Assembly: GCF_023266035.1 (NCBI RefSeq) | Contig: NZ_JAHFRY010000017.1 | Location: forward strand, 1-47,366 | DNA from: Nevskia sp. | GTDB taxonomy: Bacteria; Pseudomonadota; Gammaproteobacteria; Nevskiales; Nevskiaceae | DNA length: 47,366 bases | Direction: 5' to 3' | Shown: positions 1 through 47,366 of the stretch, in pieces | How positions within the stretch are numbered: the stretch's first letter is position 1 | How the letters are laid out: each line of letters starts with the position of its first letter | Notes under the pieces: generated by a model | Told to the model about the DNA's origin: nothing | The model's database searches: none | What the model saw: only the letters and a program-made list of their open reading frames with translations | Translations under genes and position numbers: made by a program

Positions 1-1569
1 ATAGCTGGAAAAGCTCAGATCCCAGTCCAGATCGGCCTTGCTGGCGACCGCCTTTCGAAACTGTTCGATCGCTTCTGGATAATCGCGCCGATACAGCGCC
101 TGCAAGCCCTGCAAGGACTGCACGGCAGGCAGACCAGACGGCATCTGCGCCAGCGTTCGCTCGGCATCGTCAAGCCGGCCGAGGACCCACAGGCACTGCG
201 GCCTGATCCACAGCGCGCCGGGAACGTCAGCATCGAGCCCGAGCCGGGTCTCGGCCAGCAGAGCCAGTGCTGCGTCGTAGTGCCCGATCAGGGCCTGAGT
301 GGCAGCCACAGTAAAGATCACGAAATCATCCTTGGGTGCCAGCAGCCGGGCGCGCTCGAAATCGGCAACCGCCTGCTGCCACAAGCCCAGACGGCGCTCG
401 AGCAGGCCCGACAGCAGCCAGACGTCGAAGTCACCGGGCAAGGCTTTCTTGACCGGCTCGAGCGTGGCCAGCGCCCCGTCGTAATCGCGGCGTCCGTAGT
501 ACAGGAACACTGCGCGGGCCTTGGCGACCTGCGGCAGTTCCGGAGCCAGCGCGGTGGCGCGATCGAGCGCTGCCTGGCCTTCGAGCGCCAGCTGGCCATC
601 GCCGTATCCGCCCCAGACCGCCAGGCTCGCGTAACGCGAAAGTTCCGCCCAGGCCAGTGCGAAGTCGGGATCCAGTGCCACCGCTTCCCGGTAGATGGCG
701 ATCTTCTGGTCGATCTCCTGCCGACTCATCTGCCCGCTCGATGCGCGTGCCTTCACGTACAACGCATAAGCAGCAGGATTGGCTGTCGGTGACGTGGTCA
801 GGGCCACTCGCTCGGCAGGCGTCAGCTTCGCCTTCAAGGACGCGGCGATCTTCTGCGCAACCTCGCTCTGCACGGCGAACACGTCGTCGAGTTCACGATC
901 GTAGGTTTCGGCCCAGAGGTGATTGTCGGTCGCCGCATCGATCAACTGGACGTTGACGCGGATGCGGTTCGCCGATTTCTGGACGCTGCCTTCGAGGATG
1001 TGGGCCACGGCAAGCTCTTTGGCGATCTCGGCGATATTGCCCGGGCGGCTCGCATAGCGCTGCGTCGAGGTCCGCGAGATGACCTTGAGATCGCCGATCC
1101 GGGCCAGGCCGGTCAGGATCTCGTCCTGGATACCGTTGGCGAAAAATGCGTTCGCCGGTTCCGCCGACAGGTTCTCGAACGGCAGCACGGCAATCGATTT
1201 GTCGGCCAGCCCGGCAGTTGCCTTGCTCGACGTCAGCCGGTCGGTCAGCAGCAACACCACGGCCAGCGCCAGCACCGCGATGATCCAGCGATCGAGCGTC
1301 TTGCCGGTCTGCTTGGTGGCCGACTCGCTGCGGTCGATCTCGCTTTCCAGCTTGATACCCTGCGGCGTCCATTCGTAGAACCAGGAAAACAGCATCGCGA
1401 AGGGGAAGCCGATCACCACCGCGATGACGACGATGCGCACCGTTGCATTCGGGATGTCGAAGAACGGGAACACTTGGGTCGCGACCTGCACCAGCAGCCA
1501 GGCCGCGCCGGCATAGAACAGCGCCGCGCGATGGACATTGCGGCGTTGCAGTTCGGCAATAAAGTTCAC
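1..1569 (-). CDS. TolB-like/TPR membrane protein, paralogue A (C-terminus beyond window)
   Basis: The frame is open from a GTG at 1569 to the left edge (523 codons), so the C-terminus is missing; the ORF track skips it because the start is GTG. The N-terminus (VNFIAELQRRNVHRAALFYA) and three hydrophobic segments in the first ~115 residues match the paralogues at 1566-3374 and 23097-25133. They are followed by a TolB/FlgO-like domain (KSIAVLPFENLS, LEGSVQKSANRIRVNVQLI) and alanine/leucine-rich repeats of TPR type. The GTG overlaps the upstream stop as GTGA, with a GGGGAAGGG ribosome-binding stretch just before it, so translation is probably coupled. A role in signalling or complex assembly at the inner membrane is inference; no catalytic residues are seen. 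Confidence 0.85.
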   Translation of the reverse strand, partial: MNFIAELQRRNVHRAALFYAGAAWLLVQVATQVFPFFDIPNATVRIVVIAVVIGFPFAMLFSWFYEWTPQGIKLESEIDRSESATKQTGKTLDRWIIAVLALAVVLLLTDRLTSSKATAGLADKSIAVLPFENLSAEPANAFFANGIQDEILTGLARIGDLKVISRTSTQRYASRPGNIAEIAKELAVAHILEGSVQKSANRIRVNVQLIDAATDNHLWAETYDRELDDVFAVQSEVAQKIAASLKAKLTPAERVALTTSPTANPAAYALYVKARASSGQMSRQEIDQKIAIYREAVALDPDFALAWAELSRYASLAVWGGYGDGQLALEGQAALDRATALAPELPQVAKARAVFLYYGRRDYDGALATLEPVKKALPGDFDVWLLSGLLERRLGLWQQAVADFERARLLAPKDDFVIFTVAATQALIGHYDAALALLAETRLGLDADVPGALWIRPQCLWVLGRLDDAERTLAQMPSGLPAVQSLQGLQALYRRDYPEAIEQFRKAVASKADLDWDLSFSSY

Positions 1570-3374
1570 GGTTCGCCCTTCCCCGCGCAAACCTTCGAAG
1601 CGTAGGGATCATGCGTTCTCAGGTCCTGGATGACCGCCGCGAAACGCGGCTCGCAGCGGATCGGATCCATCGCCGGCAGCATCACCGCCCAGTCCATGCT
1701 GGCGCCGATTTCGCCGGCGATGCGCTCGATGTAGTCCAGCGCAAGCCCAGGCTCGCCCAGCATCATCAGCAGCGCTGCGATCACCTGATCCTCCAGCGTA
1801 TTGCCACTGGCCGGGTCGGCCTGACTATTGAACGGCAGCGCGGCCATCTTCACGGCCAGCGCATGACGATCGGCGCGGCCGGCAAATGCGTCGATCAAGG
1901 CTTGCGTCTGGCCGCTGCGCGCCTGGGCCGCTTCCATTCGTTCGAACGCCGACTTCGCGGCATCGAGATCACCCAGCATCAGCCGGGCCAGACCCACATA
2001 CTGCAGGCAGGACGGATGGTTGGGAACGAACGCCAGCAACTGCTCGCAGCGCTGCGAGGCCTCGGCGACTCTGCCCAGGGTCAGTAGCGAGAAGGCGTGG
2101 TTCTCGGCAATCACCGGCGAACGCGGGTCGAGCAGCGTCGCTCGCTCCAGCGCCTCCAGCCCGGCAGCGAGTTGTCCGCTGGTGAACTGGTTGATCCCCA
2201 GCCATTGATGGGCCGTCGCGAACGACGGTCGCAGCAGGATGGCGCGGCGGAGCAGTGCATCGGAGGTCAGGCGCTGCCGGCTGTTTGCCGAGTTGTTGCC
2301 CAAGGCGGCATAGGCTTCGGGCAGCGCAGGATCAAGCGCCAGGGCGCGCAGGGCCGCATCGGTCGACAGCTTCAATCCTTCGTCGAAACTCATGCGCGCG
2401 CTATAGGCCGGCAGTACCGAGTAGACCAGTGCCAGTCCCGCATGGCCGGCGGCGAATGTCGGATCGGTGACCGTGGCCTGCGTGAACAGATCGACCGCCT
2501 GCCACGACGTATCGGGGCGACGCGCGTGCCACAGGGCGATGCCGCGCAGGTAGAGATCGTAGGCGGCGACGTTGCTGGTGCCCGTCGAACGGCTACCGGT
2601 CTGCTCCGGATTGCCGAGCTTCACTTCCAGTTCCTTGCCGATCGCCGTGGCGATCTCGTCCTGGATCGCGAAGATGTCTTCGAGCTTGCGGTCGTAGGTC
2701 TGCGACCAGACGTGGAAGCCATTGCTGGCGTCGATCAGCTGCGCGGTGATGCGCACGCGCTCGCCCTGCTTGCGGACGCTGCCTTCCAGCACCATGCGCA
2801 CGCCGAGCGCCTGGGCGATGTCGGGAATCTCCAGGGTCTTGCCCTTGAACGAGAAGGACGAGGTTCTGGCCGCCACGCGCAGCTCCGGTGCGCGCGCCAG
2901 CACGTTGAGAATTTCTTCGCTGATGCCGTCGGAGAAATACTCGTTCGCGGCATCGCCGGACATGTTGACGAACGGCAGCACGGCGATCGAGCGGTCGAGC
3001 TCGACCGGCTCGGTGTGACGGCCGATCAGCACGTTGGCGAGCAGCACCACCACGGCCAGCGCCAACACCGCGATGATCCAGCGATCGAGCGTCTTGCCGG
3101 TCTGCCGGGTGACCGATTCGCTGCGATCGATCTCGCTTTCCAGCTTGATGCCCTGCGGCGTCCATTCGTAGAACCACGAGAACAGCATCGCGAATGGAAA
3201 GCCGATCACCACCGCGATGACGACGATGCGAACCGTGCTGTTCGGGATGTCGAAGAACGGAAAAACCTGCGTCGCGATCTGCACCAGCAGCCAGGCCGCT
3301 GCGGCGTAGAACATCGCGGCCCGGTGAACGTTGCGGCGCTGGAGTTCGCCCAGAAAAGTCGACTTCAGCGGCAT
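1566..3374 (-). CDS. TolB-like/TPR membrane protein, paralogue B
   Basis: 602 residues from an ATG. Three predicted membrane segments occupy about residues 18-40, 46-66 and 97-118. A TolB/FlgO-like domain follows (about 125-245, with RSIAVLPFVNMSGD and LEGSVRKQGERVRITAQLID), then a TPR solenoid to about residue 560. Proteins of this architecture (COG5616 type) are often annotated as TPR or cyclase-like, but no cyclase domain or DNA-binding domain is visible here. It is the first gene of a two-gene unit: its TGA overlaps the GTG of paralogue A. The function is unknown; the architecture suggests a membrane-anchored protein-protein interaction module. Confidence 0.88.
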   Translation of the reverse strand: MPLKSTFLGELQRRNVHRAAMFYAAAAWLLVQIATQVFPFFDIPNSTVRIVVIAVVIGFPFAMLFSWFYEWTPQGIKLESEIDRSESVTRQTGKTLDRWIIAVLALAVVVLLANVLIGRHTEPVELDRSIAVLPFVNMSGDAANEYFSDGISEEILNVLARAPELRVAARTSSFSFKGKTLEIPDIAQALGVRMVLEGSVRKQGERVRITAQLIDASNGFHVWSQTYDRKLEDIFAIQDEIATAIGKELEVKLGNPEQTGSRSTGTSNVAAYDLYLRGIALWHARRPDTSWQAVDLFTQATVTDPTFAAGHAGLALVYSVLPAYSARMSFDEGLKLSTDAALRALALDPALPEAYAALGNNSANSRQRLTSDALLRRAILLRPSFATAHQWLGINQFTSGQLAAGLEALERATLLDPRSPVIAENHAFSLLTLGRVAEASQRCEQLLAFVPNHPSCLQYVGLARLMLGDLDAAKSAFERMEAAQARSGQTQALIDAFAGRADRHALAVKMAALPFNSQADPASGNTLEDQVIAALLMMLGEPGLALDYIERIAGEIGASMDWAVMLPAMDPIRCEPRFAAVIQDLRTHDPYASKVCAGKGEP

Positions 3375-3554
3375 CTCGGCGGCGTCCCGGTACTGGCTTT
3401 CTGGTAGTGGGGATCGTGGCTCTTCGGCAGTTGGATTACTTGCCTGGAAACGCGGTCGCGACGGTAGCGGCGTTGATGCCGATGGCGTCGCCGGCGAGTT
3501 TATCGTGTTGATTGGATTGTCGGCGACCGACCTCTGGGCACTCTGTGCGCTGCC
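3375..3554. other. Intergenic region between the TPR pair and the TonB receptor
   Basis: 180 bp, upstream of the TPR pair and downstream of the TonB receptor, both minus strand. It should contain the promoter of the TPR unit and the end of the receptor transcript. I see no convincing -35/-10 pair and no hairpin followed by a T-run. A GTCGCGAC palindrome lies near 3448 but lacks the flanks of the operators at 5921 and 5973. Confidence 0.4.
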
Positions 3555-5723
3555 TCAGGAACCCCAGCGCCAGGTCACGCCGATGTGGAAACCGCGGTCC
3601 GGCGCCGGCTCGAAATAGCGGCCGTTGCTGTCGTTGACGATCACCGAACCGGCGTAGCGCTGGTCGAACAGGTTGTAGACGCGCAGGAAGGCTTCGAGGT
3701 CACAGCGGCTGCTCAGCAGGCGGTAGGCGATGCTGGCGTTGACCACCGTGTAGCTCGGTGCCGAATCGCTGGCGACATCGTTGACCGGCACCTCGTCCGA
3801 GTAGCGCGCTTCGAGCGCGCCGGCCCAGCCCGGCCGGCCGCGGTGCCAGCTCAGTTCGGTGTAGACGCTGTTGCTGGCGACACCGGGAATCGGCGTGCCA
3901 TCCGCCACCAGGACCGTGCTGGCGCCGTTGCTGTAGCTGTAAGCCTCGGTGAACTTGGCGTCGAGATGATTCGCGGCGACTTGCAGGCGCAGGTCGGCCG
4001 GCAGGCTGAAGGCAAGACCGAGTTCGGCGCCACGACGGCGCGTGGTGCCGGCGTTCTGGAAGCTGGCGCGGCCGTCGATGGTGGCGGCCGGCACGATCTC
4101 GTCGTCGGCATCGATGTTGAACACCGCCAGCGTCAGCAAGCCGCGCGAGCCGAGCTGCTGCTTCATGCCCAGTTCGACGCTGCGGCTGCGCGAGGCATCG
4201 AGATCGAGATTGAGGCCACCTTCGGCATCGCTGCGGTAGGACAGTTCGTTGAAGGTCGGCGTCTCGAAGCCGATGCCGGCGCTCAAGTAGAACAAGCGCC
4301 CCTCGGCCTGCTCGAAGGCCAGGCTGGCGACCGGCAGGGTCGCCGAGAAATCGGTGGAGCCGCTGTCGTCCGGATTGCCTTCGCGGATGTAGTCGTCCTT
4401 GGACTTGAAGGCGACTCGGCTGTGGCGCACTGCGCCGCTCAGCCGCCAGCGTTCGGACAGCGCGTACTCGGCAAACAGGTATTGATCGAAGTTGTAGAGG
4501 TCGTTGCCCTCGTCGCGGCGCAAGGCACCACGCACACCTAGCGTGTCGCCGATGAAGTTCTCGTAGCCACGGCGACGTTCATCGGCCAGTTGGTACTGTA
4601 GGCCGGCGCTCAAGCTCAGATCGCCCAGCCGCCAGTTGCTGCGGGCATCGAAGCCGACACCGCTGCGGTTGAGATCGACGACACCGCCAGCTCGCGCAGG
4701 GGATGCCTGCGCCGTTTTCGGGATCGACAGGAACTGCTCGATCCGGCGGCCGCTGCCGTAGACGATCAGGTCCCAGTCGGCATTCGGCGACCACGGGCCG
4801 CTGTAGCCCATCGCGGCGCGCCAGTCGTCGGTGTTCTTGCGGGTGTTGTAGGTCTCGGCGGCAGCCGCCACCTGCTTCGGGTTCTGCTCGAACTGCTGCC
4901 GGGTCAGACCCAACGGATCCTGGGCGTCGCCGCCCCAGAGTGCGCCGGCCAGCAAGCGCAGTTGCTGGCCACCGCCGAGGTCGTAACGGGCGTTCAGCGC
5001 GCCGACATTGCGCTGCGCCTTGCTGTGATCGCGATAGCCGTCAGTGTCGTAGCGTTCGAGATCGACCCGGTAGCCGAGCCTCTGATCGGCGACTCGCCCG
5101 CCGATCGCCAGCGCTTCGCGCCAGCTGCCGTTGTTGCCGCCGCTGAAAGTGACTTCGCCACCGAGCTTGTCCGGCGGCGCTGCGCTGTATGCGGCGATCA
5201 CGCCGCCGGAACTGTTGCCGTACTGGTAGGCCATCGGCCCGCGCAGCACTTCGATGCGATCGAGCGAGCCGATCAGCAGGTTCGACACCGCACCCTGCCC
5301 GTCCGGCGCGGTCAGCGGCACGCCGTCGGCGCGTAGCTGGATGCCGCGGACACCGAAGGTCGAACGGGCGCCGAAACCGCGAATCTGGATCTGCAGATCC
5401 TGGGCGCTGTTCTGGCGATCACGGACATCGACGCCGGGCACGCTATTCAGCGTCTCGGCGAGATTGATCTGCGGCCGGCCGCTTTTGAGCATCAATGCAT
5501 CGACGACGCCGACTGCCGCCGCTGTCCGCGCTTCCGTCCGTGGCGTGCCGGTGCCGGTGACGACGACGGCCGGCAGTTGTTCGACGTGCTCGCCCTGTTC
5601 CGTCAGCACTTCATGCGGTACTTCCTCGGCAAACGCCGCGCCGCCGCCTGCCAGCAGTGCGAGCGCGGTGAACGCCGCTGCAGCCCGCGCCGAGCGCTCG
5701 CCGGATTCTTGTTGCTTGTCCAT
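3555..5723 (-). CDS. TonB-dependent outer-membrane receptor, PqqU/YncD-like
   Basis: 722 residues if started at the ATG at 5723 (MDKQQES), chosen because a signal peptide ending near AFA-EE follows directly; the track's longer start adds residues without signal character. A TonB-box/plug region (LPAVVVTGTGTPRTEA, then QDLQIQIRGFGARSTFGVRG, DGVPLTAPDGQG, IEVLRGP, YGNSSGGV) precedes a 22-strand-type barrel ending in FHIGVTWRWGS. The plug motifs resemble, from memory, those of E. coli YncD (PqqU), the TonB-dependent PQQ importer, more than siderophore receptors. The gene is divergent from a cluster containing a PQQ enzyme and shares its operator region, which supports PQQ uptake. A different ligand, such as copper or a siderophore, cannot be excluded. 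Confidence 0.85.
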   Translation of the reverse strand: MDKQQESGERSARAAAAFTALALLAGGGAAFAEEVPHEVLTEQGEHVEQLPAVVVTGTGTPRTEARTAAAVGVVDALMLKSGRPQINLAETLNSVPGVDVRDRQNSAQDLQIQIRGFGARSTFGVRGIQLRADGVPLTAPDGQGAVSNLLIGSLDRIEVLRGPMAYQYGNSSGGVIAAYSAAPPDKLGGEVTFSGGNNGSWREALAIGGRVADQRLGYRVDLERYDTDGYRDHSKAQRNVGALNARYDLGGGQQLRLLAGALWGGDAQDPLGLTRQQFEQNPKQVAAAAETYNTRKNTDDWRAAMGYSGPWSPNADWDLIVYGSGRRIEQFLSIPKTAQASPARAGGVVDLNRSGVGFDARSNWRLGDLSLSAGLQYQLADERRRGYENFIGDTLGVRGALRRDEGNDLYNFDQYLFAEYALSERWRLSGAVRHSRVAFKSKDDYIREGNPDDSGSTDFSATLPVASLAFEQAEGRLFYLSAGIGFETPTFNELSYRSDAEGGLNLDLDASRSRSVELGMKQQLGSRGLLTLAVFNIDADDEIVPAATIDGRASFQNAGTTRRRGAELGLAFSLPADLRLQVAANHLDAKFTEAYSYSNGASTVLVADGTPIPGVASNSVYTELSWHRGRPGWAGALEARYSDEVPVNDVASDSAPSYTVVNASIAYRLLSSRCDLEAFLRVYNLFDQRYAGSVIVNDSNGRYFEPAPDRGFHIGVTWRWGS

Positions 5724-5771
5724 GTCGCCCCGTTTGTTGTTCTGTTTGTTCAGCCGAATGCCTGCCCCTAG

Positions 5772-5787
5772 CGCAAGCGACATGCCG
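5772..5787 (-). promoter_or_regulatory. Candidate sigma-54 (-24/-12) promoter for the TonB receptor
   Basis: On the minus strand the sequence reads CGGCATGTCGCTTGCG. The GG and GC pairs have the exact sigma-54 spacing; GGCA, the following G and TTGC match the consensus TGGCACG-N4-TTGCW, while the first base, the C of CAC and the last base do not. Transcription would begin near 5762, about 40 bp before the ATG at 5723. The match is weaker than the divergent one at 6088-6103. Confidence 0.5.
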
Positions 5788-5908
5788 CCATCGGCTGCCG
5801 CTTCCACATCGCGCTGCACTTCGCCGGAATGTCGAGCCGCAGCGCGGACTTGCGCCTGCGCAGCTCGACACTCCGCGACATCTCCCCCGCGCAGCATGTG
5901 GCCTTCGT

Positions 5909-5990
5909 CGCGACAGCGCCTGCGACAACTGTCGCAGCCCGCGTCTGCGACATCGCGACAAGTGCCTGCAGCAGCGACACCTGTCGCTTT
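5909..5990. promoter_or_regulatory. Palindromic operator/enhancer array between divergent sigma-54 promoters
   Basis: Two perfect 7-bp-arm palindromes share one architecture: TGCGACA-AC-TGTCGCA (5921-5936) and AGCGACA-CC-TGTCGCT (5973-5988). Extra half sites lie nearby (TCGCGACA around 5909, TGCGACATCGCGACA at 5946-5960). The two palindrome starts are 52 bp apart, close to five helical turns. They lie about 100-180 bp upstream of each candidate sigma-54 promoter, the usual distance for activator binding. The AcoR-type activator encoded at 17287-19275 is the obvious candidate ligand; this link is inference. Confidence 0.7.
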
Positions 5991-6087
5991 CGAAGGCGAC
6001 CACTGTCTCGCCTCACGTCCCGAATAAATTCATATCCGACAAGCACTTGTCAGCGGCCGAACCGACTGTCACTGCCGCCGTCAGCGA

Positions 6088-6103
6088 TGGCACATCGGTT
6101 GCC
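6088..6103 (+). promoter_or_regulatory. Sigma-54 (-24/-12) promoter for the channel-AldA-Rieske-PQQ ADH set
   Basis: TGGCACATCGGTTGCC matches the sigma-54 consensus TGGCACG-N4-TTGCW at all ten of the TGGCAC and TTGC positions, with correct spacing. Transcription would start near 6113, giving a leader of roughly 74 bases before the ATG at 6187. The palindromic operators lie 100-167 bp upstream. Confidence 0.72.
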
Positions 6104-6126
6104 CTTTTATGACGCCGCCAGACGGC

Positions 6127-6156
6127 ACGCCCCTAGGTTCTTGAACTCAGGGGCGT
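6127..6156. repeat. Leader hairpin before the outer-membrane channel gene
   Basis: ACGCCCCT and AGGGGCGT form a perfect 8-bp stem with a 14-base loop inside the predicted leader. The strong ribosome-binding site AAGGAGGAG follows about 15 bases after the stem, so the hairpin does not cover it. It may protect the 5' end of the transcript. Confidence 0.5.
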
Positions 6157-6186
6157 CCATAAAAAACGTGAAGGAGGAGCAACACG

Positions 6187-7038
6187 ATGTCCAGAATTCT
6201 CAACCGCCGGTTGTCGCGGCTTTCCACTGCAATCGCCACGGCCTTGCTGTCGCTGTGTGCCTCGGGTTCCGCTACGGCGATCACTTTCGACGTCATCGGC
6301 CCAGGCGAGTACGACCTGCCGGTGGACTTCAAACCGTTCAACGTCTTCGTCCAGTACGCCACCGTGCAGGACAACGAAAAGGTTCGCGATGCCAACGGCA
6401 AGAAGGTCGACGGCGATGGCAGCCAGCAGATCGTCGGACTGTCGAAGTACGTGCGCTTCTGGTCGCCGGACTGGAACCGGAAGATCGGCCTCGCCTACGA
6501 AATCATCGTGCCCGAGATCGGCGTCCGCAACGAGGCGGGCGGCTCCTATGTCGGCGGCCTCGGCGATCCGCTGACCGGCTTCGCGGCCTGGTATCGGCCG
6601 ACCGATAGCTCGACCTTCGGCATCCAGTCTTTCCTCGTCGTGCCGGTCGGCAATGAGTCGGTCGCCGACACCAACTGGAAGAACCTGACCAGCCTGTTGT
6701 GGAACTGGAAGGGCGGCAAGTTCCAGGTCACCGGCAACGGCGGCCTGGTCTGGCAGGGCGAGCGCACCAACGGCGTCAAGCCAGCGGTGAACTGGCATAC
6801 CAACAACCGCTTCGGTTACCGCATCAGCAAGTACCTCGAACCGTTCTTGGGCCTGGACTACGAGTACGCCGCTGCGAAGAACGGCGCGCCGAAGAGCTGG
6901 GCTTTCGATGCCGGTGCCGGCGTGGTGCTGCACACCTTCGAGAACCAGTCGATCGCGCTGCGCTACTCGACCACCGTCGACGGCGCCAGCCATTCCCAGA
7001 ACGACAGCTTCAACCTCAAGTACGTCTACGTCTGGTGA
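6187..7038 (+). CDS. Outer-membrane channel/transporter, phenol MetA-pathway-type (COG4313-like)
   Basis: 283 residues with a clear Sec signal peptide (about residues 1-30, ending SATA). The mature protein has alternating hydrophobic/polar strands typical of a small beta-barrel and a C-terminal aromatic strand (SFNLKYVYVW). Segments such as LTGFAAWYRP and the strand order resemble the family annotated as putative MetA-pathway phenol degradation or transporter (PF13557), often found beside hydrocarbon or alcohol catabolic genes. The ribosome-binding site is AAGGAGGAG. As first gene after the sigma-54 promoter it is likely to admit the substrate to the periplasm; the substrate is not shown by the sequence. 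Confidence 0.82.
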   Translation: MSRILNRRLSRLSTAIATALLSLCASGSATAITFDVIGPGEYDLPVDFKPFNVFVQYATVQDNEKVRDANGKKVDGDGSQQIVGLSKYVRFWSPDWNRKIGLAYEIIVPEIGVRNEAGGSYVGGLGDPLTGFAAWYRPTDSSTFGIQSFLVVPVGNESVADTNWKNLTSLLWNWKGGKFQVTGNGGLVWQGERTNGVKPAVNWHTNNRFGYRISKYLEPFLGLDYEYAAAKNGAPKSWAFDAGAGVVLHTFENQSIALRYSTTVDGASHSQNDSFNLKYVYVW

Positions 7039-7041
7039 ACC

Positions 7042-7055
7042 CGGGCACTTGCCCG
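7042..7055. repeat. Short hairpin after the channel gene
   Basis: CGGGC-actt-GCCCG begins four bases after the channel stop codon. There is no T-run, so it is more likely an RNA-stability element or partial attenuator than a full terminator. The remaining ~110 bp to aldA show only the ribosome-binding site AGGAGA. Confidence 0.35.
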
Positions 7056-7168
7056 CTCCCGATCCGGCTTTTCCCGAACCCCGCAGACAGGACAGCGCCC
7101 TGCCCCTGCGGCGTCCGGCTGACTGCCGCGCCTGACGGCCAACCCCTCACTTAGGAGAACTCCCAAAA

Positions 7169-8605
7169 ATGTCCAGCGAGTATCAGAACTACATCGACGG
7201 CCGTTTCGTCGCCCATCGCGGCGGCACCATCGAAGTCCACAACCCCGCCACCCAGGAGCTGATCGCCCGGGTGCCGGACGCCGGTGCCGACGTCGTCGAC
7301 GAAGCCGTGGCCGCCGCCCGGCGCGCGCAGCCGGCCTGGGAAAAGCTGCCGGCGATCCAGCGTGCCGGCTACCTGCGCAAGATCTCCGCGAAGCTGCGCG
7401 AGAACGTCGAGATGCTGGCGACGATCATCGCCGGCGAGCAGGGCAAGGTCATGCCGCTGGCGCGGGTCGAGGTGAACTTCACCGCCGACTACATCGACTA
7501 CATGGCGGAATGGGCGCGCCGCCTCGATGGCGAGGTGCTGACCAGCGACAGAGTCGGCGAGCACATCTTCCTGCTGCGCAAGCCGCTGGGCGTGGCCGCC
7601 GGCATCCTGCCGTGGAATTTCCCGTTCTTCCTGATCGCCCGGAAGATGGCGCCGGCGCTGATCACCGGCAACACCGTGGTGATCAAGCCCAGCGAGGAAA
7701 CGCCGCTCAACGCCTTCGCGTTCACCAAGCTGCTGGCCGAGACCGATCTGCCGCCCGGCGTGTTCAACCTGGTCTGCGGCAGTGGTGCCAGCGTTGGCGC
7801 AGCGCTGACCGCGCACAAGGGCATCAACCTGATCACCTTCACCGGCAGCGTCGGCACCGGCATCCGCATCATGCAGGCTGCGGCTCCGAACCTGACGCGA
7901 GTCAATCTCGAACTCGGCGGCAAGGCGCCGTCGATCGTGCTCAACGATGCCGATCTCGATCTGGCCGCGAAAGCTCTGGTCGCCTCGCGGGTGATCAATA
8001 CCGGGCAGGTCTGCAACTGCGTCGAGCGGGTCTACGTGCAGCGTGGCATCGCCGAAGCACTGACCGAAAAGCTGGTGAAGCGGATGGCGGCGACGCGCTT
8101 CGGCGATCCGCTGGCCGACGAGACGCTGGACATGGGCCCGCTGGTCAACCAGGTCGGATTAGCAAAGGTCGAGCAGCTGGTCGACAGCGCTCGAGCCGCA
8201 GGTGCCGAAGTGCTCACCGGCGGCACGCGTGCCGATCTGCCGCGCGGCTATCACTACCTGCCGACCGTGGTCGCCGGCTGCACGTCCGACATGGCGATCA
8301 TGCGTGACGAGATCTTCGGCCCGGTGCTGCCGCTGCAGATCGTCGACGACCTCGACGAAGCCATCGCCCGCGCCAACGACTCCGACTACGGGCTCACCTC
8401 GTCGATCTTCACGCGCGACATCAACGCCGCGATGAAGGCCGTCCGCGAACTGCAGTTCGGCGAGACCTACATCAACCGCGAGCACTTCGAAGCGATGCAG
8501 GGCTTCCACGCCGGCCGCAAGAAATCCGGCATCGGCGGCGCCGACGGCCATCACGGCCTGCTCGAGTTCACCGAAACCCACGTCGTCTATCTGCAGACGT
8601 CCTGA
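7169..8605 (+). CDS. aldA: NAD-dependent (lact)aldehyde dehydrogenase, AldA-like
   Basis: 478 residues, nearly the length of E. coli AldA (479), to which it is close throughout by recall: FTADYIDYMAEWARR, GILPWNFPFFLIARKMAPAL, SRVINTGQVCNC, GETYINREHFEAMQGFHAG, KSGIGGADG and a VVYLQ ending. The catalytic Cys lies in GQVCNC (near residue 283), the general-base Glu in LELGGKAP (near 249) and the oxyanion Asn in PWNFP. There is no signal peptide, so it acts in the cytoplasm. AldA oxidises lactaldehyde to lactate and glycolaldehyde to glycolate with NAD. The place between a channel and a PQQ alcohol dehydrogenase suggests it takes the aldehyde from that enzyme. Substrate choice within the family is uncertain. 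Confidence 0.92.
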   Translation: MSSEYQNYIDGRFVAHRGGTIEVHNPATQELIARVPDAGADVVDEAVAAARRAQPAWEKLPAIQRAGYLRKISAKLRENVEMLATIIAGEQGKVMPLARVEVNFTADYIDYMAEWARRLDGEVLTSDRVGEHIFLLRKPLGVAAGILPWNFPFFLIARKMAPALITGNTVVIKPSEETPLNAFAFTKLLAETDLPPGVFNLVCGSGASVGAALTAHKGINLITFTGSVGTGIRIMQAAAPNLTRVNLELGGKAPSIVLNDADLDLAAKALVASRVINTGQVCNCVERVYVQRGIAEALTEKLVKRMAATRFGDPLADETLDMGPLVNQVGLAKVEQLVDSARAAGAEVLTGGTRADLPRGYHYLPTVVAGCTSDMAIMRDEIFGPVLPLQIVDDLDEAIARANDSDYGLTSSIFTRDINAAMKAVRELQFGETYINREHFEAMQGFHAGRKKSGIGGADGHHGLLEFTETHVVYLQTS

Positions 8606-8622
8606 ACCGAGGACTCATCACG

Positions 8623-9237
8623 ATGAGCAAACCGAGCCCACACGATGCCTGCGCCTGCTGCGCGACTGACCTGCCGACCGACAGCGGTCGCCGCCAGATG
8701 CTGACCGGCGCACTGAGCCTGGCAGCACTGGCCGCCACCAGCCTGCCAGCGATGGCACAGGACGCCACCGCTGCCCGCAGCCTGAAACCGCAGCCCGGCG
8801 ACAAGCTGGCTTTCATGCTCGGCCCGAAGGCCGGCCAGGAAATCCTGCCGGCGGATATCCAGTTCGGCGAGCCGCCGACCCTGGCCTATCCGCTGGATCC
8901 GACCACCGGCAAGGCGCTGGTAGCCAAGGCCAGCATGTTGACCGTCATCCGCCTGAAGCCGGACGACCTCAAGCCTGCCAGTGCTGCGAATTCCGCCGAC
9001 GGCATCGTCGCCTACTCGTCGCTGTGCACGCACTACGGCTGCCCGATCACCACCTTGCATCCGAGCCAGACGCAGATCGTCTGCAACTGCCACGGCTCGG
9101 TGTTCAACGCCGCCGATCGCGGCGTGGTCAGCAATGGCCCGGCTCAGCGTCGGCTGGCCATGTTGCCGCTGGCGATCAAGGACGGCGCGGTGGTGGTCAC
9201 CGGCAAGTTCGATGGCCCTCTGGGCCCGCCGACCTGA
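8623..9237 (+). CDS. Tat-exported Rieske [2Fe-2S] protein
   Basis: 204 residues. A twin-arginine signal (SGRRQMLTG, hydrophobic stretch, SLPAMA) is preceded by a small Cys cluster, CACCATD. The Rieske domain has both cluster motifs: CTHYGC (Cys-X-His) and CNCHGS. It resembles the small Rieske subunits of bc1 or arsenite oxidase rather than ring-hydroxylating oxygenase components, and no oxygenase subunit is near. It lies between aldA (17-bp gap) and the PQQ dehydrogenase (56-bp gap) on one strand. The likely role is to accept electrons from the quinoprotein in the periplasm, where a cytochrome c would normally serve; that is inference from context. Because the signal is uncleaved in many Rieske proteins, it may be membrane-anchored. 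Confidence 0.88.
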   Translation: MSKPSPHDACACCATDLPTDSGRRQMLTGALSLAALAATSLPAMAQDATAARSLKPQPGDKLAFMLGPKAGQEILPADIQFGEPPTLAYPLDPTTGKALVAKASMLTVIRLKPDDLKPASAANSADGIVAYSSLCTHYGCPITTLHPSQTQIVCNCHGSVFNAADRGVVSNGPAQRRLAMLPLAIKDGAVVVTGKFDGPLGPPT

Positions 9238-9293
9238 TTCCGTTCCAACAAGCACGCACCCATCAAAAGCTTCACCAGGAGGAGAAAATAACG

Positions 9294-11039
9294 ATGAAAG
9301 TGTCATTGATCACGGCTGCGTTCACCGCAGTCATCACATCCGCAGCATTCGCTGCTGCGCCCGTCACCACACTGCCCGACTACAAGCTGGTCACCGATGC
9401 CCGGCTGACCAATCCGGAGCCAGAGAACTGGCTGCTGACCAAGGGCAATTACGAGGGCTGGAGCTACAGCAAGCTCAATCAGATCACCACCGACAACGTG
9501 GCCAAGCTGAAGCCCGTCTGGTCATCGGCCACCGGCGTCAACTCCGGCCACGAGGCGCCGGCGATCGTCAACGGCGAATACATGTTCGTGGCCACGCCGC
9601 ACAACCACGTGTTCGCCTACAACGCCAAGACCGGCAAGCCGCTGTGGCACTTCCAGCGCGAGGTGCCGGAAGGCATCGGCGCCCTGCATCGCACCAACCG
9701 CGGCGTGTCGCTGTGGAAGGACAAGGTCTATGTCGGCAGTGTCGACTGCATGCTCAGCGCGCTCGATGCCAAGACCGGCAAACTGCTCTGGGATGCGCAG
9801 GTCTGCGACTGGGAAACCGAGAGCGCCTACATCACCTCCGCACCACTGATCGTCAAGGGCAAGGTGCTGATCGGCCCGTCCGGTGGCGAGTTCGGCGTGC
9901 GCGGCTTCCTCAAGGCCTTCGATGCCGAAACCGGCAAGCTGGCCTGGACCCGTTACGCGGTGCCGGCGCCGGGCGACAAGGGCTCGGAAACCTGGCCGCA
10001 GACCGGCGAGTGGAAGGACGCCTGGAAGAAAGGTGGCGGCACCATGTGGATGCCGGGCAATTACGACTCGAAGAACGACGTCATCTACTGGGGCGTCGGC
10101 AACGGTGCGCCCTGGCTGGGCGATCAGCGTCCGGGCGACAACCTGTATCTGGCTTCGGTGCTCGCGCTCGATCCGGCCACCGGCGACATCAAGAGTCACT
10201 TCCAGTACCACTGGAATGACTCCTGGGACTGGGCCGGCATGAACGCGCCGACCCTGGTCGAGTACACCAAGAACGGCAAGAAAGTGACCGGCATGGTCAG
10301 CGCCCAGCGCAACGGCCGCATCTACTGGCTGGACCGCGACGCCAAGGGCAAGATCACCTACAACAAGTCCGAGCCCTACGTCACCAACACGGTGTTCACC
10401 AGCATTGATCCGAAGACCGGCCGCCCGACCTACAACAAGGACGCCAAGCCGCACACCAACGAAACCCACACCTACTGCCCGAGCCTCTGGGGCGGCAAGG
10501 ACTGGCCGTTCGAAGCCTACAACCCGGACACCGGGATGCTCTACATCCCGTACAACGACAACCACTGCCTGACCCTCACCGGCATGATCCAGCCAGTCAT
10601 CCCCGGCACCTGGTCAGCGGGTGTCGACATCAACAAGCTCGACCTGTCGGTGAAGAAGGGCTTCGACCACATCGGCGGCATCCAGGCCTGGGACATCAAC
10701 ACCGGCAAGGAAGTCTGGCGCGAGAAGTACCCGCATTCGTGGAACTGGGGCTCGATCCTGACCACCGCCGGCGGCGTGCTGTTCGCCGGTGGCACCAACG
10801 ACAAGATGTTCCGCGCCTACGACGCCAAGTCCGGCAAGCTGCTGTGGGAGTTCCCCACCCCGTCCGGCATCATCTCGCCGCCCAGCAGCTTCTCGATCGA
10901 CGGCAAGCAGTACATCGCCGTGGTGTCCGGCTACGGCGTCGATGCCCAGTGGATCCAGGGAAAGATGCATGGCCTGGCTGGCTGGGACGAGAAGGTTCCC
11001 GAAGGCGGCAGCGTCTGGGTGTTTGCACTCGGCAACTGA
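9294..11039 (+). CDS. PQQ-dependent alcohol dehydrogenase (type I quinoprotein)
   Basis: 581 residues from the ATG at 9294, chosen for the ribosome-binding site AGGAGGAG ten bases upstream and a Sec signal (MKVSLITAAFTAVITSAAFAA); the track's longer frame is not needed. At least five tryptophan-docking-type repeats (for example AYNAKTGKPLW, ALDAKTGKLLW, AYDAKSGKLLW) show the eight-bladed propeller. Calcium ligands fit the family: Glu in GEFGVRG (near 199), Asn in GNGAPW (near 270), catalytic Asp312 in SWDWAGMN. Position +2 is Ala, not Asp, so it looks calcium-type rather than lanthanide-type. The vicinal Cys-Cys normally before NRG is replaced (ALHRTNRG). There is no C-terminal cytochrome c domain. 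Substrate unknown; a diol is inferred from aldA and lut genes. Confidence 0.93.
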   Translation: MKVSLITAAFTAVITSAAFAAAPVTTLPDYKLVTDARLTNPEPENWLLTKGNYEGWSYSKLNQITTDNVAKLKPVWSSATGVNSGHEAPAIVNGEYMFVATPHNHVFAYNAKTGKPLWHFQREVPEGIGALHRTNRGVSLWKDKVYVGSVDCMLSALDAKTGKLLWDAQVCDWETESAYITSAPLIVKGKVLIGPSGGEFGVRGFLKAFDAETGKLAWTRYAVPAPGDKGSETWPQTGEWKDAWKKGGGTMWMPGNYDSKNDVIYWGVGNGAPWLGDQRPGDNLYLASVLALDPATGDIKSHFQYHWNDSWDWAGMNAPTLVEYTKNGKKVTGMVSAQRNGRIYWLDRDAKGKITYNKSEPYVTNTVFTSIDPKTGRPTYNKDAKPHTNETHTYCPSLWGGKDWPFEAYNPDTGMLYIPYNDNHCLTLTGMIQPVIPGTWSAGVDINKLDLSVKKGFDHIGGIQAWDINTGKEVWREKYPHSWNWGSILTTAGGVLFAGGTNDKMFRAYDAKSGKLLWEFPTPSGIISPPSSFSIDGKQYIAVVSGYGVDAQWIQGKMHGLAGWDEKVPEGGSVWVFALGN

Positions 11040-11072
11040 TCCCAGGCTCGCTTGAGCCCATCGCTTGAACGT

Positions 11073-11113
11073 CGGGCCGCCGCAGTCTTCTCTCGGGAAG
11101 GCCGGGCGGCCCG
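11073..11113. repeat. Hairpin between the PQQ dehydrogenase and the DUF336 gene
   Basis: CGGGCCGCC and GGCGGCCCG form a perfect 9-bp stem around a 23-base loop, 33 bases after the PQQ dehydrogenase stop. There is no long T-run. It could reduce read-through into the DUF336 gene or stabilise the upstream message. Confidence 0.45.
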
Positions 11114-11180
11114 ATTCGTTTCCAGCTCCGCTGCGCCAGGCAGCGGACCACATTCGCAACAACGCCTGAGGGTTTCTCTC

Positions 11181-11705
11181 ATGACTGCATCTCAATTTTT
11201 CGCGCCAGCTGCACGCAGCGCGGCCATGCTCGTCCTGCTCGCAGGAATCTGTTTCAGCGATGGCGCCAACGCGCTGGAAAGAAAGCCGGTCCTCTCGCTG
11301 GAAGCCGCCCGCAAGATCGCCGCGGGCTGCATCGCCAAGGCCATCGAGATGGGCTGGAAGATGAACATCGCCATCGTCGACAGCGGCGCGAATCCGGTCC
11401 TGTTCGAACGCATGGACGACGCCGCACTCGGCTCCATCGAACACGCCGAACTCAAGTCGGTGCATTCAGCAAAGATGGGCGGCTCCACCCGCATGTTCGG
11501 CGAGCTGACCTGGGGCAAGGACAACAAGGGCGGCGTGCTGCCGGGCCTCGCCACGCTACCCGGCTTCGTCACCTTCCCCGGCGGCCTGCCGATCAAGGCG
11601 GGTGAAGCACTGGTTGGCGGCGTCGGAGTCAGCGGCAGCATGCCGGACAACGACGAGATCTGTGCTCAGGCTGGGCTTGATGCGGCGAAGAGTCTGCTGA
11701 AGTAA
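11181..11705 (+). CDS. DUF336/HbpS-like secreted heme-binding family protein
   Basis: 174 residues from the ATG at 11181, chosen because a signal peptide (to about residue 33, DGANA) follows it; the track's longer start at 11052 runs through the hairpin. The domain matches the GlcG/HbpS/PduO C-terminal family (DUF336, PF03928): LEAARKIAAGCIAKA, NIAIVDSGANPVLFERMDDA, then PGLATLPGFVTFPGGLPI and GGVGVSG. Members bind heme or corrinoids and recur next to PQQ alcohol dehydrogenases and glycolate or propanediol genes. It probably works in the periplasm with the quinoprotein, but its exact role is not known. Confidence 0.85.
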   Translation: MTASQFFAPAARSAAMLVLLAGICFSDGANALERKPVLSLEAARKIAAGCIAKAIEMGWKMNIAIVDSGANPVLFERMDDAALGSIEHAELKSVHSAKMGGSTRMFGELTWGKDNKGGVLPGLATLPGFVTFPGGLPIKAGEALVGGVGVSGSMPDNDEICAQAGLDAAKSLLK

Positions 11706-11743
11706 ATCCGCGTCTCGACGTGAGCCCGTGTATGGCGGAAGAA

Positions 11744-11800
11744 CCGAAGGCGCATCCCGCCTTCGGTAACCCTGCAGATTGACTGCGTGGCGGGATGCGC
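11744..11800. repeat. REP-like palindromic repeat, copy 1
   Basis: A 9-bp stem CCGAAGGCG/CGCCTTCGG (11744-11766) overlaps a second, perfect 12-bp inverted repeat, GCGCATCCCGCC (11750-11761) and GGCGGGATGCGC (11789-11800). The CATCCCGCC/GGCGGGATG core recurs at 16271 and 17111. Here it lies between convergent genes and may also act as terminator, though no T-run follows. Confidence 0.6.
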
Positions 11801-11890
11801 GATCGATATGCACGAGGTCAATGCGGCCTGATCACGACATTCATGCTCGGCGGCACGGCCTCCTGTCGATATGCCCCCGGCATTACTTTT

Positions 11891-12379
11891 TCAAAGTGGC
11901 TTGGTGTAGTCGGCCAGCGCCGGAAACACCTGCGCATCCTCAAAGAACTGGCCTTCCTCGTAGCTGCCAATGGCCGTCCGCTCGCGGATGCGCCAACCCT
12001 CGGGATGACGCGCGAGCAGGTCGTGGTAGTAGCCGCCCAGAATCCAGTTGGCGCGCGTTCCGTCCTTCAGGATCTGCACGTGCACCGCGTGCACGGTGCT
12101 GGTCGTGCGCGCGAGCTGGCCATCGCTCTCGAATTCGATGACCGGAGGCGAGACCAGATGCTGCGTCGCATAACAGCGCTCGTGGAACGACATGGCGACA
12201 TCGATGCCTGCCGACATCGAAAACTCGACGAACTGGCCCAGCAGGTAATAGTGCTGCCGGGCGTTCGGCTCGAATGCCTTAGGAAGCAATTCGCGATGCC
12301 GCTTGTGATCGTAGGCACGCGCCACCAACTGGATCGTGCGGGTAATCGCCAGTTCGTCTTCAACGCGGGTGTTCGGCAT
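11891..12379 (-). CDS. SnoaL-like / NTF2-fold protein
   Basis: 162 residues, about the usual length of the SnoaL-like family (PF13577 type). The start (EDELAITRTIQLVARAYDHKRH) and the end strand (ARHPEGWRIRERTAI) are typical of NTF2-fold small proteins, which include ring-hydroxylating dioxygenase beta-like proteins, isomerases and dehydratases. It lies 31 bp after the monooxygenase-esterase gene on the same strand and is probably co-transcribed, which suggests it handles an intermediate of the same pathway. The specific reaction cannot be told from sequence. Confidence 0.8.
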   Translation of the reverse strand: MPNTRVEDELAITRTIQLVARAYDHKRHRELLPKAFEPNARQHYYLLGQFVEFSMSAGIDVAMSFHERCYATQHLVSPPVIEFESDGQLARTTSTVHAVHVQILKDGTRANWILGGYYHDLLARHPEGWRIRERTAIGSYEEGQFFEDAQVFPALADYTKPL

Positions 12380-12410
12380 GACAGGATTCTCCGTCCAGAG
12401 GAGCAGCGGC

Positions 12411-15017
12411 TCAGACCAGCGTCTCGGCTACGGGCGCTTTGCCTTTCACCGCGCTTTCCACCTGGAGTGATGCCAGGAACGCGGCAATCTGCTCGGTGAT
12501 CTCGGCGGCCCGCGGCACATAGCGGGACATGTAGAACACCGCGTGAACGAGTCCCTCCAGGCGATGGATCCGCACGGGAACGCCAGCCGCCTGCAGCGCA
12601 CGGCCATAGTCCTCGCCTTCGTCGCAGGTCGGATCGCACTCCGCAGACAGGATCAACGCGGGTGCAAGACCGGCCAGCGACTTCGCACGTCCCGGGGACG
12701 CCAGTGGCGAAGCTGCCTTGGCCATATCGCCGAGGTAAGCGCCCCACATGCCCAGCGCAGCGATGGTCTTCAACACCGGCCCGTTGGCGTACTCGACTCT
12801 CGAGCGCGTGTTCGCTTCAGCGTCGATGGTCGGATAGATCAGCACCTGGCCGCTCAGGGCAGGACCGCCTTCATCGCGCGCGCGCTGAGCGGCGACGGCG
12901 GCGAGCGCGCCGCCTGCACTCTCGCCCATCACGACGAGTCGCTTGGGATCGCCGCCGTGCTTGGCGATGTTTGCAGCCGTCCACTTCAGGGCCGCGAAAC
13001 TGTCGTCCGTCGCCGCCGGAAATGGCGCTTCGGGTGCCAGCCGGTAACTCGGTGCGACCACGATCGCCTGCAGATCGTCGGCCATGCAGCCGCAGACGCC
13101 GGCACACATGTCGATGCTGCCGGCGATGAAGCCGCCGCCGTGCAGATAGACGATCACCGGCAGCGGCCCTTTCGCGTTCCGGGGTCGATAGATGTAGACC
13201 GGCCGCGCGTCGGCAGGACCGGGATAGGTGGTCTCGATCCGTTCGACGGACGCCGGCACCGGCTTCTGCAGACCGATGAAGCTCTCGACCACGGCGCGTG
13301 CCTCTTCGACCGAGCAATCCTCGAGCGACTTGGTTTCCTCCATCAACATGGCGCCCACCACGAGTGCCGCACCAGCGTCGATGCGGACCATCGGTGGCAC
13401 CCGGTCCGCCGGTGCACCGTCGATGCGGAAGCCGGCATAGCCGTGGTCCACCACGTCCCTGCACATTTCGCGGTACAGCGGTGCGGAGCCAGCAAACATG
13501 AACACGCTGCGCGGCTTGCCGGGAATGTTGGCGCCCATGTACCAGGAGTTGGCGCGCGGGAACAGCGTCATGTTGAGGGTGTCGCTGACCATCTTGAACC
13601 AGGCCGTTTCCGCAGCTTCGTCGGCCTCGAAGGTCTTCGCACCCTTGTCGAGCACGTGCTGAATCGCGTTGGCCGCGAAGTCGACGTGATCCTCGATCGC
13701 CAGCGGGTTGTTGTAGAGGATGACGGCGCTGGTCGGACCGGTGATGGTGAACAGGTTGGGGAACCCGGCGCTCGCGATGCCGAGGTAGGTCCGGGGACCA
13801 TGCGCCCAGCGATCCTGCAGACGCAGTCCGTCGCGGCCCACGATGTTGAGCGCGAACAGTGCGCCGGTCACGGCGTCGAAACCGGTGGCCAGCGCGATCG
13901 CATCGAACTCGTGCTCCTTGCCGTTGATGCGGATGCCTTTCTCGGTCACTTCCTCGAGCGGCGTGGCGCGCAGGTCGACCAAGCTGACGTTTTCGCGATT
14001 GAAAGTTTCGTAGTAATCCTCTTCGACGGTCGGCCGCTTGGTTGCATAAGGATGATCCGTGGGACACAGGATCTCGGCCAGCACAGGGTTCTTGACCTTC
14101 TCGCGGATCTTCCCGCGTACGTATTCCGCCACGGTTGCGTTGGCGCGCTCGTCGGTCAGCAGGTCGCCGTAGCTCGAGACCAGCAGGTTGAAGCCGCCCC
14201 TTTCCCACAGCTCGTCGTAGCGCGCACGCCGCGTTTCCGGGCTGACCTCCAGCGCGCTGGGTGCGGGGTTCTGGTAGGGCACGCCGAGGAAGCGCAGCCG
14301 CGACTTGCCGCGCAGCTGCTGCGCGTTCTGCGCGTTCCACTGCTGCTGCTCGGGAGTGAGCTTCTTGTTGTGCATCGCTACCGCGTAGTTCGGCGTGCGC
14401 TGGAACACGGTGAGCTGCGCGGCCTGTTTGGCGATCTGCGGAATCAGCTGGATGCCGCTCGATCCGGTGCCGATGACGCCAACGCGTTTGCCGGTGAAGT
14501 CGACGCCCTCGTGCGGCCAGCTGCCGGTGAAGTACACCGGCCCCTTGTAGCGCTCGAAGCCCGGAAATTCGGCCTGCGACTTGGGCACCGTCACGTTGCC
14601 GCTGCCGGCAACGACGAAGCGCGCGGAGATGGTCTCTCCGGTGTCCGTGCTCACGGTCCAGCGCGCATCGGCTTCGCTCCAGACCATCGAGGTGACGCGC
14701 CGTCCGAACCGGAAGGAGCGGCGCAGATCGAACTTGTCCGCCACGAATTCGAGGTAACGCAGGATCTCCGGCTGACCGGCGTAGCGCTCGGACCATTGCC
14801 ACTCGCGCTGGATCTCGTCGGAGAACGAATACGAGTAGTGGACCGATTCGATGTCGCAACGCGCACCGGGATAACGGTTCCAGTACCAGGTGCCCCCCAC
14901 GCCGCCCGCGGCGTCGAGCCCGAGGACATTGAGTCCAAGATCGTCACGCAGGCGGTGGGTGGCGTACAGACCGGCGAAGCCGGCTCCGATGACGACGACG
15001 TCGAACTGCTGGTTCAT
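12411..15017 (-). CDS. Baeyer-Villiger-type monooxygenase fused to HSL-family esterase
   Basis: 868 residues. The N-terminal ~540 are a flavoprotein monooxygenase: FAD motif GAGFAGL (11-17), GGTWYWNRYPGARCD, and NADPH motif GTGSSG (183-188). The Baeyer-Villiger fingerprint position reads YKGPVYFTGSWP (157-168), so its key His is Phe163. The C-terminal ~300 are an HSL-type alpha/beta hydrolase with HGGG (626-629), nucleophile Ser700 in GESAGG, Asp795 in ECDPT and His825 in GLVHAVF, all present. The join invites a ketone-to-ester-to-acid-plus-alcohol sequence in one chain. The ribosome-binding site GAGGAG precedes the ATG. The gene is divergent from an AraC-type regulator with a repeat operator between them. 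The substrate is unknown; a steroid, cyclic or aryl ketone is possible. Confidence 0.92.
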   Translation of the reverse strand: MNQQFDVVVIGAGFAGLYATHRLRDDLGLNVLGLDAAGGVGGTWYWNRYPGARCDIESVHYSYSFSDEIQREWQWSERYAGQPEILRYLEFVADKFDLRRSFRFGRRVTSMVWSEADARWTVSTDTGETISARFVVAGSGNVTVPKSQAEFPGFERYKGPVYFTGSWPHEGVDFTGKRVGVIGTGSSGIQLIPQIAKQAAQLTVFQRTPNYAVAMHNKKLTPEQQQWNAQNAQQLRGKSRLRFLGVPYQNPAPSALEVSPETRRARYDELWERGGFNLLVSSYGDLLTDERANATVAEYVRGKIREKVKNPVLAEILCPTDHPYATKRPTVEEDYYETFNRENVSLVDLRATPLEEVTEKGIRINGKEHEFDAIALATGFDAVTGALFALNIVGRDGLRLQDRWAHGPRTYLGIASAGFPNLFTITGPTSAVILYNNPLAIEDHVDFAANAIQHVLDKGAKTFEADEAAETAWFKMVSDTLNMTLFPRANSWYMGANIPGKPRSVFMFAGSAPLYREMCRDVVDHGYAGFRIDGAPADRVPPMVRIDAGAALVVGAMLMEETKSLEDCSVEEARAVVESFIGLQKPVPASVERIETTYPGPADARPVYIYRPRNAKGPLPVIVYLHGGGFIAGSIDMCAGVCGCMADDLQAIVVAPSYRLAPEAPFPAATDDSFAALKWTAANIAKHGGDPKRLVVMGESAGGALAAVAAQRARDEGGPALSGQVLIYPTIDAEANTRSRVEYANGPVLKTIAALGMWGAYLGDMAKAASPLASPGRAKSLAGLAPALILSAECDPTCDEGEDYGRALQAAGVPVRIHRLEGLVHAVFYMSRYVPRAAEITEQIAAFLASLQVESAVKGKAPVAETLV

Positions 15018-15095
15018 GCTGGTCTCCTCACTCGTATGACCCGCCTCTAAGGAGCGAGCTTGAGCTTAGGATGTCCGGCAACGCTGCTCAGGACT

Positions 15096-15130
15096 TGGCA
15101 GAATCCGCAAATAACCTGGCAGATTCCGCA
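15096..15130. promoter_or_regulatory. AraC-type direct-repeat operator
   Basis: TGGCAGAATCCGCA (15096-15109) and TGGCAGATTCCGCA (15117-15130) agree at 13 of 14 bases with a period of exactly 21 bp, two helical turns. This is the classic arrangement for two AraC-family subunits bound on one DNA face. It lies in the 133-bp gap between the divergent monooxygenase-esterase and AraC-type regulator genes, 20 bp from the regulator's ATG. Confidence 0.75.
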
Positions 15131-15150
15131 GGCTTCTGGAGCGCCCGAAC

Positions 15151-16191
15151 ATGGCCGGACCCTTGATCCGCAGCGTCATCCTGAGCGGCGCAGCCGAGAA
15201 GATTCGCCAGTACGGACGCAAGCCTGGTGCGATCGCCCGCAAGGCAGGCATTCCGATGGCCGCCCTGTCCGACCCGGACCTGTTGGTGAGCGGCCGCGCC
15301 GTGATGACGTTCTTCGAACTGGTGGCCGCGACCTGCCGGCGCCGAACCTTCGGCCTGGAAATGTCGGCAGGCGCCCACCTGGGCGCGGTGATCGGACCGC
15401 TGTGGGTGTTGCTGCGCAACGCGCTGACCGTCGAGCAGATGTGCGTCGACATGGCGAAGCACTTTTACCTCTACAGCAGCGCCGCGGTGATGACCTATCA
15501 GCCGACGAAATCCGGCGGCTTCCTCCACTGGTCGGCCGCCACCGGGTCCGGCGAGAGCGAAGTCCAGATGTCGGAGTTCGCGGTCGCCACGATACTCGGC
15601 GAAATCCGCATGCACGGGCCGCCGGGGTGGACGCCGCCGGGCGTGCATTTCCGGCATGAAGCGCCTGCGGACCTGCAGCTGCACCGGCGGATCTTCGGCC
15701 CCCATCTGCACTTCAACGGCGAACACAACGCCATCGAACTGGATGCCGCGATCCTGCGCCGCCCCCATTCGGCCGCCGAGCCGCATGTGCGATCCCTCGT
15801 GCACAAGGTGCTGCGCGACGACGAGGGATCCTCGGCTGCTCCGATCGAACTTCAGGTGGAGGGTTTGATCCGCGCGCTGCTGCCTTACGGATCGTGCTCC
15901 GCAGACGACGTGAGCCAAGCCCTGGGGATTTCGACGCGCACCTTGCAATTGCACTTGAACCAGGCGGGACAAAGCTTCCGCTCGATCAAGGACTCCGTTC
16001 GCGCGGATCTCGCTCAGAAATACCTGAAGCATTCCGGTCTGAACGTCACCCAGGTGGCGGCGCGACTCGGATACGGCGACCCGACCTCGCTGAGCCGTTC
16101 CTTCCGCCGCTGGCACGGCACTTCCGCGCGCAGTCAGCAACGTGTTCTGAAAATGAACGCGAAGATTCTTCCGCGACCCGCCCCGCAATGA
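15151..16191 (+). CDS. AraC-family regulator (arabinose-binding-domain, OruR-like)
   Basis: 346 residues. The N-terminal ~210 residues resemble the PF12625 sensor domain used by OruR/ArgR-like AraC regulators; the C-terminal part has two helix-turn-helix units (DDVSQALGISTRTLQLHLNQAG, then NVTQVAARLGYGDPTSLSRSFRRWHG). It is divergent from the monooxygenase-esterase gene and the direct-repeat operator lies between them, so it probably controls that operon and itself. The effector is unknown and may be the ketone substrate. Confidence 0.92.
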   Translation: MAGPLIRSVILSGAAEKIRQYGRKPGAIARKAGIPMAALSDPDLLVSGRAVMTFFELVAATCRRRTFGLEMSAGAHLGAVIGPLWVLLRNALTVEQMCVDMAKHFYLYSSAAVMTYQPTKSGGFLHWSAATGSGESEVQMSEFAVATILGEIRMHGPPGWTPPGVHFRHEAPADLQLHRRIFGPHLHFNGEHNAIELDAAILRRPHSAAEPHVRSLVHKVLRDDEGSSAAPIELQVEGLIRALLPYGSCSADDVSQALGISTRTLQLHLNQAGQSFRSIKDSVRADLAQKYLKHSGLNVTQVAARLGYGDPTSLSRSFRRWHGTSARSQQRVLKMNAKILPRPAPQ

Positions 16192-16270
16192 TCGGAGGCG
16201 ACCTGCGATGTCGCGGTCTCGAAAGGCAGCTTGCGGTCTGACGGCAATCTGTTTTCCTCAGCCAGCGCAG

Positions 16271-16300
16271 GGCGGGAAAGCCGCAGGCGCATCCCGCCTT
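16271..16300. repeat. REP-like repeat, copy 2
   Basis: A 30-base unit starting GGCGGGAAAGCCGCAGGC and ending CATCCCGCCTT agrees with copy 3 (17111-17140) at 29 of 30 positions. It lies in the 190-bp gap between the AraC-type regulator and the glutathione transferase, in which I see nothing else. Confidence 0.65.
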
Positions 16301-16381
16301 GCTCGTGCTCGTTGGTCTGCCGAAGAAGGAGCCTCCGAGAAAGTGGGGGCGATTCAGGGTCGAAATCCGCCAGAATGACCG

Positions 16382-17071
16382 ATGTCCCCCCATCCGCCGG
16401 CCACTCCGATGATGACGCTCTACCACTGCATGAGCGCACGCTCGTTCCGTCCGCTATGGACACTTGAAGAATTGCAGCTGCCCTATGAACTGATCGTGCT
16501 GCCTTTTCCGCCTCGCGCGATCTCCAGGGAATACCTGGCCGTGAACTCGCTGGGGACCGTGCCCGCGTTCCGCGACGGTGAGGTATTCATGACCGAGTCG
16601 TCAGCGATCTCGCAGTACCTGGCCGATCGCAATCCCACCGGCGGGCTGTCGGTCGACAAGACCTCGCCGCACTACGGCGACTACCTCAATTTCCTTCATT
16701 TCGGCGAGGCGACGCTGACCTTCCCGCAGACGCTGATCCTGCGATACGGCCGCTTCGAGCCGAAGGATCGCCGCCAGTCGCAGATCGTCGAGGACTACAC
16801 CAAGTGGTTCCTCTCGCGGCTGCGACGCATCGGCGAAGTCGTGCGGATGCGCCCTTACATGTGCGGCAACTTGTTCACCGCCGCGGACATCTCGGTGGGC
16901 TACGCCTTGCTGCTGGCCGAGAATTTGGGCCTGCGCCCACAGTTCCCGGAGGGCGTGGGCGAATACTGGGATCGTCTGAGCGCGCGGAAAGGGTTCGTCA
17001 GCGCGATAGCTGCACAGGAGCGTGCGGCGATCGCAGCCGGAATCTCGCCCGAGTTGGTGATGAACGCCTGA
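16382..17071 (+). CDS. Glutathione S-transferase family protein
   Basis: 229 residues by the first ATG; the ATGs at 16409 and 16412 (MMTLYHC) are more natural starts for this family and give about 220 residues. None has a strong ribosome-binding site. The N-terminal thioredoxin-like domain has LYHCMSARSFRPLWTLEEL and the glutathione-contact motif MTESSAISQYLAD; the helical C-terminal domain has YMCGNLFTAADISVGYALLL. It likely conjugates or reduces electrophiles in the cytoplasm. It follows the AraC-type regulator on the same strand and may belong with the monooxygenase pathway, but the 190-bp gap leaves that open. Confidence 0.88.
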   Translation: MSPHPPATPMMTLYHCMSARSFRPLWTLEELQLPYELIVLPFPPRAISREYLAVNSLGTVPAFRDGEVFMTESSAISQYLADRNPTGGLSVDKTSPHYGDYLNFLHFGEATLTFPQTLILRYGRFEPKDRRQSQIVEDYTKWFLSRLRRIGEVVRMRPYMCGNLFTAADISVGYALLLAENLGLRPQFPEGVGEYWDRLSARKGFVSAIAAQERAAIAAGISPELVMNA

Positions 17072-17110
17072 TCAGCAGTCAAGCCGCTGCTTCCTGCGGT
17101 CGAGCCCAAG

Positions 17111-17203
17111 GGCGGGAAAGCCGCAGGCACATCCCGCCTTCCGCAGCGATGCGAGCTACTGCGTGGCGGGATGCACGGCCATACAGCCGGCCGCTTTCCC
17201 GCC
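17111..17203. repeat. REP-like repeat, copy 3, nested double palindrome
   Basis: GGCGGGAAAGC (17111-17121) pairs with GCTTTCCCGCC (17193-17203), and inside it CATCCCGCC (about 17130-17138) pairs with GGCGGGATG (17165-17173). It looks like two REP units in opposite orientation, as in a BIME. It lies between convergent genes (glutathione transferase and the sigma-54 activator). Confidence 0.6.
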
Positions 17204-17286
17204 CTACGATTCGATGACGTCTCCGCGTTCCTTACGTGCCGCAGCTAAGTACCAAGCTGTTTCAAAATACGAAACGACCGAAGCAC

Positions 17287-19275
<1,989 letters not shown>

Positions 19276-19300
19276 TGCACTCCCCTCCTGAATTCCATAG

Positions 19301-19321
19301 TGCCGTCATGACCTCACGGCA
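19301..19321. repeat. Inverted repeat between lutB and the sigma-54 activator
   Basis: TGCCGT (19301-19306) and ACGGCA (19316-19321) flank nine bases. It could be a weak hairpin after lutB or an operator before the activator gene; no T-run follows. Confidence 0.35.
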
Positions 19322-19335
19322 TCTGAAGCCGCCTG

Positions 19336-20787
19336 TTAATTCTGTTTGCGCTGCCGCTCCGCCAGCAGATCACGCAAGGATTTCGACGCAGGCTTCAATG
19401 GCGCCCTCGCCTGCGTCCATCCTCCCTGCCAGGGCGGCGTCAGCCAGTTCAGGCGCGCGGCAAACCAGACCAGCAGCCGATAGAGCGCCGGATGGCTGTA
19501 GAGCAACCGCCAGGCTTTCCAGGCGAGCGCTTCGGCCAGTTGCCGCACTTCGCCCTGCCCGCGCAGCGCCTGCTGCGGAGGCGTGGCCGATTGGGCGACG
19601 CTGTGGCGGCCGGCCTCGCGCAGGCGCATCAGCATGTCCGGGATCGGAATGCCCACCGGGCAGACTTCGCCGCAGGCACCGCAGAGGCTGGATGCGGTCG
19701 GCAGATGCCGTGTTTCCTTCAGGTTCTGCAGATGTGGCGAAATGATGGCGCCGATCGGCCCCGGATACGTGGTGCCGTAGCTCAGCCCGCCGACCCGCGT
19801 GTAGACCGGGCAGTGATTCATGCAGGCGCCGCAGCGAATGCACTGCAGGGTTGCCCGGAAGCGTTCCTCGCGATAAGCCTGGGTGCGGCCGTTGTCGAGC
19901 AGGATCAGGTGCATCTCGCGCGGGCCATCCTTCTCGCCTGCACGGCGTGGGCCGGTGATCACGTTGAGATAGGTGGTGATCGCCTGGCCGGTGGCCGAGC
20001 GGGTCAGCAGCGCGAACAAAGGTGCTACGTGCTCCAGCTTCTCGATGACCTTCTCGATGCCGGTGATGGCGATGTGCACGTCCGGCACCGAGGTGCAGAG
20101 CCGGCCATTGCCTTCGTTCTCGACCAGCACCAGCGAGCCAGTCTCGGCAACCATGAAGTTGACGCCGGACACGCCGATGCGCGCCGCCGAGAATTTGTCG
20201 CGCAGTGCGCGCCGGCCGATGGCGATCAGTTCGTTGACGTCATCGGTGAGCGGCGCGCCCTTGATGTGCTCGTGGAAAATCTCGGCGACATCCTGCTTGG
20301 TCTTGTGGATGGCCGGCATGATGATGTGGCTGGGGCGATCGCCATCGAGCTGCAGGATGTACTCGCCCATGTCGGTCTCGACGCACTCGATGCCCTGCGC
20401 CGCCATCTCGTGATTCAGCTCGATTTCCTCGCTGACCATCGACTTGCCCTTGACCATCAGGCTGGCGTCGTGGCGCCGCGCCAGGTCGAGGAAGATGCGA
20501 TTGGCGTCGGCCGCCGTCTCCGCCCAATGCACCTGCACGCCGAGCGAAGTGAGCTTGTTTTCCAGCTGCTCCAGCAGTTCCGGCAGCTTCGACAATGCCT
20601 GCTGACGCACCGCTTCGCCGACCTTGCGCAGGCGCTCGAAAGCCTCGAGATCCGGGAACTGACTCGCACGGCGATCGATCAGGAAATCCATCGCGCCGGT
20701 GAAGCTGTCGCGCAGCTTCGGGTCCTTCAGCGCGGCGCGGGCATTGGCCTGGAAATCGGCCAGCTTGATGGCCATTGCGCCACTCAT
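19336..20787 (-). CDS. lutB: L-lactate oxidation iron-sulfur protein LutB
   Basis: 483 residues from the ATG at 20787, which overlaps the lutC stop as ATGA; the track start at 20937 lies inside lutC. A LUD domain (KGKSMVSEEIELNHEM, GVSGVNFMVAETGSL) is followed by two 4Fe-4S motifs, CIRCGACMNHC and CGACGEVCP. LutABC (LldEFG, YkgEFG) oxidises L-lactate to pyruvate at the inner face of the membrane; LutB is thought to be the large redox subunit. The order here is lutA-lutC-lutB. The C-terminal ~80 residues are hydrophobic/basic as in the family. Confidence 0.95.
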   Translation of the reverse strand: MSGAMAIKLADFQANARAALKDPKLRDSFTGAMDFLIDRRASQFPDLEAFERLRKVGEAVRQQALSKLPELLEQLENKLTSLGVQVHWAETAADANRIFLDLARRHDASLMVKGKSMVSEEIELNHEMAAQGIECVETDMGEYILQLDGDRPSHIIMPAIHKTKQDVAEIFHEHIKGAPLTDDVNELIAIGRRALRDKFSAARIGVSGVNFMVAETGSLVLVENEGNGRLCTSVPDVHIAITGIEKVIEKLEHVAPLFALLTRSATGQAITTYLNVITGPRRAGEKDGPREMHLILLDNGRTQAYREERFRATLQCIRCGACMNHCPVYTRVGGLSYGTTYPGPIGAIISPHLQNLKETRHLPTASSLCGACGEVCPVGIPIPDMLMRLREAGRHSVAQSATPPQQALRGQGEVRQLAEALAWKAWRLLYSHPALYRLLVWFAARLNWLTPPWQGGWTQARAPLKPASKSLRDLLAERQRKQN

Positions 20788-21470
20788 GAGCGGACTCCGT
20801 CCTGCACCAGCAGGATCACCAGTTCGCGCGGCCCGTGGGCGCCGTAGACCAGCATGCGCTGGATGTCCGCAGTCTTCGACGGACCGGTGATGGTCAGCAG
20901 ATTGCTCGGCATCGCACTCGCCCAGCCGTAGTGCCACATCGCCGAGAGCAGCGAGTCCTGCAGCTGGCTTTCATGCAGCAGCGCGATATGCAGCGGCGGC
21001 ACCAGCGACAGCGTGCGCGGCTCCGCGATGGTCGGCATCACCAGCAGGCTGCCGCTGGCGGCAAGGCCGCCGAGCGTGGTGGTGATGCCAGCGTCAGCGG
21101 CGAACAGCTCGGGCTTGAGTGCGGCGATCTCGCGATCGAACCAGCGCAGTTGCTGCGGCGGCACGCAGGCCGCCAGCGTGGCGGCGATCTCGCTGCCAGG
21201 CCCGGCAAACAACTGCCGTGGCGCCCGCGCGCGCAGCAATGCCTGCAGGGCTTCAGGCCAGTCGGCCTGCGTGGTTTCGATGACTTCGGCACGCCAGCTT
21301 CGGGCGTGGCGGATGAAGCGCTCGGTGCGTGTCTCCCCGACCGGATCGGCCAGCAGTGGCAACAGAGCAGCGGAGACATCCAGCGGCGTGTTCTGCGGAT
21401 CACGCGTTGCCGCGCGCAGACGTTCGAAGATCGCGCTGCGCGCACGCAGCGACTCGGCGGACGCGCTCAC
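20784..21470 (-). CDS. lutC: L-lactate oxidation protein LutC (LUD domain)
   Basis: 228 residues from a GTG at 21470 that overlaps the lutA stop as GTGA; the ATG start in the track lies inside lutA. The LUD/DUF162 domain is recognised by FAADAGITTTLGGLAASGSLLV, the PPLHIALL strand and the TGPSKTADIQRMLVYGAHGP ending. LutC is the third subunit needed for L-lactate use; its catalytic role is not well defined. Overlaps on both sides show strict translational coupling in the lutACB operon. Confidence 0.93.
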   Translation of the reverse strand: MSASAESLRARSAIFERLRAATRDPQNTPLDVSAALLPLLADPVGETRTERFIRHARSWRAEVIETTQADWPEALQALLRARAPRQLFAGPGSEIAATLAACVPPQQLRWFDREIAALKPELFAADAGITTTLGGLAASGSLLVMPTIAEPRTLSLVPPLHIALLHESQLQDSLLSAMWHYGWASAMPSNLLTITGPSKTADIQRMLVYGAHGPRELVILLVQDGVRS

Positions 21471-22261
21471 TGAGCTTCCCCGCCGTCGAGGCGTTCGCGG
21501 ATCAGGCTGGCGATGTGCTGGCCGCGCATCAGGTCGCGGCGCTTCTTGAGCATCAGGTTCAGACTCAGCAGGCAGCCGCAATCGGCGCTGACCATCGCGT
21601 CGCAATCGGTGGCGCGGATGGCGTCGAGCTTGTCGGAGGTCATCGCCGCGGAAATTTCCGGATGCTTGACCGAGAAGGTGCCGCCGAAACCGCAGCACTC
21701 GGATTCATGGGCGTGCTCCACCAGTTCCACGCCGGGCAGACGGCTCAGCAGTTCGCGCCCGCATTCCAGGGTGCCCATCTCGCGGCGCGCGCTGCAGGCC
21801 GTGTGCAGCGCCACGCGCAGCGGGCGGCGACTGGCGCTGTCCAGTTTCAGATCGGCGACGTTCAACAGGTAATCGGTGAATTCGATGGTCCGCGCGGAGA
21901 TCGCTTCGGCCTTCGCCAGCTTCACGGGATCATTCGCGAACAGCTTCGGCCAGTGATGCTTGAGCATGCCGCCGCAGGAACCGGAGGGCACGACGATCGG
22001 CCAGGGCTCCGGAAACAGATCGAGCTGCGCGGCGGCCACCTTGGCCGCTTCCTCGGGAAAGCCGGTGGTGTACGCCGGCTGGCCGCAGCAGGTCTGCCGG
22101 ACCGGAAAGTGCACCTGCACACCGCTGCGCTCGAGCACGTCGATGGCATCGAAACCGGCCTCCGGCGCGAACATGTCGATGACGCAGGTGGCGAAGAAAT
22201 AGACGTTCCGTTTGCCGTCGCGGGCAGCGGATGCGGGTGTGGATGCGGGTGTTGGGGACAT
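21467..22261 (-). CDS. lutA: L-lactate oxidation protein LutA (CCG domain)
   Basis: 264 residues, with the ribosome-binding site AGGAGGAGG close to the ATG. Two cysteine-rich CCG repeats are visible: CCGQPAY with SGSCGGML, and [17 protein letters not shown] with [10 protein letters not shown], as in heterodisulfide-reductase-like LutA/LldE/YkgE. The first residues after the ATG carry a small Ala/Thr/Ser/Pro-rich repeat (TPASTPASA). It is the first gene of lutACB, divergent from a GntR-type regulator. Substrate specificity for L-lactate is assigned by family; glycolate oxidation would need glcDEF, which is not here. Confidence 0.95.
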
Positions 22262-22349
22262 GGCCTCCTCCTGGAGCGCTTCCGGCTTTCGCCCAGCGCA
22301 TTCATGTTGTCGTTGGGCCGAGTCTGGTCATCGGCAGCTCGCCTGTGAT

Positions 22350-22364
22350 ATTGGTCGGACCAAT
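22350..22364. promoter_or_regulatory. LldR/FadR-type palindromic operator
   Basis: ATTGGTC-G-GACCAAT is a perfect 7-bp-arm palindrome and fits the TGGTN(3)ACCA pattern bound by the LldR/PdhR/FadR branch of the GntR family. It lies in the 118-bp gap between lutA and the GntR gene, ending 15 bp before the regulator's ATG, so it could control both directions. Confidence 0.72.
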
Positions 22365-22379
22365 TCGGAAACCCCTGTC

Positions 22380-23084
22380 ATGAGCGAACCCTTGTTGCAG
22401 CGTGGCGATGCCGTCGCGGAAGCGATCGAGCGGGCGATCGTGGCGCGCGAGTTCGAAGACCGGCTGCCGCCCGAGCGGGCGCTGGCCGAGCGCTATCGGG
22501 TATCGCGCGGCACGGTTCGGGAGGCGATCGGCAAGCTGGTGGCGCGCGGCCTGCTGAGCCGCCGGCAAGGCTCGGGCACCTTCATCAATGACGACACCGA
22601 TCGGCGCACGGCCGAGATCTGGTCCGACATGGTCGAGCGGCATCCGCGGCTGCAGGAAAGCCTGATCGAGTTCCGCACGATGATGGAATGCCGCACGGCC
22701 GAACTGGCGGCGACACGACATACCGCTATCGATCGCCGGCGCTTGCAGCAGGTGGCACGCGACGTCGATGCCGCTTACGGTGCCAGTGACCGACGGGCGC
22801 AGATCGAGGCCGACGTGGCTTATCACCGGGCGATCGCCGACGCCGCCCACAATCCGGTGTTTTCCTACCTGATGGGCTCGCTGCTGAACCTGCTGCACGA
22901 CCACGTCCAGCTCAGCATCGCCGGCCTGCAACCAGATACGGAACCGTCACGGCAGCTGCGCGCACAGCATCAGGCCTTGATCGACGCCATCCTGTCCCGT
23001 GACGTTGCCGCGGCCGGCCGTGCTGCCGGCCGGCACATGGATTACGTGCGGGTGCAGCTCAACGATCTGCGCAGCGTCTCCTGA
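22380..23084 (+). CDS. GntR-family regulator, FCD type (LldR/PdhR-like)
   Basis: 234 residues from the ATG at 22380; the track's longer start at 22212 would run over the operator and the lutA start. The N-terminal winged helix ([41 protein letters not shown]) and the C-terminal FCD ligand domain ([37 protein letters not shown]) are complete. The FCD domain normally binds a carboxylate with a metal. Divergent placement from lutA and the palindrome make it the likely L-lactate-responsive repressor of lutACB, by analogy to LldR. Confidence 0.92.
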
Positions 23085-23096
23085 GCCGCCGCGGCG

Positions 23097-25133
23097 TCAG
23101 GGCGCAACGACGGCCTGATTCTGCCGGCCGATCTTTGCCTCGGCCTTCGCCAGCGCCTGCTTGAAGCGCGGATCGTCGCGGTAGCCATCCCAGATCGGCG
23201 ACAGCCGCAGGTCGGCCAGATTCTGTGCCGCGGGATCGTCGGCCAGCGCGCCCAGAGCGTCGAGTGCTTCGTCGCGCAAGCCCGCCAGCGCCAGGATGCT
23301 CGCCTGCGCGTCGCGCGTCGCGAAGCGCGCGATCTGATCGTTGCCAGCCGCCTCGACCGCGATCCGGGCGTCGCGCCGCGCCGCTTCGGAATCACCGAGG
23401 CCGGCTTCGACCATCGCCAGACTGGCCTGCAGAACACTGTCGCCACCCAGGCGCTCGCGCAAGGCGGTACTCCGGGCAAGGCCTTCCTTGAAGGTGGCCG
23501 TTGCCGCTTTCTCATCCCCCTGCCAGCGCTGGGACCAGCCGAGTAAGGGGTAGTAATCCAGGGTGCCACCGTCGAGTTCGAAATCCGGTGCCGCCAGCGC
23601 CGCCCGGTAGCCCGCGATGACGGTGGAGAAATCACGGCGAACGGTCGCCAGCGACAGCTTGACGCTCATCATCCAACCGCTTTCGATGTCGAGCGGCTGT
23701 GAATCGATCATGCGACCTGCCGACTCGATGTCGCCCTCGTCCAGATAGCTACCGGCCTTCTGGGAGATCAGAACGACATTGCCCGGATTCAGCGCGAGTC
23801 CACGGTCGAGCCAGATTCGGGAGGCCGCTGTGCGGCCGAGAATGGACAGCGATTGGACGAGCATCGACAGGAAGGAGATGTTGCCGGGATCGAGCGCGAT
23901 CGCCTGCTGCAACAGTTCGACCGATCGCTCGTAATGTCCGGCGCGACGCTCCACGAGCCCACGTGCGCTGAACACTTCGGCGCTGTTCGGCAGCAACCGG
24001 CCGGCTTCTGCGAACGCTGTGCGCGCGCCATCGAAATCGAGCGTGCGATAGAGCAGATAGCCGCGTGCCAGCCAGCTTTCGGCGGCCTCCGGTGCCAGCT
24101 CCATCGCCTTGGCCGCCTCGCTGCGTGACGCTTCGAGCCGCCCGCCGTCGAGATCCAGCCTGTTGAAGTGGATCAGTCCATCGACGATCGACTTGTAGGC
24201 CCAGGCCTGCGCGAAGCCGGGGTCCAGGCGCACGGCTTCGGCGAAATTCACCGAGGCAGCGCGCAGCAGCACCGGCGAAAACGCCGCCTTGTGGCCTTCG
24301 AGACCGCGCAGATAGGCGTCGTAGGCGGCGGGGTTCAAGGTCGGCTTGCGTGCCAGCTGCTGCCGTTCTTCACCGCTGAGACGGGCGTCCAGCGTCTGCG
24401 CGATGGCGGTGGCCACCTCGCCCTGCACGCCGAGGATGTCATCGGTGCCGCGATCGTAGATTTCGCCCCACAGATGGCTGTCGTCGGCGGCGCGGATCAG
24501 CTGCACGTTGATCCGAACCTTGTTGCCGACCTTCTGGACGCTGCCTTCGAGGATGTGGGCGACGCCCAGTCGGGCGGCGATCTCCTTGAGATTGCCGGGA
24601 TGGCCGCTGTACTCGGCGGTCGAGGTCCGCGAGGTCACGCGCAGCGCGCCGACCTTGGCCAGCCGGGTCAGGATCTCGTCCTGCATGCCGGTGGCGAAAT
24701 AGGCGTTCTCCGCATCCGCGGACAAATTCTCGAACGGCAGCACCGCGATCGACTTGTCGGCAGAGGCGGCGGCTGGCTTGCGCAGTGCCAGCCGGTCGGT
24801 GAGCAGCAACACCACGGCCAGCGCCAGCACCGCGATGATCCAGCGATCCAGTGTCTTGCCGGTCTGCCGGGTGACCGACTCGCTACGGTCGATCTCGCTT
24901 TCCAGCTTGATGCCGTGCGGCGTCCACTCGTAGAACCACGAGAACAGCATCGCGAACGGAAAGCCGATGACCACGGCGATGACGACGATGCGCACCGTCT
25001 CGTTCGGAATGTCGAAGAACGGAAACACCTGGGTCGCGATCTGCACCAGCAGCCAGGCCGCGCCGGCATAGAACAGGGCCGCGCGATGGACGTTGCGGCG
25101 CTGCAGTTCGAGGAGTAACGAGGGGCGACTCAC
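23097..25133 (-). CDS. TolB-like/TPR membrane protein, paralogue C
   Basis: 678 residues from a GTG at 25133, with CGGAG upstream as ribosome-binding site. The first ~120 residues (LELQRRNVHRAALFYAGAAW, three membrane segments) are nearly the same as in paralogues A and B, also at DNA level. A TolB/FlgO-like domain (KSIAVLPFENLSADAENAYF, LEGSVQKVGNKVRINVQLI) and a long TPR region follow. The TPR part is closer to A than to B by the TolB-domain wording. Function unknown. It ends 12 bp from the convergent GntR gene. Confidence 0.87.
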   Translation of the reverse strand: MSRPSLLLELQRRNVHRAALFYAGAAWLLVQIATQVFPFFDIPNETVRIVVIAVVIGFPFAMLFSWFYEWTPHGIKLESEIDRSESVTRQTGKTLDRWIIAVLALAVVLLLTDRLALRKPAAASADKSIAVLPFENLSADAENAYFATGMQDEILTRLAKVGALRVTSRTSTAEYSGHPGNLKEIAARLGVAHILEGSVQKVGNKVRINVQLIRAADDSHLWGEIYDRGTDDILGVQGEVATAIAQTLDARLSGEERQQLARKPTLNPAAYDAYLRGLEGHKAAFSPVLLRAASVNFAEAVRLDPGFAQAWAYKSIVDGLIHFNRLDLDGGRLEASRSEAAKAMELAPEAAESWLARGYLLYRTLDFDGARTAFAEAGRLLPNSAEVFSARGLVERRAGHYERSVELLQQAIALDPGNISFLSMLVQSLSILGRTAASRIWLDRGLALNPGNVVLISQKAGSYLDEGDIESAGRMIDSQPLDIESGWMMSVKLSLATVRRDFSTVIAGYRAALAAPDFELDGGTLDYYPLLGWSQRWQGDEKAATATFKEGLARSTALRERLGGDSVLQASLAMVEAGLGDSEAARRDARIAVEAAGNDQIARFATRDAQASILALAGLRDEALDALGALADDPAAQNLADLRLSPIWDGYRDDPRFKQALAKAEAKIGRQNQAVVAP

Positions 25134-25211
25134 GGAACTCCGGGAAACCGTTTCATGGCAGAAAGTCGGCCGAAGGATAACCCGCCTTATGGCTTCCGCC
25201 GACGGAAACGA

Positions 25212-25235
25212 ATCAGGGCGCCGAAGCGCCCTGAT
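25212..25235 (-). terminator. Rho-independent-type terminator of ilvNC
   Basis: ATCAGGGCGC and GCGCCCTGAT make a perfect 10-bp stem; on the ilvC strand the loop reads TTCG closed by C-G, an extra-stable tetraloop, followed by a T-containing stretch (TCGTTTCC). It lies 30 bp past the ilvC stop. The T-run is short, so efficiency is uncertain. Confidence 0.8.
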
Positions 25236-25264
25236 CGTTCAAGCGTGCAACCTGATCCGAAGAA

Positions 25265-26891
<1,627 letters not shown>

Positions 26892-27048
26892 AGGGCGCGC
26901 ACGGTAGCCGCACATCGCGTCGGACGCAAGACGGGAACGGGCCGGAAACGGTGCGGACATGCTATAAAAGCGCCCCTTTTAGCGCTGCAAAGCGCTAATT
27001 GCGCCCCAACAGGGCATCGCCCCCGCATCAACCAGAGTGACTGATCCG
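26892..27048. promoter_or_regulatory. Divergent ilvN/ilvB promoter region with palindrome
   Basis: The region holds a TATAAAA box near 26963 and a perfect palindrome TTAGCGCT-gcaa-AGCGCTAA (26979-26998). Promoters for both genes must lie here or just inside. On the minus strand TTGCAG and TTATAG are 17 bp apart, a weak sigma-70-like pair. No leader peptide with branched-chain codons is apparent, so classic attenuation is not supported. Confidence 0.45.
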
Positions 27049-28902
27049 ATGAACGCACCGCTGCAGCACGACACGCACCCCCTCGCCGGCCAGACGATGA
27101 GCGGCGCCGACATCATCGTCCAGGTCCTGGCCGATGAGGGTGTCGATGTCGTCTTCGGCTATTCGGGTGGCGCGATTCTGCCGACCTACGATGCGATCTT
27201 CCGCTTCAACGCCGCCAACCCGAGTGCTGCGGGCGAAGACCCGATGCCGCTGATCGTGCCTGCCAACGAGCAGGGCGCCGGCTTCATGGCGGCCGGCTAT
27301 GCCCGGTCCTCGGGCCGGGTCGGCGTGGCGCTGGTCACCTCCGGCCCGGGCGCGACCAACACCGTCACCCCGGTGCGCGATTCGATGGCCGATTCGACGC
27401 CGATCGTGGTCATCTGCGGCCAGGTGCCAACCAGCGCGATGGGTACCGACGCGTTCCAGGAAGCGCCGATCAGCAACATCATGGCCGCCTGCGCCAAGCA
27501 CGTGTTCCTGGTCACCGATCCGAGCAAGCTCGAAGCCACCGTGCGCACCGCCTTCGAGATCGCCCGCACCGGCCGTCCGGGCCCGGTGGTCGTCGACGTG
27601 CCGAAGGACGTGCAGAACTGGAAGGGCGTGTTCACCGGTCGTCGCGACGTGCTCGGCCGCCTGCCGGTGCCGGGCTACCGCGCCCGCCTGCGGGTGAGCG
27701 ACGAAGCGCGCATCGACGAGGCTTCCCTCGCCCACTTCCACGAGCTGTTGAAGGCTGCCAAGCGGCCGATGATCTATGCCGGCGGCGGCGTCATCCACGC
27801 CGAAGCGGCCGAGCAGCTGCGCGCCTTCGCCAACGAGTACGGCATCCCGACGGTGATGACCCTGATGGGTCTCGGCGCCTACGACACCACCGATCCGCTG
27901 TCGATGCACATGCTCGGCATGCACGGCACCGCCTACGCGAACTACGCGATCGACGACTGCGATCTGCTGATCGCGATCGGCGCCCGCTTCGACGATCGCG
28001 TGGCCGGCGTGCCGTCGAAGTTCGCCCGCAACGCCAAGGCGATCCTGCACTTCGATGTCGATGCCTCCGAGATCAACAAGGTCAAGCGGGTGACCTGGTC
28101 GCATGTCGGCAATCTGAAGGTCGCGCTGACCCAGGTGCTGGCGCATGGCCGGGCGCAGAACTTCAAGCCGGACTACAGCGAATGGCACGGCCACGTGGCC
28201 GAGCTGAAGCGCGTCCATGCGATGAACTACGACCGCGCCTCGGTGACCATCCAGCCGTACGCGATCATCGAAGCGATCAACCGCATCACCAAGGGCGACG
28301 CGATCATCGCCACCGGCGTCGGCCAGCATCAGATGTGGGCCGCGCAGTACTTCGATTTCAGGCAGCCACGCCTGTGGCTGACCTCCGGTTCGATGGGCAC
28401 CATGGGCTTCGGCCTGCCGGCAGCGATCGGCGCGCAGTTCGCCAACCCGAAGAAGATCGTCGTCGATATCGATGGCGATGCCTCGGTGCGCATGAACATC
28501 GGCGAGATGGAAACGATCACCAACTACGGCCTGCCGATCAAGGTCGTCGTGCTGAACAATTCCGGCGACGGCATGGTTCGCCAGTGGCAGAAGCTGTTCC
28601 ATGAAAGCCGCTTCTCGGGCAGCGACAAGACGCTGCACAAGAAGGATTTCGTCAAAGCCGCGCAGGCCGATGGCTTCGAGTACGCCGTGCAGCTGTCGAA
28701 CCCGGCGGACATCGATCGCGTGGTCGGCGAGTTCGTCGCCTTCCCCGGCCCGGCCTTCCTCGAAGTGGTCATCGACCGCGATGCCGGCGTCTACCCGATG
28801 GTCGGCCCCGGCATGAGCTACGCGGAGATGATCACCGGCGACTGGATCGCGTCACGCGAACCGCCGAAGGTGCTCGACGTCAGCAAGACCCAGCTGTTCT
28901 GA
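27049..28902 (+). CDS. ilvB: Acetolactate synthase large (catalytic) subunit
   Basis: 617 residues from the ATG at 27049 (MNAPLQ); a GTG at 27037 would add four. The thiamine-diphosphate enzyme is complete: catalytic Glu in VPANEQGAGFMAAGYAR, GYSGGAILP at the start, FAD-region and the diphosphate-binding motif DIDGDASVRMNIGEMETITNYGLPIKVVVLNNSGDG. It condenses two pyruvates to acetolactate, or pyruvate with 2-oxobutyrate. It is divergent from ilvN and ilvC. The DUF815 ATPase follows within 13 bp. Confidence 0.97.
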   Translation: MNAPLQHDTHPLAGQTMSGADIIVQVLADEGVDVVFGYSGGAILPTYDAIFRFNAANPSAAGEDPMPLIVPANEQGAGFMAAGYARSSGRVGVALVTSGPGATNTVTPVRDSMADSTPIVVICGQVPTSAMGTDAFQEAPISNIMAACAKHVFLVTDPSKLEATVRTAFEIARTGRPGPVVVDVPKDVQNWKGVFTGRRDVLGRLPVPGYRARLRVSDEARIDEASLAHFHELLKAAKRPMIYAGGGVIHAEAAEQLRAFANEYGIPTVMTLMGLGAYDTTDPLSMHMLGMHGTAYANYAIDDCDLLIAIGARFDDRVAGVPSKFARNAKAILHFDVDASEINKVKRVTWSHVGNLKVALTQVLAHGRAQNFKPDYSEWHGHVAELKRVHAMNYDRASVTIQPYAIIEAINRITKGDAIIATGVGQHQMWAAQYFDFRQPRLWLTSGSMGTMGFGLPAAIGAQFANPKKIVVDIDGDASVRMNIGEMETITNYGLPIKVVVLNNSGDGMVRQWQKLFHESRFSGSDKTLHKKDFVKAAQADGFEYAVQLSNPADIDRVVGEFVAFPGPAFLEVVIDRDAGVYPMVGPGMSYAEMITGDWIASREPPKVLDVSKTQLF

Positions 28903-28915
28903 GCGGGCGCCCGAG

Positions 28916-29671
28916 ATGAACGCGGAGACACTCGCCTGGCGCTGGCGCAATGGCGCGCTGCAGCCGATCGCCTTCCCGGCGACGGTGCAGCTCGACCATC
29001 TGCTCGGCATCGATCGCCAGAAAGCGGCGGCGGTGCAGAACACCGAGCAGTTCGTCGCCGGCAAGCCCGCCAACCACATCCTGCTGACCGGCTCGCGCGG
29101 CACCGGCAAATCCTCGCTGGTGAAAGCGCTGCTGACCGAGTTCGCGCCGCGCGGCCTGCGGCTGGTCGAGGTTCACCCGCAGGACCTGGTCGATCTGCCG
29201 GATGTCGTCGCCCCGCTGCGAGGACGGCCGGAGCGTTTCGTCCTGTACGTCGACGATTTCTCGATCGCGTCCAATGATTCGGCGCTGACTGCGCTGAAGG
29301 CGGCGCTCGATGGCGGCATCGAGGAACCGGCCGAGAACGTGCTGATCTACGCGACCAGCAATCGCCGGCATCTGACGCCTGCGCTTAAGTCCGACAACGC
29401 CGAATATCGCTGGGAAAATGATGAGCTGAACCCCGGCGAATCGACCGAGGAAAAGGTCGCGCTGTCGGAGCGCTTCGGCCTGTGGCTGAGCTTCCAGCCA
29501 TTCAGCCAGGTTCAGTACATCGACGCCGTGCGCCTGCATCTGACGCGGCTCGGCGTGACGGGCTGGAACGACGAACTGAAAGTGCTGGCGCAGCGCTGGG
29601 CGCTGAATCGCGCTTCGCGCTCGGGGCGGGTTGCGCAGCAGTTTGCTCGGGATTTTGCTGGCAAAGCCTGA
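28916..29671 (+). CDS. DUF815-family AAA+ ATPase
   Basis: 251 residues. A P-loop GSRGTGKSS (about 59-67), a Walker B-like RFVLYVDDFS, and the family signature ATSNRRHL with SERFGLWLSFQPFSQ identify the DUF815 (PF05673) group of small AAA+ proteins. Their cellular role is not settled. It starts 13 bp after ilvB, so is probably co-transcribed, but a functional tie to branched-chain synthesis is not expected from the sequence. Confidence 0.9.
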   Translation: MNAETLAWRWRNGALQPIAFPATVQLDHLLGIDRQKAAAVQNTEQFVAGKPANHILLTGSRGTGKSSLVKALLTEFAPRGLRLVEVHPQDLVDLPDVVAPLRGRPERFVLYVDDFSIASNDSALTALKAALDGGIEEPAENVLIYATSNRRHLTPALKSDNAEYRWENDELNPGESTEEKVALSERFGLWLSFQPFSQVQYIDAVRLHLTRLGVTGWNDELKVLAQRWALNRASRSGRVAQQFARDFAGKA

Positions 29672-29685
29672 GACTGTTTTCTTTG

Positions 29686-29713
29686 CTCCTTCCCCCGTAA
29701 ACCGGGGAAGGAG
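29686..29713. terminator. Bidirectional hairpin between convergent genes
   Basis: CTCCTTCCCC and GGGGAAGGAG form a perfect 10-bp stem with an 8-base loop, 14 bp after the DUF815 gene and 10 bp before the end of the ACBP gene. A T-rich stretch lies just upstream on the plus strand but none follows, so it may terminate only partly. Confidence 0.65.
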
Positions 29714-29723
29714 AACAGCCTTA

Positions 29724-29981
29724 CTAGCCCAGCATCGCTTTCACCTTGGCAACGTACTGCGTCATCGCCGCATCCGTCGTGGTGCCCTTGAGCTTGGCCC
29801 AGGCGTCGTACTTGGCGCGATTGACCATGTCCAGCATGCCTGGCCGATCACCGCTGACATCGCCAGACGATCCCTGCTTGAACAGCGCGTAGAGCGTCAG
29901 CAGGTCTTCGTTGCTCGGGCGCTTGGTCAGCGTCTTGACGTCGATCTGGGCTTGGGCAAAGGCGGCTTTGAGGTCGGCCAT
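29724..29981 (-). CDS. Acyl-CoA-binding protein (ACBP)
   Basis: 85 residues, the usual ACBP size, with the four-helix signature LYALFKQGSSGDVSGDRPGM, RAKYDAWAKLKGTTTDAAMTQYV. ACBPs bind long-chain acyl-CoA esters and buffer their cytoplasmic pool. They are common in eukaryotes but present in only some bacteria. It stands alone between the hairpin at 29686 and folA; no ribosome-binding or promoter detail was resolved. Confidence 0.95.
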   Translation of the reverse strand: MADLKAAFAQAQIDVKTLTKRPSNEDLLTLYALFKQGSSGDVSGDRPGMLDMVNRAKYDAWAKLKGTTTDAAMTQYVAKVKAMLG

Positions 29982-30049
29982 GTCGGATTCTCGAGGTTAT
30001 GTGAACAATTGTTCTGAGGCGGCTTTATAGCAGCCTCAGGCGTCGAGAC

Positions 30050-30547
30050 TCAATCGTTTTCGAGGCGCTGCAAGCTGACGAAGCGGAAGGCATGAGCATG
30101 GCGCTCGTCGGCCGGGTGGGCTTCGCTAGTGATGGTCTGCCACTGGGCGAGATCGATCGCCGGAAACAGCGTGTCGCCGTCGACTTCGGCCAGCACTTCA
30201 GTCAGCTCCAGCCGAGTCGCCAGCGGCAAGGTCTGGCGATACAGCTCGGCACCGCCGATCACCACCAGCTCCCGTCCCTGCCCGGCATTCAGCGCCTGAT
30301 CGAGGCTCGCGAATACCGTTGCGCCGGTCGGCTTGAACGCGGCGTCGCGGGTCAGCACCCAGTTGTCGCGATCCGGCAGCGGCCGGCCGAGCGATACCCA
30401 GGTCTTGCGGCCCATCAGCACGGTCTTGCCGACGGTCAGGCGCTTGAAGCGCTTCAGATCATCCGGCAGCCGCCAGGGCAGATCGCCGTCGCGGCCGATC
30501 ACTCTGTTCTGCGCCAGCGCGGCGATCAGGGTCAGCTCGCTGTTCAT
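30050..30547 (-). CDS. folA: Dihydrofolate reductase
   Basis: 165 residues, close to the E. coli length. Motifs: IAALAQNRVIGRDGDLPWRLPDDL (active site, Asp in PDDL), VLMGRKTWVSLGRPLPDR, VIGGAELYRQTL. It reduces dihydrofolate with NADPH, regenerating the cofactor used up by thymidylate synthase, encoded upstream at 31400-32194. Its ATG overlaps the stop of the alpha/beta hydrolase gene (ATGA), so the two are translationally coupled. Confidence 0.97.
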   Translation of the reverse strand: MNSELTLIAALAQNRVIGRDGDLPWRLPDDLKRFKRLTVGKTVLMGRKTWVSLGRPLPDRDNWVLTRDAAFKPTGATVFASLDQALNAGQGRELVVIGGAELYRQTLPLATRLELTEVLAEVDGDTLFPAIDLAQWQTITSEAHPADERHAHAFRFVSLQRLEND

Positions 30548-31389
30548 GGTTTGGCAGTGCGGTCCAGCACGTCGATGATTTCCTTGACTACCAGATCCGG
30601 CCGGTTCCAGAGCACGAAATGGCCCTGGTCCGGCACGACGACGACCTTGCCGCTCGGCTTCGGCAACACCTTCTCGGCATAGGCCGCCGTGCGCGGATCG
30701 ACCAGTTCGTCCTTGGCGCCCTGGATGACGGTGATCGGCATCTTCAGGTTCGCCCAGCGCGGCGTCTGCTTTTCCAGTTCGCCCACCAGCGGCATGATTT
30801 CCTGATTGGATGCGACGAAATCATTCGGCGCGATCAGCTTGACCAGCCACAGGGTCATTGCGAGGTTGTACCAGCGCGGCTGCTCGGTATTCGGGTCGAT
30901 CGACGGCGCCACCAGCACCGCGCCGCGCACCTGTTCGGGATAGCGCATCGCCAGTTCAGCGCCGATCGGCCCGCCCAGCGAATGGCCGACCAGCAGGGTC
31001 GGCGCGCCGGGGCCGGCCAGCAGCGGCGCCAGCAGGCGCGCCTGATCGGCCATCTGCGGCGCAACACGACCGGGATCGGAAGCGCCGAAACCGGGACGGT
31101 CGACGGAGATCATCGTCGCCCGCTTCTGCAGTTCTGGATCGGCCATGTAGTGCGCCCAGGCCTTCCAGCCACCCGGCGTGCCGTGCAGGAACAGGATGCG
31201 CGCCGGGCCGTTGCCGATCTGCCAGTAATGGATGGTCCGATCGTCGATCTGGTAGCTGTGTTCCACCGGCTTCGGTGGCTGCGGAAACAGCTCGTCGACC
31301 GAGCCCATCGGATACGGCGGATTCTTCGCGGCAACCGCAGCGCTGATCAGCAGCAGACTGCAGGCAACGATCCAACGTCCGAAGCGCAT
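30544..31389 (-). CDS. Secreted alpha/beta hydrolase
   Basis: 281 residues from the ATG at 31389, chosen because a signal peptide (MRFGRWIVACSLLLISAAVAA) begins there and GAGAAG precedes it; the track start at 31410 is a TTG. The fold is shown by LFLHGTPGGWKAW, the nucleophile elbow VGHSLGGPIG, and the acid/base end QGAKDELVDP and PDQGHFVLW. It probably acts in the periplasm on an ester, lactone or similar substrate. It sits between thyA (10-bp gap) and folA (overlap), two folate genes with which it has no known pathway link. Confidence 0.88.
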   Translation of the reverse strand: MRFGRWIVACSLLLISAAVAAKNPPYPMGSVDELFPQPPKPVEHSYQIDDRTIHYWQIGNGPARILFLHGTPGGWKAWAHYMADPELQKRATMISVDRPGFGASDPGRVAPQMADQARLLAPLLAGPGAPTLLVGHSLGGPIGAELAMRYPEQVRGAVLVAPSIDPNTEQPRWYNLAMTLWLVKLIAPNDFVASNQEIMPLVGELEKQTPRWANLKMPITVIQGAKDELVDPRTAAYAEKVLPKPSGKVVVVPDQGHFVLWNRPDLVVKEIIDVLDRTAKP

Positions 31390-31399
31390 GGATTTCTTC

Positions 31400-32194
31400 T
31401 CAGACCGCAACGGGAGCCTTGATATGCGGATGCGGCTCGTAGCCGCTGAGCGTGAAATCTTCCAGCTTGAAGCCGAACAGATCGGTGACCGCCGGGTTGA
31501 TCGTCATCGTCGGCAGCGCTCGCGTTTCGCGGCTCAGCTGCAGGCGCGCCTGATCGAGATGGTTCGAGTACAGGTGGCAATCGCCGCCGGTCCAGACGAA
31601 ATCGCCCGGCTTCAGTCCTGCAACCTGGGCGATCATCAAGGTCAGCAGCGCATAGCTGGCGATGTTGAATGGCACGCCGAGGAAGATGTCGGCACTGCGC
31701 TGGTAAAGCTGGCAGCTGAGCTTGCCGTCGGCGACATAGAACTGGAACAGCGCGTGGCAGGGCATCAGCGCCATCTTGTCCAGCTCGCCGACATTCCAGG
31801 CCGAGACCAGCAGACGACGCGAGTCCGGCGTCTTTTTCAGCTGCTCGAGCAGCTGCTTGATCTGGTCGACATGGCGGCCGTCGGCGGTCGGCCAGCTGCG
31901 CCACTGGCGGCCGTAGACCGGGCCGAGCTCGCCTTGCTCGTCCGCCCATTCGTCCCAGATCGAGACGCCGTGTTCTTTCAAGAACGCGGTGTTGGTGTCG
32001 CCGCGAAGAAACCAGAGCAGCTCCACGGCGATCGACTTCAGATGCAGCTTCTTGGTCGTCAGCATCGGGAAGCCCTGGGCCAGATCGAAACGCATCTGGT
32101 GGCCAAACACCGAGCGAGTGCCGGTGCCGGTGCGGTCGGTCTTTTCGGTGCCGGTGTCGAGCACCCGCTGCATCAGGTCGAGGTATTGGCGCAT
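31400..32194 (-). CDS. thyA: Thymidylate synthase
   Basis: 264 residues, the same length as E. coli ThyA. Nucleophile Cys lies in [11 protein letters not shown], dUMP contacts in [23 protein letters not shown] and [12 protein letters not shown]. It makes dTMP from dUMP using methylenetetrahydrofolate, producing the dihydrofolate that FolA reduces. It begins 4 bp after the lgt stop and is read as lgt-thyA-hydrolase-folA. Confidence 0.98.
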
Positions 32195-32198
32195 CGTC

Positions 32199-33008
32199 TC
32201 AAACCTTGTTTCGTTGGTAGGCCACGATCATCAGCGTGATGCCGGCCAGCAGCATCGGCACGCAGAGCTGCATCCCCATCGTGAACCACGAAGTGCCGTA
32301 CAGGTAGCCCAGCTGGCTGTCCGGCACGCGAACGAATTCGACGGCGAAACGGAACGTGCCGTAAAGGATCAGGAACAGGCCGCTGATCGCCATCCGGGGA
32401 CGCGGCTTCGAGCCGAACCACCACAGGATCAGCAGCATCGCCAGGCCTTCGAGCCCGGCTTCGTAGAGCATGCTCGGATGGCGCGGCAGGCCGTCACCAA
32501 GCTTCGGGAAAATCATGCCCCAGGGCAGCGTGGTCGGCGCGCCGTACAGCTCGCCGTTGATGAAATTGCCGATGCGGCCGGTCAGCAGACCGAACGGCGC
32601 GGTCACCGCGATGAAGTCGGTGACCGTCCAGAAACTCAGCTTGTGCTGGATCGCGTAGACCTGCATCGCTACCAGCACGCCGATCAGGCCGCCGTGGAAG
32701 GACATGCCGCCTTCCCAGATCCGGAAGATCACCAGCGGATCCTTGAGGAAGATCAGCTCGCCGGCCTTGTCGACGTTGTAGAAGAACGTGTAGCCGATAC
32801 GACCGCCGAGGATCACCCCGAGCACGCCGTAGAACAGCACATCCGACACCCGTTCCGGCGTCCAGAATTTCAGCCAGTCGTAACGGCCGCGCCGGCAGCT
32901 CAGCCAGTAGAAACCGGCAAAGCCGAGCAGATACATGATCCCGTACCAATGGATCTTGACCGGCCCGAGCGCCAGCGCGATGGGGTTGAAATCAGGGTGC
33001 GTCAGCAT
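32199..33008 (-). CDS. lgt: Prolipoprotein diacylglyceryl transferase
   Basis: 269 residues from the ATG at 33008 ([23 protein letters not shown]); the track's longer frame upstream is antisense to rlmI. Seven membrane segments, [39 protein letters not shown] and RHPSMLYEA are the Lgt signature. It transfers diacylglycerol to the lipobox Cys of prolipoproteins in the inner membrane. The lgt-thyA pair is common in gammaproteobacteria. Confidence 0.97.
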
Positions 33009-33030
33009 GCCGGTGACCGTTCGACGGGAG

Positions 33031-33056
33031 CGAGCAGATTCTAGGAGAACTGCTCG
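33031..33056. repeat. Hairpin at the end of rlmI
   Basis: CGAGCAG and CTGCTCG pair across a 12-base loop that contains the rlmI stop. It could limit read-through into lgt, 32 bp downstream, but lacks a T-run. Confidence 0.4.
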
Positions 33057-34237
33057 TTGATCGAGCTGGCCACGAAACCCTTGAGGTAGCGGGTTTCGGG
33101 GATCGCCGGATGGACCGGATGATCCGGCCCCTGCTCCAGGGTTTCCAGGATCTGCAGGCGCTTCGCCGCCGCCCGCGATTCGCGCAGCAGCACGCGCTGC
33201 AGTTCGTCCGCGGCCAGATGGTGCGAACAGGAGCAGGACACCAGCACGCCGCCCGGGGTCAGCAGGTTCAGCGCGGCGCGATTCAGGCGGCCGTACAGAC
33301 CGAGGCCTTCCTCGTGATCGCGCTTGCGCTTGATCAGCGCCGGCGGATCGACGACCACGACATCGTAGCGGCGGCCATCGACGGCCAGCTGCTTCATGAC
33401 GTCGAGCGCATCGCCCTTGATGGTCTCGATCTTCTTGCCGTTCAGCGCGGCATTGCGTTCGGCAGCCGCCAGCGCCGGCGCCGAAGAATCGACGCAAGTT
33501 GCCGACGCGGCGCCGTGGCCGAGGCCGCGCAGTGCCCAGCCGCCGACATAGGAAAACACGTCGAGCACGGCGGAATCCGGCTTGATGTAGCGGGCCATGC
33601 GATCACGGTTGTCGCGCTGATCGAAGAACCAGCCGGTTTTCTGGCCACCGCGCATCGCGATCTCGAACTTCACACCGGATTCGTCGATGACCACGGTTTC
33701 CGGCACGTCGCCGACTTCCTCGACGTACAGAGGCAGGTTCTCGGCTTCGCGGGAGGCGCTGTCGTTGCGCAGCACGATGCCGCGCGGCGAGAACGTCGAC
33801 TGCAAGGCTTCGATCAGGCGCGGTTTCAGGTGCTCCATGCCGGCGGTGCCGATCTGCACCACCAGCACGTCGCCGTAGCGATCGACGACCAGGCCCGGCA
33901 GGCCGTCGGCCTCGCCGAACACCAAGCGGTAGAACGGCTGGCTGTACAGCTTTTCGCGCAGCGAAGCCGCAGCCTGCAGCCTGCGCGACAGCCATTCGGC
34001 GTCGAACACGGCGTCGTACTGGCCGGTCAGCAGGCGGCCGCAGAGCAGGGCTTGAGGATTGATGTAGCCGGCGCCGATCGGCTTGCCGCGACCATCCTCG
34101 AAGCGACACAGGCTGCCGGCGGTGACCGACTTGATCGGCGTACGGGCCGTGTCGATTTCGTTGGAGTAGATCCACAGGTGGCCCGCACGCAGGCGACGGT
34201 CCTCCTGGGTTTTCAGGCGGATGATTAAATTTGACAA
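33041..34237 (-). CDS. rlmI: RlmI-like 23S rRNA (cytosine) methyltransferase
   Basis: 398 residues from a TTG at 34237 (MSNLIIRLK), close to E. coli RlmI in size. An N-terminal PUA-like domain ([29 protein letters not shown]) precedes the Rossmann-type methyltransferase: [27 protein letters not shown] and the VSCSCSHHL motif with the catalytic Cys. The family methylates C1962 of 23S rRNA. It is on the same strand as lgt, 32 bp apart. No ATG closer to the PUA start was found. Confidence 0.9.
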
Positions 34238-34396
34238 GGGAGGAGGTCGGGTAAAGCCCGTGACAGGGTGTCATCGGGTAGGTGTTCTGCGTATCATACC
34301 GATCATCTGAAAAAAGACCCCTCCCGCGGTGTTTTGTCGCTAGTCGACACCGCGCTTAGGGCTAGTGCCAACGATCTTGCAAGAGAGCGAGCGGGC
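34238..34396. promoter_or_regulatory. Leader/promoter region of the nuo operon with hairpin
   Basis: This 159-bp gap between divergent rlmI and nuoA must carry the main nuo promoter. A TATCAT box lies near 34292 but has no good -35 partner. CGCGGTGT (34325-34332) and ACACCGCG (34347-34354) form an 8-bp stem in the likely leader, 43 bp before the nuoA GTG. AAGAGAG serves as ribosome-binding site. Confidence 0.45.
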
Positions 34397-34855
34397 GTGG
34401 AATTCATAAGCTCATACACCCCCCAAACCTGGGCCTTCGGCCTCTATGTCGGCGCCGTGCTGTTCGTCGTCGCCTTGATGGTCGGGCTTTCGTCGGTGCT
34501 CGGCAGCCGCAACAACGGCCGGGCGAAGAACGAGGCGTTCGAGTCCGGTGTGGTCGGCGTCGGTGGCGGTCATCTGCGCTTTTCCGCCAAGTTCTATCTG
34601 GTGGCGATGTTCTTCGTGATCTTCGATCTCGAAGCGGTGTTCCTGTATGCCTGGGCCGTGTCGATCCGCGAAAGCGGCTGGGCCGGTTATATCGAGGCCT
34701 GCATCTTCATTGCCGTGCTGCTGATCGGCCTCGCCTATGTCTGGCGTCTGGGTGGTCTGGACTGGGCGCCGAAAACGCTCGCCGGCCGCCGCAGCCTGCC
34801 GCAGCTGAATCCGCCTGCCGATGTCGTGGTACCCCCTCCGCCAGTCAAGAATTGA
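34397..34855 (+). CDS. nuoA: NADH-quinone oxidoreductase subunit A
   Basis: 152 residues from a GTG at 34397 ([12 protein letters not shown]); the longer track start includes the leader hairpin and is rejected. Three membrane segments and the conserved YESG-like loop ([35 protein letters not shown]) identify NuoA, a small membrane subunit next to NuoH at the quinone channel. The C-terminus is Pro/Val-rich. First gene of the complex I operon. Confidence 0.95.
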
Positions 34856-34880
34856 CCAGCCAGCGCCCTTTCGATTGACC

Positions 34881-35543
34881 ATGGAATACGCCTTAAAGCG
34901 CATCGACAAGAACGGCCAGACTCACTCCCCGACCCCGCCCGGCGTCAATTCCGGCGAGGGCTACATCGAGGACGAGGTCAGCAAGAACATCGTGCTGACC
35001 AAGCTGTCCGATCTGGTCAACTGGAGCCGCAAGAACTCGATCTGGCCGTACAACTTCGGCATTTCCTGCTGCTACGTGGAAATGGCGACGGCGTTCACCG
35101 CCGTCCACGATCTGGCCCGTTTCGGTTCCGAAGTCATTCGCGCGTCGCCACGCCAGGCCGACCTGATCGTCATCGCCGGCACCTGTTTCCAGAAGATGGC
35201 CCCGGTCGTGCAGCGCCTGTACGAGCAGATGCTCGAGCCGCGCTGGGTGATCTCGATGGGTTCCTGCGCCAATTCAGGCGGCATGTACGACATCTATTCC
35301 GTGGTTCAGGGCGTCGACAAGTTCCTGCCGGTGGACGTCTACATTCCCGGCTGCCCGCCGCGCCCGGAAGCCTTCCTGCAGGCGCTGCTGCTACTGCAGG
35401 ACTCGATCACCGCCGAACAGCGTCCGCTGTCCTGGGTGGTTGGGGATCAAGGCGTTTACCGCAAGCCGATGCCGGCCGAGCGTGATCGCAAGCAGGCGGC
35501 CCGCAATGCGGAGACGATTCTGCGCAGCCCCGATTCGGTCTGA
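34881..35543 (+). CDS. nuoB: NADH-quinone oxidoreductase subunit B
   Basis: 220 residues from the ATG at 34881 (MEYALKR), 25 bp after nuoA; the track start lies inside nuoA. It carries the N2 [4Fe-4S] ligands: the tandem Cys pair in GISCCYVEM, Cys in [17 protein letters not shown] and PGCPPRPE. It passes electrons to quinone at the junction of the peripheral and membrane arms. Confidence 0.97.
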
Positions 35544-35555
35544 GGTCGCATACAG

Positions 35556-37346
35556 ATGGCCGACGACGCCCCTCTGAAGAACCCCAACATCCGTCCGCCG
35601 GTGGTGCTGCCACCGGTGGTGCGCGAGCTGTTCGATCGCTTCGGCGAAACCAACCTCGTCTACCAGGCTTCGAAAGACGATTGCCCGACCGTCTGGGTGC
35701 CGCTGGAAATTCGCGACCAGGTGCTGGTGTTCCTGAAGCACCACGTGTCGCGTCCCTACAAGATGCTGCTGGACTTCCACGCCGTTGACGAGCGCATGCG
35801 CCGCAACCGGCAGGGCATGCCGGCATCGGACTTCACGCTGTTCTATCACCTGCTGTCGATCGACCGGAATTCCGACGTCCGCATCAAGGTGGCGCTGATC
35901 GGCGAGTACCCGGTGGTCAAGTCGATCACCAACATCTGGGCCAACGCGAACTGGTACGAACGCGAAACCTGGGACCTGTTCGGCATCAAATTCGAAGGCC
36001 ATCCGAACCTGCAGCGCATCCTGCTGCCGCGTTACTGGAAGGGTCACCCGCTGCGCAAGGACTACCCGGCGCGCGCGACCGAGTTCGATCCTTACCTGCT
36101 GACCGCCGGTCGTCAGGACGAGGAGCAGAACGCGCTGATGTTCAACCCCGAGGAATGGGGCATGAAGCGGTCCGAGAAGGACCACGACTACATGTTCCTG
36201 AATCTCGGCCCGAACCATCCATCCGCTCACGGTGCCTTCCGCATCGTGCTGCAGCTCGATGGTGAAGAGATCGTCGACTGCGTTCCGGACATCGGCTACC
36301 ACCATCGTGGTGCCGAGAAAATGGCCGAGCGCCAGTCCTGGCACACGTTCATTCCGTACACCGACCGCATCGACTACCTCGGCGGCGTGATGAACAACCT
36401 GCCCTACGTGCTCGCGGTCGAGCGCCTGGCGGGCATCAAGGTGCCGGCGCGAGTCGAAGCGATCCGCGTGATGATGGTCGAGTTCTTCCGCATCACCTCG
36501 CACCTGCTGTTCCTCGGCACGTTCATCCAGGACGTCGGCGCGATGACGCCGATCTTCTTCATGTTCACCGACCGGCAGAAAGCCTATGACGTGATCGAGT
36601 CGATCTGCGGCTTCCGCATGCATCCGGCCTGGTTCCGCATCGGCGGCGTCGCCCACGATCTGCCGCAGGGCTGGGATCGCAAGGTCAAGGAATTCCTCGA
36701 CTGGTTCCCGAAGCGGCTCGACGAATACCAGCGCGCCGCGCTCGACAACTCGATCCTGCGCAATCGCACGGTCAACGTCGCCCAGTACAACGCCGAAGAA
36801 GCCATCGAATGGGGCATCACCGGCCCCGGTCTGCGCGCCACCGGCGTCGATTACGACCTGCGCAAGAAGCGGCCGTATTCAGGCTACGAGAACTTCGAGT
36901 TCGAAGTACCGCTCGGCAGCAAGGGCGATGCTTTCGATCGCGCGATCGTCCGCATCAACGAGATGCGCGAAAGCTGCAAGATCATTCGCCAGTGTCTGAG
37001 CCACATGCCGGCCGGCCCGTACAAGGCCGATCACCCGCTGACCTGTCCGCCGCCGAAAGAGCGGACCCTGAAGGACATCGAAACCCTGATCACCCACTTC
37101 CTCGGCGTCAGCTGGGGACCGGTGATGCCGGCGAACGAGTCCTGCCAGCTGATCGAAGCGACCAAGGGCATCAACAGCTACTACCTGACGTCCGATGGCT
37201 CGACGATGAGCTACCGCACGCGCATCCGCACGCCGAGCTTCGCGCACCTGCAGGCGATCCCCTACATCATCAAGGGAGCCATGATCCCCGATCTGATCAT
37301 GCTGCTCGCCACCATTGACTTCGTGATGGCCGATGTCGACCGCTAA
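35556..37346 (+). CDS. nuoCD: NADH-quinone oxidoreductase fused subunits C/D
   Basis: 596 residues: NuoC part (about 1-190, with [20 protein letters not shown]) joined to NuoD (about 205-596, with [22 protein letters not shown] and the quinone-site region). The C/D fusion is known in E. coli and other gammaproteobacteria, while many other groups keep them separate. It forms the connecting module and quinone pocket. Its end overlaps the nuoE start by 14 bp. Confidence 0.97.
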
Positions 37347-37893
37347 CGTGACTCCCAGCTCCAGCCCTACCGTGATGAAGCTGGCCGACCTCGTGGCCGG
37401 CCAGAGCCTGCCGGCGACGCCGCCCTACGTGATGTCCGACGAGGAACGGCACGAGATCGAGCACTGCCTGCATCACTACGACGACAACCGCGCCGCGTCG
37501 ATCGACGCGCTGAAGATCGTCCAGAAGAAGCACGGCTGGGTGCCAGACGCCGCGATCGCCAAGATCGGCGAGCTGATCGGCATTCCGGCCGCCGATGTCG
37601 AAGGCGTTGCGACCTTCTACAACCTGATCTTCCGCCGGCCGGTCGGCCGCAATGTGATCAAGATCTGCGACAGCATTTCCTGCTACCTGACCGGTTACGA
37701 CGAAGTTCGCGAAGCGATCAGCGCCCATCTGCGCATCAATCTCGGCCAGACCACCGCGGACAACCGTTTCACCCTGCTGCCGATCTGCTGTCTCGGTGCC
37801 TGCGACAAGGGCCCGGTCGCGATGATCAACGACGACACTGTCGTGAACCTGTCGCCCGAGACGATTCCCGCCTTGCTGGAGCAGTACAAGTGA
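37333..37893 (+). CDS. nuoE: NADH-quinone oxidoreductase subunit E
   Basis: 186 residues. Thioredoxin-like [2Fe-2S] subunit with Cys ligands in [10 protein letters not shown] and [11 protein letters not shown]; helical N-terminal region [31 protein letters not shown]. The N-terminal ~30 residues are longer than in many homologues, and the ATG at 37375 is an alternative start. Overlaps nuoCD and nuoF. Confidence 0.96.
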
Positions 37894-39203
37894 CTGCCAC
37901 GTCCCAAAGTAATCTTGCCGAAACCAAGCCGCTGACCGCCAACATCGTTGCCGGTCGGGCGCCGCTGAACCTGAAGGAATACTCGGCCGCCGGTGGTTAC
38001 CGCGCGGTACGCAAGGCGCTGAAGGAAATGGCGCCGGGCGATGTCACCAAGGCGGTCAAGGACGCCAATCTGCGCGGCCGTGGCGGCGCCGGCTTCCCGA
38101 CCGGCGTCAAATGGGGTCTGGTGCCGAGCCTGGAAAAATCGCCGGGCAGCCGTTATCTGGTCTGCAATGCCGACGAGATGGAGCCGGGCACCTTCAAGGA
38201 TCGCCTGCTGATGGAGTCCGATCCGCATTCGCTGGTCGAAGCGATGATCGTCGCCGGCTATGCGATCCAGGCCACCCGCGCCTACATCTTCCTGCGTGGC
38301 GAATACATCGAAGCGGCGAAGAACCTGAATGCCGCGATTGCCGAAGCGAACGCCGCCGGCTTTCTCGGCAAGGACATCCTCGGCTCCGGCTGGAGCATGG
38401 ACCTGCACGTCCATACCGGCGCCGGCCGTTACATCTGCGGTGAAGAAACCGCGCTGATCAATTCGCTGGAAGGCCGCCGCGCCAATCCGCGCGCCAAGCC
38501 GCCGTTCCCGGCGATCGCCGGCCTGTGGGGCAAGCCGACGGTGGTCAACAACGTCGAGTCGCTGTGCAATGTCCAGCACATCGTCAACAACGGTTCGGCC
38601 TGGTTCCTGGGACTCAATCAGGGCAAGAGCAAGGACGGCGGCACCAAGCTTTACGGCGTCTCCGGCCGCGCCAGGAAGACCGGGCTGTGGGAACTGCCGA
38701 TCGGCACCACGGCGCGGGAAATCCTCGAAGTGCACGCCGGCGGCATGAAGGACGGACTGAAGCTCAAGGCCTGGCTGCCGGGCGGCGCTTCGACCGACTT
38801 CCTGATGCCCGAACATCTCGATCTGGCGATGGATTTCGACACCATCGCCAAGGCGGGATCGCGCATGGGCACCGGCCTGCTGACCGTGGTCGATGACCGC
38901 CAGAACATGGTCAGCGTGGTCCGCAATCTGGAAGATTTCTTCGCTCGCGAATCCTGCGGCTGGTGCACGCCCTGCCGGGACGGCCTGCCGTGGACCTACA
39001 AGACGCTGGTTGCGATGGAGCGCGGCGAAGGACGGCCGGGCGACATCGAGATGCTCGAAAAGATGACCCGCTTCCTGGCCCCCGGCCGCCCGTTCTGCGC
39101 GCATGCGCCGGGTGCGATGGAGCCGCTGCAATCGGCACTGAAGTTCTTCCGCGGCGAGTTCGAAGCCACGATCCGGAAGCAGTCGCCGCAGGTGGCAGCG
39201 TGA
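37890..39203 (+). CDS. nuoF: NADH-quinone oxidoreductase subunit F (NADH/FMN)
   Basis: 437 residues from a GTG at 37890, overlapping the nuoE stop (GTGA). NADH/FMN site motif [17 protein letters not shown] and the N3 [4Fe-4S] Cys in [12 protein letters not shown] plus CAHAPGAM are clear. It is the entry point for NADH electrons. The operon's tight packing breaks after this gene with a 121-bp structured insertion. Confidence 0.97.
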
Positions 39204-39324
39204 GTGCCGCAGTGGCCAGTGGCCGGTGGTCCGTGGTCGATAACGACGCGCAACCGATTGCCCGCCTCATCCCCTGCTTTTCTTTCACTGGCCACTGGCC
39301 ACTAGCCACTGGACACTGCTTCTG
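39204..39324. repeat. Structured insertion between nuoF and nuoG
   Basis: CAGTGGCCAGTGGCC (39210-39224) and GGCCACTGGCCACTA (39290-39304) are inverted repeats matching at 14 of 15 bases, and short CCACTGG/CACTGG units repeat on both arms. It resembles an intergenic palindromic repeat element and could fold as a long hairpin in the nuo transcript. No ORF in it is convincing. Confidence 0.6.
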
Positions 39325-42075
39325 ATGGCCATCATTCACGTAGACGGCAAGGAATTCACGGTAGACGGAGCAGACAACCTCCTTCAGGCCTGCCTGAGCC
39401 TCGGGCTCGACATTCCGTATTTCTGCTGGCACCCGGCGCTCGGCAGCGTCGGCTCCTGTCGCCAGTGCGCGGTCAAACAGTATCGCGACGAAAACGACAC
39501 CGTCGGCCGCATCGTCATGTCCTGCATGTCGCCGGCCAGCGACGGCACCTACATCACCATCGACGATGCCGAATCGAAGTCGTTCCGCGAAAGCGTCGTC
39601 GAATGGCTGATGTCCAACCATCCGCACGACTGCCCGGTCTGCGAAGAAGGCGGCCATTGCCATCTGCAGGACATGACGGTGATGACCGGCCATGCCGCGC
39701 GCACCTATCGCTTCACCAAGCGCACCCACAACAACCAGGACCTCGGCCCGTTTATCGGTCACGAGATGAACCGCTGCATCGCCTGCTATCGCTGCGTCCG
39801 TTATTACAAGGATTACGCCGGCGGCAAGGATCTCGGCGTCTATGGCTCGGCGAGCCGCGTCTACTTCGGCCGCGCCGAAGACGGCGTGCTGGAATCGGAA
39901 TTCTCGGGAAATCTCACCGAGGTCTGCCCGACCGGTGTGTTCACCGACAAGACCCACAGCGAGCGCTACAACCGCAAGTGGGACATGCAGTTCGCACCCA
40001 GCATCTGCCAGGGCTGCTCGGTGGGCTGCAACATCTCGCCCGGTGAACGCTACGGCGAACTGCGCCGCATCGAGAACCGCTACAACGGCACCGTCAACCA
40101 CTATTTCCTCTGCGATCGTGGCCGCTTCGGCTATGGCTACGTCAACAACAAGGACCGTCCGCGCCAGCCGATGCTGAAGCGTGATGGCCAGTTCGCGACG
40201 ATCAGCGTCGACGACGCACTGCTCAATGCCGCGAACCTGCTGAAGACGGCGAAGGGTGCCAATGGAGGCGTTATTGGCATCGGTTCGCCGCGCGCCAGCC
40301 TCGAATCGAATTTCGCGCTGCGCCAGCTGGTCGGCGCCGGCAACTACTTCGATGGCCACGCCGCGGCCGTTGGCGTGCTGGTCAAGCGCATTGCCGAAGT
40401 ACTGCGCACCGGCCCGGTGCCGACGGGCAGCCTGCGCGGCATCGAATCGGCCGACGCTGCCTTCGTGCTCGGCGAGGACGTGATGAACACCGCTGCCCGG
40501 GTTGCGATGGCGCTGCGCCAGGTCGCCCGCGGCAAGGCGACGCAGATGGCCGCCGAGAAGCACATCCCGGAATGGCAGGCGATCGCGATCGCCGACATCG
40601 GCCAGCACCACAAGCATCCGATCTTCATCGCCACGCCGGATGCCACGCGCATCGACGAACTGGCGAAGGAAACCGTCCGTGCTGCACCGGCCGATCTCGC
40701 CCGCCTCGGCTATGCCGTCGCCAACATCATCGACCCGGCCTCGCCCGCCGTCGCCGGCCTCGATGCGGAGACCGCCGAGCGCGCCCAGCGGATTGCCGAC
40801 ACCCTGCTCGCTTCGACCAAGGCAGTGATCGTCTCAGGCACCGGCGCCGGTTCGGAATCGGTGATCAACGCCGCCGCCAACGTCGCCTGGGCGCTGCATG
40901 CCCGCGGCAAGATCGTCGAGCTGATGCTGATCGTGCCGGAAGCGAACAGCCTCGGTACCGCGCTGATGGCGGCACCGAGCATCGACGAAGCCTTCAAGGC
41001 GATCGAATCGGGCAAGGCCGACACCCTGGTCGTGCTCGAGAACGATCTCTATCGCCGCGCGCCGAAGGCTCGTGTCGACGCCGTGCTGGCCAAGGCCAAG
41101 CTGATCGTCGTCGATCACCAGATGACCGAGACCGCCGAGCGCGCCGAACTGCTGCTGTCGGCGGGCAGCTTCGCCGAAGCCGATGGCACCCTGGTGTCGA
41201 ACGAAGGTCGCGCGCAGCGCTACTTCCAGGTTTACGACCCGGCCTACTACAAGCCGGAAACCAAGATCCGCGAAAGCTGGAACTGGCTGCACGGCGTGCG
41301 CGCCCAGCAGCTCGGCGCCTCGCCGGTCTGGGAACAGCTCGACCACGCGACGGCCGAAGTCGCCGCCGTGCTGCCAGTGCTGGCCGGTATCGTTCACGCC
41401 GCACCCAGTGCCAAGTTCCGCATCGGTGGCTTGAAGATCGCCCGCGAACCACATCGTTATTCCGGCCGCACCGCGATGCGCGCCAACCTGTCGGTGCACG
41501 AACCGCGTCAGCCGCAGGACGCCGATACCGCACTGGCGTTCTCGATGGAAGGCCACAACGGCGTGCAGGCCGGCGAACGTCCTGCTGCGCTGACGCCATT
41601 CGCCTGGGCACCCGGCTGGAACTCGCCGCAGTCCTGGAACAAGTATCAGGACGAAGTCGGTGGTCATTCGCTCGGCGGTGATGCCGGTGTGCGCTTGATC
41701 GAACCGGCCGCCAATGCGCCGAAGGTGCCGGCGTACGCGAATCACGTACCGGAAGCGTTCAAGGCCCGTGCGGGCGAGTTCCTCGTCGTTGCCTCGCAGC
41801 ATCTGTTCGGCAGCGACGAGCTGTCGGCGAAGGCAGTGCCGATGCAGAGTCGCATTCCGGCTGCGCATGTCGCGCTGAACTCGGCCGATGCCGAGGCGCT
41901 CGGTCTGGCCGATGGCGTGCTGGTCGAGGTTCAGATCGATGGGCAGACGATCCGTCTGCCGCTGCAGCGCCGCGCCGAACTCGCTGCCGGCACTGTCGCG
42001 ATGCCGATCCTGCCGGGCGTGCCGTTCACTGCCACCGGTGGCAACGCCAGGATCAGCGGAGCCGCGCGCGCATGA
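39325..42075 (+). CDS. nuoG: NADH-quinone oxidoreductase subunit G
   Basis: 916 residues. [2Fe-2S] N1b ligands ([17 protein letters not shown]), N5 His/Cys region ([15 protein letters not shown]), N4 ([13 protein letters not shown]), and the N7-type motif CQGCSVGCN are present, followed by a molybdopterin-oxidoreductase-like domain without molybdenum. It carries electrons along the peripheral arm. Start has no strong ribosome-binding site after the insertion at 39204-39324. Its stop overlaps nuoH (ATGA). Confidence 0.97.
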
Positions 42076-43082
42076 CTGCGATCATCGAGTTCCTGACTGC
42101 TCCGGCGATCGTTGCGATCATCGTCGAGGTCCTCAAGGGCCTGGTGATCCTGTTCGGCATGGTCATCGTCGCCGCACTGCTGATCTGGATCGAGCGCCGC
42201 ATGCTCGGCCTCTGGCAGGACCGTTACGGCCCCAATCGCGTCGGTCCGTTCGGCTCGCTGCAGGTGGTCGCCGACATGGTCAAGATCTTCTTCAAGGAAG
42301 ACTGGATTCCGCCGTTCGTCGACAAGCCGACCTTCATCATGGCGCCGATGATCGCCATGGGCACGCTGATGCTGGCGTTCATGCTGATCCCGATCACGCC
42401 GACCTGGGGCGTGGCGCCGGACCTGTCGATCGGCGTGCTGTTCTTCTTCGCGATCGCCGGCCTCGAGGTCTACGCGGTAATGCTCGGCGGCTGGTCGTCG
42501 AACTCCAAGTACTCGCTGCTCGGTGGCCTGCGTTCGGCAGCACAGATGGTCAGCTACGAAGTGTTCATGGGCATCGCGCTGATGGGCGTGGTGATGTGGA
42601 CCGGCTCGTTCAAGCTCAGCGACATCGTCGCCTACCAGGCTCAGCACGGCTGGTTCATCGTGTCGCAGTTCTTCGGCTTCTGTACCTTCTCGCTGGCTTC
42701 GATCGCCGTGGTCCATCGCCATCCCTTCGATCTCCCCGAAGCCGAGCAGGAACTGGCGGCCGGCTATCACACCGAATATTCGGGCATGAAGTTCGGCATG
42801 TTCATGGTTGCCGAGTACGTGGGCGTGGTGCTGATCTCGGCCCTGCTGGTGACTCTGTTCTTCGGTGGCTGGCACGGCCCTGGCGTCGAAGCGATGCCCT
42901 GGCTCGCCTTCCCGTACTTCGCAGCCAAGACGCTGTTCTTCGTGGTGATCTTCATCCTGCTGCGCGCGGCCCTGCCCCGCCCGCGTTATGACCAGGTGAT
43001 GGCCGGCGGCTGGAAATTCTGCCTGCCGCTGTCGGTGATCAACATGCTGGTCACTGGCGCCTTCGTGCTCTCGAATCCGTAA
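42072..43082 (+). CDS. nuoH: NADH-quinone oxidoreductase subunit H
   Basis: 336 residues, eight membrane segments. Conserved [21 protein letters not shown] loop and the [21 protein letters not shown] segment near the quinone channel define NuoH. Membrane subunit at the junction with the peripheral arm. Confidence 0.97.
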
Positions 43083-43088
43083 AGACTC

Positions 43089-43625
43089 ATGAACGCAATC
43101 CTCGGCGGTATCTGGAGCAACCTGCGCAGCATGTGGATGGTGTTCACCCACAGCTGGCGCAAGCGCGACACCTTGATGTACCCGGAAGTACCGATCTACG
43201 TGCCGCCGCGCTACCGCGGACGCATCGTGCTGACCCGCGATCCGGATGGCGAAGAACGTTGTGTGGCCTGCAACCTGTGCGCGGCGGCCTGCCCGGTCGG
43301 CTGTATCAGCCTGCAGAAGGCCGAGCGTGAAGACGGCCGCTGGTATCCGGAATTCTTCCGCATCAATTTCTCGCGCTGCATCTTTTGCGGCTACTGCGAG
43401 GAAGCCTGCCCGACCAATGCGATCCAGCTGACTCCGGACTACGAGCTGGGCGAGTACCGGCGCCAGGATCTCGTCTACGAGAAGGAACACCTGCAGATCG
43501 CCGGTCCCGGCAAGTATCACGACTACAACTTCTATCGCGTGGCCGGCATGGCGATCGCAGGCAAGCCGAAGGGCGCTGCCGCGAACGAGACGCCGCCGGT
43601 CGATGTGAAATCGCTGCTGCCCTGA
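43089..43625 (+). CDS. nuoI: NADH-quinone oxidoreductase subunit I
   Basis: 178 residues with two [4Fe-4S] motifs, [15 protein letters not shown] and [15 protein letters not shown], the N6a and N6b clusters. It links the peripheral electron path to NuoB. Follows nuoH by 6 bp. Confidence 0.97.
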
Positions 43626-43640
43626 GCCCGGACGATCATC

Positions 43641-44129
43641 GTGGAAATTGCGTTCTATCTCTCTGCAGCCGTCGCCGTCATCGCCACGGTGTTTGCCATC
43701 ACCAACACCAACCCGGTGCATGCGCTGCTGTACCTGATCGCCTCGCTGCTCGCGGTGGCGATGGTGTTCTTCTCGATCGGCGCACCGTTTGCCGGTGCGC
43801 TGGAAGTGATCGTCTATGCCGGCGCGATCATGGTGCTGTTCGTGTTCGTGGTGATGATGCTCAACCTCGGCCAGGCGGCGATCGATCAGGAGCGTCGCTG
43901 GCTGACGCCGAAAGCCTGGCTTGGCCCGGGCATCCTCTGCGGCGTGCTGATGATCGAGATGATCCGCGTGCTGTCGCCAACTCTGAACGGCGGCATCGGC
44001 GGCTCGGTGATCGACGCCAAGATGGTCGGCATCGCGCTGTTCGGGCCTTATCTGCTGGTCGTGGAACTGGCGTCGATGCTGCTGCTCGCAGCGCTGGTCG
44101 CCGCTTTCCACATGGGGAGACACGACTGA
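43641..44129 (+). CDS. nuoJ: NADH-quinone oxidoreductase subunit J
   Basis: 162 residues from a GTG at 43641. Five membrane segments with the conserved EVIVYAGAIMVLFVFVVMML stretch typical of NuoJ, part of the E-channel/proton path. The ribosome-binding site is weak. Confidence 0.96.
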   Translation: MEIAFYLSAAVAVIATVFAITNTNPVHALLYLIASLLAVAMVFFSIGAPFAGALEVIVYAGAIMVLFVFVVMMLNLGQAAIDQERRWLTPKAWLGPGILCGVLMIEMIRVLSPTLNGGIGGSVIDAKMVGIALFGPYLLVVELASMLLLAALVAAFHMGRHD

Positions 44130-44165
44130 TCCGCCAGGTGCGCATCAGCGATCAAAACTAAAACC

Positions 44166-44501
44166 ATGACCACTACCGAAATCGCGACCACCGCAGCGAC
44201 GGTTCCTCTGGAACACGCGCTGATCCTGTCCGGCATCCTGTTTTCACTCGGGCTGCTCGGCATTCTTGTCCGCCGCAACATCCTGTTCGTGCTGATGTCG
44301 ATCGAAGTGATGATGAACGCCGCCGCCGTCGCCTTCGTGGCCTCGGGCAGCCGCTGGGGCCAGGCCGATGGGCAGGTGATGTTCATCCTGATCCTGACGC
44401 TGGCCGCCGCCGAAGCCAGTGTTGGCCTGGCCCTCGTCCTTCAGCTGTACCGCCGGTTCCAGACTCTGGATACCGACGCTGCTTCCGAGATGAAAGGGTG
44501 A
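44166..44501 (+). CDS. nuoK: NADH-quinone oxidoreductase subunit K
   Basis: 111 residues, about ten longer at the C-terminus than usual. Three membrane segments; the two conserved Glu residues are in [14 protein letters not shown] and [14 protein letters not shown]. Small antiporter-like subunit. A 139-bp structured gap separates it from nuoL. Confidence 0.96.
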
Positions 44502-44640
44502 GCGGCCACGCTTTGCGAGCACTGCTCGCTGTGGCTGCGAACGCCCGGCCATGGATGGCCGGACAGTGCTCGCAGAAAGAGGCCGCCGTCTCGCCAGGGA
44601 CGGCAAAGCCGCCGTCTGACAAACAAGCGGAAACCTGCTG
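44502..44640. repeat. Nested palindromes between nuoK and nuoL
   Basis: GCGAGCACTG (44515-44524) and CAGTGCTCGC (44564-44573) are perfect 10-bp arms around an inner 8-bp palindrome CCGGCCAT-gg-ATGGCCGG (44545-44562). A further GCCGTC/GACGGC pair and a direct repeat GCCGCCGTCT (44582, 44608) follow. It looks like a REP-type or cruciform element in the nuo message; no ORF is supported here. Confidence 0.6.
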
Positions 44641-46494
44641 ATGTTCGATCTCCTGTTCCTGGTTTTCCTCGCGCCGATGATCGGCTTCCTGTTGCTGTCC
44701 TTCGGACGCGACAAGTGGAGCGAGAACGCCGCCGCCGTGATCGGCGTCGGCTCGGTCGGCATCTCGGCGCTGGTCACCGCACTGTGCGTGTTCCAGTTCA
44801 TGACCCATCCGCCGGAAGGCGGTGTGTACAGCCAGCATCTGTGGACCTGGTTCGCGGTCGGCAGCTTCAAGCCTGAGCTGCAGCTGCGGCTCGATGGCCT
44901 GAGCCTGACGATGATCTCGGTGATCTGCGGCGTCGGCTTTCTGATCCACCTGTTCGCGTCCTGGTACATGCGCGAGGACAAGGGCTACGGCCGCTTCTTC
45001 TCGTACATGAACCTGTTCGTGATGAGCATGGTGTTCCTGGTGCTCGGCGACAACCTGCTGTTCCTGTACCTGGGCTGGGAAGGTGTGGGTCTGGCCTCCT
45101 ACCTGCTGATCGGCTTCTGGTACACCGATGCCGCCAACGGTGCCGCGGCCCGCAAGGCCTTCGTCGTCACCCGTGTCGGCGACACCTTCATGGCGATCGG
45201 CCTGTTTCTGCTGTTCCGCGATCTCGGCACCCTGGATATCCAGCAGATCCTCGCGGCGGCACCGGCCTACTACGCCGACAAGCCGAGCCTGATCACCGCG
45301 ATCGCGCTGCTGATGCTCGGCGGTGCGGTCGGCAAGTCGGCGCAGCTGCCATTGCAGACCTGGCTGCCGGACGCGATGGCCGGCCCGACGCCGGTCTCGG
45401 CGCTGATCCACGCCGCCACCATGGTCACCGCCGGCGTCTACATGGTGGCGCGGAGCCACGTCCTCTTCATCCTGTCGCCGGGCGCGATGACGATCGTGGC
45501 CACCGTCGGCGCGCTCACCGCGCTGTTCGCGGCGACCATCGGCCTCTTCCAGTACGACATCAAGAAGGTGCTCGCCTACTCGACGGTGAGCCAGCTCGGC
45601 TTCATGTTCATCGGCGTCGGCGTCGGCGCCTGGTCGGCGGCGATCTTCCATCTGATGACCCACGCGTTCTTCAAGGCGCTGCTGTTCCTGGCGTCCGGCG
45701 CGGTGATCCTCGGCTGCCACCACGAGCAGAACATCTTCCACATGGGCGGCCTGCGCAAAAAACTGCCGCTGGCCTTCTGGAGCTTCGTGATCGGTGGCTC
45801 GGCGCTCGCCGCCCTGCCCTATCTGACCGCCGGCTTCTACTCGAAGGACGAGATCCTGATCGGCGCCTGGGCTGGTGGCCATCAGGGCCTGTTCTTCGCT
45901 GCCCTGTTTGGCGCCTTCCTGACCTCGATCTACACCTCGCGGCTGATCTTCATCACCTTCTTCGGCAAGTACCACGGCCATGCCGATGTCCATGCCGGTC
46001 ACGGCCTGGCTTACAACATCCCGCTGATGGTGCTGATCGTGCTGTCGACCCTGGTCGGCGGCTTCATCCATCCGCCAGTCGAGGCGGTGCTGCCGGCAAC
46101 CCATCACGCCGAGCACAGCGTGCATACCAACATCGCGCTGGTGTCCGGCGCGGTGGCGCTGCTGGGCGTTGCCATCGGCTATGCGCTGTTCTTCGGCGAG
46201 CGCCGCTTCGTGACCCGGCTCGGCAAGAAACCGACCGCCGCGATGATCGCCAGGTTCTGGTTCAGCGCCTTCGGCTTCGACTGGCTGTACGACCAGCTGT
46301 TCGTGAAACCCTTCAAGTACTTCGTCCACATCACTCGTAACGATATCTTCGACATTGCCGTCATGAGCGTCACCATTCCGCTGATCGCCCTCAATGGCCT
46401 GTTCTCGCGCACCCAGACCGGCCAGATCCGCTGGTACGCCGCCAGCATGGCCGGCGGCGCGGTGTTGATCATCGCCCTGGTGGTGCTGTCATGA
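44641..46494 (+). CDS. nuoL: NADH-quinone oxidoreductase subunit L
   Basis: 617 residues, many membrane segments, with the antiporter-family signatures LYLGWEGVGLASYLLIGFW, GKSAQLPLQTWLPDAMAGPTPVSALIHAATMVTAGVY and a long C-terminal lateral helix region. Proton-pumping antiporter-like subunit at the distal end. Its stop overlaps nuoM (ATGA). Confidence 0.97.
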   Translation: MFDLLFLVFLAPMIGFLLLSFGRDKWSENAAAVIGVGSVGISALVTALCVFQFMTHPPEGGVYSQHLWTWFAVGSFKPELQLRLDGLSLTMISVICGVGFLIHLFASWYMREDKGYGRFFSYMNLFVMSMVFLVLGDNLLFLYLGWEGVGLASYLLIGFWYTDAANGAAARKAFVVTRVGDTFMAIGLFLLFRDLGTLDIQQILAAAPAYYADKPSLITAIALLMLGGAVGKSAQLPLQTWLPDAMAGPTPVSALIHAATMVTAGVYMVARSHVLFILSPGAMTIVATVGALTALFAATIGLFQYDIKKVLAYSTVSQLGFMFIGVGVGAWSAAIFHLMTHAFFKALLFLASGAVILGCHHEQNIFHMGGLRKKLPLAFWSFVIGGSALAALPYLTAGFYSKDEILIGAWAGGHQGLFFAALFGAFLTSIYTSRLIFITFFGKYHGHADVHAGHGLAYNIPLMVLIVLSTLVGGFIHPPVEAVLPATHHAEHSVHTNIALVSGAVALLGVAIGYALFFGERRFVTRLGKKPTAAMIARFWFSAFGFDWLYDQLFVKPFKYFVHITRNDIFDIAVMSVTIPLIALNGLFSRTQTGQIRWYAASMAGGAVLIIALVVLS

Positions 46495-47366
46495 TCCTCG
46501 TCTGGTTGATGGCGATTCCGTTCATCGGCGGCTTCCTGTGCTGGCAGGGCGAACGCTTCGGTCGCGGCTTCCCGCGCTGGGTCGGCCTGATCACGATGTC
46601 GACGGTGCTCGGCATCTCGCTCTATCTGTGGGTCACCGGCGACTACTCGCAGACCTTGCTGAGCACCAGCAATCCGCATTGGGTCGAGGAGTTCCGGGCC
46701 AACTGGATTCCGCGCCTCGGCATCAGCTTCCATCTGGCGCTCGATGGCCTGTCGCTGGTGCTGATCGCGCTCACCGGCCTGATCGGCGTACTGGCGATCG
46801 CCTGCTCCTGGAATGAAGTACAGCGCAATGTCGGCTTCTTCCACCTGAACCTGTTGTGGAATCTGGCCGGCGTCATCGGCGTGTTCCTCGCCATGGATCT
46901 TTTCCTGTTCTTCTTCTTCTGGGAAATGATGCTGGTGCCGATGTACTTCCTGATCTCGCTCTGGGGCCACAACGTCCCGGGCGGCAAGGGACGCGTATTC
47001 GCGGCGACCAAGTTCTTCCTGTTCACCCAGGCTTCCGGCCTGCTGATGCTGCTGTCGATCCTGGCGCTGGTGTTCGCCCACTACGCCGCGACAGACGTGC
47101 TCACCTTCGGCTATCCGGAGCTGCTGACCTGGACGCGCAGCGGCGCGATGTCGGCCCGGCTCGAGTGGTGGCTGATGCTCGGCTTCTTCGTCGCCTTCGC
47201 GGTGAAGATGCCGGTGGTGCCCTTCCATTCCTGGCTGCCGGACGCTCATTCGCAGGCGCCGACCGCCGGCTCGGTCGACCTCGCCGGCATCCTGCTGAAA
47301 ACCGCCGCCTACGGCATGCTGCGTTTCGCCGTGCCGTTCTTCCCGAATGCGTCCCACGAGATCGCC
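46491..47366 (+). CDS. nuoM: NADH-quinone oxidoreductase subunit M (partial, runs past window)
   Basis: 292 codons from the ATG at 46491 to the right edge, with no stop; full NuoM is ~500 residues. Conserved Glu in FFWEMMLVPMYFLI and the FAVKMPVVPFHSWLPDAHSQAP segment are present. nuoN should follow outside the window. The gene is absent from the plus-strand ORF track because it is cut. Confidence 0.96.
   Translation, partial: MILVWLMAIPFIGGFLCWQGERFGRGFPRWVGLITMSTVLGISLYLWVTGDYSQTLLSTSNPHWVEEFRANWIPRLGISFHLALDGLSLVLIALTGLIGVLAIACSWNEVQRNVGFFHLNLLWNLAGVIGVFLAMDLFLFFFFWEMMLVPMYFLISLWGHNVPGGKGRVFAATKFFLFTQASGLLMLLSILALVFAHYAATDVLTFGYPELLTWTRSGAMSARLEWWLMLGFFVAFAVKMPVVPFHSWLPDAHSQAPTAGSVDLAGILLKTAAYGMLRFAVPFFPNASHEIA

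Follow-up and report, generated by a model that had tools for sequence, protein, structure and literature searches.

Outward-facing sigma-54 promoters around paired palindromes: a candidate shared enhancer for PQQ-dependent alcohol oxidation and PQQ import in Nevskia sp.

In a 47,366-bp stretch of Nevskia sp. DNA (hereafter the window), a 463-bp intergenic region probably serves as a shared enhancer, through which one sigma-54 activator would co-induce a pyrroloquinoline quinone (PQQ)-dependent alcohol-oxidation enzyme set and the import of PQQ, a reading to which we assign a probability of roughly 85%. Since the two promoters face outward around two like palindromes, one regulator probably turns on enzyme and importer together. 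A preliminary description of the window had suggested such a single activator for a receptor and a PQQ gene set, and the suggestion is now supported by conservation, operon specificity, and activator co-occurrence. The sites, their spacing and conservation, the gene identities, and the co-occurrence can all be read from the sequence itself.

Elements of the intergenic region

The following elements were delineated in the 463-bp gap between pqqU and the channel gene, the promoters and palindromes being read directly from the sequence:

5773..5787, minus strand (read 5787-5773): sigma-54 promoter CGGCATGTCGCTTGC of pqqU, transcription start predicted at ~5761
5921..5936, no strand: UAS1, TGCGACAACTGTCGCA, a putative site with palindrome GCGACANNTGTCGC at 5922-5935
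5974..5987, no strand: UAS2, GCGACACCTGTCGC, a putative site consisting of palindrome GCGACANNTGTCGC
6088..6102, plus strand: sigma-54 promoter TGGCACATCGGTTGC of the alcohol-oxidation operon, transcription start predicted at ~6114
6127..6156, plus strand: hairpin (inverted repeat) in the predicted 5' leader, leader RNA fold z = -3.3

The plus promoter reads TGGCAC-N5-TTGC and the minus promoter CGGCAT-N5-TTGC, the latter with two departures from consensus. The GG-to-GC spacing is exact at both elements and they face outward, as the preliminary description had stated, while its end point for the plus element (6103) was one base too long and is corrected here to 6102. On both strands of the 47,366 bp, the degenerate pattern YGGCAYNNNNNTTGC (YGGCAYN5TTGC) matched only these two promoters, with 0.68 matches expected, and the plus site was the sole match in the window to TGGCACN5TTGC at 0 mismatches. 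No sigma-70-like promoter was found within 5700-6220.

The two GCGACA-N2-TGTCGC palindromes, previously described as about five helical turns apart, are exact copies with a start-to-start distance of 52 bp, i.e., 4.95 turns at 10.5 bp, and these are the only two exact copies of GCGACANNTGTCGC in the whole 4.5-Mb genome. When two mismatches were allowed, the count in the window did not rise above chance, so that the exact pair is what matters. GCGACA half-sites are also clustered, with 8 starts in the 113 bp from 5875 and never more than 2 elsewhere, and when the intergenic sequence was put through 20,000 dinucleotide shuffles, it never yielded an outward sigma-54 pair or a pair of palindromes. 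Measured from the predicted plus start, the two UAS are centred at 133 and 185 bp; measured from the minus start, also predicted, they are centred at 167 and 219 bp. These distances fall inside the 100–250 bp upstream of the sigma-54 site where most inverted-repeat UAS of Clostridiales are located, according to the accessible portion of PMC6615313, with binding itself only predicted here. A third element at 5996-6009 was considered and not called a UAS because it is poorly conserved (5/14 columns).

Genes on the two arms

The genes bearing on this reading are:

3555..5723, minus strand: PqqU-type TonB-dependent receptor, ATG start at 5723
6187..7038, plus strand: predicted outer-membrane channel, COG4313-like (AlphaFold2 model, best PDB match 4rl8)
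7169..8605, plus strand: AldA-like aldehyde (lactaldehyde/glycolaldehyde) dehydrogenase (NF007497, 737 bits, cut-off 500)
8623..9237, plus strand: Rieske 2Fe-2S protein with a Tat-like signal (PF00355)
9294..11039, plus strand: PQQ-dependent alcohol dehydrogenase, methanol/ethanol family (TIGR03075, 518 bits, above the cut-off of 480), start at ATG 9294
11181..11705, plus strand: HbpS-like protein (PF03928), likely operon end
17287..19275, minus strand: GAF-AAA+-Fis sigma-54 activator of the AcoR type (PF01590, PF00158, PF02954), the proposed UAS1/UAS2 binder
19336..22261, minus strand: lutA, lutC, and lutB-like genes, named from ORF sequence, upstream of the activator on the same strand; we take these to be lactate-utilisation genes

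The receptor had been described simply as a TonB receptor, which holds and can be refined to a PqqU-type PQQ importer. NCBIfam NF041535 (PqqU) was the best family by far, at 621 bits over residues 60-718; this lies below the 1200-bit equivalog cut-off, so that the protein is PqqU-type by its residues and not a curated equivalog. Among solved structures, 9c4o, the pyrroloquinoline quinone transporter of E. coli, is the nearest (E 3e-145); its Y99, K274, R304, R365, and R536 align with F123, K296, R326, R384, and R552. The receptor product thereby carries the PqqU signature given in the accessible portion of PMC12124388, namely an aromatic residue at Y99 and arginines at R304 and R365. With a PqqU-type importer on one side, the two arms thus encode an enzyme and the uptake of its cofactor. 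Counting against co-induction, pqqE is present in this genome, and import is therefore not its sole source of PQQ. A host without PQQ synthesis had been expected, an idea rejected on the same ground, while no pqqE match over the cut-off was obtained in Pseudoxanthomonas sp. PXM01.

On the plus arm, the channel had no Pfam match, and its model (pLDDT 69) aligned to 4rl8, of the COG4313 fold, with a TM score of 0.72. The Rieske gene adjoins the PQQ dehydrogenase gene in the window's own genome (G000), in genomes G002, G010, and G005, and at loci L064 and L160. We saw no gene for cytochrome c among those of the operon, and the Rieske protein is a possible, unusual electron acceptor of the PQQ dehydrogenase. 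Between operon and activator, on the opposite strand, a flavin monooxygenase fused to an alpha/beta hydrolase is encoded at 12411-15017; this fusion is kept in G002 and G010 and was not seen at the G005 locus.

Conservation and company of the motif

The region was compared across four genomes, i.e., that of the window and the congeners G002, G005, and G010. Both promoters, both palindromes, and the 52-bp UAS spacing are kept in all three congeners, UAS1 being intact in G002 and G005 and carrying one mismatch in G010; the palindromes upstream of orthologues, whose loss the preliminary description would have read as a refutation, are thus conserved. Whereas 48% of gap columns are invariant overall, the proportion reaches 18/18 in the minus promoter block (5771-5788), 13/14 in UAS2, 12/14 in UAS1, and 12/16 in the plus promoter. 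The distance from UAS2 to the plus promoter is 114 bp in all four genomes, and the rest of the spacer has drifted and changed length. The distance from UAS1 to the minus promoter varies and is shorter in G005; enhancers tolerate such variation in enhancer-promoter distance. In G010 (L009/L164), minus promoter and pqqU are separated by ~165 bp of inserted DNA that has CTAG at its ends and short inverted termini, and that looks like a small mobile element. Directly after the predicted plus start, 23/26 columns are invariant. Conservation is strong in the predicted plus-transcript leader (6109-6186), which is able to form a hairpin; this hairpin is weaker in relatives and replaced by a different stem in G005. 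No Rfam family matched in the window.

We then searched for a combined pattern (palindrome, 95–155 bp, TGGCAYN5TTGC) in other genomes, as the preliminary description had recommended for the palindrome. Of the order's 85 genomes, 6 contained it, and in each it preceded the same channel/aldehyde-dehydrogenase operon; one of them is G062, whose operon was confirmed by a later check. It was absent from the 368 other class genomes that were sampled (of 369, the window's own alone matched), and a reversed-pattern control gave zero matches, so that across the 85 and 368 genomes the arrangement was found solely before the orthologous operon. Further exact palindromes of G002 and G010, and two of the three in G049, have no sigma-54 site within ~2 kb and are therefore probably chance occurrences.

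Beyond the divergent layout, pqqU is associated with the motif in two further arrangements. In Pseudoxanthomonas sp. PXM01 (L064), a single strand carries, in order, lutA, lutC, lutB, activator, palindrome, TGGCACGCGGCTTGC, channel, aldehyde dehydrogenase, Rieske, PQQ alcohol dehydrogenase, and pqqU. In G027, the pqqU gene is found away from the operon and is preceded by palindromes of its own and by a strong sigma-54 promoter, TGGCACGGGGCTTGC. Among 30 pqqU loci of the order, palindromes and a sigma-54 site were located upstream only in the five genomes that have both an activator orthologue and the operon. This tracking of the motif by pqqU in three layouts is, at the sequence level, the strongest sign of purposeful co-control.

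As first described, the minus promoter is the weaker match. No other stretch of the region is better conserved, however, and the conservation extends to the spacer, which we count against our reading since an invariant spacer is not needed for sigma-54 alone. It is thus conceivable, if unlikely, that the plus promoter alone is sigma-54 dependent, with the minus match conserved for another reason, e.g., an extra TGTCGC half-site, which the invariant block does contain, and with pqqU read from elsewhere, as the insert separating site and gene in G010 might suggest. Against this, the minus site has exact -24/-12 geometry, no sigma-70 match lies in the region around it, the identical spacer is seen at L144 and L150 within the sigma-54 sites TGGCATGTCGCTTGC, and in G027, where pqqU is separate from the operon, palindromes accompany a strong sigma-54 site before the gene.

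For the regulator, the AcoR-type sigma-54 activator that the preliminary description had placed in the window carries GAF, AAA+, and Fis domains. Orthologues with at least 60% identity occur in all five compared genomes with a close operon, and also in G061 and G067; the activator adjoins the operon in L064, and the order of lut genes and activator is the same in G002, G005, G027, G067, G061, and L064. Three rpoN genes above cut-off are present in the window's genome (contigs C98, C42, and C100). Several observations count against the assignment: the activator lies 11 kb from the gap in the window; it has GTFTGA for the canonical GAFTGA, as does its whole clade, a variant for which a literature search returned no match; G067 has the activator with no palindrome near it; and in G062, an 86%-complete genome with both site and operon, the search found no orthologue of the activator. 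Recognition-helix type appears to follow motif type, with CRAT[IV]YR paired with TGCGACA-N2-TGTCGCA sites, [CA]R[ST]T[ILV]YR with TGCAACA half-sites, and, in a G027 paralogue with helix SRNTLYRKLKR, a palindrome TGTCACGCGCGCGTGACA before its sigma-54 site. As this covers about eleven related loci, the pairing is suggestive and not proof. In Clostridiales, the UAS motif likewise follows the DNA-binding domain of the enhancer-binding protein (PMC6615313, accessible portion).

Several AcoR-type paralogues in the genome and an AraC-type gene nearby offer other candidates, so the palindromes could bind either such a paralogue or the QhpR-like AraC protein encoded at 15151-16191. We consider this quite improbable: no copy of the AraC gene was found in the vicinity of the operon in G005, G027, or L064, the paralogues have another helix (SRNTLYRKLKR) and the one in G027 goes with the different palindrome TGTCACGCGCGCGTGACA, and the proposed activator alone keeps company with the palindrome sites. 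Finally, the view that the elements came together by chance in GC-rich DNA, where two-mismatch versions are indeed common, can be given almost no credence, being already contradicted by the conservation tests and by an exact pair that is unique in the genome, conserved, and operon-specific among 453 genomes.

Proposed mechanism and relation to known systems

Under co-induction by the 17287-19275 activator, the 463-bp gap would function as an enhancer common to two sigma-54 promoters that point outward. The activator would bind UAS1 and UAS2 (TGCGACANNTGTCGCA type), its GAF domain sensing an alcohol, diol, or aldehyde, and DNA looping would bring it to RNA polymerase-sigma-54 held at both promoters, so that both transcripts would start. 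The plus transcript would yield the channel, PQQ alcohol dehydrogenase, Rieske protein, and aldehyde dehydrogenase, and the minus transcript the PqqU importer; both being started together, apo-enzyme and cofactor would be supplied together. Binding, looping, activation, inducer, start sites, and co-expression are all steps that we infer from sequence. A guess from the AldA-like and lut gene content is a substrate of the 1,2-propanediol type, i.e., a short diol that would be converted to lactaldehyde, then lactate, and passed to the lut products. More tentatively, the system may be a narrow sigma-54 regulon matching apo-enzyme with cofactor, in which a single activator that senses alcohol would switch on a PQQ dehydrogenase whose electrons go to a Rieske protein and not to cytochrome c, and would simultaneously open PQQ scavenging even in a PQQ maker.

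Parts of this scheme have precedents. The PQQ alcohol dehydrogenase gene exaA of Azospirillum brasilense is likewise a quinoprotein alcohol dehydrogenase gene driven by sigma-54 (Singh 2017, cited in PMC12826043 and PMC6115532), but with a LuxR-type regulator in place of the GAF-AAA-Fis protein found here, and the accessible passages of the citing texts make no mention of pqqU co-control. BmoR of Thauera butanivorans is a sigma-54 activator of the bmo operon that answers C2–C8 alcohols (PMC8784404), comparable to the alcohol sensing proposed here, whereas its target is an alkane monooxygenase and includes no PQQ importer. Regulons of Fis-type enhancer-binding proteins in Clostridiales share the inverted-repeat UAS, often several per target, and differ in sequence, hosts, and targets, with no divergent or intergenic layout mentioned in the accessible portion of PMC6615313. 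In the Pseudomonas ped/exa cluster, PQQ alcohol dehydrogenases and an outer-membrane porin are similarly joined and expressed together (PMC12997753), although control is by AgmR and PedS2/PedR2, and PqqU is not mentioned. The porin of that cluster, PP_2662, is thought to pass short-chain alcohols, a role that, by analogy, would suit the COG4313-like channel.

E. coli PqqU shares receptor family and PQQ-contact residues with the protein described here; the accessible portion of PMC12124388 describes no control by a sigma-54 activator, reports little sign of co-regulation with PQQ synthesis, and finds pqqU co-located with pqq biosynthesis genes in only four Burkholderiales. Our literature search, which covered a minority of subscription papers, found no description of PqqU under such sigma-54 control, and querying the letters of the palindrome gave noise alone. 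Given that sigma-54 control of PQQ alcohol dehydrogenases and alcohol-responsive activators are already known, the mechanism is ordinary, while novelty appears to lie in the regulon, in its motif, and in the tie between an enzyme and the import of its cofactor. If true, this would provide a regulatory logic for PQQ scavenging, with import switched on along with the enzyme by one enhancer, and would supply a binding motif that can be tested. For a branch of AcoR-type activators of which few targets are known, it may also provide a recognition code (CRAT vs R[ST]T).
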